A DNA stretch of 64,000 nucleotides from Kangiella aquimarina DSM 16071 (lineage in GTDB: Bacteria > Pseudomonadota > Gammaproteobacteria > Enterobacterales > Kangiellaceae): positions 986,862 through 1,050,861 of the forward strand of contig NZ_KB893650.1 of the NCBI RefSeq assembly GCF_000374105.1, given 5' to 3'. Each line of letters opens with the position of its first letter. Positions within the stretch are counted from its first letter, which is position 1. This document shows, one piece after another, positions 1 to 64,000 of the stretch. Under the pieces are notes generated by a model. It saw only the letters and a program-made list of their open reading frames with translations, had not been told where the DNA came from and ran no database searches. Made by a program: the position numbers and the translations under genes.

Positions 1-1275
1 CGTGATCATAATGCCAAGGTGGTCGTTGAACTGGAAACAGTAGAAAAGGTTGGCACCATGGCTGATGGTGTTGAATACGTATACTGGTCTTTCGGCGGCA
101 CTGTTCCAGGTAGCTTCATTCGTGTTAAAGAAGGGGATGAGATTGAATTCCACCTCTCTAACCATCCATCTTCTAAAATGCCACACAACATCGATTTACA
201 CGCTGTAACAGGCCCAGGTGGTGGCGCTACTTCTTCATTCACAGCTCCAGGTCATACTTCTACGTTTGCGTTTAAAGCACTAAACCCTGGTTTATATGTT
301 TATCACTGTGCAACTGCGCCAGTTGGTATGCACATTGCTAACGGTATGTACGGTTTGATTTTGGTTGAACCTAAAGAAGGTTTGCCAAAAGTTGATCGCG
401 AGTACTATGTGATGCAGGGCGATTTCTATACTAAAGGTAAGTACGGTGAGCCAGGCTTGCAGCCTTTCGATATGGAAAAAGCGATTAATGAACATGCTGA
501 TTACGTTGTATTTAATGGTGCGGTTGGCAGCTTAACCGGTGATAAATCGCTAAAAGCAGAAGTTGGTGAAACTGTTCGCCTGTATGTCGGTAATGGTGGC
601 CCTAACTTAGTGTCTTCTTTCCACGTAATTGGTGAAATCTTTGATAAAGTTTATGTGGAAGGTGGCAATCTGGTTAACGAAAACATTCAAACCACTTTAG
701 TTCCAGCTGGCGGCTCTGCAATTGTTGAGTTTAAAGTTGAAGTGCCTGGTAATTTAATCTTGGTTGATCACTCTATCTTCCGTGCCTTTAATAAAGGTGC
801 CCTGGGAATGTTAAGCGTCAAAGGTAAAGAAGACAAAACCATTTACTCTGGCAAAATTGACGACCGCATTTATCTTCCAGAAGGTTCAGCGGTACAAAGC
901 GTTGATAAAAAAGTTGAAGTTGTTAAAGCCAGCAATAAGAAAGAGAAAATTGATTTTGGTAAACGTATCTATGATGCGAACTGCATGGCCTGTCACCAGC
1001 CAAATGGTCAAGGCATTCCTGGTGCATTCCCTCCAGTGGCTAAGTCTGACTATCTGAATGCAGACCCTGTAAGAGGTATTGAGGCAATCGTTCATGGCTT
1101 GGAAGGCCCAATCAAAGTTAACGGCGAATCATTCAACAGTGTTATGCCTGCGATGGACTTAACTGATGAGCAGATTGCTAATGTTCTAACTTATGTTCTT
1201 AACAGCTGGGATAATAAAGGTGGTGAAATCACAGTTGAGCAGGTTAAAAAAGTTAGAGCCAATAAACCTCATTAA
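1..1275 (+). CDS. nirK: Copper nitrite reductase with C-terminal cytochrome c domain (5' partial)
   Basis: Reduces nitrite to nitric oxide in the periplasm. The reading frame is open from base 1, so the N-terminus lies outside the window. Seen: cupredoxin domain 1 with the IDLH segment (Asp and His of the type 2 copper/active site) and the type 1 copper motif [11 protein letters not shown]; cupredoxin domain 2 with [12 protein letters not shown], which carries the distal active-site His; then a linker and a haem c domain with CMACH and a distal Met in SVMPAMDL. The cytochrome tail defines the NirK subclass in which electrons can be delivered through a tethered haem. It is followed after 24 bp by a NirV-like gene and then a SCO gene, a common nirK context. 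The family call is secure; only the length and signal peptide are unknown. Confidence 0.95.
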
Positions 1276-1299
1276 TAACTGTCATCAATAGATAAGACT

Positions 1300-2112
1300 A
1301 TGAACATCAGTCATCTTAAACTTGTAGCGCTATCACTGATTCTCATTGGAGTCAGTGGTAGCTCTTCGTTAATGGCAAAAGCAAATGAAGCCACTTCGCC
1401 TGAAGGTATGAAGCTAGTCAAAGGCGGTGAGTATCGTCCTTTATATATGAGCAAGGATAGCCCTATCCAAACGGTGAGTGACTTTTATCTAGATCAATTC
1501 CCTGTGACCAATAAGCAATTCCAAATGTTTGTTGAGGAAAATCCTGGTTGGAAAAAACAACAGGCACCAAAAGTGTTTGTGGAAAAACAGTATCTGCAGC
1601 ATTGGGCAGAGGATGGATACTCTCAAGAATTAGCAAATAGCCCAGTGACCAATGTGTCCTGGTTTGCAGCAGATGCATATTGTCAGGCGCAGGGCAAACG
1701 TTTACCCCGAGTTAGCGAGTGGGAGCTGGCGGCATTGGCCAGTGAAACTCAGGCAGACGGAAGCGTTGAAAAAGATTACAAGCAAAAGATATTGATGTGG
1801 TACAGCCGCCCCAGTCAGAAACAATTATCAGCTGTAGGTCAGAATGAGCCAAACTATTGGGGCATTTATGATATGCACGGCCTAATCTGGGAGTGGACTG
1901 AGGATTTTAACTCAGCGCTGGTCACTGGTGAATCACGCGGCGACAGCACCATTGATACCAAGTTATTTTGCGCGGGCGGTGCCAGTGGCGCAGTTGACCC
2001 TGGTGACTATGCTGCATTTATGCGATATGGATTTAGAAGTAGCCTGGAAGCTAAATTTACATTACCCAATTTGGGCTTCCGTTGCGCCCAAGATACTGCA
2101 ATGAGTCAGTAA
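1300..2112 (+). CDS. nirV: SUMF1/formylglycine-generating-enzyme-like protein (NirV-like)
   Basis: A 270-aa exported protein of the SUMF1 (FGE-sulfatase) fold. Residues 1-28 form a signal peptide (hydrophobic LKLVALSLILIGVSG). The fold is marked by EGMKLVKGGEY, FYLDQFPVTNKQFQMFV, PVTNVSWFAADAYCQAQGKRLP and the C-terminal YGFRSSL...NLGFRCA. Members beside nirK are called NirV; their role in nitrite reductase maturation is suggested by linkage and is not proven. The Cys pair used by true FGE oxidases is not evident, so catalytic oxidation is doubtful. It starts 24 bp after nirK and ends 11 bp before the SCO gene, so all three are probably co-transcribed. Confidence 0.8.
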   Translation: MNISHLKLVALSLILIGVSGSSSLMAKANEATSPEGMKLVKGGEYRPLYMSKDSPIQTVSDFYLDQFPVTNKQFQMFVEENPGWKKQQAPKVFVEKQYLQHWAEDGYSQELANSPVTNVSWFAADAYCQAQGKRLPRVSEWELAALASETQADGSVEKDYKQKILMWYSRPSQKQLSAVGQNEPNYWGIYDMHGLIWEWTEDFNSALVTGESRGDSTIDTKLFCAGGASGAVDPGDYAAFMRYGFRSSLEAKFTLPNLGFRCAQDTAMSQ

Positions 2113-2123
2113 GCGAGGCAATT

Positions 2124-2696
2124 ATGAAAACATGGTTTCAATTAAGTTGTGTAGCTCTTTTAGCTGCGTTGATAAGTACCGCGAAAGCTGGTGATGAAAT
2201 CCAGGATCTACCTGACGATTCAATCTATCACTTAAATAGCGAATGGATTACGCAGGATGATCAAACTATTAACATTAATTCATTGGCAGGCAAACGTCAG
2301 ATCATTAGCTTGATCTACACACATTGCATGCATACCTGCCCAACCATAGTGGCAACAATGCAGAACATAGAAAAGCAATTACCCGAAGAAGTGTTAGCAA
2401 ATACAGAGTTTGTATTAGTGTCACTAACACCTAACAGTGATACGCCAAAAGTCCTTAAAGAATTTGCTGAAAAAAGAAGGCTCGATCCAAAGAGATGGAC
2501 ATTGCTAACAGGCGATAAACAGGATGTTAGAAGTCTGGCAATGGCACTTAACGTCCGTTACAAAAAAAGTGAAGACAATGAAGTCGCCCACTCAAATGTA
2601 TTTACATTACTTGATGAGAAAGGACGAATCGTATTTCAGGAAGTTGGTGATATTAATAAAGTTGATGAAACAGTAGCTAAAATTGTGAATCGATAA
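2124..2696 (+). CDS. SCO1/SenC-family copper chaperone
   Basis: A 190-aa thioredoxin-fold protein that would deliver copper to periplasmic or membrane cuproenzymes. Seen: signal peptide MKTWFQLSCVALLAALISTAKA, the CxxxC copper site in THCMHTCPT, and the conserved downstream His in EVAHSNVF, which complete the Cys-Cys-His copper ligand set. ATG 2124 is chosen over an in-frame start at 2082 because the longer form overlaps nirV and hides the signal peptide; GAGGCAATT precedes 2124. As the last gene of the nirK cluster, it most likely metallates NirK or a linked cytochrome oxidase. A terminator follows. Confidence 0.88.
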   Translation: MKTWFQLSCVALLAALISTAKAGDEIQDLPDDSIYHLNSEWITQDDQTININSLAGKRQIISLIYTHCMHTCPTIVATMQNIEKQLPEEVLANTEFVLVSLTPNSDTPKVLKEFAEKRRLDPKRWTLLTGDKQDVRSLAMALNVRYKKSEDNEVAHSNVFTLLDEKGRIVFQEVGDINKVDETVAKIVNR

Positions 2697-2732
2697 TTGT
2701 AATAGTGTGAATTTGGAAAATTGAAGATAGAG

Positions 2733-2755
2733 GGCGGACGTTGTTCGCCTTTTTT
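2733..2755 (+). terminator. Rho-independent terminator of the nirK cluster
   Basis: GGCGGA (2733-2738) pairs with TTCGCC (2744-2749) around a 5-nt loop with one G-T pair, followed by TTTTTT. It lies 36 bp after the SCO stop codon. Confidence 0.8.
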
Positions 2756-2932
2756 ATTTGTGCAGTTATCGGATGGGTTTACCCAGGGGGCAGCCCCAAC
2801 GAAGTGTATTTCATAAAACGGATAGGAAATATATGGTGGGAATTGCTCAGACCAGCCAAAGCTGTCAAAAATTGCTCCAGACAATTTTTTGAACACGCTA
2901 CGCGGCTTCTAAATCCGTAATCTATAGCCAAT

Positions 2933-2964
2933 AAAAAACCCCAACTCTTGCGAGTTGAGGTTTT
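2933..2964 (-). terminator. Displaced original terminator of ssrA
   Basis: Read on the minus strand, CCTCAACTC (2960-2952), loop GCAA, GAGTTGGGG (2947-2939), then TTTTTT (2938-2933). The 9-bp stem contains one T-G pair. It sits three bases beyond the stranded copy of the ssrA 3' end, the normal position for the tmRNA terminator, but is now about 6.4 kb from the functional gene. Confidence 0.8.
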
Positions 2965-2967
2965 GTA

Positions 2968-2987
2968 TTGGTGGAGACGGCGGGAAT
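2968..2987. repeat. Left attachment repeat of the integrative element
   Basis: The 20-bp sequence TTGGTGGAGACGGCGGGAAT is identical to 9401-9420, the 3' end of ssrA (acceptor stem, encoded CCA and part of the T arm on the minus strand). At this copy the sequence continues into TCTCCACCAA, making a perfect 11-bp inverted repeat (2967-2977 with 2987-2997). Confidence 0.92.
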
Positions 2988-3271
2988 CTCCACCAATTTA
3001 AATCCTTAATATTTTAATCTCTAACTTATTGAAAAGTATAAATAAAATAATATCTTATTAAATTTAATTGTTTAATCTGTCACACCTATCTGTATAAGTC
3101 AAAAATTATCACTTTTTGTACAAACCTATATATATTATTGAGACACGAAAAAATGTCTCAGTGCTAGGTAGGTGACAGAGACCATCTGGTAACTAGATTC
3201 GTATGTTCATTGAAATGAGCAATGTATTAGTATTGTCTAAAGGAAATATAATAATAATGAGGTATTAATTT
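2988..3271. other. Non-coding left end of the element
   Basis: About 280 bp of AT-rich DNA with no gene. It contains TGTCACACCTAT at 3078-3089, repeated identically at 9317-9328 beside the integrase start (possible arm-type integrase sites), and a 7-bp inverted repeat TGAGACA/TGTCTCA at 3139-3160. Near the right side, ATCTGGTAACT (3184-3194) is repeated at 3957-3967, just after the next gene. Confidence 0.5.
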
Positions 3272-3940
3272 ATGAAGGTGACTAACGACGACTATATAGT
3301 TGACCAATATTACAATTTAAAAAATGAAATTAGCAAAGAAGCAAATATGCTGAATAGGTCAAATAATAACAATAACCAATTAAATGAAAATGAATATATT
3401 ACACCTGAATTCAAATATAAGTATTCTCTATATCATGATGGGTATATGAGAATGCTAAGTGATTATAATCTATCAACAGCTGTAACAATTCAATATTCGA
3501 GGCAGTTAAGCATGAATGAAAGTGATAAGTTGACCAGCGTTATTATCGATCTTATTTCAAAAAAAATGTTTGGTAATCACTATCATCGTGTTAATAGAAA
3601 TAATTTTAGAGGGATTTGTGTTAGAGAAAAAAATGGAGAAGGTAGTAAGTTCCCTGGTAATTATCACTACCATATCGGGTTGAAAGAAAAGCAGGAACAA
3701 TATACATGTGATCTAGAGGGAGCAATGACAAAAACAATTAATGAAGTGATTTATACGGATATCTACAAATTCGCACACATACCGATGAAAGGGTTGTGTA
3801 CGAGCCAAAATCTTGTAAAGGTGCAACCTATGACAAATGAATCTGGGCTTCACCGATATTTTCTAAAAACAACAGAAACCAATATTGAAAATTTCGATAA
3901 TGTTCATTTTATTAATAATGGCAAGTTGTTTTTCAAATAA
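3272..3940 (+). CDS. Hypothetical protein, possible HUH-type endonuclease / Rep-like
   Basis: A 222-aa protein that I do not recognise with certainty. Residues 22-42 are Asn-rich (NRSNNNNNQLNENE). Features recalling single-tyrosine HUH nucleases: a beta strand AVTIQYS (70-76) as motif 1, HYHIGL (132-137) as the metal-binding HUH motif, and RYFLK (195-199) in the position of the catalytic Y-x-x-K. The order and spacing fit small Rep or relaxase-like proteins of phages and satellites. It has no transmembrane segment. A GAGG ten bases upstream supports the ATG. The gene is flanked by the 11-bp direct repeat ATCTGGTAACT. AT-rich codon use marks it as element DNA. It could instead be an unrelated element protein. 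Confidence 0.45.
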   Translation: MKVTNDDYIVDQYYNLKNEISKEANMLNRSNNNNNQLNENEYITPEFKYKYSLYHDGYMRMLSDYNLSTAVTIQYSRQLSMNESDKLTSVIIDLISKKMFGNHYHRVNRNNFRGICVREKNGEGSKFPGNYHYHIGLKEKQEQYTCDLEGAMTKTINEVIYTDIYKFAHIPMKGLCTSQNLVKVQPMTNESGLHRYFLKTTETNIENFDNVHFINNGKLFFK

Positions 3941-4132
3941 CCGTGTTGAGCAAAAAATCTGGTAACTCATTGTTTTCAAATAATAAATATTTAAACAAGA
4001 TTATGATTAAAGAAATAAAAAGATATAATTGTTTGCTTTAAATATCTTTAATATCAATAGGTTACGTGTTTTTTTGTTCCTTTAGGGTTATGTTCAAGTT
4101 AAAATTTCTTTTCTATCTAAAAACTTACAAGA

Positions 4133-4172
4133 TTTAAGACAGGTAATATACAGGTGCTTTACCTGTCTTAAA
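4133..4172. repeat. 13-bp perfect inverted repeat at the recombinase promoter (possible res/crossover site)
   Basis: TTTAAGACAGGTA (4133-4145) and TACCTGTCTTAAA (4160-4172) are exact reverse complements around a 14-nt centre that itself contains another ACAGGT. A further TGTCTTA occurs at 4176-4182. The repeated half-sites immediately upstream of a serine recombinase suggest its binding or crossover sites, or an autoregulatory operator. Confidence 0.6.
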
Positions 4173-4186
4173 ATATGTCTTATAAT
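4158..4186 (+). promoter_or_regulatory. Predicted sigma70 promoter of the serine recombinase
   Basis: TTTACC (4158-4163), 17-bp spacer, TATAAT (4181-4186), 33 bp before the start codon. The -35 element lies inside the right arm of the inverted repeat, so a bound recombinase would block transcription. Confidence 0.6.
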
Positions 4187-4219
4187 ATCTTCTTGCAAAT
4201 TCTAGGAGATATAAGATAT

Positions 4220-4774
4220 ATGAAGATTGGTTATTCAAGAGTTAGCACGCAGGGGCAGGATCTAAAAACACAAATTAATAAATTAACTGATTATGGGTGT
4301 AATAAAGTCTTTAGTGAAAAAATATCTGGTAAATCAACTGAGCAAAGGAAGGAACTGCAAAAAGCACTAGAATTTGTCAGAGAAGGGGATTCCTTGGTTG
4401 TTACCCGATTAGATAGATTGGCTAGGTCAGTAGTGGATCTTGGTCAGATAGCTGAACTTTTGCAATCCAAAGGAGTGAACTTGGTGGTGACTGACCAGTC
4501 AATTGATACGACATCTGCTTCAGGTAAATTGATGTTTTATATGATCTCAGCCTTTGCAGAGTTTGAGAGAGACTTAATTAACGAGAGATGTGCCGAAGGC
4601 AGAGAAAAAGCACTTGCCAACGGGGTTAAATTTGGCCGTAAGAGCAAATTAACACCTAAACAAGTAGATACCCTTAAAAGTGAGTTCAGCTCCTGGGAAG
4701 GCTCAAAAACAGATTTGGCTGAGAAGTATGGTATTTCAAGAGCAAGCTTATATCGGTTAGTTCAGGAAGACTAG
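4220..4774 (+). CDS. Serine recombinase of the resolvase/invertase family
   Basis: A 184-aa site-specific recombinase. The catalytic domain begins MKIGYSRVST (nucleophile Ser9) and includes the LVVTRLDRLARSVVDL arginine cluster and the E helix FYMISAFAEFERDLINER. The C-terminal helix-turn-helix is GSKTDLAEKYGISRASLYRL. Length and layout match small resolvases/invertases of the Tn3/Pin type. ATG 4220 is preferred over an upstream in-frame ATG at 4175: it gives the family's normal N-terminus and is preceded by AGGAGA (4204-4209), while 4175 overlaps the promoter. It probably acts on the inverted repeat at 4133-4172 or resolves multimers of the circular element. Confidence 0.9.
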   Translation: MKIGYSRVSTQGQDLKTQINKLTDYGCNKVFSEKISGKSTEQRKELQKALEFVREGDSLVVTRLDRLARSVVDLGQIAELLQSKGVNLVVTDQSIDTTSASGKLMFYMISAFAEFERDLINERCAEGREKALANGVKFGRKSKLTPKQVDTLKSEFSSWEGSKTDLAEKYGISRASLYRLVQED

Positions 4775-4783
4775 GGTATCAAT

Positions 4784-4948
4784 ATGTACCGAGTTCAATA
4801 TAAAACTCATAACGCAAGTCAGGCATGGATGACAAAAGGAAATTATAGCAGTGAAAGCGAAGCACTTGGTAGTGCATCACGTATTGCAGGGAGGTACTTC
4901 ATGGTTCGAGTTATAAACACTATTGGTTTTGTAATATGGAGTGGATGA
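4784..4948 (+). CDS. Small hypothetical protein (54 aa) downstream of the recombinase
   Basis: ATG nine bases after the recombinase stop codon, so probably co-transcribed. The product begins MYRVQYKTHNASQAWMTKG and ends VINTIGFVIWSG, with a serine/alanine-rich middle (SSESEALGSASRIAG). It looks like a small one-domain beta-alpha-beta protein and has no family I recognise. It is too short for most gene lists. Sense-coding composition and tight spacing are the only support. Confidence 0.45.
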   Translation: MYRVQYKTHNASQAWMTKGNYSSESEALGSASRIAGRYFMVRVINTIGFVIWSG

Positions 4949-5201
4949 TAGGCTGTGAGTAAATATTTGTATTTAGATGCAAACGTTATTATTATCAGTT
5001 CATATATAAATTAATTCTGTATTAAAAGTTATCATTATAGTTAAATTCAGAATTTGACTGCTCACCCATAATTAAATGACTTGGATTAAAAGTGTTAACG
5101 TTTTAGACGATTAACAATCCAACTCATTAAGAAAACAAAATATTTTATAACTGACGGTATGTGATTTCGCAGAAATAGTTATATTAAGGGATATTGTTAA
5201 A

Positions 5202-6254
5202 ATGGCAAAACGCGCGCAAAATAAAAAATTAGCTGAAGCAAAGAAAAATAAAAAAGATGAGTTTTATACTCAACTATCAGATATTGAACGTGAACTTAAA
5301 CATTACAGAAAACACTTTAAAGGAAAAGTGGTTTATTGCAATTGTGATGACCCTAGAATAAGTAATTTTTTCCACTATTTTTCATACAACTTTGAAAAGC
5401 TAGGACTGAAAAAGCTAATAACAACCTGTTATAAAAGTCAAAACATGGATTTATTCAGCAGAAATGAGTCAGAAAAAGCGATTATGCTTGAATACAATGG
5501 TGATAAAAATAGGAATAACATACCAGATGTTGATGAGATTGGGGTTCATCAACTAAAAGGAGATGGAGACTTTAGAAGTGAGGAGTGTATAAAAATACTC
5601 AAGCAAGCAGATATTGTTGTTACAAACCCTCCTTTCTCATTATTTAGAGAATATGTATCTCAGCTTATCGAGCATGACAAAAAATTTATAATTGTTGGAC
5701 ATCAAAATGCAATTAAATACAAAGAAATTTTCCCACTTATAAGAGATAACAGGTTATGGCTAGGTTTTGGTTTTAAAGGTGGGGCAGCGCATTTCATTAA
5801 TAAGCATTATGAAGATTACGCTACTGCAACAGACCGAAAAGAAGGAATGATAAGAGTATCTGGAGTGCACTGGTTTACTAATTTAGATATTAATAAACGG
5901 CATGAGGATTTGATTCTTTATAAGAAATACACCCCCAAAGAGTACCCCAAATATGAAAACTTTGACGCTATTAACGTAGATAAAACTAAAGAAATTCCTT
6001 ATGATTATGCTGGCATGATGGGTGTTCCGATTACATTCATGGATAAGTATAACCCAGACCAATTTGAGATTATTGGAGTTGGAATTGCGAATGCTGGGTT
6101 GGAAATAGGAGTTTTGCCATATAAACCAGAGCATAAGAAGTATAGGAAGGAAGTCCAAAAGCGTGGAGCGGTTGACGGTGATTTATATATGATAGTAAAC
6201 GGAGAAGTAACCGTTCCTTATACCCGAATAATTATTAAGAACAAAAAAATATGA
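5202..6254 (+). CDS. EcoRI-family adenine-specific DNA methyltransferase
   Basis: A 350-aa predicted N6-adenine methyltransferase. Family marks: N-terminal DEFYTQ (19-24), VYCNCDDPRISNFFHYF (44-60) as the SAM-binding region typical of M.EcoRI-like enzymes, and the catalytic TNPPFSLF (141-148). The C-terminal half holds the conserved GVHWFTNLD and PYDYAGMMGVPITF segments seen in this family. It is a solitary-domain enzyme, so specificity must be internal. The stop codon overlaps the next gene's start in ATGA, so expression is coupled to a predicted nuclease instead of the EcoRI endonuclease. The lysine-rich N-terminus is typical of this AT-rich element. An AAGGG lies 11 bases upstream. Confidence 0.9.
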   Translation: MAKRAQNKKLAEAKKNKKDEFYTQLSDIERELKHYRKHFKGKVVYCNCDDPRISNFFHYFSYNFEKLGLKKLITTCYKSQNMDLFSRNESEKAIMLEYNGDKNRNNIPDVDEIGVHQLKGDGDFRSEECIKILKQADIVVTNPPFSLFREYVSQLIEHDKKFIIVGHQNAIKYKEIFPLIRDNRLWLGFGFKGGAAHFINKHYEDYATATDRKEGMIRVSGVHWFTNLDINKRHEDLILYKKYTPKEYPKYENFDAINVDKTKEIPYDYAGMMGVPITFMDKYNPDQFEIIGVGIANAGLEIGVLPYKPEHKKYRKEVQKRGAVDGDLYMIVNGEVTVPYTRIIIKNKKI

Positions 6255-7336
6255 AGATCGAGCTCAAAGAAATTACTGTCCGTGAACTAACTGAAGGATT
6301 CGAGGATAACGAAGAAGCTGGTGTTGTTGGTTACGGTGGAAAACTAGATATCCGGCCTCCATACCAACGAGAGTTCATCTATAAAGATAAACAACGCGAT
6401 GCGGTAATTCATACATTAACAAGAGACTTTCCTTTAAATGTTATGTATTGGGCAGTTCGAGAGGATGGTGGGTATGAAGTTATTGATGGTCAGCAGAGAA
6501 CATTATCAATATGCCAATATGTTAATGGTGATTTTGCATATATGTTCAAATATTTTCACAATCTTAAGGATGATGAAAAAGAGCAAATTCTTAATTATAA
6601 GTTAATGGTTTATATATGTAGTGGCACTGATAGTGAAAAGCTGGACTGGTTTAAAACAATTAACATTGCAGGAGAAAAACTCACAGAACAAGAACTAAGG
6701 AACGCTGTATACTCTGGAACTTGGGTAACAGATGCAAAAAGATACTTCAGTAAAAATGGGTGTCCAGCTTTTCAAATTGGAAGTGACTACTTGGTAGGGA
6801 CCCCAATTAGACAGGACTATCTAGAAACAGCTATAAAATGGATATCTAAAGGTAATATTGAGGTGTATATGTCTAAACACCAGCATGACCCGAATGCTTT
6901 GGCGTTATGGCAATACTTTCAAAATGTAATAACTTGGGTTCAGGGAACCTTTACTAAAAAGCGAACAAAGTTCATGAAGGGTGTAGATTGGGGGGAGCTA
7001 TACAATAAATTCAAAGATGAAGTCTACGATACAAAGAAATTAGAAAATGAAGTTGCAATGCTTATCGCCGATGATGATGTTGAGAAGAAGAAAGGTATAT
7101 ATCCATATGTATTAACGAGAGATGAAAAGCACTTGGGCATAAGAGCTTTTTCGGACTCAATGAAACAAAAAGTATATGAAAAGCAGAAAGGCATCTGTAC
7201 CAGCTGTAAAGAACATTTCGAGATATCAGAAATGGAAGGCGATCATATAACACCTTGGCATGAAGGTGGGAAAACAATTGAAAGTAATTGCCAAATGCTT
7301 TGTAAAGATTGTAACAGGAGAAAATCGGGTAAGTAA
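6251..7336 (+). CDS. DUF262-HNH endonuclease coupled to the methyltransferase
   Basis: A 361-aa two-domain protein. The N-terminal DUF262 (ParB/Srx-like, GmrS-type) domain shows PPYQREFIY (36-44) and IDGQQR (78-83), the residues used for nucleotide binding or hydrolysis in this superfamily. The C-terminal HNH domain has zinc Cys pairs C316/C319 and C351/C354, the DH pair at 331-332, Asn346 and Asn355. Related DUF262-HNH proteins (GmrSD, BrxU, SspE types) are nucleotide-dependent restriction enzymes. It overlaps the methyltransferase by 4 bp, so this is most simply its restriction partner. Whether it cuts unmodified or modified DNA cannot be told from sequence. The gene is intact with no frameshift. 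Confidence 0.88.
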   Translation: MKIELKEITVRELTEGFEDNEEAGVVGYGGKLDIRPPYQREFIYKDKQRDAVIHTLTRDFPLNVMYWAVREDGGYEVIDGQQRTLSICQYVNGDFAYMFKYFHNLKDDEKEQILNYKLMVYICSGTDSEKLDWFKTINIAGEKLTEQELRNAVYSGTWVTDAKRYFSKNGCPAFQIGSDYLVGTPIRQDYLETAIKWISKGNIEVYMSKHQHDPNALALWQYFQNVITWVQGTFTKKRTKFMKGVDWGELYNKFKDEVYDTKKLENEVAMLIADDDVEKKKGIYPYVLTRDEKHLGIRAFSDSMKQKVYEKQKGICTSCKEHFEISEMEGDHITPWHEGGKTIESNCQMLCKDCNRRKSGK

Positions 7337-7528
7337 TAAATCATGAGTTTCTTTTGTATTACATATAAAATTTAATGTAGTAATGATTTTGTAGTCGCCA
7401 GAAAACTAAGGACGATTTATTCTTTGTGGTTTAATTATATCAGAACCGCCATTCCTGTAATTGGCTATGTTATAAGCAAATTACTTGAGAATAAACTATT
7501 TAAACCGTACTTCAGGTTGCTAGCTAAT

Positions 7529-9313
7529 TTACTTTGACTTTCTTACAACAACATTTGCAGTCATTGATTTAATTATTTTTAAATCTAGTCCAAAATCAAT
7601 CGCATCTAAAATTGTATTTAGCTGTTCTGGATTTATATCATTTCCATACCTATTCTCGGACTCGGTTTCTCCTCTTTGGTGTCCAACATAAGTTGTTCTA
7701 AATAGAGTTTGAACTTTTGGGTCACTCTTTAATTTATCAATAACAGAGTGTCTAAAACTATAAAGCGATTTTTTATCAGTCTTAATACATAGCTTTACTG
7801 CTAGTGAGTTATTGAACCAGTCAGCGGGGTTTCTTGAATACCCATGACCGTTGCTTTTATTTAGGTAAAAGAATAGTCTGCTGGAGTCTGAGACTTCTGG
7901 CACTTTCTTAACATTTTCTACAAAGTCAATAAATCCAACTTCTAATAAATGAGGATGAATAGGTATTACCCTCTTCGCTGAGTTATTTTTAAGAGATTTT
8001 GTAGCACTTTCTGCAAATGAAATTGTTTTTATATCTGTGCTTAAATCTATGTCATCTATAGTTAGTTGATAAATTTCCTCTGGCCTTGCTCCTGTGTACA
8101 GAAGTAATAAATATCCCCATAATTTTGCAAACTTGTATTTTTGCTTGTTGAACATACTTACAGCTAAATCTGAATTGAATAATTTGTTGATATCTTGATC
8201 AGTAAATGGAGTCTTTTCTTCTAGCGTGTTTATTTTCTTAGTTCTGTATAGCTTTCTTACGGGATTCCCGCTTATTACTTGTTTGTCTATGTAATATTGA
8301 AAAAATGAAGAAATTCGTTCTGCATGCTTTTTCTTTGTTGTCAGAGAAATAACTTCATGGCTCTTATCATTTTTTTGCTTTTTTATTATTTGCTCTAAGG
8401 TTAAGTTTTTGAATTCTTTATTTTTATTCCTATTTTTTGGTATTAGATCTAAATATTTTACAAACTTTCTTATATCTGGATTGTATGAAATTTCTTCAAT
8501 GTATTTGTTTCCGATTATTTCTATAAAGAGATTAATACTTTCTTCATATTGCTTTATCGTTCTTTCTTTTAGATGCGATGAGTTGGTTATATAGTCATTT
8601 AGCGCATCTGATAATTTAAGTCCATTTGAATTGGAATTATTTTGTCTATATGTGGGTTTGATGTTTAATGAATCTGCTTTGTCCTTTTCTATAAACAAAC
8701 TAAAAGGTGAAAGTGATAAACTTGAAGTTGGTGAAAAACAATCATTTTCTGCATCTAGTAGTTTAAAATGAGATATCTTTAAACTATCATTTCGACTTTC
8801 CAGATAAGCGTGAATATCTTCTTTCGCTATTTGTATGTAGCCTCCCTGTAAATCTACTTTGCCACTCCTGTCTTCATCAAGAGTGACTCTTTCAACAACT
8901 CCTCCTGTAGGTTTCTTTTCATAAGTAACAGAATAGAGCATGGCTTCAATTGGAGGTATTGAGCAATAAAATTCACCATTGTCGTCGTATATTTTTTGGA
9001 GTGCGTGTCTCAGTGTTTTGTAATCTTGCAACGATATAAGTTTGTCTATTGAGATTAGCTCAATAGCTTTTTTCTCTGATTTAATTATGAGGGTGCTGTT
9101 TTGTTTGTTCAAAAATTCATCTATATCTGATAATCCATTGATTCTTTGAAAGCTGCTCCACAGCTTAAATGCTTGTACCTTTGCTTCTTGATAACTCTTG
9201 GTTCCTAATGAAAACCTTATTTCCTTCTGTTTCCATTTATATCTTGTTGGAACAGCTATTCTAAAATAATAAACCCCAGAAGAGGTTCTGTATGTATGTG
9301 GTATTTTCCTCAT
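7529..9313 (-). CDS. Tyrosine recombinase/integrase of the ssrA element
   Basis: A 594-aa integrase. The N-terminus (PHTYRTSSGVYYFRIAVPTRYK) resembles the arm-binding start of long phage-type integrases; a SAM-like core-binding domain lies around 230-350. Catalytic residues: Arg410 in TGARPEE, a Lys region in SAKRVIPIHP, YSFRH with Arg521 (Tyr replaces the first His of HxxR, as in many island integrases), His545 in YVGHQRG, and nucleophile Tyr556 in NRYGND. The gene reads inward from the ssrA end and should catalyse insertion and excision between the 20-bp repeats. It converges with the DUF262-HNH gene over a 192-bp gap in which I see no gene. No excisionase was found. Confidence 0.93.
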   Translation of the reverse strand: MRKIPHTYRTSSGVYYFRIAVPTRYKWKQKEIRFSLGTKSYQEAKVQAFKLWSSFQRINGLSDIDEFLNKQNSTLIIKSEKKAIELISIDKLISLQDYKTLRHALQKIYDDNGEFYCSIPPIEAMLYSVTYEKKPTGGVVERVTLDEDRSGKVDLQGGYIQIAKEDIHAYLESRNDSLKISHFKLLDAENDCFSPTSSLSLSPFSLFIEKDKADSLNIKPTYRQNNSNSNGLKLSDALNDYITNSSHLKERTIKQYEESINLFIEIIGNKYIEEISYNPDIRKFVKYLDLIPKNRNKNKEFKNLTLEQIIKKQKNDKSHEVISLTTKKKHAERISSFFQYYIDKQVISGNPVRKLYRTKKINTLEEKTPFTDQDINKLFNSDLAVSMFNKQKYKFAKLWGYLLLLYTGARPEEIYQLTIDDIDLSTDIKTISFAESATKSLKNNSAKRVIPIHPHLLEVGFIDFVENVKKVPEVSDSSRLFFYLNKSNGHGYSRNPADWFNNSLAVKLCIKTDKKSLYSFRHSVIDKLKSDPKVQTLFRTTYVGHQRGETESENRYGNDINPEQLNTILDAIDFGLDLKIIKSMTANVVVRKSK

Positions 9314-9350
9314 TTATGTCACACCTATGTGGCAGACTATAATATTAAGG

Positions 9351-9391
9351 AAAAAATAAAAACCGATAAATTTAATAAAAAACAATCGGTT
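9351..9391 (-). terminator. Element-supplied replacement terminator for ssrA
   Basis: On the minus strand AACCGAT (9391-9385) pairs with ATCGGTT (9367-9361) across a 17-nt loop, followed by TTTATTTTTT. It lies directly after the ssrA 3' end, inside element DNA, and replaces the terminator stranded at 2933-2964. Confidence 0.65.
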
Positions 9392-9400
9392 ATCAAAAAT

Positions 9401-9420
9401 TTGGTGGAGACGGCGGGAAT
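9401..9420. repeat. Right attachment repeat, overlapping the 3' end of ssrA
   Basis: Identical over 20 bp to 2968-2987. It contains the encoded CCA, the acceptor-stem 3' strand and the start of the T arm of tmRNA (minus strand). Identity stops at both ends: TGAACC follows here, whereas CTCCACC follows at the left copy. Confidence 0.92.
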
Positions 9421-9749
9421 TGAACCCGCGTCCGCGAATCCTCTGCTCGAGGGTCTACATGCTTAGGTCCATCTTTAATTTAATCTTTGACGTGCCGATG
9501 GGCAGGCATTCAAAGACGGTCTCGAGGAAAGTTTAACAGTTGGCTGCCGAGCACAGTTACCTGCGAGTCCCTGTATTGACTGTCTAGCTCCTACCAAGGA
9601 CGCTCAGAGTAGACAGTTAGCCTTAAGCGGCTAAAGCGTAGTTGTCTTCGTTTGCAACTATTAAGTTTCAGCTTTGATTTTACGAGATTCGCTGACATCT
9701 CGGCATGCACCTGGAGGTTCGTAATCCACGTCGAATCCAAATCGTCCCC
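9402..9749 (-). ncRNA. ssrA: Transfer-messenger RNA (tmRNA)
   Basis: One-piece tmRNA of about 348 nt that rescues stalled ribosomes together with SmpB. The 5' end GGGGACG (9749-9743) pairs with CGTCTCC near the 3' end (one G-U), followed by discriminator A and encoded CCA (9404-9402). The 5' tRNA-like part contains the conserved TTTGGATTCGACG. The tag reading frame at 9655-9623 reads GCAAACGAAGACAACTACGC and onward to TAA, giving the tag ANEDNYALAA. The T arm GGGTTCAATTCCC is intact. The final 20 nt are the integration site of the element. smpB lies 4.5 kb away on the same strand. Confidence 0.97.
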
Positions 9750-9761
9750 AGATTCTTTTCC

Positions 9762-9767
9762 ATTATA
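9762..9767 (-). promoter_or_regulatory. Likely -10 element of the ssrA promoter
   Basis: TATAAT on the minus strand, 12 bases before the mature 5' end; this spacing implies a short processed leader. No strong -35 hexamer is visible at 16-18 bp. Confidence 0.5.
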
Positions 9768-9885
9768 GTGCAATATTGGGCCAAGTACATTAATATCAAG
9801 GGTATAGCTCAAGATATTTTGTGGCTTGGTTAACATTCATTTTTTGAGCAAACAGCTACACTCCATTGGAATAACAGGAGGGGCA

Positions 9886-10689
9886 ATGAGTAGTTTACAA
9901 ACGTCCAAGATACAGTTTGCCATGCTGTCGCATAAGGGGATGTCGCGGCAGAATAACGATGACAAGGTTTTTGCATCATCTGATTTGGGGTTATGGGTTT
10001 TGTCAGATGGTGTCGGTGGTCTGAAGCAAGGCGAACAGGCAAGTCAATACGCAATCGACGAGATTTCAAAGTCGATTTCAAAAGGTTTTAACCTTCACAA
10101 TGCAGTACATTCTGCGCACTCTGTAATCAAGGCTCATAATCGCCATGAACAGGAAGATCGCGGAGCGACTGTGGTTGCTGTTCATTCCAATGGTGCCGAT
10201 TATGAGATTGCCTGGGTGGGCGATAGTCGTGCGTATTTATGGAATCAGGAAACGGGTGAGTTGACTCAGCTGACTGAAGACCATACTTTGGTTCAGAAGT
10301 TGGTCAACGCTGGCTTACTTGAGCAGACTGAGGTAAAAAACCATCCAAAACGTCATGTTATCACCCAGTGCTTGGGGATTGAGAATGAAACTCCCTTGAG
10401 CATTGGCTCGCTGAAAAGAGAATGGGACTACGGTGAATCCCTGCTACTGGCCAGCGACGGACTATACGAAGAGCTTTCCAGGCAAGAAATCATTGCAGCT
10501 TTGAAGCTTCCTCGTGATAATCAGGCAAAGGTTGAGTATCTGGTCGAATTGGCATGTAAGAATGGGGGTAGCGATAATATTTCTTTAATGCTCATTTCTT
10601 CACCAGTAACTGAGCCTAAACCGCAGAAACAAGAAACTCCGGTTGAGAAGTTTATAAAAAAAATCAAAACAATCCTTAAACTAGGTTAA
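9886..10689 (+). CDS. PP2C-family Ser/Thr protein phosphatase
   Basis: A 267-aa soluble metal-dependent phosphatase. PP2C motifs: SDGVGGLKQGEQAS, GATVVAV, AWVGDSRAYLW, LLLASDGLYEEL and GGSDNISLMLI, which supply the Asp/Gly metal ligands. ATG 9886 is chosen over an upstream in-frame ATG at 9826 because AGGAGG stands 7 bases before it and the upstream residues match no part of the fold. It is the first gene of a phosphatase-FHA-kinase operon (gaps of 12 and 6 bp) and most likely dephosphorylates the products of the kinase at 11257. Confidence 0.93.
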   Translation: MSSLQTSKIQFAMLSHKGMSRQNNDDKVFASSDLGLWVLSDGVGGLKQGEQASQYAIDEISKSISKGFNLHNAVHSAHSVIKAHNRHEQEDRGATVVAVHSNGADYEIAWVGDSRAYLWNQETGELTQLTEDHTLVQKLVNAGLLEQTEVKNHPKRHVITQCLGIENETPLSIGSLKREWDYGESLLLASDGLYEELSRQEIIAALKLPRDNQAKVEYLVELACKNGGSDNISLMLISSPVTEPKPQKQETPVEKFIKKIKTILKLG

Positions 10690-10701
10690 TGTGAGGTAGG
10701 T

Positions 10702-11250
10702 ATGTCTTCTGAGAAAGTTCCTTCACAGCAAAAGTCAGAATATCGTGAAGATAAAGCGGGACCACAAGGAACACTGGTCTTCGATTCGAGTCAAGTTGAA
10801 AGGATGATCAAAGAGGAAATTCAAAAGTTGGAAGATGATGGAAGTAAAGTTCCAGCCCTGCTTGCAACGACTAAGCCACATGCTGGGCAGGCATTTTTAC
10901 TGGAGTATGGTAAAAATGTCATCGGACGGGGTAAAGGTAACAGCGTGACTCTTTATGACCCTGCGGCATCTTCAACGCATGCCCAAATCACCTTCTCTGA
11001 AGGGCAGTGGCGTATCTTAAATTTGTTGTCTTCTAACGGCACTATTGTCAATGGTGAGAAAGTTTCTGAGCGTATTTTATCATTTGGTGACAGAATTCAA
11101 ATTGGTCATACTGAGTTTTTATTCACCTTGGTCGACAGTAGTGAAGCTCAGCCACAGGAAGAAAAAGAAGAAATGAACTGGATGTTAATTGGTTCATTAG
11201 GTGTGGCGGCATTAATTCTGTTGGGAGTTCTTGCCTGGTTATTTCTCTAA
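10702..11250 (+). CDS. FHA-domain protein with C-terminal membrane anchor
   Basis: A 182-aa protein. The FHA phosphothreonine-binding domain spans about residues 68-140, with the phosphopeptide-contact residues in VIGRGKGNSV and SSTHAQI, and SSNGTIVNG. It ends in a single transmembrane helix (MLIGSLGVAALILLGVLAWLFL), so the FHA domain faces the cytoplasm from the inner membrane. The Glu/Lys-rich N-terminus (residues 8-55) is a likely flexible region. It sits between the phosphatase and the kinase and probably docks the phosphorylated kinase or its substrate at the membrane. Confidence 0.9.
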   Translation: MSSEKVPSQQKSEYREDKAGPQGTLVFDSSQVERMIKEEIQKLEDDGSKVPALLATTKPHAGQAFLLEYGKNVIGRGKGNSVTLYDPAASSTHAQITFSEGQWRILNLLSSNGTIVNGEKVSERILSFGDRIQIGHTEFLFTLVDSSEAQPQEEKEEMNWMLIGSLGVAALILLGVLAWLFL

Positions 11251-11256
11251 TTCTCA

Positions 11257-12960
11257 ATGTCACAGGATAACGAACTGCGCATTGGGCGCTATAAACTTGT
11301 CAAAGAAATTGGCCGTGGAGCTATGTCTGTTGTGTATCAGGCAGAAGATCCGGAGATTGGTCGATCGCTCGCGATAAAACTTTTAAAACACGAACTGGTT
11401 GAAAAAGAGGAATATCGCGAGCTTTTCTTGCGTGAAGCCAAAGCAGCAGGGCGTCTAGGTCATCCAGGTATTGTCACTATTTATGATGTAGGTATTTGGC
11501 AAGAGCGGCCATTTATTGCCATGGAGTTGTTAGAAGGGGAAAATCTTGATGATTACCTTCAAAAAAATGGCACCCTGAGCCTGGAGCAGGCCGCGGATCT
11601 TGCTAAACAGCTAACTCTAGCACTTGATTATGCCCATCAAAATGGAGTCATTCACCGCGATTTAAAACCGGATAACATTTTGGTTCTTGATGGTGGTCGT
11701 CGTTTTAAAATTACTGACTTCGGTATTGCTCACGTTGAGCATCTCTTTCTTGAAGATGAAGGCGGTAAAACCAATGAAAAAATCATGGGCACACCAGCCT
11801 ACATGTCGCCTGAACAGATTACAGGCCACGGCGTTGATTTCAAAACTGACCTATATTCGCTTGGAGTAATTCTTTATCAGGTGACTAAAGGCGAATTACC
11901 CTTTCAGGCCCCCAATTACGCGGCAATGATGCAGGCTGTCCTGCACATGAATCCTCAGCCCATTAATATCGTTTCTGAACAGGGGTTCATGTGGCAGAGT
12001 ATTATTTTCCGGCTACTACAGAAAAACCCTGATCACCGCTATGACTCCAGCGATGAGCTTCTTACAGAAATTGAAACCTTGGCAAAAGAGCTGGCACAGA
12101 ACAAGGAAGGGTTGGCTGGGATACGTTTCGTTTCCATGCGTGCAAGATGGGCAATTAGTTTATCTGCCGTGGTTTTGGTGGTAATGATTCTGGGGATGGT
12201 CTGGGTTTATAACAAACAGAATAAGCTAATGAACCAACTGGTTTTCGACTACGGGAATTCAATGGTGCAGATTATTTCTTCTGAAACCGCAGAATTACTA
12301 TTGCTTGATGAAGATGTTGCGCTACAGGCGATTACCGTTGATATTGCCGATAACTCACAGATTCAGCATTTATCGATAAGAAATAGTCAGGGTATTGTTC
12401 AGAGTAGCAGTCAGCCGGAACAGATAAATAAGCCATTTGTATTACCGCAGGCAAGTGAGTTACAGCAGTATAATAACAATGCGAATATTTATTCGAATTT
12501 AACCGATTATAATCAGGAAGTTGTGTTATTTGATTCTCCAATAACTTATCAGGACAAGCAGATTGGTCATGCATTTATCGCGATCAGTCGTAGTAATCTA
12601 AAAAGTGCTACTCAATCATCCCTGTTAGCAATGATTATCTGGATGTTCTTGATAATGCTAGCAGTATTTTCCGGGGTTTACTGGCTGGCAAACCGATTTA
12701 TTCAGAGAGTTAACCAAACGCGACATGTAATACGTGAACTGAGAAATCATGGTCAGGCTGATATCCTTAAGGTAGATACACACGATGAAGTCGGGCGTTT
12801 ACAACAGGAAGTGAATGACCTTTCTCAGAAGTTGGCTGGTTTGACGCAAACTCAGTATATAAGTACAAACCCAGATCCTAGTTTAATGGAGACCATTACA
12901 GATATGGATAAAACGCTTATTATTTCTCAGGATGAGACAGAGAGTCGCGAGGAAAAGTAA
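11257..12960 (+). CDS. Membrane Ser/Thr protein kinase with periplasmic sensor and C-terminal HAMP region
   Basis: A 567-aa kinase. The N-terminal Hanks-type domain (10-275) is complete: glycine loop IGRGAMSVV, Lys41 in AIKLLK, HRDLKPDN (133-140), DFG (154-156) and the GTPAYMSPEQ activation-loop end. TM1 is about 298-318, then a periplasmic domain of roughly 135 residues, TM2 about 457-477, and a HAMP-like helix pair to about 530, ending in an acidic tail. PknB-type kinases usually have one TM and PASTA repeats; here a chemoreceptor-like sensor/HAMP layout follows the kinase. The periplasmic part probably senses an external signal. A bidirectional terminator follows. Confidence 0.92.
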   Translation: MSQDNELRIGRYKLVKEIGRGAMSVVYQAEDPEIGRSLAIKLLKHELVEKEEYRELFLREAKAAGRLGHPGIVTIYDVGIWQERPFIAMELLEGENLDDYLQKNGTLSLEQAADLAKQLTLALDYAHQNGVIHRDLKPDNILVLDGGRRFKITDFGIAHVEHLFLEDEGGKTNEKIMGTPAYMSPEQITGHGVDFKTDLYSLGVILYQVTKGELPFQAPNYAAMMQAVLHMNPQPINIVSEQGFMWQSIIFRLLQKNPDHRYDSSDELLTEIETLAKELAQNKEGLAGIRFVSMRARWAISLSAVVLVVMILGMVWVYNKQNKLMNQLVFDYGNSMVQIISSETAELLLLDEDVALQAITVDIADNSQIQHLSIRNSQGIVQSSSQPEQINKPFVLPQASELQQYNNNANIYSNLTDYNQEVVLFDSPITYQDKQIGHAFIAISRSNLKSATQSSLLAMIIWMFLIMLAVFSGVYWLANRFIQRVNQTRHVIRELRNHGQADILKVDTHDEVGRLQQEVNDLSQKLAGLTQTQYISTNPDPSLMETITDMDKTLIISQDETESREEK

Positions 12961-12999
12961 TTCAGGAGCCACACTGATAATATTCATGTTCTTACAAAC

Positions 13000-13035
13000 A
13001 AAAAGGCTATCTTACGATATTAAGATAGCCTTTTT
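13000..13035. terminator. Bidirectional terminator between the kinase and LysM genes
   Basis: GGCTATCTTA (13005-13014) pairs exactly with TAAGATAGCC (13021-13030) around CGATAT, flanked by A5 on the left and T5 on the right, so it can serve both convergent genes. Confidence 0.88.
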
Positions 13036-13072
13036 CTGATTAGGGCTGCTAGAAATTTTAGTAAACAACACT

Positions 13073-14017
13073 CTAGAATGATTCGAGTTTTTCCTTAAGC
13101 GCTTTTACTCGATCTTTATAAACCAGAGCCAGGTCATCGGAAGGATTAATGGCTAGAATGCGATCCCAGTAAACTAGAGCATCATCTAGCTTTTGGTTGC
13201 GGTAAAGCCTAAGTGCCTGTTGGTGATAATGTTCGCTAACTTTATTGCGCGCCCCTGTAAATAGTGCGTTGGACTCAAGTTCGGTTCCTGAAACCTGCCA
13301 GGCGCTTAATAAGATATTGTAAGACTTATCAAATTCCTGGTCATCGGCCAACTGTTTAGCTTCAACCAAATCCTGCTCTACATTCAACGCTGCCAGATTG
13401 GATTGTAGGATTTGCTGACTCGATTCTGATAGGCGCTCATCATCGATTAACAACTGTAGTAATTCCTCAGCTTCTCCTACAGAACCCTGCTGGCGGAACT
13501 GCCTTACTTGATTTTGCGCTGCAATGATCAGTTTTTCCTGCAATTGATTATTATCTGCTAGGTCTTCTTGCACTCGGGCATACTCTATTGCCTCGTAATA
13601 GCGTTGCTCAGAGAGCAGGGTGTCCATTTCTGAAGTGGACTCAGTTGACTGTTCAATCGATTGCTGTTTTTGGGTCTGCGCTTGCTGAGAGCTTCTGGGT
13701 TTTACCAGAATTAACCCCTTGCTAGGGAGTTGGAGTTGTTGACCAACATAGATTGGGGCTTGTGGCTCAATGTTATTTAATTCAGCTATTTCCAGATATC
13801 TCTGTGCGTTGCCCAACATATTTTTTGCAATAGAGCCCAGGGTATCTCCTGAACGGACAGTATACTGAATCGTGTCTGATTGGACTGTTTTGCCTGAAAT
13901 ATAGGAGCGAGTGCCATCGCTGACATCAATAATTTCGACGGGTTCTTCGCTTCGGTCTTCGACAAATGAGCAACCGGATAGCGCTAACGCTAGAAATAGT
14001 GTGCTGTAAGCTTTCAA
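13073..14017 (-). CDS. LysM-domain lipoprotein
   Basis: A 314-aa predicted lipoprotein: signal peptide with lipobox LSGC (Cys16). A LysM peptidoglycan-binding domain lies at about 51-96 (YTVRSGDTLGSIAKNMLG...PIYVGQQLQLP). The rest is helical and glutamine-rich, with TPR-like pairs, the clearest being the C-terminal ALRLYRNQKLDDALVYWDRILAINPSDDLAL. It would sit in the envelope bound to peptidoglycan and act as a scaffold; the exact role is unknown. The start codon is TTG, with AAAGG about 10 bases before it. Transcribed toward the kinase, convergent. Confidence 0.85.
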   Translation of the reverse strand: MKAYSTLFLALALSGCSFVEDRSEEPVEIIDVSDGTRSYISGKTVQSDTIQYTVRSGDTLGSIAKNMLGNAQRYLEIAELNNIEPQAPIYVGQQLQLPSKGLILVKPRSSQQAQTQKQQSIEQSTESTSEMDTLLSEQRYYEAIEYARVQEDLADNNQLQEKLIIAAQNQVRQFRQQGSVGEAEELLQLLIDDERLSESSQQILQSNLAALNVEQDLVEAKQLADDQEFDKSYNILLSAWQVSGTELESNALFTGARNKVSEHYHQQALRLYRNQKLDDALVYWDRILAINPSDDLALVYKDRVKALKEKLESF

Positions 14018-14204
14018 GAGATAATACCTTTTCCTTAAATTGGCAGTGCTAATATTGATATTATAAAGCCTTATAAATCAAGACCCTACAGAAAAAATTG
14101 AATTATAACAATCGCTTTATCATGACAGTGTGGTTTATACCACACTTGGCAAGAACATCACTTTACACTGTTTCGAACTGAGTATGTACAGCAAATATTT
14201 AGGC

Positions 14205-14678
14205 TTAATGACGTTTCATGATACGTTCTTTGGCCTTATTCCACTCCCGTTCTTTCTCTGTTGCCCGTTTGTCATGCATTTTTTTACCTTTAGCCAGACC
14301 GATTTCCAGTTTTACTCGGTGTTGTTTCCAGTACATGGCCAAGGCGACTACTGTGTAACCCTGTTGCTCAACACCGCGGAAGAGCTGAGCTATCTCGCGA
14401 TTATGTAAAAGTAGCTTTCGAGTGCGGGTCGGATCGGCTACTACGTGGGTCGAAGCAGAAATAAGTGGGGTGATGTGGCAGCCAAAAAGAAAGGCTTCAC
14501 CATCTTTGAGCAACACGTAACTCTCGGCTAGGTTTACCTTACCTGCACGTATGCTTTTCACTTCCCAGCCTTGTAATACGAGACCTGCTTCGAAAGTTTC
14601 TTCTATAAAGTAGTCATGACGTGCGCGCTTGTTGAGCGCAATGGTATTGCCTGACGGCTTACCTTTTTTCTTAGCCAA
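14205..14678 (-). CDS. smpB: SsrA-binding protein SmpB
   Basis: A 157-aa oligonucleotide-binding-fold protein that binds tmRNA and places it in the stalled ribosome A site. Conserved segments: [34 protein letters not shown] in the N-terminal half (read as two blocks), RTRKLLLH, and the basic C-terminal tail [19 protein letters not shown] that fills the mRNA channel. Length is normal. The start codon is TTG with AGGAA six bases before it. It shares strand and neighbourhood with ssrA. Confidence 0.97.
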
Positions 14679-14817
14679 GGTATTTCCTGTGTGGAATTAT
14701 TTCAAAGTTAGACCGCAATTATAGGTGCCTGAGTGCTATTGCTCAATAGTTGGTATTTAAGGCGCCTGCAGTGTTACAATTGCGGCACTTTAAAATCTGA
14801 ATAACTAGCTTTTTGCA

Positions 14818-15252
14818 ATGAAAATCATTCGGCGACAAGCGCTTTTACCCTTTTCGGCAAAACAGATGTTCGACTTAGTGGATGATATTGAGAAATACCC
14901 TGAGTTTTTGCCAAGCTGCAACGATGCCAGAATTCTTGAAAGAACGGATAAAACCGTAACTGCGACCTTATCTGTGGCAAAAGGTGGTTTTGCTAAAGAG
15001 TTTACGACGCGGAACACCAATCAGCCTTATGAAAAAATTGCTATGGAGCTGGTCATGGGACCTTTTAAACATTTAACGGGTCAATGGACGTTTGATGCAT
15101 TGAGTGAATCAGCCTGCAAGATAGAGTTAGTTGTAAAGTTTGAGTTTTCCAATCCACTGACAAACCTTGCTTTTGGGGCTGTTTTTAACCAGATGGCAGA
15201 GTCATTTGTCGACGCTTTCTCAAAAAGAGCTAGACAGGTGTATGCCTCATGA
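14818..15252 (+). CDS. ratA: RatA/COQ10-family START-domain protein
   Basis: A 144-aa START-fold protein. The N-terminus [32 protein letters not shown] and the C-terminal F...[12 protein letters not shown] are typical of the RatA/COQ10 family. The E. coli homologue was described as a ribosome-association toxin, whereas the wider family binds ubiquinone and aids respiration; the latter role seems equally likely. It overlaps the next gene by 4 bp (ATGA), the classic ratA-ratB(rnfH) pair, divergent from smpB as in many gammaproteobacteria. Confidence 0.93.
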
Positions 15253-15542
15253 GCAGTCAGCACAAAATTCAGGTGGAAGTCTGTTATGCTTTACCGGAAA
15301 AGCAGACATTGCTTTCACTTGAGGTAGAGCCTTCTCTAACCATTGAGAGCATCATTAAACAATCAGGTATTTTGGAGCTATACCCCGAAATCGATCTTGC
15401 AGAGAATAGGGTGGGTATCTTTAGTAAACTTGCTAAACTGAGCGATACTTTGCATGATGGCGATAGAATTGAGATTTATCGCCCTCTGATAGCCGATCCA
15501 AAAGAAGTTCGAAAACAGAGAGCTCAAAAAAATAAAACATAA
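15249..15542 (+). CDS. rnfH: RnfH/RatB-family ubiquitin-fold protein
   Basis: A 97-aa beta-grasp protein of the RnfH family: [21 protein letters not shown] near the start, [28 protein letters not shown] and the family ending [11 protein letters not shown]. Function is not established. Translationally coupled to ratA by an ATGA overlap. Confidence 0.93.
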
Positions 15543-15571
15543 AAACCCCGGTCAACGAGGAAGACTAAAAA

Positions 15572-16819
15572 TTGTTACGTTATCTTTACACACTCTTATA
15601 TATATTGGCTGCACCTTTGTTATGTGTGCGATGGGTTTATAAAAGCTTTAAACCACCGCAATACCGGGAACCTCTTAGGGAGCGTTTTGGGATCGTCAGT
15701 AAAGAATCAAGTGAAAGCATCTGGTTCCATGCTGTCTCAATGGGGGAGTCTAATGCAGCTATCGCTATTATTAAGAGTTTGTTAGACAAGTTCCCGGATT
15801 TAAATATTATTGTCACCACCACGACACCAACCGGTGCTAGACAAATCCATAATGGGCTAGGTGACAAAGTTAAACATCATTATTCGCCCTGTGATTTACC
15901 CGGCACTATAAAACGCTTTATCCGTCGTGCGCGACCAAAGTTACTGGTAATCATGGAAACTGAGCTTTGGCCAAATTGGCTGCATCATTTAAAATCCAGC
16001 CAAATACCAGTTATCTTGGCCAATGGTCGCCTTTCAGAGCGTTCTGCACAGAAATATGAAAAGATTTGTTCGCTTTCCAAAGAAATGATGGATGCATTCG
16101 TCAAGGTGTTAGCCGTTAACAATCAAGATGCTGAAAGGTTCCAGAGGATCGGTCTAACAAGTGATAAGGCGATTGTAACTGGTAATATTAAATTTGATAT
16201 CAATATTCCGCAATTTAGCGATCATGAATATTATCCTGTCTGGAAGGGAAGAACAGTCTGGATCGCAGCCAGTACGCATAAGGGAGAAGATGAGTTGGTT
16301 CTTAAAGCACACCAGCTTATTTGCGAACAAGTGCCTGAAGCATGTTTGATTCTGGTTCCGCGTCATCCTGAGCGCTTTGAATCTGTAGCGCGATTAATTT
16401 CAGACTCAGGACTTAGCATGGCCCGCCGTTCACAGCCTGATAGTTGGGATGAAGGCGCTCAAGTGTTACTGGGTGATACCATGGGTGAAATGATGAAAGC
16501 ATTTAATATTTCGGATATTACCTGGGTTGGCGGAAGCTTTGCCGAAATCGGAGGACATAACCCCATTGAGCCAGCTGTTCTTGCAAAGCCAGTGTTGACC
16601 GGCCCTTATATTTTCAACTTCAATGAAATCTTTGGTGAACTAATTGCTGCCGGTGGAGCTCAGATGGTTCAAAATGAGTCTGAGCTTGCAGATAAGATTG
16701 TAGAACTCATGAAAACACCAGAGCTAGCTCACGGCATGGGACAAAAAGCTTTACAGGTGATTGAGAGAAATCGTGGGGCTTTAGATAAAACTGTCAGTGT
16801 CATTGAGCAATATCTTTAA
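15572..16819 (+). CDS. waaA: 3-deoxy-D-manno-octulosonic acid (Kdo) transferase
   Basis: A 415-aa GT30 glycosyltransferase that adds Kdo to lipid A precursor at the inner membrane. An N-terminal membrane anchor (LYTLLYILAAPLLCVRWVY) is followed by VWFHAVSMGE-like IWFHAVSMGESNAA (Glu is the catalytic-base region), TTTTPTGA, METELWPN, LANGRLSERS, and the C-terminal nucleotide-binding GGSFAEIGGHNPIEPAV. Length matches the family. The start codon is TTG, with GAGGAAG upstream; the signal-anchor would be lost with later starts. It converges on tolC with a 37-bp gap. Confidence 0.95.
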   Translation: MLRYLYTLLYILAAPLLCVRWVYKSFKPPQYREPLRERFGIVSKESSESIWFHAVSMGESNAAIAIIKSLLDKFPDLNIIVTTTTPTGARQIHNGLGDKVKHHYSPCDLPGTIKRFIRRARPKLLVIMETELWPNWLHHLKSSQIPVILANGRLSERSAQKYEKICSLSKEMMDAFVKVLAVNNQDAERFQRIGLTSDKAIVTGNIKFDINIPQFSDHEYYPVWKGRTVWIAASTHKGEDELVLKAHQLICEQVPEACLILVPRHPERFESVARLISDSGLSMARRSQPDSWDEGAQVLLGDTMGEMMKAFNISDITWVGGSFAEIGGHNPIEPAVLAKPVLTGPYIFNFNEIFGELIAAGGAQMVQNESELADKIVELMKTPELAHGMGQKALQVIERNRGALDKTVSVIEQYL

Positions 16820-16856
16820 GCTCGAAATCTCAATAACACTGACTGTAAAGTTCTAG

Positions 16857-18230
16857 TTAAAACTGCTCCAGAAGATTATTAACTGCTTCAATGTCCTTTT
16901 CAGTTAGGGTTCCGGCAGCGGCTTTTAACTGTAGACTGCTAATCAGGTAATCATATTTAGCTCTAATCATGTTGCGTTGTGCAGAATATGCGCTACGAGT
17001 TGCAATCAATACATCTACAATATTACGCGTACCTGCCTGGTATCCTTCCTGAGTAGACTCTAAAGAGTTGATGCTCGATTCATAAGCTCTTTTATTTGCT
17101 TCAAAGGACTTGATGGAAGTCTGTAGATTGGTATAGGCCATACGAGCATTTTTTTGTACTAACCTATCACTCTGATCCAGCTCGTGAGTGGTTCGTAAAT
17201 AATTTTGCTTGGATTGCTCTGTTTCGGCAGATGTTCTAAACCCTGAAAACAATGGAATAGTGACAGTGATGCCTGCCTGATAACCATCCTGCATATTCAA
17301 GGTGTTCTGATCGATATTCTGAATGGGGAAGAATCGGTCTGTTTCAGTTTCCTGATCAGAGTAGGTAACGTTTAGATCTGCAGTGGGGTAATGTCCACTT
17401 TTATTGCGCTTCACCTCTTCGCGAGCAACTCTCACATCAAATTGTTTAGCTTTGAGGCTTAGGTTGGCTTCCCGCGCAGCACGCATCCAATCATCAATAT
17501 TTGCTGGAGTTGGTGGTGTCAAAGTAACTTCGTTTCCTGCAGCTTCAAGTTCGGAATAATATTGACCTGTAATTTCTCGAAGCGCCTCTACAGCATTAGT
17601 GTATTCATTTTCAGCAACCAATTCGCTTACCTGTGCTTGGTCAAAATTGGCCTGTGCATCAAGGAAGTCTGTAGCAGATGAAAGCCCTGACTCGAATTGT
17701 TCACGTGTTAAATCAAGTTGCTGTTGTAGGGCTTCTTTCTCCGAACGTGTGGCTTCCAATACTTCCTTACGACTGAGTGTCTGGAAATAAGCTTGAGCAG
17801 TTCGAGTCATCAAGTCCTGCAAGCTTGCAGCATGGCTCAACTCTGCAGCCCGAACCCTTAATTCAGCCTGTTCCAGAGCCACCCAGCGACTCCAGTCAAA
17901 AAGTGATTGACTTAATTGAACCCGATAAGTTGTTGAGTCAACTTCATTACTAAACGGATCTGAAGGGCTGCCATCCAGGCCTTGGCCCGAATAGTCATAG
18001 TCGCTCATGCCTTTTGTTGCAGAAGCGCTGACTTGAGGTAATAAACTGGAGCGGCTTATGCGAACACCTTGCTCAGTTGCTCTCAAATTAGCCTCACTAA
18101 TTTTATACTGTGGATCATTTTTTAATGCATCTTGGTAGACCTCTAAAAGGTCCGTGTTTGCCTGAGAGGAAAATCCACTCAAAGAAAGAACTGCAAGTGT
18201 GACTAGTTTAATCGTTGTTGTTGGTTTCAT
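16857..18230 (-). CDS. tolC: TolC-family outer-membrane efflux protein
   Basis: A 457-aa outer-membrane channel for type I secretion and tripartite efflux. Signal peptide MKPTTTIKLVTLAVLSLSGFSSQA, then two OEP repeats of long helices with TEQGVRISRSSLLPQVSASA and GYQAGITVTIPLFSGFRT, and the second-repeat end GTRNIVDVLIATRSAYSAQRN. ATG 18230 is preferred over an in-frame ATG four codons upstream (18242) since GGA lies 8-10 bases before it and the signal peptide starts directly with it. The neighbouring methyltransferase gene ends 43-55 bp upstream. Confidence 0.93.
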   Translation of the reverse strand: MKPTTTIKLVTLAVLSLSGFSSQANTDLLEVYQDALKNDPQYKISEANLRATEQGVRISRSSLLPQVSASATKGMSDYDYSGQGLDGSPSDPFSNEVDSTTYRVQLSQSLFDWSRWVALEQAELRVRAAELSHAASLQDLMTRTAQAYFQTLSRKEVLEATRSEKEALQQQLDLTREQFESGLSSATDFLDAQANFDQAQVSELVAENEYTNAVEALREITGQYYSELEAAGNEVTLTPPTPANIDDWMRAAREANLSLKAKQFDVRVAREEVKRNKSGHYPTADLNVTYSDQETETDRFFPIQNIDQNTLNMQDGYQAGITVTIPLFSGFRTSAETEQSKQNYLRTTHELDQSDRLVQKNARMAYTNLQTSIKSFEANKRAYESSINSLESTQEGYQAGTRNIVDVLIATRSAYSAQRNMIRAKYDYLISSLQLKAAAGTLTEKDIEAVNNLLEQF

Positions 18231-18285
18231 ACCATATTCCAATGTGGTTATTTCTAAGCGTGTATTTTACAGTGGCTATAAAGCT

Positions 18286-18954
18286 CTAAAATTCAAATTG
18301 TTCAGCACGTTTTGCGTTGATTAAGTAAGGCAAAACGGTTTCATATAAAACTTCTTCATGCCATTCATCATCACCTGTTCGAGTAATTAGCTTGGCTTTC
18401 ATTGCTGGCTCCTGACCAACAATACAGAACAGGCGACCACCAATTGGCAAATGACGCTTGTAAGCTTTAGGAAGTTTATAAAAGCTACCTGTGATTGCGA
18501 TGACATCGTAAGGTTTGTAGTGAGGCCAGCCAGATGCCGCATCACCTTCTTCAAACTCAATGTTATCGAGACCTAATTGCTGAGTTCGCTCTTTGGCCTG
18601 CTCAATAAATTCGCCGATAATATCGACGCTATATACTTTGTATGCCAGCTGAGCCAGCAATGCTGTGCAGTATCCGGTTCCAGTCCCAATTTCCAGCACA
18701 ACATCGCTCGGCTGGATACGAAGAGCCTGCAGCATACGGGCTTCTTCGCGTGGAGGCATCATGCACTGGCTATGACCAATAGGAATCTGTGTGTCTGCAT
18801 AAGCCAGTGATCGGTATTCATCTGGTACAAATCTGTCGCGGGGCAATCCCGAAATCAGATCCAGTAATTGATTATCCAGCACATTCCATGGGCGGATTTG
18901 CTGTTCAACCATGTTATGACGAGCCTGTTCCAAATCAAGCAATTGCTGTTCCAT
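18286..18954 (-). CDS. Protein-L-isoaspartate O-methyltransferase family protein
   Basis: A 222-aa SAM-dependent methyltransferase of the PCMT family, which repairs isoaspartyl residues in the canonical case. Seen: ARHNMVEQQIRPW, PRDRFVPDEYRSLAYAD, the substrate loop HSQCMMPP (canonical enzymes have GQTIS/SxP here), and the SAM motif VLEIGTGTGYCTALLA. The changed loop and the tolC-adjacent location mark the second clade of PCMT-like proteins, for which repair activity is less certain. A good ATG start. Confidence 0.88.
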   Translation of the reverse strand: MEQQLLDLEQARHNMVEQQIRPWNVLDNQLLDLISGLPRDRFVPDEYRSLAYADTQIPIGHSQCMMPPREEARMLQALRIQPSDVVLEIGTGTGYCTALLAQLAYKVYSVDIIGEFIEQAKERTQQLGLDNIEFEEGDAASGWPHYKPYDVIAITGSFYKLPKAYKRHLPIGGRLFCIVGQEPAMKAKLITRTGDDEWHEEVLYETVLPYLINAKRAEQFEF

Positions 18955-19150
18955 GGATACCTCTCTTGGTTGGCTAAAGCATAGTAATTATTGGTATTTC
19001 AAACAATACAGTAAGTGTAACAGATTATGAAGTGTTAACATCCTGTGAGGCCTATGGCAGGATAGTCTTTATTATCTGTTAGAGCTTAACTTTATAACCG
19101 CTACTAGAGGCTATAGTTAAGCAAGTGTAACGTGAATAAAAGGTGACTCT

Positions 19151-19762
19151 TTGAAGAAGCAATTTGGCACTGATGATGTGGAAATTATCAGTCATGAAGC
19201 CTTGTATGAAGGTTTCTTTAGAATGGAGAAATACCGCTACAGGCATAAGCAATATCAAGGTGGCTGGAGCCCTGTTGTAGAGCGTGAAATCTTCGAGAGA
19301 GGCAATGCTGTTGGCGTTTTACTTTATGACCCCAAACTTGATCGCTTTGTGATGATAGAGCAATGTCGACCGGGTGCGCTCAAAGATAAGCACTCACCAT
19401 GGCTACTGGAAATTGTCGCAGGAATGGTGGAAGAGGGCGAAGACCCTCATGAGGTTGCATATCGTGAAGCACTAGAGGAGTCACATTGCAAAATTTATAA
19501 GCTTATAGAAATGCTTGGTTATTGGGTTAGTCCAGGCGGCACCACTGAATACATCGATCTGTTTCTCGGTTTGGTTGATAGCTCAAACTTGGTAGAATAT
19601 GCCGGTTTGGATGATGAGCATGAAGATATCAAGGTGTTAGCGCTCTCGAGTCAGGAAATGTTGCAACTTTTGGCTAATGGCGGTATTAGTAATGCTATGG
19701 CATTAATTGCCTTCCAATGGTTTTTATTGAATGAGCAGCAACTGGAGCTTGCTAGAAGCTAG
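19151..19762 (+). CDS. nudF: ADP-ribose pyrophosphatase (NudF)
   Basis: A 203-aa Nudix hydrolase converting ADP-ribose to AMP and ribose 5-phosphate. The Nudix box spans residues 91-113 (GMVEEGEDPH...REALEES, with Arg105, Glu106, Glu109, Glu110). The N-terminal KYRYRHKQYQGGWSPVVEREIFERG and the C-terminal YWVSPGGTTEYIDLFLG are typical of NudF. The start codon is TTG, preceded by AGGTGA. First gene of a nudF-yqiB-cpdA run with short gaps. Confidence 0.94.
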   Translation: MKKQFGTDDVEIISHEALYEGFFRMEKYRYRHKQYQGGWSPVVEREIFERGNAVGVLLYDPKLDRFVMIEQCRPGALKDKHSPWLLEIVAGMVEEGEDPHEVAYREALEESHCKIYKLIEMLGYWVSPGGTTEYIDLFLGLVDSSNLVEYAGLDDEHEDIKVLALSSQEMLQLLANGGISNAMALIAFQWFLLNEQQLELARS

Positions 19763-19794
19763 TAGCAGGGATAGTTTTTTACAGATGGGTACTT

Positions 19795-20271
19795 ATGCCT
19801 ACAGCAAGAAAGTATATTCCAGATTTGAAAGAGTTTATGGCTCTGTGCGCCAGCAATTATCTGAAGTTGAATAAACTGATAGGTAGTGCAGGTAAAACAC
19901 TGAGCCATGAATCTGATGCCATTTTGTTAAGTGTTGATAAACAGCCTGATGTGGTTATAACCATTGAACAGCTGAGTCGATATACCATCACCTATCGTCT
20001 AAGGCAGTACTGTGACAGCAAGGCTCCCTACGCATCAGCCGTCAATCGTGAGTTTCTGGTTCGTATGTATCATGACGCACAGATGGCGGAAGTTCTCTCG
20101 GGTCTTAATGAGGGGATGCTGCCACCAGTTTATCAATATCCCAATTCTGAAATGAAACAGCCGGACGAAAAGCTTCAACTGAACCGGTTTCTCGGTGAAT
20201 GGCTTAACTTTTGTCTACAATTTGGTCAATCTCACACTGCGAATACGACCCACTTAGCGTTTTTGCAATAG
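19795..20271 (+). CDS. yqiB: DUF1249 (YqiB-family) protein
   Basis: A 158-aa protein of unknown function found between nudF and cpdA in many gammaproteobacteria. Conserved features: YIPDLKEFMALCASNYLKL at the N-terminus, YTITYRLRQY, VRMYHDAQMAEVL and KLQLNRFLGEWLNFCLQFG. No catalytic residues are recognisable. Confidence 0.9.
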   Translation: MPTARKYIPDLKEFMALCASNYLKLNKLIGSAGKTLSHESDAILLSVDKQPDVVITIEQLSRYTITYRLRQYCDSKAPYASAVNREFLVRMYHDAQMAEVLSGLNEGMLPPVYQYPNSEMKQPDEKLQLNRFLGEWLNFCLQFGQSHTANTTHLAFLQ

Positions 20272-20311
20272 CAGATAAGCGATAATAACACTATCAGAAT
20301 AGGAGATTGAT

Positions 20312-21136
20312 TTGACTTACGACTGCAAACGCCTATTTATTGGGCGACCTGAAATGACTGTTTTGCACCTTTCAGACCCGCATTTGTTCGCTGATGAAAA
20401 GGGTAGTTTGTTGGGTGTTAATACGCAGGAAAGCTTTTGTGCCGTATTGGATGATGTGCGTGCAAAAGGCGTTGATCCTGATGTTATTATTGTCACAGGG
20501 GATATTTCGCAGGACTATTCAGAAGCCTCCTATCAATTCTTTGCTGAGCAGATGGCTCAATTCGGTAAACCCGTTTTTACTCTTGCCGGTAACCATGACG
20601 AAGTGGAGCATTTGAGCCGCTGTCTATCGACAGCTCCTTTATTTAATCATAAGCAGATACTGACTGAACATTGGCAGATATTAATGCTCAACAGTCATAT
20701 TGAAGGTGAAGTCCATGGCCGGATCAGTGAATCGGAACTTAACTGGTTAGAAGGCTGCCTTCAAGACAACTCAGACTTACCGACTATGCTCTATATGCAT
20801 CATCACCCAGTACCAGTTGGCTGTGATTGGCTGGATGAAATAGGTATCAGCAATAAAGATGATTTGCTTGAACTAGTCACCCAGCATCCACAGGTCAAAC
20901 TATGTGGCTTTGGACATGTGCATCAGTTTTCTGAGCATAAAATTGATAATGCCACTTATTGCTCAGTGCCATCGACCTGCGTTCAGTTTAAGCGCCATTC
21001 TGCAGATTTTGCTGCCAGTTCAGAAACCCCTGGGTATGCAGTTTACCAATGCAGGGCAGATGGCTCGATAGATAAACAGAATTATCGAGTTGATCATTAT
21101 TTGCCCAAGGTCAATTTTGCTATTTCTGGCTATTAA
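20312..21136 (+). CDS. cpdA: 3',5'-cyclic-AMP phosphodiesterase CpdA
   Basis: A 274-aa calcineurin-like metallophosphoesterase that hydrolyses cAMP and so lowers CRP signalling. Metal motifs in order: LSDPHL, VTGDISQD, LAGNHDE, MHHHPVP and GFGHVHQ. The start is TTG at 20312, five bases after AGGAGA; an ATG 14 codons later (20354) would still keep the first motif, so the N-terminus is slightly uncertain. Confidence 0.94.
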   Translation: MTYDCKRLFIGRPEMTVLHLSDPHLFADEKGSLLGVNTQESFCAVLDDVRAKGVDPDVIIVTGDISQDYSEASYQFFAEQMAQFGKPVFTLAGNHDEVEHLSRCLSTAPLFNHKQILTEHWQILMLNSHIEGEVHGRISESELNWLEGCLQDNSDLPTMLYMHHHPVPVGCDWLDEIGISNKDDLLELVTQHPQVKLCGFGHVHQFSEHKIDNATYCSVPSTCVQFKRHSADFAASSETPGYAVYQCRADGSIDKQNYRVDHYLPKVNFAISGY

Positions 21137-21264
21137 TTCTGCGCCTTAATTTGAGCAGTAATAAACTACTCAAGCCCATTCAATAATTTTACTTGCACTT
21201 GCTGATCGGCCTTTATAGGATAAGAGCCGAATAACAAGATATTGAGTCATTTTGGCTCTCCTAA

Positions 21265-23175
<1,911 letters not shown>

Positions 23176-23193
23176 AACGAGAAGTGAACTGTC

Positions 23194-25443
23194 GTGGAAG
23201 AAATGAATTACGAAGGTATTGAGAAAAAGTCGCTGGCGGAATTTACCGAACAGGCTTATTTGAACTACTCCATGTATGTGATCATGGATCGTGCATTGCC
23301 GCATATTGGTGATGGCCTGAAGCCGGTACAACGCCGAATTGTCTATGCAATGAGTGAGCTAGGCCTGAAAGCTACTGCAAAGTATAAGAAATCAGCACGT
23401 ACCGTTGGTGACGTATTGGGTAAGTTTCACCCACATGGCGACTCAGCCTGTTATGAAGCCATGGTGTTGATGGCACAGCCGTTTTCCTATCGCTATCCAC
23501 TGGTAGACGGGCAAGGTAACTGGGGGGCGCCAGATGATCCTAAGTCATTTGCTGCCATGCGTTATACCGAATCTCGTCTTGCAGCCTATTCGGAAGTTCT
23601 ATTAAGTGAATTAGGCCAGGGCACAGTAAACTGGATTCCAAACTTTGATGGCACTATGGATGAGCCTGAAGTTCTGCCTGCGCGTATTCCTAACTTATTA
23701 CTTAATGGTACCACTGGTATTGCCGTTGGTATGGCAACTGATATACCGCCACACAATCTCTCTGAAGTTGGCAAAGCCTGTATTCATCTGCTGGAAAATC
23801 CCAAGTCCGACGTTGAGGATTTGTTGGAGTTTATTCAAGGGCCCGATTTCCCGACAGATGCCGAAATCATCACTCCTAGAAGTGAAATTCTTGAGGTTTA
23901 TGAAAAAGGTCGTGGTTCGATCCGTATGCGCGCTCGCTTCGAAAAAGAGGAGGGTGATATTGTTATCACGGCACTGCCGCATCAGGTTTCAGGTGCTAAG
24001 GTGCTTGAACAGATTGCAGCTCAGATGCAGGCTAAGAAATTACCTATGGTCAGTGATTTAAGGGATGAGTCCGATCATGAAAACCCTACACGACTGGTTA
24101 TTGAGCCGCGTTCAAACCGAGTTGATGTTGAAGAGTTAATGCGACACTTGTTCGCTACAACTGATTTAGAGCGGACCTATCGCGTCAACATGAATATGAT
24201 TGGCATAGATGGTCGTCCACAGGTTAAAAATTTACGAGTCATGCTCAAGGAATGGCTCGAATTCAGGCATGAAACTGTACGTCGCCGCCTACAGCATCGT
24301 CTGGATAAGGTGATGGACCGTCTGCATATCTTGGATGGCTTGTTGATTGCTTATTTAAATATTGACGAGGTGATCCATATCATCCGTACTGAAGATAAGC
24401 CAAAGCTGAAATTAATGGAGCGTTTTGATTTATCGGATCGCCAGGCAGAAGCGATTCTTGAGTTAAAGTTACGCCACTTGGCTAAGCTCGAAGAAATGAA
24501 GATTAAGGGCGAGCAGGCGGAACTGGAAGATGAAGCTGACTGGTTGCAGTTAACGCTCGGCTCTAAGCAACGCATGAAGACCTTGATCAAGAAAGAAATT
24601 GAGGAAGTGGTTGAGCAGTTTGGTGATGAACGTCGCTCACCCATTGTTGAACGTAAAGAAGCTAAAGCTTTATCGGAAACGGAATTATTACCAACAGAGC
24701 CAGTGACCGTAATTTTGTCCGAGAAAGGCTGGGTGCGCTGCGCTAAAGGCCATGATGTCGATGCCGTTGGCATGAATTATCGGTCAGGAGATAAGTATCT
24801 GGATTCGGCAAGGGGGAAAAGTAATCAATATGCCGTTTTCCTCGACTCTACAGGACGAACCTTCTCATTACTGGCCAATACCTTACCTTCAGCGCGAGGA
24901 CTCGGTGAACCGGTAACCGGTCGCGTTAATCCAATAGCTGGCGCTGAATTTATGGCCACCCTGATGGGTGAGGATGATGATAAGTTCCTGTTTGCAACTG
25001 ATGCCGGTTATGGCTTTGTTGCTAAGTTCAGTGACTTGGTGACCAAGACCCGAAATGGTAAAGCTTTCCTAAGCCTTCCTTCAGGCTCTAAAGTGGTTAA
25101 GCCGTCTTCTGTTCAGGATCCCGAGAAGCAATTCTGCGTGGCGGTATCCAATGAAGGACGCATGTTGGTATTCCCATTGGCTGATTTGCCTGAGCTGGCA
25201 AAGGGTAAGGGTAATAAAATCATCAGTATCCCGACGGCCAGACTGAAGCTTCGAGAAGAGTTTATGGTTGCGGTTACTGCTATTAATGAAGATGACAGTC
25301 TGGTAATCCATTCTGGGAAACGCCATCTAACATTAAAAGCAAAGGATCTGGAACACTATCGAGGTGAGCGTGGTCGACGAGGTCATAAGTTACCAAGAGG
25401 ATTCCAGCGAGTTGATAGAATTGAAGTCGAGACTAAGGATTAA
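23194..25443 (+). CDS. parC: DNA topoisomerase IV subunit A
   Basis: A 749-aa strand-cleaving subunit. The quinolone-determining region is present, with the [19 protein letters not shown] stretch and the catalytic Tyr in [10 protein letters not shown]. The C-terminal part is a beta-pinwheel with degenerate repeats and lacks the GyrA box, as expected for ParC. The start is GTG 23194; an in-frame ATG three codons later (23203) is equally possible. A UUCG-loop terminator follows. Confidence 0.97.
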
Positions 25444-25483
25444 GGTTTCTGGACAAGACTGTCGATTATCTTCAGCAAGTAAA

Positions 25484-25509
25484 AAAAGGCCATCTTCGGA
25501 TGGCCTTTT
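25484..25509. terminator. Terminator between parC and the YtjB-family gene
   Basis: AAAAGGCCATC-TTCG-GATGGCCTTTT: an 11-bp perfect stem with a UUCG tetraloop and A/T tracts on both sides, serving both convergent genes. Confidence 0.92.
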
Positions 25510-25517
25510 GTTTGGAA

Positions 25518-26621
25518 CTACTCTCCTACCAGGAAGCGAGCCTGGCGCTCAATACCGCTACGCTGGGAGGCTTCGATCTCTGGTAATTGGGTGAGTTTAA
25601 CCTCTCCAACTGATTCTATTTCAAGCGCAATTTTATTATCACTCTCAACCAGTACGGCTTGTTGCATGTCCGACTCTAGCCAGATTCCAGGTTCAATGAT
25701 CTCAAAAAATGTCTGATAGACCTCACGCTCAAACTCCAGGTTATGTACCAGAATCGTTGGCTCAAGTTTTAATTGTTGCATGGCATTGACCAACACCTGT
25801 AGCTGAGTTATTAAATTGGGTTCAATGGAATCTGAATCTTTACCAAGAATCAGCAATGACTGTTTAAAACTTAAAAAGTAGATACCATTCTTGGGTAACC
25901 ACCTATTAAATACTTTGAGTAATTGATGGACATTATGCTCATTAAGGCGTTGCCAATTCGCTTTAATGACCAGTAAGTTCACTCTTGAGTCAGAATTGTG
26001 TTTCTTGCCATTACTGTGTTTCAGTAATTGGCGAAGTAATTGATTCTGGCTTGGAGAATCTTTGCCATTACTAGAACTTTCATCCTTTGCTGGGCGCATC
26101 TTCCATCTGGAGCGGATTTGTTTAAACGATATGACAAATAATAACAGTCCCCAGCTGAAACCGCTTATAACCCATATCATTACAGGCTCAGCTAGCATCT
26201 GTGACATCAGGGAGGCTTGTGCATTTGGGCTGAAGTAGAGAGTTAAATACCCGTTTTTCTTTCCTTGAAAATAGATATCTGCAACCATTGAGCGCAGGTC
26301 TGCAGGTAGCTCATCAGCTTCCAGCCTGGTCATTTCAGTGCCGTCACGCTGATAAATGACTACCTTAAATACGCTGTCATTTTCATAGAGGCCTTTAGCT
26401 ACAGCTTCTATTGAGTCATTATCCTGCGCATAGATAAAACTTCCAAGCTGGCTTGCTGAGGCGGTTGTCAGCATCTGAGTATAGCTATCAATATAGCTTC
26501 GCTGCTGCTCCTGCTGCTGTTTGGTCAGCCACAGCTGTAGCAGACTGCTAGCGAATGCAAGAACAAGAGCAGAGTAAATGAGCGCTTTTGTGTTAGCGCT
26601 TTTGATGAATGACGATTTAAT
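25518..26621 (-). CDS. AhpA/YtjB-family membrane protein, probable ATT start
   Basis: Predicted 367-aa inner-membrane protein divergent from serB, the position of smp/ytjB in E. coli and of the AhpA relatives. If begun at the first ATG (26474) it would lack its N-terminal membrane helix. The same frame runs back without a stop through KALIYSALVLAFASSLLQLWL, a typical first helix, to an ATT at 26621-26619 preceded by AAAAGGGA seven bases upstream; no ATG, GTG or TTG lies in this extension. A periplasmic segment with FSPNAQASLMSQMLAEP leads to a second helix (MIWVISGFSWGLLLFVISF) and a cytoplasmic domain that is longer than in YtjB. Function is unknown. The start call is inference; ATC or CTG alternatives exist. 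Confidence 0.7.
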   Translation of the reverse strand: MKSSFIKSANTKALIYSALVLAFASSLLQLWLTKQQQEQQRSYIDSYTQMLTTASASQLGSFIYAQDNDSIEAVAKGLYENDSVFKVVIYQRDGTEMTRLEADELPADLRSMVADIYFQGKKNGYLTLYFSPNAQASLMSQMLAEPVMIWVISGFSWGLLLFVISFKQIRSRWKMRPAKDESSSNGKDSPSQNQLLRQLLKHSNGKKHNSDSRVNLLVIKANWQRLNEHNVHQLLKVFNRWLPKNGIYFLSFKQSLLILGKDSDSIEPNLITQLQVLVNAMQQLKLEPTILVHNLEFEREVYQTFFEIIEPGIWLESDMQQAVLVESDNKIALEIESVGEVKLTQLPEIEASQRSGIERQARFLVGE

Positions 26622-26729
26622 ACTGATATCCCTTTTCTATAAATTAAAATGGGCTTTTATTTGGGCTTAATATACCATAGTTTGTTCTTATGAATAGAAT
26701 CGCACAATAGCGCAGCTAACTTAATAACC

Positions 26730-27632
26730 ATGGTCGATTACTTTTTATATCTATTTAATCAACAGAACACTGAATCTAAACTTAACCTTTCACTTCTGCC
26801 ACCCTTGACTGACTTTTATCAGAAAGAGTCTAAGCCAGGTTCAGATATCGAGCTTTTCTCTTTCAAATCCGACAATGTACAACCTTTGAAATCAGCTCTT
26901 TATGAGCAAAGTCTTGTGCAGGGGTTTGATTACTGCCTACTTCCAACACAAACGACATATGGACCATTCAAATTGGTGGTATTCGATATGGATTCAACCC
27001 TGATTCCTATTGAAGTAATAGATCAATTAGCAGTTGAGGCTGGTGCTGGACAAGAGGTAGCAAAAATTACTGAAGCTGCCATGCGAGGTGAGCTCGACTT
27101 TAATCAAAGTCTTGAGCGAAGAGTAAAACAGCTGAAAGGCTTGTCTATGGACTCCATTCAAGTGGTTAAAGAGCAGTTGATATTCAATACCGGGGTTGAA
27201 GTTTTTTGCCAGTTTATTGTGCAACAAGGTGGAGAGATTGCAATTGCATCTGGTGGGTTTATGCCTTTTGCAGAAGAGTTAGCAACGAGACTTCCTTTTA
27301 CCCGGGTTAGAGCCAATTGCTTACTGGACGATGGGAAGCTTTTGACTGGGGAAGTGCAGCATCCGATTGTTAATGCAGAGGTTAAAGCAGCCAGTTTAAA
27401 AAAATGGGCTATTGATGCAGGGCTGTCCGAGCAACAGTGTATTGCTGTTGGAGATGGCGCTAATGATTTGAAAATGTTGCAGCAGGCTGGTATTGGTGTT
27501 GCATTTAAAGCAAAGCCGACTTTGGGAAAGTCGGCTGATTGTGTTCTAAACTTCGGTTATCTGGATTCCCTGCTCGAACTACTACCACTGATTGAGCAGT
27601 GTCACAGCTCGAGCCGGGTCAAGCAGAATTAG
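26730..27632 (+). CDS. serB: Phosphoserine phosphatase
   Basis: A 300-aa HAD-superfamily enzyme for the last step of serine synthesis. HAD motifs: FDMDSTLI (nucleophile Asp86), IASGGFMPFAEEL, and the Lys/Asp pair in AAS...AVGDGANDLKML. The N-terminal 75 residues are a shortened, ACT-less regulatory region. The stop codon lies only 6 bp from the end of the convergent fimX-like gene. Confidence 0.95.
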   Translation: MVDYFLYLFNQQNTESKLNLSLLPPLTDFYQKESKPGSDIELFSFKSDNVQPLKSALYEQSLVQGFDYCLLPTQTTYGPFKLVVFDMDSTLIPIEVIDQLAVEAGAGQEVAKITEAAMRGELDFNQSLERRVKQLKGLSMDSIQVVKEQLIFNTGVEVFCQFIVQQGGEIAIASGGFMPFAEELATRLPFTRVRANCLLDDGKLLTGEVQHPIVNAEVKAASLKKWAIDAGLSEQQCIAVGDGANDLKMLQQAGIGVAFKAKPTLGKSADCVLNFGYLDSLLELLPLIEQCHSSSRVKQN

Positions 27633-27638
27633 GCGACT

Positions 27639-29708
27639 TTAGAAGTCGTTATCCGCAAAGTCATAATTTAGCTTAGACATAGGTTTCGATATGTAGTTAC
27701 CCGTTACAAAATCGACACCCAGTGGCCAAATTTGAGCTAATGACGAGGCTTCTTCCAGGTTAGTGATAATAGCCTTGGCTTCCACACTATGCGCGGCTTG
27801 GATTAAAGGTACGATCTTGTCGGTTCCCTGCTGCTTAAGAACTTCAATCATTTGGCCATCAAAGGCTACATAGTTAGGGCGAATTGATTGAATCAATTCA
27901 AGTTCATCTGCCTGTACACCTGATAAACAGAACCTAATACCATCTTTGTTGAAAATATCTCGTAATTCGATGGCTTTTTTTAGGTAAGTAGCTGCAAAGT
28001 GACTTTTCAGAGTCAATATTAGACTGTTGCTGTCTATACCAGCCTTTGCGATGCTTTGGCGAACCCAGCGACTGGCATCTTCGCGCAGCAGTGTATTAGG
28101 GTGAAGAGTCAGGAATAGCTTGGTTTGCTTACCTTCAGCCTTTTCTTTAGCAAGCATTTTTAAGCTGTGAGTAAAGGTGATTTTGTCGATATCGGCATCG
28201 ATACCAACCTTTTCAAAAATCGGGAATATATTTTTCCCTAAGCCCCATTTCCCATCCTGCATTTTGTAGCGGAAGTAGCAGATGTACTGTTGATCCGGAC
28301 TGCCCTGTAAGCTCATCATGGGCTGGTAGAAGAGGGTCATATGACCTTCATCTCTAGCCTGAACAAACTCATCGTAAAGTACTTTTTCTTCTTCAGTTAA
28401 TAAACTATCAATCGATGGGTTGAATAGCTCAAAACCATTACCACCAGCATCCTGAACCTTGTGGCTTACTGCTGTCGCATGCAATACCAACTTATCAGGA
28501 TCAAGATCATTATCGTGACAGGTAACACCGCCGATACTAAAGCTGATGTGTAGGGTTTGCTCTGACACTTCAAACAGGTGCGAGCCAATTTCCGCGAGAA
28601 GCTTTTTAGGTAATTCGCTTGGAGTAAGGCCTTTTTCTGACAGTATGACACCAAAGCTACTATCGCTAATTCTTGCTACAACAGAGCTATTGCTGATATG
28701 TGACTTCATCCAGTCGGCAATATCTTTCAGCAGGTCATCGCAGGCAGCAATCCCGTATTCAGAGCGGTATTTCGAGAACTTATCGATTTCGACCAGGTAG
28801 AGAACTGTGTTTGTTTTTGTGTCCCGTGACTTTTCGGTAATAGTTTTCAGCCTGCTCATGAAGGCTGGACGATTGAAAATACCGGTAACCTGATCAATCT
28901 CGCTGACTTCTTTAAGTTTTTTCAGTAATTCAGTTTGGTCGCTGACTTCACGCACGACTAGCTGAACACAATGCTCGTCATCGTAAATTGCGGAAGAGAC
29001 AATAAATTCGGCTTCGAAGATCTCTCCATTCGCATTCTTGCCTTTAAGAACTTGCTTAACTTCTTCGCCACTCTTAGCCTGATCTTTTAGAAGAGATTTG
29101 ATTTTGTCGGTATCATCAGAGTCAATCAAATCCATGATGGTCATAACAATAATGTCATCTTCTTCATAACCGAAGCGATCAAGGTATGTTGGGTTGGTAT
29201 AAATATGCATCCCATCATGGATATAGGCAATTGCATCTTTTGAGCTTTCAAGCAGTAACTGATTCCGTTTAGAGGTCTCTGAAACCATCTTAGTTGACTC
29301 AGCAACTTTTACTTCGGCATTGACTAATAATTGCTCACGTTTTATCAACAATGTCAGCAAATCTTTGGCACTACTTGGGATGCAGTCTTTAACGCCTTTT
29401 GCAATTGCGTCAAAACGCTGCTCTTCAGAGTAATTACTGCTCAGGAGAATTGCTGGCACTGATTGCTTCTGGGTTTTCAACAAAGTAAGAGCTTGCTGAA
29501 TGGGCAGGTTATCAAGCTCGTCAATGAATATAGCTTGTTGCCACTGTTTGTCGTCAATGGCAGCCTTGAGCTGCTCACTGTTGGCAACAACCTGGTGGCG
29601 AATAGGAAGCCCCTGATTTTTCAAATGGCTTGCAAGCTGCTCACTCTCATTGGCTGAGCTAGAGAAAATCAGGGTGTTTATTGGTGAATTATTGCTCTGT
29701 TTTTTCAT
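27639..29708 (-). CDS. fimX: FimX-like protein: degenerate REC-PAS-GGDEF-EAL
   Basis: A 689-aa protein, almost exactly the length of Pseudomonas FimX, and like it placed next to serB. Domains: degenerate receiver (about 12-125), PAS (about 150-258, DAIAYIHDGMHIYTNPTY), GGDEF-like (272-375) and EAL-like (about 440-685). The GGDEF signature is replaced by SDSSF (349-353), and the EAL glutamate site reads FRYKM, so neither cyclase nor phosphodiesterase activity is expected; FimX instead binds c-di-GMP through its EAL domain to steer type IV pilus assembly. ATG 29708 is used; a GTG lies one codon upstream (29711). Confidence 0.85.
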   Translation of the reverse strand: MKKQSNNSPINTLIFSSSANESEQLASHLKNQGLPIRHQVVANSEQLKAAIDDKQWQQAIFIDELDNLPIQQALTLLKTQKQSVPAILLSSNYSEEQRFDAIAKGVKDCIPSSAKDLLTLLIKREQLLVNAEVKVAESTKMVSETSKRNQLLLESSKDAIAYIHDGMHIYTNPTYLDRFGYEEDDIIVMTIMDLIDSDDTDKIKSLLKDQAKSGEEVKQVLKGKNANGEIFEAEFIVSSAIYDDEHCVQLVVREVSDQTELLKKLKEVSEIDQVTGIFNRPAFMSRLKTITEKSRDTKTNTVLYLVEIDKFSKYRSEYGIAACDDLLKDIADWMKSHISNSSVVARISDSSFGVILSEKGLTPSELPKKLLAEIGSHLFEVSEQTLHISFSIGGVTCHDNDLDPDKLVLHATAVSHKVQDAGGNGFELFNPSIDSLLTEEEKVLYDEFVQARDEGHMTLFYQPMMSLQGSPDQQYICYFRYKMQDGKWGLGKNIFPIFEKVGIDADIDKITFTHSLKMLAKEKAEGKQTKLFLTLHPNTLLREDASRWVRQSIAKAGIDSNSLILTLKSHFAATYLKKAIELRDIFNKDGIRFCLSGVQADELELIQSIRPNYVAFDGQMIEVLKQQGTDKIVPLIQAAHSVEAKAIITNLEEASSLAQIWPLGVDFVTGNYISKPMSKLNYDFADNDF

Positions 29709-29843
29709 CACAAATCGAGTTACCTTGAGGATCCCTTATGGTATCCGCTTTTTTTAGAAAATGATTTAACTGCCCCACAAATTTAACATTAACCTGGATT
29801 GTTTCCCAAGTCCCATGGAAATCTATTTTGGGATGTTTGTTAG

Positions 29844-31616
29844 CTAAAGTTTTTGTCGATAATGAAACTGAATAAAATTATCTGTTTCAATTACTTTGCG
29901 TGTTAGTTCTACCTTATACTCTTCTTCAGGAGTCATAATAGCGACTGTCTGGCCTGAGCGATAGCCAAGAGGTGGCAATATCAGGCTTGAATCAATACCT
30001 GCGTTAGGCATTTCAGGTAGCAGTAATCCGTTATGATGGTATGCCGGTTTTGCGTAATCCCAGTCAAGGGTTGCTCGAACAGGCATTGCTTCCGGAGAAA
30101 TCAGCTCTACTCCAATCAGGAACACATCATGGCCCTGCCAGCGATTCCAGCGGATAAGGCCAAGGTTATACATTTCCTTGCCGTTTTTGAAATTCTTTAC
30201 CGTCACCAGCTCATTAGTTTCTGCATATTGTGATGGTGCTTTTTCAAATGCCACACAGAATCCTGCCGGACTGACATCTTTGACGACACCGTTGATCCAC
30301 TCAAATTTGGCTCGTGTCTTTAATTCTTTATATGGGTGATCTTCTTTTTCTAGCTTGCGCTGATCAAATGTACGAGGCTTATAAATTGAGGCGAAGGCAT
30401 CTTCAGTAGTGCGTTTGTCTTGAATATCCATGCCCCTTGGACGAGATTGTTTCCAGACGAAACCGTGCTGGCTTTCTTCCTGCTGAAGTTGCAGAGACTC
30501 AACCTGAAAGGCCTTGGTTTTTTTCGTTGTTCCATAGAAACGGTCGTGCAGTGCCTTGCCGTCTTTTTCAACTAGAAAATGATGAGAGCCCGCTAAACCA
30601 ACTGCGACCTGCGTGCTTTCGTTTGAATTGATACGAATGAAATTCCGTGTTTTTACCGTATTCCAACTTTCTAGAACCTGTGCTTTTAAGTCTTCGTCCA
30701 GCGATATTTCTGCGGTTTTTTTGAATCTGGACAGGAAGCCGCTTCTTTTTTCCATCATGCTGTTTTCAAGCATGGCAATGGCCTGAGTTAAATCAATGCC
30801 AAATTTTTGCTGTGATTCATTCTCGATGGCGTTTGCTGGCTGTGGAGGGATTTCCGTTTCCGGTAAATAGGCAAACAGTGTATTGCTGTTGGTACCTGGT
30901 ACAAGTTCAATGTAGTTTGCCAAAACCTTTAATGACTCATAAACCGCACTGGCTTCGCCATGTTTCATCTGATATGGATTACAGATAGAGAGCGTCAAGT
31001 TGATAAGCAGTTGTTTCTTGACGCTTACGAGTGGCATTGATGATTTTTTAAGTCTATGCTCCAGAAAATCATTAGCCGAGGCCAACTTGAAAATGATATT
31101 TTGTTGACGCCAAATTTTGCCACCGACGGATTTATATAATTGATAGCGTTGTAGTTGTATTTCACCCAGATAGTGCAATGCATTCGCGCATGCCGCCGGA
31201 AGTATGGTCTTGTTATACTTTTCCAGTAGTTGTGGGTTTAAGTTAATGTCTTCAATGACTGCGTTAAAGCCAAACACAAGTTCAGACGCCAAAGCATGTA
31301 CCAGCTCAGAGGCAGATTGTAGTTTCTGTGAATATTTCAGCGGACTGTGAACATAGATCTCTGACAGGGAGTCAATTAAGGTTTCACAGGTTGGAACAAC
31401 CGCTTCAAGAATTTGTAGGCGTTCTTTAGGAGCTAAAGGTGATTGGTTGAGGTCATACAGATAATGGAAAATTTTGGAAGCTGTTTCACCCATGTCAGCA
31501 ATTGGCAGATTTTCCAACCAATGTTCTGCAGCTTTCACGCTGGCAGGAATATCCGCCACCATGGAATCGTTTCTGACTCGTACTGTGAGCCCCAATTGTC
31601 CTTGAGTTAAGGCCAC
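29844..31616 (-). CDS. Large PilZ-domain-like protein next to fimX
   Basis: A 590-aa soluble protein. The N-terminal 400 residues are helical with no named domain I recognise (LTVRVRNDSMVADIPASVKAAEHWLENLP is split here as two blocks). The C-terminal about 150 residues look like a PilZ beta barrel: KFEWINGVVKDVSPAGFCVAF, then RWNRWQGHDVFLIGVELISP. The canonical RxxxR and DxSxxG c-di-GMP motifs are only partly kept (DVSPAGF). It follows the same gene order as the serB-fimX-PilZ-like region of Pseudomonas. The start codon is GTG with AAGGAG upstream. It may act with the FimX-like protein in surface motility. Confidence 0.7.
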   Translation of the reverse strand: MALTQGQLGLTVRVRNDSMVADIPASVKAAEHWLENLPIADMGETASKIFHYLYDLNQSPLAPKERLQILEAVVPTCETLIDSLSEIYVHSPLKYSQKLQSASELVHALASELVFGFNAVIEDINLNPQLLEKYNKTILPAACANALHYLGEIQLQRYQLYKSVGGKIWRQQNIIFKLASANDFLEHRLKKSSMPLVSVKKQLLINLTLSICNPYQMKHGEASAVYESLKVLANYIELVPGTNSNTLFAYLPETEIPPQPANAIENESQQKFGIDLTQAIAMLENSMMEKRSGFLSRFKKTAEISLDEDLKAQVLESWNTVKTRNFIRINSNESTQVAVGLAGSHHFLVEKDGKALHDRFYGTTKKTKAFQVESLQLQQEESQHGFVWKQSRPRGMDIQDKRTTEDAFASIYKPRTFDQRKLEKEDHPYKELKTRAKFEWINGVVKDVSPAGFCVAFEKAPSQYAETNELVTVKNFKNGKEMYNLGLIRWNRWQGHDVFLIGVELISPEAMPVRATLDWDYAKPAYHHNGLLLPEMPNAGIDSSLILPPLGYRSGQTVAIMTPEEEYKVELTRKVIETDNFIQFHYRQKL

Positions 31617-31743
31617 TCCATTCTCCTTAGCCTGATACTAGGCAAACTAGTATTATTATCTTTAGAAGTTATTGCTTTTATATTAGCGAATAGGTGCAAT
31701 AAGCGCCAGTTTTATTTGTTACTAAGTCTTTGATTATTTAAAG

Positions 31744-32775
31744 CTAAAAACCTAGATCCAAAGGGCTTTTGCTGGCCTTTCCGGCTTCCTCGCGAACCAG
31801 TGTTGGAACCAGAAAACCGGCAACCTTTTGATGGAGTTCCTGCATAATGATTTTTGCCTGCCGATCCGATACCAGAAAATGATGTGCGCCACTGACTTTA
31901 TCCAGCTGATGCAGATAATAGGGCAATATATGGCTAGCAAACAGTTTTTCGCTAAGTTCGGCTAAGATCTGGCTGTTGTCGTTAATTTCTTTCAAAAGTA
32001 CACTTTGATTTAGGAGGCTGACTCCAGCTTTGTGGATTCTGGACATCGACCGGGAAAAAAGTTCATCAATTTCATTCGGGTGATTGATGTGTAAGACCAA
32101 AACAGTTTGCAGGCGGCTTTGAGTTACGGCGTCAATGAAGCCCTGCGTCACTCGCTGTGGAATGACCACCGGAAGCCGAGTATGGATTCTCAATCTGATA
32201 ACAGAAGATATTGAGCTTAGCTGCTGGATAAAATCATTGAGATAGGCATCACTGACGGCTAGAGGGTCGCCACCACTAAGAATGACTTCATTGATTTCAG
32301 GATGATCTCGCAGATAATCAAAAATTGCAGGCCATCCATCGCGCCCAGTCTGATGTTCCTCATAGGGAAACTCGCGGCGGAAGCAGTAGCGACAATTAAT
32401 AGCACAGGCCGTCGACAGCATGACCAGAACGCGTGATCGATATTTGTGAAGCAGGCCTGGAATATTAGATTTCTGCTCCTGTAAAGGATCAGAAACAAAA
32501 CCCTCCGCCGAATTGTTTTCCTCGTTCAAAGCCAGCACCTGACGTAACAGAGGATCGTTGGGGTTTCCAATTTCCATTCTATTTATGAATGGTGAAGGTA
32601 CTTTTTGAATAAAGCGGTGTTCATCAAGAATTGAATAGGGAAGTTGCTCAGGTGACAGCTCCAGCCGTGACAAGAGCTCAAAAGGAGAAGAAATCGCTCC
32701 TGCGAGCAACTTTTTCCACTCTCGCTCCTGCCAATATGAGTCATTTCGCGGTAGAATCTGCAAGTTTTGAATCAT
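31744..32775 (-). CDS. epmB: EF-P beta-lysylation protein EpmB (lysine 2,3-aminomutase)
   Basis: A 343-aa radical-SAM, PLP-dependent enzyme that converts (S)-alpha-lysine to (R)-beta-lysine for EF-P modification. The cluster motif CAINCRYCFRR, the ILSGGDPLA SAM motif and a PLP Lys region near HILPYYLHQLDKVSGAHHF are present. ATG 32775 begins the normal MIQNLQI N-terminus; a start at 32802 would overlap the efp leader. It is divergent from efp with 27 bp between start codons, so they share one regulatory region. Confidence 0.96.
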   Translation of the reverse strand: MIQNLQILPRNDSYWQEREWKKLLAGAISSPFELLSRLELSPEQLPYSILDEHRFIQKVPSPFINRMEIGNPNDPLLRQVLALNEENNSAEGFVSDPLQEQKSNIPGLLHKYRSRVLVMLSTACAINCRYCFRREFPYEEHQTGRDGWPAIFDYLRDHPEINEVILSGGDPLAVSDAYLNDFIQQLSSISSVIRLRIHTRLPVVIPQRVTQGFIDAVTQSRLQTVLVLHINHPNEIDELFSRSMSRIHKAGVSLLNQSVLLKEINDNSQILAELSEKLFASHILPYYLHQLDKVSGAHHFLVSDRQAKIIMQELHQKVAGFLVPTLVREEAGKASKSPLDLGF

Positions 32776-32802
32776 AAACCTAATTGAAATCCAGAGGAAC
32801 AC

Positions 32803-33366
32803 ATGGGAACAATTACCACTAACGACTTACGTAATGGTACAAAAATTATGCTAGACGGCGAGCCATGTACGGTTGTCGACAACCAGTTTGTCCGTCCAGG
32901 TAAAGGTCAAGCCTTCAGTAAAACTAAAGTATTATACTTGCTAACGGGCCGCACCGTCGAAAAAACTTTTAAATCAGGTGAAAGCATCGAAACTGCCGAT
33001 GTCATGGACACGGATATGGAATACCTCTACAACGATGGTGAATTCTGGTATTTCATGGATCCAAACACATTCGAACAGGTATCCGCCGATAAAAATGCCG
33101 TAGGCGACAAAGCCGTCTACTTGATCGAGCAAGACAAATGCCTGATCACCTTATGGAACGGTAACCCAATTGATGTTACTCCTCCAAACTTCGTAGTACT
33201 AGAAGTTACCGACACAGATCCAGGTCTTCGTGGTGATACATCAAGCGGTGGTTCAAAGCCAGCAACCATGCATACTGGCGCTGTGGTAAAAGTACCTTTG
33301 TTTGTCAATATTGGCGATAAACTGAAAATTGATACCAGGACTGGCGATTACGTTTCACGCGCCTAG
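32803..33366 (+). CDS. efp: Translation elongation factor P
   Basis: A 187-aa three-barrel protein that relieves ribosome stalling at polyproline. Lys34, the modification target, is in [30 protein letters not shown] and the C-terminal GDYVSRA are diagnostic. AGGAACAC precedes the ATG. Flanked by epmB and (after a 572-bp spacer) epmA, so the substrate and two modifying enzymes are grouped. Confidence 0.98.
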
Positions 33367-33372
33367 CTTGTT

Positions 33373-33475
33373 AAATCCTCGCTATACTGCGTTACGCTGA
33401 TTTTTAAAGAAGGTCGTTTAGTCGATCTAAACTCCCCCCATTTAAAAATCTGCAAGCCTTGTCTAGCAAGAATTT
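33373..33475. repeat. 103-bp imperfect palindrome downstream of efp
   Basis: The outer arms AAATCCTCGCTATAC and GTCTAGCAAGAATTT, the middle arms GATTTTTAAA (33399-33408) and TTTAAAAATC (33441-33450), and the central GTTTAG-TCGAT-CTAAAC are all inverted repeats about the same centre. As RNA it would fold into a long interrupted hairpin; it resembles dispersed ERIC/REP-like elements and could end or stabilise the efp transcript. Confidence 0.7.
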
Positions 33476-33604
33476 CCCTGCGCTAGGTAGAAATGATTAG
33501 GTTAGAGAGTTTGTTGCCTAAATTTAGTTCCAAAGCTTAAATTTAGCACCAATAATCCCCTTATATTGAGCTAAGACACGTACAAAATATAGCAATCAAA
33601 ATCT

Positions 33605-33634
33605 GTGACCGAAGGAAATCCCTTTAGGGAGATG
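33605..33634. repeat. 30-bp repeat, copy 1
   Basis: GTGACCGAAGGAAATCCC at its start, matching 33659-33688 at 29 of 30 positions. The unit contains the palindrome ATCCCTTTAGGGAGAT. Start-to-start distance is 54 bp. Confidence 0.85.
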
Positions 33635-33658
33635 ATTTTGATAAGAATTTTCAGCAAA

Positions 33659-33688
33659 GTGACCGCAGGAAATCCCTTTAGGGAGATG
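33659..33688. repeat. 30-bp repeat, copy 2
   Basis: Second copy of the unit at 33605, differing by one base (C for A at position 8). A degenerate third unit, GCGACCGTAGGAAGTGCC, starts at 33798. Confidence 0.85.
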
Positions 33689-33938
33689 TGATGTAAATTC
33701 TGGTGCGTCAATTATTTTGGGAGTGGCGCAGGGAGTCACGCGAAGCGTGGCCTCAATATCGGGGTGTCGTTTCTTTTGGCTCCTTTTCTTTGGACAAGCG
33801 ACCGTAGGAAGTGCCTGTGGTGCAAAGAAAAGGATCTCGCCGAGGGGCGAAACACAAACAGAAGGCAAGTTCAAAAAGTAAATGAATGTCCCTTTTACCA
33901 AGAATGATTAGACCAAAAACATACCATCATATAACCCT

Positions 33939-34889
33939 ATGACCCACTGGAAACCCTCAGCATCACTACAAAACCTTAAGGCTCGCGCTGAATTGCTGGC
34001 GACAGTCAGAGCATTCTTTGCTGAGCGAAAGGTGCTAGAGGTCGATACTCCTTCCTTGTCGCATCATGGAGTTACTGATCGCTATATGCGTTCAATAACC
34101 GCTGAGGTTAGCTCCAATCAGCGCGGATTTCTGCAAACTTCCCCTGAATACGCCATGAAACGCATACTTGCAGCAGGTTCCGGTTCAATCTATCAAATAT
34201 GCAAAGCATTTCGCCAGGATGAGATGGGCGCCAAGCACAATCCCGAGTTCAGCATGCTTGAGTGGTATCGCGTTGGCTTTAATCATGTGCAGTTGATGGA
34301 TGAGGTGTATGAACTTATAGAGTTCGTGCTGGGGAAAAGGCAGCAAGAAAGGCTTTCCTATCAGCAGGTCTTTATTAAATTCCTTGGTATTGACCCCTTA
34401 TCCATTAATGATGAGGAGCTTGAGCAGTTTGCCCGTACAAATCTTGGTTTGCTTCCTGATGAGTTGGAACGGGATGATTATTTGAGCTTACTGTTTGAAG
34501 ATAAGATTGAACCCAAGCTAGGGTTGAATGACAGCGCCTGTTTTATCTACGACTATCCAGAGAGCCAGGCGGCTTTGGCTCGTATCTCAGAGACAGATTT
34601 GAGAGTTGCGCATCGTTTTGAGCTATACATCGAGGGGATAGAGCTGGCAAATGGCTTTTATGAACTGGCAGACAGTCAGCAACAGTTAAAGCGATTTGAG
34701 GCTGATAATCGATGGCGGGTAGAAAATAACTTGCCAGAAATAGCCATCGACCAACACTTTATTGAAGCGTTGGAACACGGGTTACCGGAGTGTTCCGGGG
34801 TGGCTTTAGGGCTCGATCGCCTGTTGATGATTAAGCTTGCAACCAACAATATTTGTGATGTTATCGCTTTTCCCTGGGATCGAGCCTAA
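33939..34889 (+). CDS. epmA: EF-P--(R)-beta-lysine ligase EpmA
   Basis: A 316-aa class II LysRS-like enzyme that attaches beta-lysine to Lys34 of EF-P. Class II motifs: FRQDEMGAKHNPEFSMLEWY (motif 2) and GVALGLDRLLMI (motif 3). It lacks the anticodon-binding domain, which separates it from LysS. It works with EpmB, encoded 1.2 kb upstream. Start codon ATG. Confidence 0.96.
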   Translation: MTHWKPSASLQNLKARAELLATVRAFFAERKVLEVDTPSLSHHGVTDRYMRSITAEVSSNQRGFLQTSPEYAMKRILAAGSGSIYQICKAFRQDEMGAKHNPEFSMLEWYRVGFNHVQLMDEVYELIEFVLGKRQQERLSYQQVFIKFLGIDPLSINDEELEQFARTNLGLLPDELERDDYLSLLFEDKIEPKLGLNDSACFIYDYPESQAALARISETDLRVAHRFELYIEGIELANGFYELADSQQQLKRFEADNRWRVENNLPEIAIDQHFIEALEHGLPECSGVALGLDRLLMIKLATNNICDVIAFPWDRA

Positions 34890-34896
34890 GAGACTT

Positions 34897-35256
34897 TTAA
34901 GCCGCTGAAGGAGCTTTGGTTAAAGCCTCACTTTTATTGCCTTCAATACGTCTTGCCTGAATCATTTTGTCGAAAGTTCGTCTGTCAGTAAGCCCGACAA
35001 AACGTCTTTTATCCCTCAGGCGCGCCATAAATAGAACATGATCCTGAGTCAAGTCTTCCAACATTCGCTCAGTTCGTTCGCCTACCCCAAGCATGGTAAC
35101 CATCTGTTTATTAACCCGATTGAATGACTCAAGTTGATTAATATTAACGGTTTCGCAGAGATAGTGATTGCTGTCGCCGGGGAGGGTGAAATTACGAAAT
35201 GAAAAGTGACCATTGCCGCTCGGGAAGTCACCAGCGAGGATCGTGATCTTAGACAT
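34897..35256 (-). CDS. Hypothetical protein (119 aa)
   Basis: An unrecognised soluble protein. It starts ITILAGDFPSGNGHFSFRNFTLPGD, has a mixed middle (VTMLGVGERTERMLEDL) and a basic segment ARLRDKRRFVGLTDRRTFDKMIQARR, then an Ala/Ser tail. No signal peptide or membrane helix. ATG start with AAGGAG upstream (from ACAAGGAGTTCTT on the minus strand). Convergent with epmA, 7 bp apart. The good ribosome site and protein-like composition support a real gene; no function can be given. Confidence 0.7.
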   Translation of the reverse strand: MSKITILAGDFPSGNGHFSFRNFTLPGDSNHYLCETVNINQLESFNRVNKQMVTMLGVGERTERMLEDLTQDHVLFMARLRDKRRFVGLTDRRTFDKMIQARRIEGNKSEALTKAPSAA

Positions 35257-35466
35257 AAGAACTCCTTGTTTCCTAAATCTTGCTGACTCTTGGGCTTTAC
35301 CTAAAAAGTCAGCGGTTTCCTAAACATCCTGTATCTCCTGAGTACAACTGTTTGATAAGCGACAGTTATAAGGATTGCTATTATTTCTACTTGAGAAAGG
35401 GTGAGTCGTCAACAATTGTTTAAAAAATACACAGAAAAGTGTGTTCCTTTTTACATTTTCAATGAC

Positions 35467-36369
35467 TTACTGCTGACGCCAGTTTTCTACTAAAGCTCTG
35501 GAAATGGAGTAGCGATAGGGAAGTATAAGCTCGTCATTGGCTATCAAATCGATAAGCTGTTGTCGCGAAAACCAGTCCGCGTGCTCCAGTTCCTGGTCTT
35601 TTAAGCGGATATTAGAGTGGGTGGCGTCTGCGGTGAATCCAGTCATTAATGATTGAGGAAAGGGCCAGGGTTGAGAGCCGAAATATTGGATATTGGTAAC
35701 TTCCAGTCCAACTTCTTCATCAGCCTCTCGCGCTACTGCTTGCTCAAGGCTTTCACCAGGTTCTACAAATCCTGCGATAACTGAGTAACGGTTCTCTGGC
35801 CAGCTGGCTTGCCGTCCCAGCAGAATTTTATCTTGAAAAGTGATAGCGCAAATTACCGCGGCATCAGTGCGAGGAAAATGTTCTTTAGCACAGTTGGGGT
35901 TACTGCACTGACGGACAAAACCGGCCAGCTTGGAATACGTTGTGTGGCCGCAATAGCCACAATATTGGTGAGTGTTATGCCAGTGCTCTATGCCAATCGC
36001 TACATTGGCCAAATAAGACTCAGTTTCATCCAGAATTGGAAACAGATCACGCAAGCCTCTAAGCTCGGTACCTGGAAACTGTTGGATGAACTGTTCTGGT
36101 TGAGCCAATCGATAACTGTAGAAATGATGAGGACTTGCATCTATGGTCACTTTTCCCAGGTAGATCAGATGCTTATCATGGATTTCATTAACCTGACTAT
36201 GCAGTTCATGCCACTTGAGCCAAAGTAAACCCTTATCTCCAGTGAGAAGTTTCTGGTGGTAAACAGGGAGAATGAAGCTATTGTCCTGGTTCGCCAGCGC
36301 CCGGAGTTCAGAGGGGTTAGCCCGTAATTCAGCCTGTCGATCGAGCTGGTCAAATTGAAGTGCAAACAT
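35467..36369 (-). CDS. nudC: NADH pyrophosphatase NudC
   Basis: A 300-aa Nudix enzyme that cleaves NAD(H) and removes NAD caps from RNA. The zinc ribbon CGYCGHTTYSKLAGFVRQCSNPNC (shown in parts: CGYCG and CSNPNC) precedes HFPRTDAAVICAI and the Nudix box GFVEPGESLEQAVAREADEE. The C-terminal SQPWPFPQSLMTGF is the NudC signature. The YeiH-type gene ends 24 bp upstream on the same strand. Confidence 0.95.
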   Translation of the reverse strand: MFALQFDQLDRQAELRANPSELRALANQDNSFILPVYHQKLLTGDKGLLWLKWHELHSQVNEIHDKHLIYLGKVTIDASPHHFYSYRLAQPEQFIQQFPGTELRGLRDLFPILDETESYLANVAIGIEHWHNTHQYCGYCGHTTYSKLAGFVRQCSNPNCAKEHFPRTDAAVICAITFQDKILLGRQASWPENRYSVIAGFVEPGESLEQAVAREADEEVGLEVTNIQYFGSQPWPFPQSLMTGFTADATHSNIRLKDQELEHADWFSRQQLIDLIANDELILPYRYSISRALVENWRQQ

Positions 36370-36393
36370 TCTATTTTTTCACCTAAGATTGGG

Positions 36394-37380
36394 TCATGAG
36401 TACCACTGCATCACAACGTACAATGAGCTGATGGAGACCGCAAGCCAAAGGATTACCCCTAACAGCATCGAACGAAAGGGGATCGACTTAATGGCGGTAC
36501 GATTAAGACTGGTTCCCATCCATAACAGGCTGAGTGCGAACAGGTTTTTGGACGCAGGCTTGATGTAAGTGCCTACTTGCGCCATAAGCTCCGAACTTAG
36601 GAGGAAGCTGCTAATAGCACTGGCCAGCAGGAAGAACACAATAAATAAGGGTAGGCTGAATTTTATCTTGCCCGAGTGCTGTGAGATTGAGGCAACAATT
36701 GCCAAAGGAATAATCCATAAGGCGCGTGATAATTTAGTCGTGGTCGCTACTTCTAAGGCTTCCTCGCCATAAACTGCTGCAGCACCAACCACGCTGCTTG
36801 TGTCATGTATTCCCAGTGCCGCCCACAGGCCAAATTGACTCTGCGACAACTCGAGCCAATGACCTACCGCAGGAAATACAAACAGAGCCACCGCATTCAA
36901 GATAAAAACGATGGCAAGGGAAATGACCATATTCTGGCTATTGGCTTTTATTGAAGAACCGACAGCCGCAATAGCGCTTCCACCACAAATCGCTGTCCCA
37001 GAACTGATAAGCCAACCCTGTTGATTATTAAGTTTGAGTAACTTGGCGATGAGTAGTCCAAGTAATAGTGCGCCAGCAATCACGCTAACCGTCAAAACAA
37101 AGCTATCTCTTGCCGTTCCCCAAAGCTCTCCCAGGGGCAGGCTAAATCCCAGCAGAACGATTGCTATCTTGAGTAGCAGACTGGCCCAGCTGGATAGTGG
37201 TAAAGCCTGCTGATCGGCAAAGAACCAACCCCATATCAGGCCCGCTGCCAAGGCATAACTGGCAGGCAATAAACTGAATACACAAGCCAGACTAAGCACA
37301 AGCAACACTATGTTGGCTGGTGTGAAAGGGAATAACTTTGAGTTTTGCACGTTGATAATTAACTGAAAAACATAAGGCAA
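36394..37380 (-). CDS. YeiH-family putative sulfate exporter
   Basis: A 328-aa membrane protein with about ten hydrophobic helices, of the family Cons_hypoth698. Marks: LLKIAIVLLGFSLPLGELWG, SSGTAICGGSAIAAVGSSIKA and AALGIHDTSSVVGAAAVYGEEAL. Transported substrate is not proven for the family. The start is uncertain: the listed start is a TTG with no good ribosome site, and a GTG ten codons later also keeps the first helix. Confidence 0.87.
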   Translation of the reverse strand: MPYVFQLIINVQNSKLFPFTPANIVLLVLSLACVFSLLPASYALAAGLIWGWFFADQQALPLSSWASLLLKIAIVLLGFSLPLGELWGTARDSFVLTVSVIAGALLLGLLIAKLLKLNNQQGWLISSGTAICGGSAIAAVGSSIKANSQNMVISLAIVFILNAVALFVFPAVGHWLELSQSQFGLWAALGIHDTSSVVGAAAVYGEEALEVATTTKLSRALWIIPLAIVASISQHSGKIKFSLPLFIVFFLLASAISSFLLSSELMAQVGTYIKPASKNLFALSLLWMGTSLNRTAIKSIPFRSMLLGVILWLAVSISSLYVVMQWYS

Positions 37381-37493
37381 GAGTTTACAGGCCTTTGTAA
37401 GTCACTTCATTAGCTTTCTTTAATATGGTTGGCTTCGCAGAGCCTAATACACACTTTGTTACAGCCTTTTGATAAAAAATTTGCAAAAAGTGT

Positions 37494-37522
37494 TTTACAG
37501 ATTCGGTGTTATATCTTAGTAT
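37494..37522 (+). promoter_or_regulatory. Predicted promoter of the GntR-ABC operon
   Basis: TTTACA (37494-37499), 17-bp spacer, TAGTAT (37517-37522). The -10 region falls inside the inverted repeat 37505-37528, so a repressor bound there would block RNA polymerase. Confidence 0.5.
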
Positions 37523-37528
37523 AACACC
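37505..37528. promoter_or_regulatory. Likely operator of the GntR/YtrA regulator
   Basis: Perfect 9-bp inverted repeat GGTGTTATA-TCTTAG-TATAACACC, 110 bp before the regulator gene. The size and symmetry fit a GntR-family dimer, and autoregulation is usual for YtrA-type repressors linked to ABC genes. Confidence 0.7.
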
Positions 37529-37638
37529 ATGTCAGCGAGACACTGAACGTAAAAAACTTGTCTTGCTTAGCTAAGATGTTGATTTTGATGTTTTTTAACT
37601 CAAAACAGCAAAGGGTAACTGCCAACAGGTAGCTAAAT

Positions 37639-38013
37639 ATGCAAATACATTGGGATGACACACAGCCAATTTACCTGCAGCTCCGCGATAAGGTCCTTAA
37701 TATGATCCTTGATGGAAGCTTGCAGGAAGGTGATGCCTTGCCCTCGGTTCGGAACATTTCAGCGGAATATCAGCTGAACCCGATTACCGTATCCAAGGCC
37801 TATCAATTATTGGTTGAAAGTGAATTAGCAGAAAAACGAAGGGGATTAGGCATGTTCGTAACAGAAGGTGCGAAAGAGAAGTTATTAAAGCAGGAACGCG
37901 AACAGTTCTTGACTGTAGAGTGGCCGGCGCTGTTAAAGAAAATCGAACGCTTGCAGATTTCATTGGATGATCTCTTCAATCGTACTAAAGCTGAGGAGAG
38001 CGATCATGAGTAA
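37639..38013 (+). CDS. GntR-family (YtrA-type) transcriptional regulator
   Basis: A 124-aa repressor: winged helix IYLQLRDKVLNMILDGSLQEGDALPSVRNIS (in two blocks) with VSKAYQLLVESELAEKRRGLGMFV, then a short helical dimerisation tail, as in the YtrA subfamily that lacks a ligand-binding domain. It overlaps the ABC ATPase gene by 8 bp and probably controls the operon through the operator at 37505-37528. Confidence 0.93.
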   Translation: MQIHWDDTQPIYLQLRDKVLNMILDGSLQEGDALPSVRNISAEYQLNPITVSKAYQLLVESELAEKRRGLGMFVTEGAKEKLLKQEREQFLTVEWPALLKKIERLQISLDDLFNRTKAEESDHE

Positions 38014-38863
38014 TATCATTGAAGCCAAAGGATTGAATAAACAATATGGCAATTTCAAAGCTCTTGATAACGTTAGCTTTGAGTTAGAGTCAGGACGTAT
38101 TTTGGGTCTTATTGGCCCAAATGGTGCGGGAAAAACAACATTACTAAAATCACTGTTAGGTTTAACACCTTTCGAAGGCGAGCTTAATATTTTCGGTCTG
38201 GATCCGCATAAGCAACGTGATGAATTGATGAAACGCGTCTGTTTTATTGCTGATGTGGCCGTGTTACCTCGCTGGATAAAAGTAAGTCAGGCAATCGACT
38301 TTGTAGAGGGGGTACATCCTCGTTTCAGTCGTGAGCTGTGTGAGAAGTACTTGGAACAAACAAAAATAAAAAGGAATAGCCGGGTTAAGTCTTTATCCAA
38401 AGGAATGGTGGTGCAGCTGCACCTGGCCTTAATCATGGCAATTGATGCGGATTTGTTGATTCTGGACGAGCCAACGTTAGGACTGGATATCCTGTTCCGC
38501 AAATCATTCTACGAGCAACTGCTAAACGATTATTTTGATGATAATAGAACCATAATAATAACCACGCATCAGGTTGAGGAAATTGAGCACATATTAAGTG
38601 ACTTGATATTTATCCAGGACGGAAAAATCGTGCTCGATGACTCAATGGATGCTATTGCAGACTCGTATTTTGAAGTAATGGTTGAGAAGGAGTTTGAGGA
38701 AGCTGCCTTAGCGATGAAGCCACTGAATGTCAGGGAAGTCTTTGGACAGAAGGTTTGTCTGTTCAGTGGTATCGCTAAGGAGCAACTTCAAGAATTAGGT
38801 AAGGTTCGCAAACCGAGCGTAGCCGATCTGTTTGTTGCCAAAATGAAAGGAGAGGCCGCATGA
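38006..38863 (+). CDS. ABC transporter ATP-binding protein
   Basis: A 285-aa ATPase: Walker A GPNGAGKTT, signature LSKGMVVQLHLAL (degenerate, LSKGM instead of LSGGQ), Walker B LLILDEPTLGLD, switch His in TTHQVEE. ATG 38006 is chosen, with GAGGAG before it; an upstream start at 37967 would lie deep within the regulator gene. Coupled to the permease gene by an ATGA overlap. It most resembles YtrB-type exporters of peptides or antibiotics. Confidence 0.93.
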   Translation: MSNIIEAKGLNKQYGNFKALDNVSFELESGRILGLIGPNGAGKTTLLKSLLGLTPFEGELNIFGLDPHKQRDELMKRVCFIADVAVLPRWIKVSQAIDFVEGVHPRFSRELCEKYLEQTKIKRNSRVKSLSKGMVVQLHLALIMAIDADLLILDEPTLGLDILFRKSFYEQLLNDYFDDNRTIIITTHQVEEIEHILSDLIFIQDGKIVLDDSMDAIADSYFEVMVEKEFEEAALAMKPLNVREVFGQKVCLFSGIAKEQLQELGKVRKPSVADLFVAKMKGEAA

Positions 38864-39816
38864 AAACGTTTCTGACCTTATTAAAAAGAGAGTACTGGGA
38901 AAATAAGACCGGTCTACAGTGGGTACCCTTGATTATTGGTGGTATCGCAGTATTTGGTGTCTTCCTTGGAGTCTTTGTATTCAGCACCAGTAATGTACAA
39001 ATCAATGGTGTGGGTAGTCATGATTTGACTAGCTTATTCAAGTTATACGATGTCAGTGTAGACCCGAGAGCAAAAGCAATCGGTGTTCAAATGGGCATGT
39101 ATAGCGGCATATTTAGCTTTGGCTTTGTGTTGGCAATCGTTGGCTTCTTCTATTGTTTAGGTGCGCTATACGATGACCGTAAGGACCGTAGCATTCTGTT
39201 TTGGAAATCAATGCCGATCTCGGACACGATGACGGTGGTTTCTAAAGTAGTCACCGTAATATTACTGGCACCGCTATTTTTCTGGGTCATATTACAGGTT
39301 ACGACTTTGGCAATAATGATATTAGCCACTATTTTTGCCTGGGTATCGGATGCCAGCGCCTGGAGCAATATTTGGCAGCCATCTAACTTATTTGTGATTG
39401 CTTTCTATCAGTTACAGGCCTTTTATGTTGCGACCCTGTGGGCTGCCCCAATAGTTGGTTACCTGTTGTTGGTATCGAGCTGGACTAAAAAAGTGCCATT
39501 CCTGGTTGCAACAGTACCGGTAGTACTTGTGATTATCGCGGAAAGTATCGTCACTAACACAGCTCACGTTGCTTCATACATTGGCGAGCGCTTTGTGATG
39601 ATTTGGGCAGCTTATATTACTCCAGTGGCCAATATCGCAGGTGACTTTAGCGATGTGATTGAAAGTGATGCTGCTGACTTCATCGAAGAGGACTGGATTC
39701 CTTTAAGCTTTAGTAAGCATCTTATGGACATGGATTTATGGTTAGGGATTGTTGTCGGTGCAGCATTTGTGGTCGGCGCGATTATGATTAGACGTTACCG
39801 TGATGAGGCTCTTTAA
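38860..39816 (+). CDS. ABC transporter permease
   Basis: A 318-aa membrane protein with an N-terminal cytoplasmic start (MKTFLTLLKREYWENKTG), a first helix WVPLIIGGIAVFGVFLGVFVF and about six helices in all, with a large extracytoplasmic loop (STSNVQINGVGSH). The cytoplasmic DDRKDRSILFWKSMPISD is typical of ABC-2-type permeases. Forms the exporter with the preceding ATPase. Confidence 0.88.
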   Translation: MKTFLTLLKREYWENKTGLQWVPLIIGGIAVFGVFLGVFVFSTSNVQINGVGSHDLTSLFKLYDVSVDPRAKAIGVQMGMYSGIFSFGFVLAIVGFFYCLGALYDDRKDRSILFWKSMPISDTMTVVSKVVTVILLAPLFFWVILQVTTLAIMILATIFAWVSDASAWSNIWQPSNLFVIAFYQLQAFYVATLWAAPIVGYLLLVSSWTKKVPFLVATVPVVLVIIAESIVTNTAHVASYIGERFVMIWAAYITPVANIAGDFSDVIESDAADFIEEDWIPLSFSKHLMDMDLWLGIVVGAAFVVGAIMIRRYRDEAL

Positions 39817-39846
39817 GAGCCCATCACGCAGCAAAGGAGATAGATT

Positions 39847-40026
39847 ATGGTTTACAACAAAAAAAGCACTCAATGGTTGAGTAGAGCCTGCCTTTACATA
39901 GGCATGGGAGCACTGATAACGATTGTAGCCATTCAATGGAATCAGTCGGTACCAGAGATAGAAGTTCTCAACTCGCTTGAGACAGTGAATAAAATCCACT
40001 TGAGTATCAAGAATTTCTTCAAGTAA
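39847..40026 (+). CDS. Small single-helix membrane protein (59 aa)
   Basis: ATG 39847 preceded by AAAGGAGA, 30 bp after the permease. The product has a basic start (MVYNKKSTQWLSR), one transmembrane helix (ACLYIGMGALITIVAIQW) and a 29-residue tail. It is probably the last gene of the GntR-ABC operon; not recognised as a known family. The strong ribosome site and membrane topology support it. Confidence 0.65.
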   Translation: MVYNKKSTQWLSRACLYIGMGALITIVAIQWNQSVPEIEVLNSLETVNKIHLSIKNFFK

Positions 40027-40380
40027 GTGATATAAACGGACTTTATAGAGCCAACAGAATTAATATACAGGAAGGACTATCTTGCTATCCTTCCTGACAT
40101 TGGCCAGTAATCAAAATACACACCTGCTCAAAAGTTGTACAATATGGACGAGCTATATCCCGCTTATTTCTCTAAATAGCCTGTTTATTGTGCAAAATCC
40201 TGCCCAGCTACCAAGTTACACCTGCAAAATTTGTTGACAAATTACCATCGTTATATTGCTTGCTTATAAGTAGAAATTATTGATAGTATGCGATTTATAA
40301 GTGGTATGACGTCTTACCGTCTTCCGTTTACTTTTGTTTACAGCGAACAGTTAATTCCTATCGATGGGGGAAGGAATTGT
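40027..40380. other. Non-coding region before the DUF1302 gene
   Basis: About 350 bp without a gene. It holds an 8-bp inverted repeat AGGAAGGA/TCCTTCCT at about 40068-40094 with no following T-run, and TTGACA (40234-40239), a good -35 hexamer for which no well-spaced -10 is obvious. Probably the promoter region of the export group at 40381. Confidence 0.45.
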
Positions 40381-42294
40381 ATGAAAAATACAGGGTTAAA
40401 CCATAAAAGCTCTCCAATGACGCGCTTATCTCAAATTGCAGCAGGTGTTGCATTAGCTGTGTCAGCTGCCAGCAGTCAGGCGGTCAATTGGGACACAGAA
40501 AATTACGATGTTAACTTTGATACTACTTTATCGGTAGGTGTCGGTGTACGAGTTGAAGAGCGAGACCGTAACTTGGTCGGTAAATCAAATCTCTATCAAA
40601 TTGAGAATGGACAGCCAATTTCAAATGCTTATCTTTCAGGCGATGTCCCTCCGGGAGCCTGGTCTAACAACTCCGACGATGGCAATCTAAATTTTGATAA
40701 AGGTGACTTCTTTTCACAAGTAATCAAAGGCGTTCATGAACTAGACATTCGTCATAAGGATGGCGACCAGGGCTTATTCGCGCGAGGCCTTTGGTACTAT
40801 GACCGTATTTTGATGGACACTGAGCTTCCTTTCCGTAATCTCGATAGCTATGGCGGACAAGATGGCAGAAATACTGCAAGAGAAGAGCAGGGTTACGATG
40901 CTCGTATGCTTGATATGTATGTCTGGAAAACATTTGAGTTCGACAGTGGCAACGTAATGCAGGTTCGTTTAGGTGAGCAGGTTGTTAGCTGGGGTGAAAG
41001 TACCTTTATCCAGCACAGTTTATCTGAAGCTAATCCAGTAGATTTGAGAACCTTAAGAAATCCAGGTGCTGAGCTAAAAGAAGCTTTTATTCCGACCAGT
41101 ATGATCTGGACATCATTCGACTTGAGTGAAAGCTGGAATATGGAAGCTTTCTATCAATTTGAATTTGAAGAAGTTAAGTTTGATGAGCCAGGAACCTATT
41201 TCTCTACTCGTGACTTCTTAGGCCTGAAAGGTGAAGAAGTTCACTTAGGTTTTGCACAATACCCAGAAGGTCAACCAGGTACTGTTGCATTACGTGATGA
41301 AACACGTTTTGCTGATGACCAAGGCCAGTTCGGTGTCAAAGTCGGATATTTCACTGAATATGGTACCGAGTTTGGTTTCTACTACATGAATTACCACAAC
41401 CGCCGCCCAATTATTTCTGCAAATGCAGCTAATGCTGAGGGCGTAGTTACTGGTTTCCTTGAATATCCTGAAGACATTCAAATGTATGGCTTGAGTTTCA
41501 ATACTGCGACTGATAGTGGTTTATCTGTAGCGGGTGAGATTTCTTACCGTGTAGATGAGCCTTTGCAGGTTGATGATGTTGAATTATTATTCGCAACTCT
41601 TGAGCCAATTGGTCAAATACCAAGCGGAACTAGTCAGGTTGCTAATGGCGTAGGCTTAGGCGAAGAAATTTCAGGTTACCGTTTGCTTGACACCGTACAG
41701 GCACAGATGACAGTAACTTCATTACTGGGCCCGGTTTTTGGTTCTGACCAGACGGCATTCTTAGTTGAAGTGGGTGCTAACCAGATTTTAGATATGCCAA
41801 GTCAAGACGAGCTACGATTTGAGTCTGAGGGTACTTTCCGTTCCGGCAACCCAGATCGTGCCATTGACTACAATGGTAACGGAACAATTGATGGCTTATT
41901 TGGTTTTGACCCAACAGGCACTTCGCCTTGCGGTTTTACAAATCCAACAACCGGTCAACGTATCAGAACTGAATGTGAAGGCATGACTGAGAACGGTTTT
42001 GCTGATGAGTTTTCATGGGGCTACCGTATGGCAATGCGCTGGGATTACAACAACGTATTCAGTGGTTGGAATATGTCTCCACGTATCGTATTCCAGCATG
42101 ACGTGAGCGGTAACACACCTGCACCTATTTCGAACTTCCTGGAAGGTCGTAAGTCATTATCAGCAGGGGTAAGTTTAAGTACCTTAAGTGCCTGGAAGTG
42201 GGACTTTGCGTATAACAGCTACTTCGGTGGTGGTTCTGCAAACCTGATTTCTGACCGAGATCACGTCTCGCTAGCATTAAGTTATTCGTTTTAA
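40381..42294 (+). CDS. DUF1302 outer-membrane protein
   Basis: A 637-aa predicted beta-barrel. Signal peptide MKNTGLNHKSSPMTRLSQIA and on, cleaved near SSQAVNW; many amphipathic strands; the C-terminal HVSLALSYSF ends in Phe, typical of barrel insertion. ATG 40381 is preferred over 40288 because GGAAGGA precedes it and the signal peptide starts there. Members are paired with DUF1329 proteins and RND/MMPL transporters; substrates are probably lipids or hydrophobic compounds (inferred). Confidence 0.88.
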   Translation: MKNTGLNHKSSPMTRLSQIAAGVALAVSAASSQAVNWDTENYDVNFDTTLSVGVGVRVEERDRNLVGKSNLYQIENGQPISNAYLSGDVPPGAWSNNSDDGNLNFDKGDFFSQVIKGVHELDIRHKDGDQGLFARGLWYYDRILMDTELPFRNLDSYGGQDGRNTAREEQGYDARMLDMYVWKTFEFDSGNVMQVRLGEQVVSWGESTFIQHSLSEANPVDLRTLRNPGAELKEAFIPTSMIWTSFDLSESWNMEAFYQFEFEEVKFDEPGTYFSTRDFLGLKGEEVHLGFAQYPEGQPGTVALRDETRFADDQGQFGVKVGYFTEYGTEFGFYYMNYHNRRPIISANAANAEGVVTGFLEYPEDIQMYGLSFNTATDSGLSVAGEISYRVDEPLQVDDVELLFATLEPIGQIPSGTSQVANGVGLGEEISGYRLLDTVQAQMTVTSLLGPVFGSDQTAFLVEVGANQILDMPSQDELRFESEGTFRSGNPDRAIDYNGNGTIDGLFGFDPTGTSPCGFTNPTTGQRIRTECEGMTENGFADEFSWGYRMAMRWDYNNVFSGWNMSPRIVFQHDVSGNTPAPISNFLEGRKSLSAGVSLSTLSAWKWDFAYNSYFGGGSANLISDRDHVSLALSYSF

Positions 42295-42313
42295 TAAAAG
42301 GGTTGTATAAGAT

Positions 42314-43696
42314 ATGACTAAAGTGATGAATAAATGGTTATTGGCAGGTGCAGTCGTTTCGGCTATGTGTACGAGCGTTGCATCCGCTAAAGTATCAGAA
42401 GAAAAGGCTGCGCAATTAGGCGGAGAAATCTATACACCCATGGGTTCTATTCGCGCAGGTAATGAAGATGGCACTATTCCAGCCTGGACTGGTGGTATCA
42501 CCGAAGACATGATACCTGAAGGTTACCAGGAGGGTGATCACCATCCTGATCCTTTTGCAGGTGATGAAAAACTCTTCACGATTGATGCATCTAATTATCA
42601 GCAATACGCAGAACATCTAACGGTAGGTCAGATTGCTTTATTCAAGGCTTATCCAGATCGTTTCAAAATGCACATCTATCCAACGCGTCGTAGTGCATCT
42701 TATCCTCAACATGTTCTGGATGCAGTTAAAGCAAATGCTACTCGTGCCGAACTAATCCAGGAAGGTAATGGTATTAAGGGCGCAGCAATTGGGATTCCTT
42801 TTCCATTCCCGGAGAATGGTCTGCAGCTAATTTGGAACTCAATAACCCGTTATCGTGGTGTTTCTGTTGAGCGTGAAGTGGGCCAGGCTGCTCCATTACC
42901 AGATGGTGATTATGTGTTGGTAAAGCTGAAAGATGAGCTACACCACATATACAATCAACCAGATATGACTCCAGAAAAATTGGAAGAAGGTAACGTACTG
43001 TTCTTGTTCCGCCAAAACGTAACTGCTCCAGCACGCTTGGCAGGTACTGCATTATTGGTTCACGAAACTATGGACCAAGTTAAAGAGCCTCGTAAAGCAT
43101 GGACTTATAACACTGGTCAGCGTCGTGTGCGTCGTGCTCCAAACGTAGCTTATGATGCCCCGGGTACTGCTTCTGATGGTCTAAGAACCACTGACGATTT
43201 CGATATGTTCAATGGTGCTCCTGATCGTTATAACTGGACTATTACAGGCAAGAAAGAAATCTATATTCCATACAACACTTATAAGCTACATTCAGACGAA
43301 GTAACTTATGATGAAATCATTCAGCCTGGCGTGATTAATTCTGACCTGGTTCGTTATGAAAAGCATCGTGTATGGGTATTAGAAGCAAACTTAAAAGAAG
43401 ATACGCGTCATCAATATAAGAAGCGTGTGTTCTATATTGATGAAGACAGCTGGCAGATTGCTGCTGAAGAAATGTATGACGAGCGTGGTGAGTTGTGGCG
43501 TGTAGCTATGGCTTATCTAGTCAATTACTATGACGTACCAACTTTGTGGTCAACGCTTGAAGCATATTACGATCTTCCATCAGGTCGTTACTTGGTCATC
43601 GGTTTGGATAACCAGGAAAATATGTATAACTTCAAAGTTGAGTTTAGTGATTCTCACTTCACTCCTTCAGCATTACGTCGCGCAGGCATACGCTAG
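42314..43696 (+). CDS. DUF1329 periplasmic protein
   Basis: A 460-aa exported protein. Signal peptide MTKVMNKWLLAGAVVSAMCT and on, to ASA; then the family start AAQLGGEIYTPMGSIRAGNEDGTIPAWTGGI (in blocks AAQLGGEIYTP and GSIRAGNEDGTIPAWTGG). The fold relates to LolA/LolB-like lipid carriers, so it may ferry a lipid across the periplasm (inferred). It lies 19 bp after the DUF1302 gene. A strong terminator follows. Confidence 0.88.
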   Translation: MTKVMNKWLLAGAVVSAMCTSVASAKVSEEKAAQLGGEIYTPMGSIRAGNEDGTIPAWTGGITEDMIPEGYQEGDHHPDPFAGDEKLFTIDASNYQQYAEHLTVGQIALFKAYPDRFKMHIYPTRRSASYPQHVLDAVKANATRAELIQEGNGIKGAAIGIPFPFPENGLQLIWNSITRYRGVSVEREVGQAAPLPDGDYVLVKLKDELHHIYNQPDMTPEKLEEGNVLFLFRQNVTAPARLAGTALLVHETMDQVKEPRKAWTYNTGQRRVRRAPNVAYDAPGTASDGLRTTDDFDMFNGAPDRYNWTITGKKEIYIPYNTYKLHSDEVTYDEIIQPGVINSDLVRYEKHRVWVLEANLKEDTRHQYKKRVFYIDEDSWQIAAEEMYDERGELWRVAMAYLVNYYDVPTLWSTLEAYYDLPSGRYLVIGLDNQENMYNFKVEFSDSHFTPSALRRAGIR

Positions 43697-43708
43697 TTAG
43701 ACAATGCA

Positions 43709-43736
43709 AGCGGCCGTTTCTTCGGCCGCTTTTTTT
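43709..43736 (+). terminator. Terminator after the DUF1329 gene
   Basis: AGCGGCCG (43709-43716) pairs with CGGCCGCT (43723-43730) around TTTCTT, followed by a T-run. It may separate, or attenuate between, the DUF1302-DUF1329 pair and the YCF48-MMPL pair. Confidence 0.9.
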
Positions 43737-43770
43737 ACACTTTAATAATAACCAGAGAATACTGTTCTGT

Positions 43771-44778
43771 ATGAAAGCAATCATTAAGTATGCATTCCCT
43801 TTGGTGCTGTTGTTCACCGGAATACAGGTTTCCTCAAGTGCAGAAACCGAACCTGCCTTAATCGCTGATAAAGCTGTAAAATCCCTATTGTTAGATGTCG
43901 AAATGTTAGAGTCAGGCCGATTGGTCACAGTGGGTGAGCGTGGGCATATATTGCTATCTGATGATCAGGGCATTGAGTGGCGTCAGGTTCCCGTTCCAAC
44001 CCGTGAACAATTAACGGCAGTTGATTTTCTGGATGACAAACGCGGTATCGCAGTTGGTTTCAGCCAGACTATTCTGATGACAAATGATGGTGGGGAAAGT
44101 TGGCAGTTGACTCATCATGAAGAGTCATTTGAGCAACCAGCGTTATTCGATGTTCAATTTATAAATGGCGACAAGATTGTTGCGGTTGGCTCTTACGGCT
44201 TATACCTTGAATCAAGTGATGGTGGTGAGACCTGGGAAGCCCAGGAAGTGGAAGGGCTTGCTGACTATTACGGCTTTTTCAGTCACTTTTATTCAATCCA
44301 AAAAGTCACAGATGACTACTGGGTAATGGCTGGTGAGAAGTTTATCGATGGTGTTGATGAAGATGGTTTTGAAACCAGCTCTGCATTAGCAGCTGAAACA
44401 CGAGATGGTGGTGAAACCTGGCAAAAATTACCTACTCCATACGATGGTTCATTTTTTGGCATTGAGGTAGATGATAAAGGTTATCTATACGTCTATGGCT
44501 TAAGAGGTAACTTATACATCTCCAAGGATGCAGGGCAATCGTGGCAGGGACAATTTCTTAGTACCGCATCTGGTTTTCATGATATGGCTATACTGGATGA
44601 GAATCGTTGGGTATTAGTTGGTACGGGTGGTGTTCTTGTTTACAAAACACTAACTTCAACCGATATCAAAAAACGCAAAGACTTAAAAGGCCGTGCAGCA
44701 GTTGTGGCGGTAGATGAAGATACATTAGTTGTAGTGGGTGATGGCGGCGTTGAACGCTTGAGCCTTTCACAACAATAA
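43771..44778 (+). CDS. YCF48-like beta-propeller protein
   Basis: A 335-aa exported protein with signal peptide MKAIIKYAFPLVLLFTGIQV and repeated BNR/YCF48-type blades: NDGGESWQLT, SDGGETWEAQ, RDGGETWQKL, KDAGQSWQGQ. Propellers of this kind accompany RND/MMPL transporters in DUF1302-DUF1329 groups and probably act as periplasmic assembly or adaptor factors (inferred). The MMPL gene follows 32 bp later. Confidence 0.85.
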   Translation: MKAIIKYAFPLVLLFTGIQVSSSAETEPALIADKAVKSLLLDVEMLESGRLVTVGERGHILLSDDQGIEWRQVPVPTREQLTAVDFLDDKRGIAVGFSQTILMTNDGGESWQLTHHEESFEQPALFDVQFINGDKIVAVGSYGLYLESSDGGETWEAQEVEGLADYYGFFSHFYSIQKVTDDYWVMAGEKFIDGVDEDGFETSSALAAETRDGGETWQKLPTPYDGSFFGIEVDDKGYLYVYGLRGNLYISKDAGQSWQGQFLSTASGFHDMAILDENRWVLVGTGGVLVYKTLTSTDIKKRKDLKGRAAVVAVDEDTLVVVGDGGVERLSLSQQ

Positions 44779-44810
44779 CTCGCCAAAGTATTCTTTAAAG
44801 GTTATATAGA

Positions 44811-47159
44811 ATGACAAAGAATAAATTAGAATCAATCGTCTCAAAGGTCTTTTTTTCGAAAAGAGCACTATGGATAAGCCTGTTTGCAGTATTTACTGCC
44901 GTAATGGTTTATTTTGTTACCCAGTTGCGTGTGGATGCGAGTTTTGAGAAAAATATTCCACTTAAGCATGAATACATGCAGACCTATATTGAGTATCAGG
45001 ATCAGTTCGGTGGCGCCAACAGAGTGTTGGTTGCTCTTGAAGATACCAGTGGTAATATTTTTAACGCGAGTTTCTTCGAAGCATTAAAAGAAACAACCAA
45101 TCGCGTGGCGGGTATTGCAGGAGTTAATCAGCCACAGGTTGAATCTTTATTTACACCTAACACCCGTTATATTGAGGCCAGCGAGCAAGGTTTAGAAGGT
45201 GGTCCCGTTATTCCTGCACGCTTCGATGGCTCGGAAAGAGCATTAAAGCAGGTTGAAGAGAATATTCTTAAGGCTGGAATTGTTGGGCGTCTGGTCTCAA
45301 ATGAATTTGAGTCAGCAATGGTTTCTGCTCAATTACTTTCAGAATATAACCCGACGGATGTTGAAGTAACCGGTGAAAATGGCGAGCAGATGGTGCAAAC
45401 CGACTTTGTCCGTGTCGCCCATGATCTTGAAAAGATAAGAACTGATATAGAAGCAAAGTACCCCAATGTGGAAGTACACATTATTGGGTTCTCTAAAATG
45501 ATCGGTGACGTCAGTGATGCAGCAGGTGGAGTAATTGTCTTCTTCTTGATTGCATTGGCCATCACTGCACTGCTTGTATATTGGTACTCTCGTTCTATTA
45601 AGCTTACTGCACTGCCAATATTAACCTCCATTATTGCTGTTGTCTGGCAGCTGGGATTATTGACTGCCCTTGGTTATGGCATTGACCCAATGTCAATCCT
45701 GGTGCCATTCTTGATTTTCGCCATCGGCGTCAGTCATGGAGTGCAGATGATCAATGGAGTTCAGCATAACGTAGCCCATGGCATGAAAACCTATAATGCA
45801 GCTATCGCAGCCTGTGCAGCTCTGATTGTACCGGGTGGTATCGCATTGCTGAGTGATACAGTAGGTTTCCTGACTTTACAATTGATTGAAATTGATATCA
45901 TTCGTGAATTGGCGGTTACTGCCAGTATCGGTGTTGCTGTTCTGATTCTGACTAACTTATTGCTACTACCGCTATTACTTTCTTATACCCATTTCTCCGA
46001 TAAGTTCGTTCAGAGTGTTCGCGATCGTGAACATGCCCGTGAGAAGTGGTGGAAGAAAATTGCTGGCTTTGCCCGTAAGCCTGCATCAACCATTATAATA
46101 ATTGTGAGTCTTTTATTGGGTATTATTGGTTACTGGCAATCGCTTAATATGAAAGTCGGTGATCTCCAGTCTGGTGCACCTGCATTAAGACAGGATTCCA
46201 CTTATAACCTTGATAACAAATATATTACCGATACCTACGCGATTGGTACTGATGTGATATATGTGTTGGCTAAAACCAAGACTGATGGCTGTACCTACTA
46301 TGACATCATGAATAACATTGATCAGTTCCAGTGGGAAATGAACAATGTAAAAGGTGTTCAATCGACTATCAGCCTCCCCCAAGTAGCCAAAGTTGTTAAT
46401 GGCATGCTAAGCGAGGGCAATCTCAAGTGGAAGATGTTACCTAAGGATGAAGCTGTTCTTGTTCAGTCCATTAGCCGTGTTGAAACCAGCACAGGTCTTC
46501 TGAACTCTGATTGTAGCGTCATGCCGGTAATGATTTTCCTTGATGATCATAAAGCAGAAACCATCGAGCGACTGGTTTCAGCAGTAAAAGACTTCCGTGC
46601 CAATAAAGCACATGAGGAAGTGGAGTATTTGCTGGCAACTGGCCCAGTCGGCGTTATGGCTGCTACTAATGAGGCAGTTTCAGCGGCGCAAATACCAATG
46701 ATGATCTGGGTATATCTGGCAGTGACTTTATTGTGCTTAATTAGCTTCCGTTCGGTGCGTGGCACTATCTGCGTTATATTGCCATTGGTAGTAGTGTCAT
46801 TCCTGGCACAGGCGCTGATGACCTGGCTGCAGATAGGTTTGACCGTTGCAACATTACCAGTGATTGCACTTGGCGTAGGTATTGGTGTTGACTATGGCAT
46901 TTACATATTTTCAAGAATGGTTGGCTTTATCCGTTCCGGTATGAGTGTAGCTGATGCCTATTTTGAAACACTCAAGTTAACCGGTAATGCGGTACTATTT
47001 ACTGGCTTGACTCTTGCTATCGGCGTTAGCACCTGGTTGATGTCCGCACTGCAATTCCAGGCAGATATGGGAATTATGCTGACCTTTATGTTCCTGGTGA
47101 ACATGTTAGGTGCAATCATACTACTACCTGCGTTGGCGGCACTGCTATATCGTCGCTGA
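44811..47159 (+). CDS. RND/MMPL-family transporter
   Basis: A 782-aa inner-membrane transporter with about 12 helices in two halves. Each half has a periplasmic loop after the first helix and an SSD-like block: GGVIVFFLIALAITALLVYW in the first, and PVIALGVGIGVDYGIYIFSR in the second, the latter with proton-relay acidic residues. It is the motor of the DUF1302-DUF1329-YCF48 group. Substrate is unknown; lipids or hydrophobic compounds are likely. Confidence 0.9.
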   Translation: MTKNKLESIVSKVFFSKRALWISLFAVFTAVMVYFVTQLRVDASFEKNIPLKHEYMQTYIEYQDQFGGANRVLVALEDTSGNIFNASFFEALKETTNRVAGIAGVNQPQVESLFTPNTRYIEASEQGLEGGPVIPARFDGSERALKQVEENILKAGIVGRLVSNEFESAMVSAQLLSEYNPTDVEVTGENGEQMVQTDFVRVAHDLEKIRTDIEAKYPNVEVHIIGFSKMIGDVSDAAGGVIVFFLIALAITALLVYWYSRSIKLTALPILTSIIAVVWQLGLLTALGYGIDPMSILVPFLIFAIGVSHGVQMINGVQHNVAHGMKTYNAAIAACAALIVPGGIALLSDTVGFLTLQLIEIDIIRELAVTASIGVAVLILTNLLLLPLLLSYTHFSDKFVQSVRDREHAREKWWKKIAGFARKPASTIIIIVSLLLGIIGYWQSLNMKVGDLQSGAPALRQDSTYNLDNKYITDTYAIGTDVIYVLAKTKTDGCTYYDIMNNIDQFQWEMNNVKGVQSTISLPQVAKVVNGMLSEGNLKWKMLPKDEAVLVQSISRVETSTGLLNSDCSVMPVMIFLDDHKAETIERLVSAVKDFRANKAHEEVEYLLATGPVGVMAATNEAVSAAQIPMMIWVYLAVTLLCLISFRSVRGTICVILPLVVVSFLAQALMTWLQIGLTVATLPVIALGVGIGVDYGIYIFSRMVGFIRSGMSVADAYFETLKLTGNAVLFTGLTLAIGVSTWLMSALQFQADMGIMLTFMFLVNMLGAIILLPALAALLYRR

Positions 47160-47203
47160 TTAAAAATTAGTATTCGCGCCAACAGCGCGTACCAGTTAGA
47201 AAT

Positions 47204-47237
47204 AATGGCATCTAAAGTGAAATTTAGGTGCCATTTT
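47204..47237 (+). terminator. Terminator after the MMPL gene
   Basis: AATGGCATCTAAA (47204-47216) pairs with TTTAGGTGCCATT (47223-47235), one T-G pair, loop GTGAAA, with a short T-run. Confidence 0.7.
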
Positions 47238-47312
47238 GCTTTCAAATGGCCTAGAATTGACACAATTTATTTTTGATTTTCTTCACCCAATTAAGCGGTT
47301 TTGGAAAGGACA

Positions 47313-50300
47313 ATGGTCGGTTCAAACACTTCTTCCAAGTTGCTAAATGATGTTAAGCAACTAATCGAACAAAAAGCATCAAAACGTCAATCTGAGCTCG
47401 TTAAACAATTCGCTGAAATCATCTACAGCAGTGTCGCTGAAGATGAATTTATCGAGCGTACTCCTGAGCAAATCTTTAATTCAATATACAGCCTGTGGCA
47501 ATTTATTCAGGACTTTGATGGGACTTGCAAGTTGCGTGTGCATAACCCAACAAGTGATAAAAATGGTTGGAGAAATAAACATACCATTATTGAGTTAAAT
47601 CATGCGGATATGCCATTCCTGGTTGATTCAATTCGCATGGAGCTAAACCGTCATGGAATTGATGTGCATTTACACATCCATGTTCCCATACAGGTGGCCC
47701 GTGATAAAAACGGCAAAGTTAAATCGGTCAATTTATGTGTCGATGATGAGTGCGAAAAGAACAAGAACATTGAAACGCCAATGTATATTGAAATTGATAA
47801 GCAACTCGACGAAGACACCATAAAGCAGATAGAAGCTGACTTGTTACGTATTTTAGGCGACGTTAGAGCAACAGTACGTGACTGGCATCCGATGCGCGAT
47901 AAGCTTGCCAGTATCATTAATGAGCTTGAGTCGACGCCACCTCCTTTGCGTAAAGATAGAATTGAAGAGGCGCTTGATTTCCTTCGCTGGGTCAAAGCTA
48001 ATCACTTCGTATTCATGGGCTCGCTCACTTATGATTTGAAAAAATCAAAAGATGATTTGTTATTAAAGCCGGTAAAAGGCAGTGGGCTTGGTACTTTGGC
48101 CGAGCCTGCCAAGCAAAAAGCCTACAGCTTGTCGGAGTCACCAAAAGGTGCTCAGAAGCTGGCTCTATCTAATGAACATATATTAGTCCTTACTAAAACC
48201 AGTACGGTCTCTTCAGTACATCGTCCGAGCCATATTGACTACATCGGTGTTAAGCGATTTAACAAGGACGGAGAAGTTATCGGTGAATACCGCTTCTTCG
48301 GTCTCTTTACTTCTGCAGCCTACAACATGGATCCGCAGTTTATTCCGGTTCTGCGTAAGAAGATTCATAACGTTCTAGCTGAGTCAGGACTCAAGCAGGG
48401 CGGTCATGACTATAAAGCCTTGAAGAATATTCTGGAAACCTATCCAAGAGATGAGTTATTCCAGATCCCTACCTTAAAGTTGTTGAATGTTGCGATGGGT
48501 ATTCTGCACATTCAGGAACGCCGCCAGGTTAGAGCCTTTGTTCGTCGCGATCCATTTGGTCGTTATTTCTCCGTGCTGTGCTTTGTTCCTAGAGACACCT
48601 ACAACACCAAGGTTCGTTTGCGTATGACAGAGATTCTGTCAGAAACTTTTGGCAGTAAGGGTGAAATTGAATTTAATACTCACTTCTCTGAATCAAATCT
48701 AGTTCGTACTCATTTCCGTGTACCAGTTGAAAACGCTGAAGCGATTGACTATGACCTGACAAAGCTACAGGCTGATTTACAGGAAGCGGCATTGAGCTGG
48801 GAGGATGTGTTGGTTGATACCATTGCACATCTCTATGAGCCGACAGAAGCAACCAAGTTACAGAAGAAATACGCCAACGCCTTCTCGCCCGGCTATCAGA
48901 ATCAACAGAGCGTGCTGTCAGCCATCGCGGATATTAAGCATATTGAGCGTCTAAGCGAAGAGCGTCCATTTGATATGCTGCTGTATAAAAAGCAGATTGA
49001 GGGTGGTTTATTACGTTTTAAGTTATTTAACCGTGAGCAACCCATTCCTCTATCCGAAGTATTGCCCTTGCTAGAGAATATGGGGCTGATCGTAATTGAT
49101 GAAACGCCTTATAAAATATCCTCCGAAGCGCTGGGAACCATGTGGATCATGGATTTCAGTGTGCGTTATGACAATGATATTGATGTTGACTCAATTCGCG
49201 ATAAGTTCCAGGAAGCATTTGCTAAGGCTTGGACAAATCAGGCGGAAAAAGATGGCTTCAATCGCTTAATCATTGCAACAGGTCTGGACTGGCGTCAGGT
49301 TGCCATGCTTCGTGCGTACGCTAAGTATATGTGGCAGATTGGCTTCACCTTTAGCCAGACTTATATCGAACAGACATTGTCGCAATATTCTGAAATTGCT
49401 CATGGTCTGGTTGAGCTCTTTGAGCATCGATTTAACCCTCAACAAGAGTTTAATGAGCGCAAGTACAATACTCTAAAACGTGATCTGAAGAAGAAATTCG
49501 AGCAGGTAAGTAATCTTGATCAGGACAAAATCGTCAATAAATATCTGGAAGTCATTGACGCGACATTGCGTACTAATTTCTACCAGCAAGCTGAAGATGG
49601 CAAAGATAAGAGCTACATTTCCTTCAAATTAAAGCCATCAATGATTACCGGAATTCCAAAACCGGTTCCAATGTTCGAGATATTTGTGTATTCGCCACGT
49701 GTTGAGGGTGTTCACTTGCGTGGCGGTAAAGTAGCTCGTGGTGGTTTACGCTGGTCGGATCGTCGTGAAGACTTCCGTACTGAAGTTTTGGGTCTGGTTA
49801 AGGCTCAGCAGGTTAAAAACTCTGTCATTGTTCCAGTTGGTGCTAAAGGTGGTTTTGTCTGCAAGCAATTGCCAACTACGGGTGGTCGTGATGCATTCTT
49901 TGCTGAAGGTGTAGAATGTTATAAAACCTTTATTCGCGCATTGTTGGATATTACAGATAACTATGTTGCCGATAAGCTGGTTCATCCTAAAGATGTTGTA
50001 ATTCATGATGAACCCGATCCGTATCTGGTTGTTGCAGCAGATAAAGGGACTGCGACTTTCTCGGATATCGCCAACGGTATTTCGCTTGAATATGGCCATT
50101 GGTTAGGTGATGCCTTTGCTTCTGGCGGTAGTAATGGCTATGACCATAAGGCTATGGGTATTACTGCGAAAGGTGCCTGGGAGTCAGTTAAACGCCACTT
50201 CCGCGAAATGGGCATCAATTGTCAGAGCGAAGACTTTACGGTCGTGGGCTGTGGTGACATGTCTGGTGACGTATTTGGTAACGGTATGCTGCTTTCAAAG

Positions 50301-52151
50301 CACATTCGTCTGCAGGTCGCCTTTAACCACATGCACGTTTTCGTCGACCCTAATCCGGATTCCGCAGCTTCTTATAAAGAACGTGAGCGTTTATTTAAGT
50401 TGCCACGTTCGGGTTGGAATGATTACAACGCATCATTAATTTCTAAAGGCGGTGGCGTATTTGAACGTAGTGCCAAGTCGATTACCTTAACCCCTGAAAT
50501 TCAGGAAATGCTGGGTGTTAAGGCTAAGGCATTATCACCGAATGAGTTTATCAATGCTGCCTTGAAAATGAAGGTCGACTTGTTCTGGAACGGTGGTATC
50601 GGTACTTACGTTAAATCCTCAAAAGAAACTCATGCTGACGTGGGTGACCGCGCGAATGATAGTGTTCGTGTTAATGGTAATGAGGTAAAAGCTCGCGTTA
50701 TAGGTGAGGGCGGTAACTTGGGTTGTACCCAGCTCGGTAGAATTGAGTATATGCTCAATGGGGGGCGTGCTAATACTGACTTTATTGATAACGCCGGCGG
50801 TGTCAATTGTTCGGACAATGAGGTCAACATTAAGATCCTACTTAATGGCATCATGGCTGAGCACAATATGACCGAGAAGCAGCGTAATACGCTGTTGGCT
50901 AAAATGACTGATGAAGTATCGCATATTGTAATCGAAGATAACTATCGTCAAATTCAGTCTATCAGTATCACTGAGTCGCGTGCCCCTAGCATGGTTAAAG
51001 AACATATGCGCTTCATCCATGGTCTGGAAAAAGATGTTCAGCTTGACCGAGAGCTTGAATATTTACCAACCGATGAAGAAATGCTGGAGCGTGAATCTAA
51101 AGGTCAGGGCTTAACCCGTGCTGAACTGTCTGTGTTGTTAGCCTATGGCAAAATGCAGCTTAAGGATTCATTACGCATTCCAGAGGTGACTGACGAAAAG
51201 TATTTTGAACGTTATCTGGTTGAGTATTTTCCTAAACCGCTACGTGCCAAATATGCTGAAGTGATGGCCAAGCACCCGCTACGTGATGAAATTATTGCGA
51301 TGAGCGTAGCTAATGAAATGGTCAACCTGATGGGAACTAACTTTGCATTCCGAGTGATTGATGAGGTTGGTGCCAATATTGGTGAAGTGGCGCAATGTTA
51401 TGCCATGGCCAAAGAAACCTTTGGTATGCAAGGACTCTGGGACAGTATCGAAGAGCTGGATAATAAAGTACCGGCTAATGTACAGATTCAGATGATGTTC
51501 CAGGCGCGTCGTATTGTACGTCGTGCAACTCGCTGGTTCGTGCGTAACCGTCGCAAAGATCAGTCCATTGCTGAAGTCGTCAGTTACTTCCGTGATGGCG
51601 TGGTTGAATTACAGCGCAATGTGCATAAAACATTGGAAGCCAAAGAAGCTCAGGGCATCGAGAAAGATGCACAACAATTGATTGCGCAAGGTGTACCGGA
51701 GAAGCTTGCTCGTCAGGTTTCATTACTGAGCACCATGTTCTCGGCAATGGATATTATTGAGCTGGCGAAGCAGTATGATTTGCCTATTCTGTTGGTGGCG
51801 GAGGTTTACTACAAACTGGGCGCGGAAATCAATCTGCACTGGTTCCTGACTCAAATCATCGCGCAACCTGTTCTCAATCATTGGCAGGCCTTCGCTCGTG
51901 CCGCATTCCGCGAAGAGCTGGATTACCAGCAGCGTAACTTGATTGAAGCGGTACTGCCTTTGACCAATAAGTACAAATCTGCGGATACGCGTATCAAGCA
52001 CTTCCTGGCTGATCATGATGATTTACTGTCACGTTGGCGTGAAATGGTGGCTGACTTCAGGCAAACCAGCACCCATGAGTTCTCCAAGTTCTCAGTGGCG
52101 CTTCGCGAGTTGCAGATTCTGGTGCAACGTAGCCATCGCCTGATCAAGTGA
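47313..52151 (+). CDS. gdhB: NAD-specific glutamate dehydrogenase, large type
   Basis: A 1612-aa enzyme that deaminates glutamate to 2-oxoglutarate. Size and sequence match the ~180-kDa class: N-terminal ACT-like regions with HADMPFLVDSIRMELNRHGI, and the catalytic core with GGLRWSDRREDFRTEV, KNSVIVPVGAKGGFV, GDMSGDVFGNGML and GEGGNLGCTQLGR. ATG 47313 follows GGAAAGGA; an in-frame TTG four codons upstream (47301) lies inside that ribosome site. Monocistronic, between terminators. Confidence 0.97.
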   Translation: MVGSNTSSKLLNDVKQLIEQKASKRQSELVKQFAEIIYSSVAEDEFIERTPEQIFNSIYSLWQFIQDFDGTCKLRVHNPTSDKNGWRNKHTIIELNHADMPFLVDSIRMELNRHGIDVHLHIHVPIQVARDKNGKVKSVNLCVDDECEKNKNIETPMYIEIDKQLDEDTIKQIEADLLRILGDVRATVRDWHPMRDKLASIINELESTPPPLRKDRIEEALDFLRWVKANHFVFMGSLTYDLKKSKDDLLLKPVKGSGLGTLAEPAKQKAYSLSESPKGAQKLALSNEHILVLTKTSTVSSVHRPSHIDYIGVKRFNKDGEVIGEYRFFGLFTSAAYNMDPQFIPVLRKKIHNVLAESGLKQGGHDYKALKNILETYPRDELFQIPTLKLLNVAMGILHIQERRQVRAFVRRDPFGRYFSVLCFVPRDTYNTKVRLRMTEILSETFGSKGEIEFNTHFSESNLVRTHFRVPVENAEAIDYDLTKLQADLQEAALSWEDVLVDTIAHLYEPTEATKLQKKYANAFSPGYQNQQSVLSAIADIKHIERLSEERPFDMLLYKKQIEGGLLRFKLFNREQPIPLSEVLPLLENMGLIVIDETPYKISSEALGTMWIMDFSVRYDNDIDVDSIRDKFQEAFAKAWTNQAEKDGFNRLIIATGLDWRQVAMLRAYAKYMWQIGFTFSQTYIEQTLSQYSEIAHGLVELFEHRFNPQQEFNERKYNTLKRDLKKKFEQVSNLDQDKIVNKYLEVIDATLRTNFYQQAEDGKDKSYISFKLKPSMITGIPKPVPMFEIFVYSPRVEGVHLRGGKVARGGLRWSDRREDFRTEVLGLVKAQQVKNSVIVPVGAKGGFVCKQLPTTGGRDAFFAEGVECYKTFIRALLDITDNYVADKLVHPKDVVIHDEPDPYLVVAADKGTATFSDIANGISLEYGHWLGDAFASGGSNGYDHKAMGITAKGAWESVKRHFREMGINCQSEDFTVVGCGDMSGDVFGNGMLLSKHIRLQVAFNHMHVFVDPNPDSAASYKERERLFKLPRSGWNDYNASLISKGGGVFERSAKSITLTPEIQEMLGVKAKALSPNEFINAALKMKVDLFWNGGIGTYVKSSKETHADVGDRANDSVRVNGNEVKARVIGEGGNLGCTQLGRIEYMLNGGRANTDFIDNAGGVNCSDNEVNIKILLNGIMAEHNMTEKQRNTLLAKMTDEVSHIVIEDNYRQIQSISITESRAPSMVKEHMRFIHGLEKDVQLDRELEYLPTDEEMLERESKGQGLTRAELSVLLAYGKMQLKDSLRIPEVTDEKYFERYLVEYFPKPLRAKYAEVMAKHPLRDEIIAMSVANEMVNLMGTNFAFRVIDEVGANIGEVAQCYAMAKETFGMQGLWDSIEELDNKVPANVQIQMMFQARRIVRRATRWFVRNRRKDQSIAEVVSYFRDGVVELQRNVHKTLEAKEAQGIEKDAQQLIAQGVPEKLARQVSLLSTMFSAMDIIELAKQYDLPILLVAEVYYKLGAEINLHWFLTQIIAQPVLNHWQAFARAAFREELDYQQRNLIEAVLPLTNKYKSADTRIKHFLADHDDLLSRWREMVADFRQTSTHEFSKFSVALRELQILVQRSHRLIK

Positions 52152-52172
52152 TGATAATAATTTAAACTTCTA

Positions 52173-52200
52173 AATACCCAGCCTGGCTGGGTATTTTTTT
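52173..52200 (+). terminator. Terminator of the glutamate dehydrogenase gene
   Basis: AATACCCAGC-CTG-GCTGGGTATT, a 10-bp perfect stem followed by a run of Ts, 21 bp after the stop. Confidence 0.92.
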
Positions 52201-52333
52201 AACTGCAGAAAGGGTAAAAGTCTATTTCAATAACTTAAGAGAGTCATTGCCATAATTCGCCATAATTGGATCATATGGCTTTCAGAATTGGGTGGTGTAA
52301 TGGAATCGTCAAATAAACAAAGAGGAAAAAGCC

Positions 52334-52576
52334 ATGTGTACATTAGTATTATCAGAAGAGCTTAAAGAACCAGCCCGTTTTGCCAAGGAATTTGAGGCCT
52401 TTTGGAATTATCAGTCAAAAGATAAAGAAACCTATACTAAACAAGAGCCAATTGATCAGCAGCAAATCAATGATGTGCTCAAAGAGGAAGCCCAGCTTGA
52501 CGATAGTTTAGTGATTGCCGAAAGACGTCAGGACAGAAGTTTTCTTGATATGGTGAAGTATCAGCACCAGCCATAG
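52334..52576 (+). CDS. Hypothetical protein (80 aa)
   Basis: A small acidic, glutamine-rich soluble protein beginning MCTLVLSEELKEPARFAKEF; ends ERRQDRSFLDMVKYQHQP. GAGGAAAAAGCC precedes the ATG. Family not recognised. It stands alone between the glutamate dehydrogenase gene and a convergent SDR gene. Confidence 0.65.
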   Translation: MCTLVLSEELKEPARFAKEFEAFWNYQSKDKETYTKQEPIDQQQINDVLKEEAQLDDSLVIAERRQDRSFLDMVKYQHQP

Positions 52577-52605
52577 ATGACTATTTTTGCTGGTGCTGAT
52601 CGGCA

Positions 52606-53364
52606 TTACTGTAGTCGGGCCGCTGCGTCCAGGCGAATAGTTGAGCCATTAAGGTATTGATTCTCAACTACTTGCTGCACTGTTAAAGCAAACTCTGAAG
52701 GTTTGCCAAAACGCGAAGGGTTAGGGATTCCGGCTGCAATCTGTTCGCAGATTTCAGGAGTGATTTTTTCCATCATTGGAGTTTCAAAAACGCCTGGGGC
52801 GATTGCCATAACACGCACGTTGATGCGGGCAAACTCTCGAGCTAATGGTAACACCATACCCACGATTGCAGATTTAGTTGCAGAATAAGCCGTTTGACCG
52901 ATCTGCCCCTCATAGGCTGCGATTGAAGCTGTATGGATAATGACACCACGTTCGCCATCCACCGGCTCATTATTCTGCATGTGGCGTGATGCCGCACGGG
53001 TCAGAAGAAATGTGCCAATCAGGTTGATGTTGACGACGTTCTGGAAGTATTCAGCTGGCATTGGCCCCTTTTTACTGTGAATAAGACCTGCGCCTAAAAC
53101 GCCTGCACAACCTACTGCAAGATTGATACCACCCATAAATTCAGCAGCTTTGTCGGCTGCTGACTCTACATCATTTTCATTGCTGATGTCTGTCTTGATG
53201 AATAGAGCGTTTTGACCAAGGTCGCTTGCTGCTTTCTGACCTTGTTCTTCATTGATGTCGAGCAAGACGACTTTTCCGCCCTGTTCAATAATATTTTTAG
53301 CTGTAGCAAAGCCCAGACCAGAAGCTCCACCACTAATAATGGCTTTCGATTGATTGAGTTGCAT
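52606..53364 (-). CDS. Short-chain dehydrogenase/reductase
   Basis: A 252-aa Rossmann oxidoreductase. Cofactor loop SGGASGLGFATA, acidic Asp in VVLLDINEE that favours NAD, NVNLIGTFLLTRAA, catalytic Ser in IIHTASIAAYEG and YSATKSAIVG (Tyr and Lys). It most resembles type II 3-hydroxyacyl-CoA dehydrogenases (17-beta-HSD10-like), which fits the fatty-acid genes nearby but is not certain. ATG 53364 is chosen; the extra N-terminal residues of an earlier start (53430) precede the Rossmann fold. Confidence 0.88.
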   Translation of the reverse strand: MQLNQSKAIISGGASGLGFATAKNIIEQGGKVVLLDINEEQGQKAASDLGQNALFIKTDISNENDVESAADKAAEFMGGINLAVGCAGVLGAGLIHSKKGPMPAEYFQNVVNINLIGTFLLTRAASRHMQNNEPVDGERGVIIHTASIAAYEGQIGQTAYSATKSAIVGMVLPLAREFARINVRVMAIAPGVFETPMMEKITPEICEQIAAGIPNPSRFGKPSEFALTVQQVVENQYLNGSTIRLDAAARLQ

Positions 53365-53472
53365 AAATGTTATCTCATGACCAAAAGAGGGCATTGTATC
53401 AACAGTCGACCGGAGTGCCAATGATGGCACAGAGCCGGTCGGTTAATTAGAGAATTATGCGGTGATTAACTG

Positions 53473-55203
53473 CTACGAATACAGTTTAGGTAATCCTTGC
53501 TGACCCTTATCAGAGGAGGGCTTTGGCAAATGCTGAAGTGCATTGGCCAGCTCTTGACCTTGCCAGGGCCGTTCTCGACTCGGTGAATAAAGCGAAGCCT
53601 GTAAGTGCTCCAGTTGTTGTGCCAGTTCTGTATTTTTAACCATTTGTTTAAGCTGGTTTAGGTTCTGGATGTGCTTTAAGTGTGGTTGACTGCGACACCA
53701 TTGAAGCAGCAGTTGATGTGCAGTTTTTGCATCATTCGTTTTACAGGCACGTTCAATGTCGGCAAGGCTTGCTTTGAAGTTCTGATCCAGCTGGTTCGAA
53801 GAAGATGTCATGGTCTTGTAGTCAACGCCATAGTGTTTGGGTTTAGTAAACCTCCAAAGAATCAGTGTAAGCAACCAAAGAGCAGCCAGTATGATGCTGA
53901 TAATTTGCCAGATATTTAAAGTTTCTTCAGTTGACTGAATACCCCCAGGCTGAGCAGTTCCATTTTCGCTGACGTTCTGCTCATTGTTAGATTTATTGGA
54001 TATTACCGGTTGAGTTGATGCCGATTGAGTAGTTTGAGCTTGAGGTTTTACCTCAATGGTCATTGCCGGTAATACCGCATAGTCCTGTTTGTCTGTTACT
54101 GTGTTCCACCAGGGTATACGAACTTCAGGTATGGTCACTTGGCCAGATTGACTGGGTACTATTGCTAATTTTTCAATATGGTGACTGGTAACGCCAAGGC
54201 GGTTAATCAGCTGTTGGAATTCGGGAGTATCACGATAAATTTTGACGCCATCAACTTCAGGGAATGTAACATTCGGTAGTTGAGTTTGCAGCAGACCAGT
54301 GCCTTTAATCTTGAACTCTAATGTGGCAGGAGTGCCGACTTCAAAAGTTGGATTGCCCGGTAGCCAATTAGCTTCCAGCTTTACGTTGGTTGCTGGTAGC
54401 CAGGGCTCTTCGGCTGAGACAGGCTTCGGTTTTACAGTAACTTTGTATTGTGGTGTGCTTAGCGAGATAGGCTTGGTACGACTAAGCCCCCATGGGTTCG
54501 ATGACTGATTTTCATCCAGAATGGTTGCCGTGTAAGTCATCGGCTCAATCAGTAGCTCGCCACTTTGCTGAGGGAATATGGCAAACTGACGTTCAACTAC
54601 TCGATAACTGGTATTGCCCTGAACCATTTCAAAGGTTCTATCATCACCAAGTTGCTCAAGTACTGCTCCAGTTGCTTTAGGCAACGTCAAACTTTCGTGG
54701 CGGGTAACCACAGAACGATAAATTCTTACCGTCAGGATAAGCTGTTGCTGGACATAAACTTCTTCAAGATTAAGAGCCGCACGAAGTTTTACTTTAGCAG
54801 GGCTGTTGTCCTCTTTGAGCTCATCAATTGCGGGTAAAATTCGAATGGTAAAAGAATCAGCAGTTTCACTACCAAATTTTGTAGTGGGTACTGTATAGGT
54901 TCCAGCCTGTCTTGCGAGAAGTTTAACTTCCCAGCCCATTTCGCTATGAAACTTACCATCGATCATGGTGCTGTTGTTAAACTGTTGCAGGCTGAGTCGC
55001 TCCAGTTCTTCCGGAAGAAAATCAAGTGTCAGAGCATTGGCCAGGGTTGATGGGTTTTGTACAACTATCTTGAGTCGAAACGTTTCATTCTCGCGAACCT
55101 CTCCACGGTCCAGAAAATACTGAACCTTGGCTTCCAACACCTGAGTGAATAACAGGCCAATGACCAGTAGGCCATACATAGATATTTGTCTAAGCATTTG
55201 CAT
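53473..55203 (-). CDS. batD: BatD-family protein
   Basis: A 576-aa membrane protein, last gene of the Bat operon. Signal peptide/first helix MYGLLVIGLLFTQVLEA; then several Ig-like domains (VQYFLDRGEVRENETFRLKI at the start) in the periplasm; helix IWQIISIILAALWLLTLILW near 440; and a cytoplasmic tail. BatD acts with BatA/BatB in aerotolerance and envelope stress; the molecular role is unknown. The BatB/C gene ends 26 bp upstream. Confidence 0.9.
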   Translation of the reverse strand: MQMLRQISMYGLLVIGLLFTQVLEAKVQYFLDRGEVRENETFRLKIVVQNPSTLANALTLDFLPEELERLSLQQFNNSTMIDGKFHSEMGWEVKLLARQAGTYTVPTTKFGSETADSFTIRILPAIDELKEDNSPAKVKLRAALNLEEVYVQQQLILTVRIYRSVVTRHESLTLPKATGAVLEQLGDDRTFEMVQGNTSYRVVERQFAIFPQQSGELLIEPMTYTATILDENQSSNPWGLSRTKPISLSTPQYKVTVKPKPVSAEEPWLPATNVKLEANWLPGNPTFEVGTPATLEFKIKGTGLLQTQLPNVTFPEVDGVKIYRDTPEFQQLINRLGVTSHHIEKLAIVPSQSGQVTIPEVRIPWWNTVTDKQDYAVLPAMTIEVKPQAQTTQSASTQPVISNKSNNEQNVSENGTAQPGGIQSTEETLNIWQIISIILAALWLLTLILWRFTKPKHYGVDYKTMTSSSNQLDQNFKASLADIERACKTNDAKTAHQLLLQWCRSQPHLKHIQNLNQLKQMVKNTELAQQLEHLQASLYSPSRERPWQGQELANALQHLPKPSSDKGQQGLPKLYS

Positions 55204-55229
55204 CGTACATAAACCCGTTCAGATTGTGA

Positions 55230-56963
55230 TTACCATGTCTCATCAACATGTTGTTTATGACCACGTTCGCGATATTCCTGATACATTTTTCGACGTAGTA
55301 AACCGCCTGGATCATCTGGCAGGCGTTTCAACCATTGTTCCAGTTCCTGATCCTTTTCCTCTTCTTTAAACTGTTGCTGCAACTCTTCTTCAGTCAACTC
55401 AGGCTTTTGTTGCTGTTGCTCGCTTGGTTGTTGCTGCTGTTCGCTTGATTCATCACTTTGTGAGTTCTGATCCTGCTGCTGTTGTTCCTGCTGCTGATCA
55501 TTCTGTTCCTGTTCAGATTGGGACTTATCTTGTTGTTGGCTTTGTTGTTGCTCCTGTTGCTTCTGTTTTAACAGGTCTTCAACGATTTTTTTATTGTATA
55601 GGGCATCCAGGTGATTTGGGTTGAGTTGTAAAGCTTCTTTATAGCTCGATACTGCTCCCTCAAGTTCACCGGCCAGAGCCTGCGCATTGGCTTTATTATA
55701 TAACTTGTCAGCGGGGGAGAGCTGCTGACCATTATTAAAATTATTCTCTGCTGCTTGATAGTCGCCATTGCGATAAGCAGCTACAGCCTTCCATTCAGGA
55801 TCTTCAAATCTTTTGTAGGCTTCCTCGTATTGTTGCTCGTTTAGCAGTTTTTTGGCCTGCTGATCTTTGTTGAGGAAAAGACTTTCTAGCGGGTTGGCTT
55901 GAGCCTGAGTACTTGTAAAGCTACCAAAACTGATCACAAGCACTATCGCAAACATAGAGCGGTGCTTGAAACCAAGCAGTAAAATCGGTAGTGCTAAAAA
56001 TAATAGCCAGAAGCCAGCATCTTCCCAGCTATCTGCCATAATGTCCTGTTTTTCTAACCTTTCATCGACCGTTAGTTGCGGGCGTTGCAGTAAAAGTTCG
56101 ATGTCCTGATTACCGGCAGTCATTGGGGTCAGGGTTGCTCCGATATCATCTGCAAAATTTGCCAGTTCATTGTAATTCAGTTTAGGAATGACAATGTTCC
56201 CTTTGTTGTCTTTGACGAAGCCAGAGCCATTCGACATCGGAATGGGTGCTCCTTCGGCGGTACCGATGGCAAGAATATTGAGGTCATAGGAAGTCTTGCT
56301 CAGCAGGCTTTTTATTTGAGATAGCTCTTTTTCATCTCCTCCATCCGTAATCCAGATGATATCACCCTCACCTGCGGCACCGTTGTCCAGCAGCTCTATC
56401 GCTTTTTCTATGCCTTTGTCGGGCTTGCTGCCTACTAACGGCATCAAGTTGGTTGATAGGACTTCAACCATGTTATCGATGGTATCGGTGTCACTGGTTA
56501 AGGGGCTGAGGATGAAACCATCACCGGCATAAACCACAAAACCAGTTTGGCCATCTTTAATAGCTTTTAGGATGTCAGTTAATTTGAATTTGGCTCGGGC
56601 CAGGCGGCTCGGTTTGACATCTTGCGCATCCATTGATGAAGACAAGTCCAGGACAATCACTCGTGATGCCAAATTAGAAAATACAGGTTGTGGTAGCTTC
56701 TTCCAGCTGGGTCCTGATAGGGCAATGACTAGAAGAATCCACATGGTAAGCAATAAGTTTTTTTGCCACTTAATACTTTTACCTAATTGCGAGTTTGGCA
56801 TCATCCAGCCCAGCAGGTGCTGATCAATCAGTTTGGCCCAGCCACTGGCTTGCTGGCCTTTGGTTCTGTATAGCCACCATAATAGGATGACAGGAATCAG
56901 CAATAACCATGCCCAGGGACGGATAAAATGGAGTTGTGTTAGTTCAGGAAGAAAATCAAACAT
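55230..56963 (-). CDS. BatB-BatC fusion: VWA domain plus TPR and Gln-rich tail
   Basis: A 577-aa protein. Residues 1-82 hold two helices; the VWA domain has MIDAS DLSSS (106-110) and DGGDEKELS. A third helix near 315 (WLLFLALPILLLGF) and a fourth near 335 lead to a TPR block (about 380-465, ADKLYNKANAQALAGELEGA and LNPNHLDALYNKKIV). The tail, about 470-535, is almost pure Gln/Glu/Ser/Asp, then a charged end. In some bacteria these are separate batB and batC genes. It overlaps batA by 8 bp. Confidence 0.92.
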   Translation of the reverse strand: MFDFLPELTQLHFIRPWAWLLLIPVILLWWLYRTKGQQASGWAKLIDQHLLGWMMPNSQLGKSIKWQKNLLLTMWILLVIALSGPSWKKLPQPVFSNLASRVIVLDLSSSMDAQDVKPSRLARAKFKLTDILKAIKDGQTGFVVYAGDGFILSPLTSDTDTIDNMVEVLSTNLMPLVGSKPDKGIEKAIELLDNGAAGEGDIIWITDGGDEKELSQIKSLLSKTSYDLNILAIGTAEGAPIPMSNGSGFVKDNKGNIVIPKLNYNELANFADDIGATLTPMTAGNQDIELLLQRPQLTVDERLEKQDIMADSWEDAGFWLLFLALPILLLGFKHRSMFAIVLVISFGSFTSTQAQANPLESLFLNKDQQAKKLLNEQQYEEAYKRFEDPEWKAVAAYRNGDYQAAENNFNNGQQLSPADKLYNKANAQALAGELEGAVSSYKEALQLNPNHLDALYNKKIVEDLLKQKQQEQQQSQQQDKSQSEQEQNDQQQEQQQQDQNSQSDESSEQQQQPSEQQQQKPELTEEELQQQFKEEEKDQELEQWLKRLPDDPGGLLRRKMYQEYRERGHKQHVDETW

Positions 56964-57996
56964 GAGTTTCCTCCACTTTTGATGATGCCTGGTGAATACT
57001 GGTTGTCCTGTTGACGCGCCAGCTTACTAAGGTACGGATCAATATGGATATTAATGAAATCAATAATGCCAGTGCCAGAGGAATATAAAATAATGCCTTA
57101 ATTGGGCGGTAGCTCTGATAGTCATCCTCCACAGGCTCCAACTCATCAATAATTTTGTAGATTTGCTCCATCTCTTTAGTATCGCGTGCCCGAAAATAAC
57201 GGCCGCCAGTTTTTTCGGCTACCGCAATCAAAGTTTCCTCATCAAGTTCCAACGAGGGATTGATACGACGATTACCAAAAAAACGATTCTTAACGATCAT
57301 TTCATCAGCACCCACACCAATGGTGTAGATGGTGATTCCGGCATGTTCAGCAAGCTCTGCTGCCTGAAGGGGATTCAAAACCCCTGTGTTATTCTGTCCA
57401 TCCGTCAATAAGATGAGAACACGATTATTCGCATCGCGTTCCCGCAAACGTTTTACAGCAAGGCCTATACCATCGCCTATTGCGGTTCGTGAAGAACCGG
57501 CCAGTCCAATGGTGGTTTCATCCAGCATGATTTGTACTGTTTCCAGATCAAATGTCAGAGGGGTTTGAAGGTAGGCCTGCTCACCGAAAAGGATCAAACC
57601 AATGCGGTCACCTTTGCGACGAGCAATAAAGTCCGTCAGTAATGCTTTAACGGCTACCAGCCGATCCACTTCCTTATTATCGATGACCATATCCGGCATT
57701 TCCATTGAGCCAGAAATATCAATACTGAGCATCAGATCACGACCTGTTGCGGGTAATTCCATCGCTTCACCCACCCATTGAGGGCGTGATAGGGCGCTGA
57801 TTATTAATGTCCATAGCAGAAAAGTCAGCCAGGGGAATCGCTTGCCAGATTTTCCTTCCTGTTCCTGAATACTTCGCCAATACAAAAAGAGCGGTGCTCT
57901 TAATGCCTGCTGCTTACGCTTGCGCTCACTCAGCCACCAGATAATTAAAGGTATCGGTAATAGCAGCCAGATCCAGGGCCAGACAAATTCAAACAT
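56956..57996 (-). CDS. BatA-family VWA protein
   Basis: A 346-aa inner-membrane protein: helix WPWIWLLLPIPLIIWWL, second helix LTFLLWTLIISAL, VWA domain with MIDAS DISGSM (93-98) and LLTDGQNNTG, and a C-terminal helix ALFYIPLALALLISLISILI. Typical of BatA. Overlaps DUF4381 and BatB genes by 8 bp each, so translation is coupled. Confidence 0.93.
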   Translation of the reverse strand: MFEFVWPWIWLLLPIPLIIWWLSERKRKQQALRAPLFLYWRSIQEQEGKSGKRFPWLTFLLWTLIISALSRPQWVGEAMELPATGRDLMLSIDISGSMEMPDMVIDNKEVDRLVAVKALLTDFIARRKGDRIGLILFGEQAYLQTPLTFDLETVQIMLDETTIGLAGSSRTAIGDGIGLAVKRLRERDANNRVLILLTDGQNNTGVLNPLQAAELAEHAGITIYTIGVGADEMIVKNRFFGNRRINPSLELDEETLIAVAEKTGGRYFRARDTKEMEQIYKIIDELEPVEDDYQSYRPIKALFYIPLALALLISLISILIRTLVSWRVNRTTSIHQASSKVEETHV

Positions 57997-58531
57997 TTGC
58001 TGCTCCTTCCTGTCCGGTATTTGATGGCGATTCAGTAAAAGCAGGCAGTTGTTTGATGTTCGGCAATTGTTCTAGCCACAAAGCTGCTTCATTTAGAAAT
58101 TGTTGTTGATGTGATGAGTCAATGCTGTCCGGATTACGGTAGATGCCTTCTTCAAGCAGCTGCAAACTTTGTTGACTCCAGATGTTACTGCCGGTCTGAT
58201 AAAGCAGAATAACCCAATGTTTGTTGTCCATTACCGCAACTTGAGATTTTGGGAAGTAACAGAGGCTGGCGCGGCGCATAATGTGATGCGTTTGCATCAG
58301 CCAGTCTTTATCAGCATTGCGTTTAACTTGATCCAGTTCAATCAAGGCGTAGCGAGCAAAGCGTTGGCGTCTTTTGCTGACAATTGCTTTTGCGATGAGT
58401 AACACAATAACAGTTATAATAATTGCAATGACGATCCACCAACCAATTGCCAGTGGCCACCAGCTGACTCCTTCGGGAAGATGGATGTCGCGTAACTGTT
58501 CGAGTAATTGTGCTTGTTGTGGATTGGCCAT
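57989..58531 (-). CDS. DUF4381 membrane protein of the Bat operon
   Basis: A 180-aa protein starting LRDIHLPEGVSWWPLAIGWWI, the DUF4381 signature; one helix (WIVIAIIITVIVLLIAKAIV) followed by a cytoplasmic helical domain. Function unknown; always found in MoxR-DUF58-VWA operons. Confidence 0.92.
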   Translation of the reverse strand: MANPQQAQLLEQLRDIHLPEGVSWWPLAIGWWIVIAIIITVIVLLIAKAIVSKRRQRFARYALIELDQVKRNADKDWLMQTHHIMRRASLCYFPKSQVAVMDNKHWVILLYQTGSNIWSQQSLQLLEEGIYRNPDSIDSSHQQQFLNEAALWLEQLPNIKQLPAFTESPSNTGQEGAANV

Positions 58532-58533
58532 GA

Positions 58534-59526
58534 CTATCTCGACAGAGTTTTCTTGACGGGAGTTGAGCGGTTGCGATAAGGATTAATCGCGAAATCGCTC
58601 AGCTCCTGTGCCGTGCTGTATTCAACAAAACTACACTGAGCTTCCTGAAAGAACTGTTGCGTTTTAACCAGTTTTTCATGGAACATTTCTTGGTAACGAT
58701 TTTTAAAGCCGGGCCTTGCTGAATTCAAAGCTATAGTTTTATCACCATCCGTAACCATAAATTCACCCGCTACCGGAATCGACTGTTCCAGTGGATCGGT
58801 CATCATGATCGCATGGATATCGTTATGCTGAGCAAGGTGTATTAAATCCTGCTTACAGGCGTCTGATAAATTACTAAAGTCGCTGAAAATATAAATGAGA
58901 CTTCCGCCTTTTACTAAATGTCGCAAACGAGATAAGGCATCACGGAGTGAGCTGCTGTTTATGGTAAACGGATCCTGTTCTCTATATACAGACTGGAGAC
59001 GATTGTTATGCAGCTCCAGCATGTGCTGAAGTAGGCGTAAACCGTTCTGACGGCGATTGGACGGCTTTAATTCCACGTGTTCGGTTGCAGTGCTCAACAG
59101 TGCGCCGACTCGGTTACCTGAATTATGAGCCGTCCAGAAAACTCTGGCAGCCTGCAAACAGGCGAGGGTAGACTTAAATCGCTTTGTCGAGCCAAAGAAC
59201 ATGGAGTCCTGCAAATCCAGCAATAAGAAGACGGGTCTTTCACGTTCTTCCTGAAAAATTTTGGTATGCACGTCACCGGTACGAGCGGTCACTTTCCAGT
59301 CGATAGTGCGGATATCATCGCCGGGCTGATATTGTCTTACCTCTGAAAATTCCATGCCGCGACCCTTGTATGGCGACAGATGTCCGCCAACCAGGTGAGC
59401 TTTTGATTTTTTGTTGGGCAATGGAATGCTGTCGCGTGCCCAGTATTGACAGGCGATCAGCTGCTCTAGACTCAACTCAATAGAGTTTGAGCCTGCGTGC
59501 TGTGAGGTAATGGTTTTTTGTGTCAT
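58534..59526 (-). CDS. DUF58-domain protein
   Basis: A 330-aa soluble VWA-related protein. Signature GRGMEFSEVRQYQPGDDIRTIDW, followed by KIFQEERERPVFLLLDLQDSM, a VWA-like strand in which the MIDAS reads DLQDS. It is the partner of the MoxR ATPase encoded just upstream, 14 bp away. Confidence 0.93.
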   Translation of the reverse strand: MTQKTITSQHAGSNSIELSLEQLIACQYWARDSIPLPNKKSKAHLVGGHLSPYKGRGMEFSEVRQYQPGDDIRTIDWKVTARTGDVHTKIFQEERERPVFLLLDLQDSMFFGSTKRFKSTLACLQAARVFWTAHNSGNRVGALLSTATEHVELKPSNRRQNGLRLLQHMLELHNNRLQSVYREQDPFTINSSSLRDALSRLRHLVKGGSLIYIFSDFSNLSDACKQDLIHLAQHNDIHAIMMTDPLEQSIPVAGEFMVTDGDKTIALNSARPGFKNRYQEMFHEKLVKTQQFFQEAQCSFVEYSTAQELSDFAINPYRNRSTPVKKTLSR

Positions 59527-59540
59527 TAATGATTCAGCAA

Positions 59541-60500
59541 TTATGGTGTTGGAACTTGCTTAATTAACTCATCAATAATGGCATCCGCAGTTACGCCTTC
59601 AGCTTCTGCCTGATAGCTTAAGATGATGCGGTGGCGCAAGATGTCGAATAGTACCGTTTGCACATCACCTGGCGTAACGTAATCACGGTTGTTCAGCCAT
59701 GCGTTGGCGCGAGCACAACGATCCAGAGCAATGGTGGCACGGGGGCTGGCACCATATTCAATATAACTGGATACAGAGCCACCAAGCTTTTCTGGCTGAC
59801 GGGTGCTGATAATCAACTGTACAAGATACTGCTCAATTTCAGGAGCCATGTAGGTCGACAACACTTCTTTTCGTGCATTGAACAAATCCTGCTGACTTAA
59901 TGGATTGGCGGGTGTGGACTCACCGGTTAAGGCTTCCTGGCGATTAAGTGCCAAAATGTCGGCTTCGGCCTCAGCTTCCGGGTAATCAACGATAACCTGC
60001 ATCAGGAAACGATCCAGCTGGGCCTCAGGAAGCGGGTAGGTTCCTTCCTGTTCAATCGGGTTTTGAGTCGCCATTACCAGGAACAGCTGAGGCAATGGGA
60101 AACTGTGACTGCCAACTGTGATTTGGCGCTCTGCCATTGCTTCTAATAAAGCTGACTGGACTTTAGCTGGTGCTCGATTAATCTCATCCGCAAGAACCAT
60201 GTTATGGAACAGCGGGCCCTTTTGAAAGTGGAAGCTGCCATCTTGCGGGCGGTAGATTTCGGTTCCCGTTAGATCCGCCGGTAGTAAGTCCGGGGTAAAC
60301 TGGATACGGTGAAAATTGCCTTCAACGGCAGTGGACAGTTCTTTAATGGCGCGAGTTTTTGCAAGACCTGGCGCCCCTTCAACTAGCAAATGACCATCTG
60401 CCAGCAGGGCAATCAGCATTTTGTGTACTAAATCATGCTGACCAATTATTCGTGACTTAAGGAATTGTTCTAATTCAATAAATTGTTGTTTGATACTCAT
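59541..60500 (-). CDS. MoxR-family AAA+ ATPase
   Basis: A 319-aa ATPase, first gene of the Bat operon. Walker A VEGAPGLAKT, Walker B LADEINRAP, sensor 1 ATQNPIEQEGTYPLPEAQ, and arginine-finger region EAQLDRFLM. ATG 60500 begins MSIKQQFIEL; a start 19 codons earlier lacks support. MoxR proteins act as chaperones that load metal or assemble complexes through VWA partners. It is divergent from fadI, with 248 bp between. Confidence 0.95.
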   Translation of the reverse strand: MSIKQQFIELEQFLKSRIIGQHDLVHKMLIALLADGHLLVEGAPGLAKTRAIKELSTAVEGNFHRIQFTPDLLPADLTGTEIYRPQDGSFHFQKGPLFHNMVLADEINRAPAKVQSALLEAMAERQITVGSHSFPLPQLFLVMATQNPIEQEGTYPLPEAQLDRFLMQVIVDYPEAEAEADILALNRQEALTGESTPANPLSQQDLFNARKEVLSTYMAPEIEQYLVQLIISTRQPEKLGGSVSSYIEYGASPRATIALDRCARANAWLNNRDYVTPGDVQTVLFDILRHRIILSYQAEAEGVTADAIIDELIKQVPTP

Positions 60501-60664
60501 ATAATGGGGTATCCAATTGTGGTAATGCTTTGTAAGCCGAACTGATGAATAGTTCAATGTATTAAAAAAGCTCCCTGAGTTGTATCAAAAATCACTTTAA
60601 AAATGCAACTAATTGTTTCTTAGGGACAAACTACCAGGATGAAACAGAAGAGTAACTCATGCCA

Positions 60665-60682
60665 TTCAAACGTTCGTTTGAA
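60665..60682. promoter_or_regulatory. Palindrome resembling a PsrA operator before fadIJ
   Basis: TTCAAACG-TT-CGTTTGAA, an 8-bp perfect inverted repeat containing CAAAC-N4-GTTTG, which fits the published PsrA pattern G/C-AAAC-N(2-4)-GTTT-G/C. It overlaps the -35 of the predicted fadIJ promoter. A TetR-type fatty-acid repressor is therefore likely (inferred). Confidence 0.75.
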
Positions 60683-60705
60683 AACTTGAGTCGTTCAGGT
60701 ACAAT
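60678..60705 (+). promoter_or_regulatory. Predicted fadIJ promoter
   Basis: TTGAAA (60678-60683), 16-bp spacer, TACAAT (60700-60705), 43 bp before the fadI start. Both hexamers match consensus at 5 of 6. Confidence 0.7.
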
Positions 60706-60748
60706 CGAAGGAATAATCATATAAAAGACTCTTGATCAGGAGAACGGC

Positions 60749-62068
60749 ATGAGTGAAACAGCAGCAGGAAAACGGGCGCGGGCAAAACAGGACCGTGTAG
60801 CTATCGTTTCTGGCTTGAGAACCCCGTTTGCTAAACAGGCTACCCATTTCAGAGGCATCAATGCTATTGAACTGGGTAAGATGGTGGTTAATGAGCTGAT
60901 GGTTCGCAGCGAGCTTGACCCTAAATTGATAGAACGCGTTATTTTTGGCCAGGTAGTCATTCTGCCCGAGGCGCCCAATATTGCTCGTGAGATCGTTTTG
61001 GGAACACCTATGAATGTTCACACTGATGCCTATTCAGTATCAAGGGCATGCGCTACCAGTTTTCAGACCGTTGCTAGCCTTGCAGACTCAATCAGCTTAG
61101 GTGATGTTTCGATTGGTATCGCCGGTGGTGCTGACTCTTCATCAGTTGTTCCGATAGGTGTGAGCCGCAAATTGCAGCTGGCATTGGTAGATTTGCAAAA
61201 AGCCAAAACCGTGGGTCAAAAACTTTCCATCATCAAAGGCCTGCGTTTCAAAGATCTGTTGCCGGTTCCTCCTGCCATTAAAGAATATTCTACCGGTATG
61301 ACGATGGGCGAGAACGCCGAGCAAATGGCACGTGATCGTGGTATCACCAGAGAAGAGCAGGACGCATTGGCTCATCGCTCACATACCCTGGCAGCACAAG
61401 CCTGGGAAGAAGGCAAACTGGATGATGAAGTGATGACCGCTTATGCTGAACCTTATACAAAGGAGCCGTTACATCGCGATAACATTGTTCGGTTTGATTC
61501 CACCCTGGAAGGTTATGCCAAGTTACGCCCTGCCTTTGATCGAAAATATGGCACATTAACTGCAGCTAACTCTACTCCTTTGAGTGATGGTGCTTCGGCA
61601 GTGCTGATGATGAAAGAATCACAAGCAAAAGCACTAGGCTATGAACCGCAGGGCTACATCAAGAGTTATGCTTTTGCAGCGATAGAGGCGACCCATGACA
61701 TGCTAATGGGTCCGTCCTATGCAACACCGATGGCACTTAAAAAAGCCAAAATGCAGCTTAAGGATTTAGACTTGATTGATATGCACGAAGCCTTTGCCGC
61801 GCAGACTATTTCCAATATTCAGGCTTTTGGTTCCACAGAGTTCGCAAAAGAAAAGCTCGGTCAGCGCACCAAGATTGGTGATATTGATATGGATAAGTTC
61901 AATGTGCTGGGCGGCTCGCTGGCTTATGGCCATCCGTTTGCCGCAACAGGTACACGTATGATTACGCAAACATTGAGAGAACTGAAACGCCGTGGCGGAG
62001 GGGTCGGTTTGACGACTGCTTGTGCCGCTGGTGGTCTTGGTGCAGCAATGATCCTGGAGGTTGAATAA
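60749..62068 (+). CDS. fadI: 3-ketoacyl-CoA thiolase FadI
   Basis: A 439-aa thiolase, beta subunit of the fatty-acid oxidation complex, which releases acetyl-CoA. Catalytic Cys101 in [32 protein letters not shown] with the active His, and [10 protein letters not shown] with the second Cys. The insertion around 200-230 and the length match FadI, not FadA. Overlaps fadJ by one base. Confidence 0.95.
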
Positions 62069-64000
62069 TGTGTGAGTCAATTTTTGAACTGAACATGCAA
62101 GATGATGGCATTGCCGTCATTACAATCGATCTACCAGGCGAAGCTCAGAATGTTTTGAAGCCTGAGTTCGGTGAGCAGGTTGGAGAGATTCTTGAGAAGC
62201 TGTCCGATGATATCAGTGTAAAAGGTGTCATCATTCGCAGTGGAAAAGCTGGTAGTTTTATTGCCGGAGCTGATATCACAGTCCTTAATAGTGTTGATAC
62301 AGCTGAAGAGGCTGAAGAGATCGCGAAAACGGGTCAGAGACTATTTACCCAATTAGAAAAGTTCAAGGTGCCGATTGTGGCAGCGATTGATGGTGCCTGT
62401 CTGGGTGGTGGCCTCGAGCTTGCTCTTGCTTGTCATGGCCGTATTGCAAGTGATAGCTCCAAAACCAAACTGGGGCTACCGGAAGTTCAGCTAGGATTGT
62501 TGCCAGGAAGCGGCGGCACTCAGCGCTTACCGAGACTTGTGGGTATTCCATCAGCTTTAGATATGATGCTTACGGGTAAGCAGCTTTTCCCTAAGCAGGC
62601 AAAGAAATTGGGGCTGGTTGATGAGATTGTGCCAGCTGCAAATTTAATGAAGGCAGCCACCAAGCGACTTCATGATTTACGCAAAGACCGCTCCATGAAA
62701 AAGCCGTGGACTTATTATCTTTCTCTGGCCGGTATTAAAGAGTTATTACTGGAGGCTAATCCTCTAGGTCGAAACCTGGTGTTCAATCAGGCTCGTAAAA
62801 CCGTGGATAGTAAAACTAAGGGCAATTATCCGGCGCCTCATAAAATTATTGAGTGTGTTGAGAAGGGATATAGCCAGGGATTTGATGCGGGTTTGGCTGT
62901 TGAAGCAAAGAACTTTGGTCAGTTGGTGGTGACACCTGAAGCAAAAGCGCTGATCAGTATTTTCTTTGCAACCACTGAGCTTAAGAAGGACAAGGGCGTT
63001 GAAGCTGATGTTGAAGCCGCTAAGGTCGATAAAGTTGGCGTATTAGGCGGCGGTTTAATGGGGTCGGGAATCGCCTATGTTTCCGTAGACAAAGCTGGCA
63101 AGCAGGTACGTGTTAAGGACGTCAGTTCAAAAGGCATAAATGGTGCCCTTAACTACAGCTGGAAAATCATCAGCAAGAAAATGAAGCGTCGTATTATTTC
63201 ACCCAGCGATGCTCGAAATACCATGTCATACCTGACTGGTTCGACGGATTACAAAGGCTTTAAAGATTGCGATATGATCATTGAGGCAGTATTTGAAGAT
63301 TTAGAACTGAAGCATCAGATGGTTAAAGATGTTGAGGATAACTGTGCTGAGAAAACGATCTTTGCCACCAATACTTCCTCTATCCCAATCAGTAAAATCG
63401 CTGAGGGTGCCAAGCGTCCTGAGCAGGTGGTGGGACTGCATTATTTTTCACCTGTAGAGAAAATGCCGTTGCTTGAAATCATTAAGACAGAAAAGACCGC
63501 AGACTGGGTTATTGCAACCTGCGTTGCTTTAGGCAAACAGCAGGGCAAGACGCCAATAGTGGTTAATGACGGTGCTGGTTTCTATGTTAATCGAATTTTA
63601 GCGCCTTATGTGAATGAAGCTGGTATTCTTCTGAGCGAAGGCGTCGCTATTGAAACTCTCGATAAAGCGATGGTGAAAGCTGGATTCCCAGTAGGCCCAA
63701 TAACCTTGCTGGATGAAGTTGGCATTGATGTGGCGACCAAAGTCGCTCCGATTCTGCAGGATGCCTTTGGTGACCGCATGGAAACTCCAAAAGCCTTCAG
63801 CAAATTGCTTGATGACGATCGCAAAGGCCGTAAGAACAATCGTGGCTTCTACCAATATCCAGCCAAAGGCAAAAAGAAACAGGTGGACGAATCCGTTTAC
63901 CAAGTACTTGGAGTGGAACCAGGTAAAGAAGTGAGTTCAGCTGAAATAGCCGAACGAGGAATGTTGTTAATGGCCAATGAAGCAGCCCGTTGTCTGGATG
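62068..64000 (+). CDS. fadJ: Fatty-acid oxidation complex alpha subunit FadJ (3' partial)
   Basis: Open to the window end, at least 644 codons of a protein normally ~710 aa. The N-terminal crotonase domain has DGACLGGGLELALACHGRIA and PEVQLGLLPGSGGTQRLPR (the two catalytic Glu lie in these). The 3-hydroxyacyl-CoA dehydrogenase domain starts VGVLGGGLMGSGIAYV, with FATNTSSIPI and GLHYFSPVEKMPLLEII (catalytic His). The frame begins at ATG 62068 in TAATG, sharing one base with the fadI stop. Together FadI and FadJ carry out the last three steps of beta-oxidation. Confidence 0.96.
   Translation, partial: MCESIFELNMQDDGIAVITIDLPGEAQNVLKPEFGEQVGEILEKLSDDISVKGVIIRSGKAGSFIAGADITVLNSVDTAEEAEEIAKTGQRLFTQLEKFKVPIVAAIDGACLGGGLELALACHGRIASDSSKTKLGLPEVQLGLLPGSGGTQRLPRLVGIPSALDMMLTGKQLFPKQAKKLGLVDEIVPAANLMKAATKRLHDLRKDRSMKKPWTYYLSLAGIKELLLEANPLGRNLVFNQARKTVDSKTKGNYPAPHKIIECVEKGYSQGFDAGLAVEAKNFGQLVVTPEAKALISIFFATTELKKDKGVEADVEAAKVDKVGVLGGGLMGSGIAYVSVDKAGKQVRVKDVSSKGINGALNYSWKIISKKMKRRIISPSDARNTMSYLTGSTDYKGFKDCDMIIEAVFEDLELKHQMVKDVEDNCAEKTIFATNTSSIPISKIAEGAKRPEQVVGLHYFSPVEKMPLLEIIKTEKTADWVIATCVALGKQQGKTPIVVNDGAGFYVNRILAPYVNEAGILLSEGVAIETLDKAMVKAGFPVGPITLLDEVGIDVATKVAPILQDAFGDRMETPKAFSKLLDDDRKGRKNNRGFYQYPAKGKKKQVDESVYQVLGVEPGKEVSSAEIAERGMLLMANEAARCLD

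Follow-up and report, generated by a model that had tools for sequence, protein, structure and literature searches.

A two-gene restriction-type module in which an EcoRI-family methyltransferase probably sets the target of a DUF262-HNH nuclease

Which partner chooses the DNA target when the gene for an EcoRI-family methyltransferase (M) runs directly into the gene for a DUF262-HNH protein (R)? Such a pair lies in the window, the 64,000-nucleotide stretch of Kangiella aquimarina DSM 16071 that we analyzed (contig NZ_KB893650.1, positions 986,862 to 1,050,861), and its features are collected in Table 1. A sequence-only reading had described an M.EcoRI-like methyltransferase overlapping a DUF262-HNH gene; both reading frames are intact, the Pfam matches agree with that description, and so do the coordinates. 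From comparative sequence analysis, we propose that the pair is a restriction-modification module in which M probably acts as the specificity subunit for both methylation and cleavage, with R working through M.

Table 1. Features of the M-R pair and of the island that carries it (positions in the window)
Feature	Position	Strand	Evidence
M: EcoRI-family adenine methyltransferase, 350 aa	5202..6254	+	Pfam EcoRI_methylase aa 10-348 E 3.3e-140; PADLOC MTase_II E 8e-125
R: DUF262-HNH protein, 361 aa	6251..7336	+	Pfam and PADLOC models
ATGA shared by M stop and R start	6251..6254	+	
NPPF motif of M, aa 142-145	5625..5636	+	alignment invariant
TRD1, hypervariable block 1 of M, aa 188-223	5763..5870	+	
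TRD2, hypervariable block 2 of M, aa 291-338	6072..6215	+	
DUF262 / GmrSD_N domain of R, aa 34-154	6350..6712	+	Pfam PF03235 E 3e-18
DGQQR motif of R, aa 79-83	6485..6499	+	
HNH nuclease domain of R, aa 316-359	7196..7327	+	Pfam PF01844 E 1e-13; matches 4h9d
Integrative island, 6,433 bp, at tmRNA gene 3' end	2968..9400	.	direct repeats and empty sites
ORF, 222 aa	3272..3940	+	no family match
Serine resolvase/invertase-family recombinase	4175..4774	+	Pfam Resolvase E 1.8e-43
Tyrosine-type integrase, 594 aa	7529..9313	-	DUF6538 E 1.2e-9; Phage_integrase E 3e-4, under model cut-off
tmRNA gene, integration target	9402..9749	-	ARAGORN

Across 136 unique M-R pairs, NPPF was present in every M (136/136) and DGQQR in 135 of the 136 R proteins. 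The AlphaFold2 models had mean pLDDT values of 88.5 (M) and 91 (R). In a Foldseek comparison of the R model with the PDB, BrxU was the best match, followed by Noc/ParB nucleotide-binding proteins; TM-scores were low, and the E value was below 0.001 for BrxU only. The M model had no PDB match at E ≤ 0.001, and an M profile found nothing at E ≤ 1 among PDB sequences, that is, no structure of the M family by sequence. Pfam searches with R gave no DUF1524 match at E 0.1 and no helicase match. PADLOC-DB has "Type II" models that cover M and R over their full length, and R matched the model "Type II restriction enzyme" (REase_II) at E 2.5e-134; these Type II models probably derive from REBASE. R also gave a weak match to the PADLOC SspE model (E 2.6e-4).

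The pair had been placed in a mobile element, and the boundaries of that element could be identified. Direct repeats of 20 bp (2968-2987 and 9401-9420) bracket the resolvase, M, R, and integrase genes, with the tmRNA gene as the target. The site is empty in 2 of 19 other genomes of the genus (G011 and G003), where the matches to ..2967 and 9401.. are directly joined; the island's left flank is present in 8 of the 20 same-genus genomes searched, the window's own counted. The 222-aa ORF had no Pfam, NCBIfam, or PHROG match at E 0.1. The proposal of a compact two-gene module of the restriction type, carried by a mobile element, is well supported.

A count of how often the two genes are neighbors had also been suggested, and the pairing proved to be common. 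We took 121 R loci from viral contigs and genome contigs; 5 were cut or fragmentary, and M was near R in all 116 evaluable ones. In 108 of the 121, M was the gene immediately upstream, in the same orientation and no more than 600 bp away; the earlier description of the methyltransferase as solitary is wrong. This linkage across loci rules out the pairing as an accident of the island. The commonest spacing was a 4-bp overlap (38 of the 108 adjacent pairs), which suggests co-translation of R with M and is equally compatible with a nuclease guided by M and with one that reads the methyl mark. The module is present across many phyla, and M and R are a widespread conserved unit; among 299 genomes of the window's phylum, an EcoRI_methylase match over the cut-off was found in 2, the window's own counted. 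Of 98 M loci on viral contigs, the best 80 comprised 41 with R, 2 with R.EcoRI, and 37 with neither, 5 of the 37 having fewer than 250 bases remaining downstream. No natural M-R fusion occurred among the loci analyzed; in L248, what looked like a long fusion of this kind joins an EcoRI-family methyltransferase to a cytosine methyltransferase. Silent recognition cassettes next to M were likewise not found in the 136 loci; the search brought up only another M in tandem, at two loci (L033 and L169).

The R loci were the best 80 of at least 579 confirmed genome-contig relatives, the 41 viral loci, the best 80 of 179 viral relatives (overlapping the 41), and six plasmid or Escherichia coli records, of which five passed. 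Identical M-R pairs were removed, as were loci whose plus strand had no near-full ORF for M or for R, which left the 136 unique pairs; L134, whose M is broken by a frameshift, and L221, whose pair is on the opposite strand, were left out.

Within M, variation is concentrated in two blocks. Column identity fell to 22 to 31% in TRD1 (bins aa 191-220) and 2 to 16% in TRD2 (bins aa 291-330), versus 51 to 98% in the framework bins (aa 121-190 and 221-290); this profile and a first swap comparison used 102 pairs, identical ones still included. R has no hypervariable block, and a hypervariable recognition block within R was ruled out by column identity together with the comparison of R columns with block families given below. 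The blocks of M recur as discrete families, 32 for TRD1 and 62 for TRD2 in this sample, which are exchanged between distant R clusters. In the 136 R-paired M proteins, the two blocks vary almost independently of each other: the largest TRD1 families (32, 27, and 16 members) join with 15, 21, and 14 TRD2 families, respectively.

M proteins partnered with R.EcoRI served as a control, a set of few loci (8) that presumably have one common target site: 6 of 19 plasmid records with R.EcoRI matches and both viral loci. L230 was left out because it has no EcoRI-family M, and R of L224 is partial. In 28 comparisons, R.EcoRI identity went down to 61%, and both M blocks remained 60 to 100% identical (TRD1, 62 to 95%; TRD2, 60 to 100%), above framework conservation. 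Because the two blocks are variable overall, yet conserved above the framework beside R.EcoRI, they are evidently target-recognition segments. Their independence of each other suggests that the sites may be asymmetric.

We then compared R with each part of M. In the 136 unique pairs, R identity followed that of the M framework (rho 0.59, Mantel p 0.002) and not that of TRD1 (rho 0.06, p 0.06) or TRD2 (rho 0.02, p 0.30). When R was 85 to 99.99% identical, at least one block was less than 40% identical in 35 of 41 comparisons. In four pairs, from five loci, R was 98 to 99% identical (4 to 6 substitutions; dN/dS 0.02 to 0.04), and both M blocks had been replaced. For example, R differs by 4 aa between L057 and L061, with TRD1 29% and TRD2 15% identical, and by 5 aa between L052 and L053, with TRD1 11% and TRD2 14 to 15% identical; the substituted R positions of one pair are unlike those of the other. 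Among the 17 closest comparisons with a swap (R at least 90% identical, at least one block exchanged), all from metagenome assemblies, R had dN/dS values of 0.01 to 0.09 in 15, the other 2 being saturated. These ratios show purifying selection on R across block swaps, and the kept motifs and dN/dS rule out a degenerate R.

No R position clearly tracked the TRD1 or TRD2 family. Adjusted mutual information (AMI) between R columns and TRD1 family reached at most 0.12, versus 0.50 for M framework column 168; for TRD2 the maxima were nearly equal (0.18 for R and 0.23 for the best framework column), so that this comparison has little power. Isolate plasmids showed the same decoupling at R identities of 74 to 87%, and their support for it extends no higher than 87%; this check covered 12 plasmid records picked from 40 matches listed (in one, L337, M is truncated), plus L133, L135, L136, and L137. 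R, TRD1, and TRD2 were 87, 33, and 16% identical between Paucilactobacillus and Leuconostoc plasmids (L333/L334), 83, 72, and 13% between Rhodococcus and Gordonia (L335/L336), and 76, 95, and 20% between Apilactobacillus and Pediococcus (L331/L340). Some association was left over: the nearest R neighbor had the same TRD1 family in 26.5% of cases (11.3% after shuffling) and the same TRD2 family in 16.2% (1.7% after shuffling), and the AMI among TRD1, TRD2, and R clusters was 0.12 to 0.16, above 200 of 200 shuffles. We interpret this as a trace of recent shared ancestry. At R position 169, all three comparisons among L057, L060, and L061 show a difference, and L052/L053 shows none; one or two specificity residues may exist in R of the former group.

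In an orthodox Type II system, R would recognize the site of M unaided and cut it when unmethylated, with Mg2+ as the sole requirement and no use of a nucleotide. The PADLOC labels (REase_II and MTase_II), the adjoining genes on one strand, the variation of R position 169 with swaps in one group, and the proposal that a homologous Sulfitobacter pair is a restriction-modification system (PMC9025767) are all in keeping with that arrangement. We nevertheless consider it unlikely, given that variation in R does not follow that in the recognition blocks of M and that nearly identical R proteins under purifying selection sit beside M proteins with different blocks; the R.EcoRI control shows the opposite behavior. 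A recognition role is not proven by variability alone, and the blocks could instead be surface loops diversified against phage inhibitors or otherwise. That explanation is very improbable in view of the conservation of the blocks above the framework beside R.EcoRI and of the cassette-like swapping of discrete block families across distant R clusters.

A nuclease that senses the methyl mark itself at any site, with the mark licensing or directing the cutting of unmarked DNA as in an SspE-like system, would also explain the decoupling, since its R would be sequence agnostic. The DUF262-plus-HNH layout, as in SspE/BrxU-type proteins, the weak SspE match, and the Foldseek match to BrxU are in line with this. 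Other adenine methylation is often present in hosts, however, and a general reader of N6-methyladenine would be confused by it; we judge such a mechanism quite unlikely. The sequence-only reading had offered either a nuclease that spares the host-methylated site or one guided by methylation. We favor a third reading, in which the M protein itself chooses the target, and which is compatible with site sparing.

In the M-guided mechanism, M would read the target through two separately exchangeable recognition segments and methylate adenine. R would have no target recognition of its own and would depend on M to act, the two presumably forming a complex at unmethylated sites; its ParB/GmrSD-like DUF262 domain would bind or hydrolyze nucleotide, as the ParB-like fold and the DGQQR motif suggest, and its HNH domain would cut DNA. 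If M chooses the target, the target can therefore change with R unaltered, unlike in ordinary two-gene restriction systems. We infer that M and R would form a physical complex, that most sites would be asymmetric and carry the methyl group on a single strand, and that phage or plasmid DNA would be restricted; a Type III-like requirement for two unmethylated sites would go with this. A bolder version, which we hold tentatively and put somewhat short of an even chance, is that of a separate restriction-modification machine: M with two exchangeable half-site readers guides a ParB-like, nucleotide-switched DUF262-HNH nuclease, which cuts only once two asymmetric unmethylated sites are engaged. Such a machine would parallel Type III but lack the helicase; its specificities would be combinatorial, and it would be widespread among bacteria and perhaps present in some archaea.

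Type III loci have a conserved res and a variable central mod (PMC3311624, PMC3874151); as in Mod/Res systems such as EcoP1I and EcoP15I, exchangeable recognition segments lie in the methyltransferase, the nuclease partner is conserved, and asymmetric sites would be expected. Type III enzymes methylate one strand, and their cleavage is NTP dependent and needs two inverted sites; of traits that bear on this, R shows the DGQQR motif and a ParB-like fold. However, Res is an SF2 helicase with a PD-D/ExK nuclease, whereas R is a DUF262-HNH protein, and M, unlike Mod, belongs to the EcoRI family and varies in two separate blocks. With GmrSD, BrxU, and SspE, whose substrate is modified or phosphorothioate-related DNA (PMC12707154), R shares a DUF262 domain with DGQQR and a His-Me finger nuclease. 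R differs from them in being short (361 aa) and in having a PF01844 HNH domain without DUF1524; Type IV GmrSD and BrxU have no cognate methyltransferase, whereas R is linked to its own M. The EcoRI system shares its methyltransferase family with M, but R.EcoRI is of another protein family, and the two blocks of its methyltransferase are fixed alongside it. PcaI, which is McrBC-like and part of a protected restriction-modification system, likewise couples a nuclease of Type IV style with a methyltransferase, but it belongs to a different nuclease family from R, and its authors put the changed target down to an unrelated DNA-binding domain within the nuclease (PMC8989522). Other HNH nucleases are also protected by methylation (PMC11473606, PMC12409345).

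The pair on plasmid pDSM14862_g of Sulfitobacter indolifex DSM 14862 was proposed in 2022 as a possible novel restriction-modification system (PMC9025767). It consists of the same two genes with a 4-bp overlap (L133), and its R is 62% identical to that of the window. In that strain GAATTC was unmethylated, and GGCATC was a 6mA motif of this strain only, its assignment not being firm; an M-guided mechanism is absent from the available text of that account (PMC9025767). Among the papers listed by literature searches, none contained GGCATC and none was relevant for NsnA. The label of a nonstandard system holds in part: the PADLOC Type II listing and the 2022 proposal were already known, but R is decoupled from the M blocks, unlike in orthodox Type II systems. 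Specificity set by M was not found described, nor was the module's mode of evolution, in the literature searched.

If M gives R its address, this family, now classed with ordinary Type II systems, would be a guided one, and two short stretches of M would determine its target. A Type IV-style nuclease would have been adapted to self/nonself discrimination via a methyltransferase, a helicase-free answer to the one-strand methylation problem of Type III enzymes. Measured methylomes would make the TRD1 and TRD2 families of this sample readable as a catalogue. The well-studied EcoRI methyltransferase would offer an entry point: EcoRI-like segments occur in several members of the module, and one locus (L076) has both EcoRI-like blocks, yet a DUF262-HNH partner.

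The window carries intact genes for an EcoRI-family adenine methyltransferase (M) and a DUF262-HNH protein (R), which share an ATGA overlap at the positions given by the sequence-only reading, and the domain matches agree with the identities that it proposed. That reading had also placed the pair in a mobile element. This setting is borne out by direct repeats, by a serine recombinase and an integrase encoded in the element, and by an empty site: the right repeat lies inside the tmRNA gene at its 3′ end, and the left flank, located in 8 of the 20 genomes searched, directly adjoins tmRNA in G011 and G003, 2 of the 19 other genomes of the genus. In the sibling genome G019 (C1:2027687-2032202), about 4.5 kb occupies the matching tmRNA-side position, which suggests that this site takes up different cargo in different genomes. 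The element's 222-amino-acid ORF contains an HYH stretch that we take to resemble HUH replication/mobilization proteins. M and R are single copy in the host genome; among 60 relatives, M was found in none and R only as partial matches in 16 (best E value, 6e-14; 33% identity over amino acids 32 to 164).

Features of the tmRNA-associated island
Feature	Position	Strand	Description
Integrative element	between 2968-2987 and 9401-9420		6,433 bp; flanked by 20-bp direct repeats; carries the M-R pair
Island ORF	3272-3940	+	222 aa; no family match
M	5202-6254	+	350 aa; EcoRI_methylase across almost full length, E 3e-140
R	6251-7336	+	361 aa; GmrSD_N (DUF262) aa 34-154; HNH aa 316-359

The neighborhood count suggested by the earlier reading was made on 121 R loci, 41 viral and 80 from genome contigs (the best 80 of at least 579 relatives). 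Labels among the latter are Bacteroidales, Sulfurovum, Fibrobacter, Saccharibacteria, Actinomycetota, Acidobacteriales, and Rickettsiales, and two metagenome-derived genomes (MAGs) are labeled archaeal, with binning taken as given. M lay immediately upstream of R, on the same strand and within 600 bp, at 108 of the 121 loci. Setting aside four loci truncated by the end of their contig (L019, L021, L054, and L083) and one fragment (L042), M was present at 116 of 116 evaluable loci, and no R without M was found among the close relatives sampled. Six of these loci (L045, L057, L059, L061, L076, and L084) have one or two ORFs between an upstream, same-strand M and R, with M broken by a frameshift in L045; L071 has M downstream. 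In L088, M is some 7.8 kb upstream, on what appears to be the same contig, past a cytosine methyltransferase with an R-like ORF start; this ORF (2421-3521, +) continues from an R-like N terminus into the methyltransferase, as if a restriction-modification cassette had been inserted into a copy of R. M does occur without R: among the best 80 of 98 viral-contig M loci, 41 carried R and 2 carried R.EcoRI, and neither was found at the other 37.

Next to this stable linkage, M itself varies in two blocks. Column identity in 10-residue bins across 102 M-R pairs was 22 to 31% at M amino acids 191 to 220 and 2 to 16% at 291 to 330, against 51 to 98% for the framework bins between amino acids 121 and 290 that lie outside the first block; it was 37 to 77% at amino acids 11 to 120 and 30% at the N terminus. 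R averaged 62%, with its lowest bin (amino acids 261 to 270) at 31%. We defined the blocks, proposed target-recognition segments, as TRD1 (amino acids 188 to 223) and TRD2 (291 to 338). Eight loci that pair the same M family with R.EcoRI (L138 and L223 to L229) served as a control. In all 28 control comparisons, TRD1 was 62 to 95%, TRD2 60 to 100%, and the framework 54 to 83% identical. Because the blocks are conserved despite R.EcoRI identity as low as 61%, they stay fixed where the site presumably must as well. One control locus, L229 on a Rhodococcus pyridinivorans plasmid, has another DUF262 gene (5206-5825, +) about 0.8 kb downstream of the R.EcoRI/M.EcoRI pair.

Among 136 unique DUF262-HNH pairs (9,180 comparisons; Mantel tests with 500 permutations), R identity followed the M framework (rho, 0.59; P = 0.002) but neither TRD1 (rho, 0.06; P = 0.06) nor TRD2 (rho, 0.02; P = 0.30). 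Where R was 60 to 95% identical, at least one block fell below 40% in 4,589 of 4,639 nonindependent comparisons, versus 0 of 28 in the control; at 85 to 99.99% R identity, this held for 35 of 41. Both block families were shared with the nearest R neighbor (≥85%) by 10 of 42 sequences, and the residual association of R with the blocks exceeds shuffles, as expected from recent descent. No R position clearly tracked block family, the maximum adjusted mutual information (AMI) being 0.12 for TRD1 (108 sequences) and 0.18 for TRD2 (81 sequences). M framework position 168, near TRD1, reached 0.50 with TRD1 family; the TRD2 test is weak, as its best framework column reached just 0.23.

The clearest swaps were among L057, L059, L060, and L061 (Paludibacteraceae or Bacteroidales MAGs) and between L052 and L053. 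L057 and L061 are mostly 93 to 100% identical in DNA from a Fic-like gene through R, and R differs by 4 residues, while their M blocks are about 40 to 53% and 0 to 45% identical per 75-column bin. R of L052 and L053 differs by 5 residues, none at the positions that differ in L057/L061; as a counterpoint, R position 169 differs in every comparison among L057, L060, and L061. Of 17 comparisons in which R was ≥90% identical and one or both blocks had been swapped, 15 gave an R dN/dS ratio of 0.01 to 0.09 (with dS above 1 in 4 of them) and 2 were saturated, which indicates that R is maintained while M changes blocks. Since the closest swaps all came from metagenome assemblies, we compared complete plasmids of cultured strains. 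M adjoins R in all 12 fetched, and block replacement recurs between Paucilactobacillus oligofermentans and Leuconostoc mesenteroides (R, 87%; framework, 78%; TRD1, 33%; TRD2, 16%), Rhodococcus ruber and Gordonia amicalis (R, 83%; TRD1, 72%; TRD2, 13%), Apilactobacillus kunkeei and Pediococcus pentosaceus (R, 76%; framework, 94%; TRD1, 95%; TRD2, 20%), and G. amicalis and Pseudarthrobacter (R, 73%; TRD1, 9%; TRD2, 71%). Two A. kunkeei plasmids were identical throughout.

The blocks are also separable from each other. They form 32 TRD1 and 62 TRD2 families, and the three largest TRD1 families (32, 27, and 16 members) pair with 15, 21, and 14 TRD2 families. If each block reads half a site, such mixing would make most target sites nonpalindromic. 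L076 has EcoRI-like TRD1 (78%) and TRD2 (94%) and yet a DUF262-HNH partner; three loci are EcoRI-like in TRD2 only (L050, L094, and L110; 67 to 78%) and four in TRD1 only (L012, L014, L035, and L091; 62 to 68%). For a Sulfitobacter strain with a related pair (R, 62% identical to that of the window), the published account reports unmethylated GAATTC and a strain-only 6mA motif, GGCATC, only tentatively linked to M, and it suggests a novel restriction-modification system (PMC9025767).

Which known class does the module resemble? Full-length PADLOC-DB matches (MTase_II for M, E 8e-125; REase_II for R, E 2.5e-134) mean that the family was previously catalogued as Type II. The possibility raised earlier, that the pair is an already assigned Type II system, thus holds for the catalogue entry, which as far as we saw rests on annotation only; because R does not covary with M's variable blocks, the pair falls outside orthodox Type II. 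Nor is it a Type IV GmrSD system, as it has its own methyltransferase and R lacks DUF1524. Constant R with variable M blocks is the genetic signature of Type III res/mod, in which res is conserved, mod is variable, and Res depends on Mod as holder of the recognition domain (PMC3311624). Without a Res helicase the pair is not Type III, but by analogy it would work most like it. In the AlphaFold2 model of R (mean pLDDT, 91), Foldseek placed BrxU first (E 2.6e-4, the sole match below 0.001), followed by the nucleotide-binding domains of Noc and ParB and by an HNH nuclease (4h9d), all with low TM-scores. Together with the proposal for GmrSD that the DGQQR domain hydrolyzes NTP and the HNH part cleaves (PMC4619093), this suggests that R may be a nucleotide-switched nuclease recruited by M. 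One-strand methylation could then be made safe by a two-inverted-site rule, as described for Type III (PMC3874151). The gene pair is already known as annotation and as a suspected restriction-modification system; in the literature searched, we found no account of blocks being exchanged while R stays constant, nor of a DUF262-HNH nuclease guided by M.

Several loci show further arrangements. Three of 15 genomes examined hold two separate M-R pairs, with R-to-R identities of 38% (G354; L057 and L247), 74% (G362; L114 and L246), and 40% (G365; L067 and L249). Tandem EcoRI-family methyltransferases precede a single R in L033 (1884-3869) and L169 (1306-3508), an arrangement that might cover both strands or provide two specificities. 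In L248 (406-2535, −), an EcoRI-family adenine methyltransferase is naturally fused to a cytosine-5 methyltransferase, and R is absent from the stretch fetched around it. Between M and R, the Paludibacteraceae MAGs L057, L059, and L061 carry a nearly identical gene (4021-4950, +), presumably Fic-like, and L076 (4134-4997, +) and L084 (783-1601, +), both Rickettsiales MAGs, share a similar gene that we take to be antirepressor-like. On the Gordonia plasmid pGKT1, a Fic family gene lies immediately downstream of the M-R pair.
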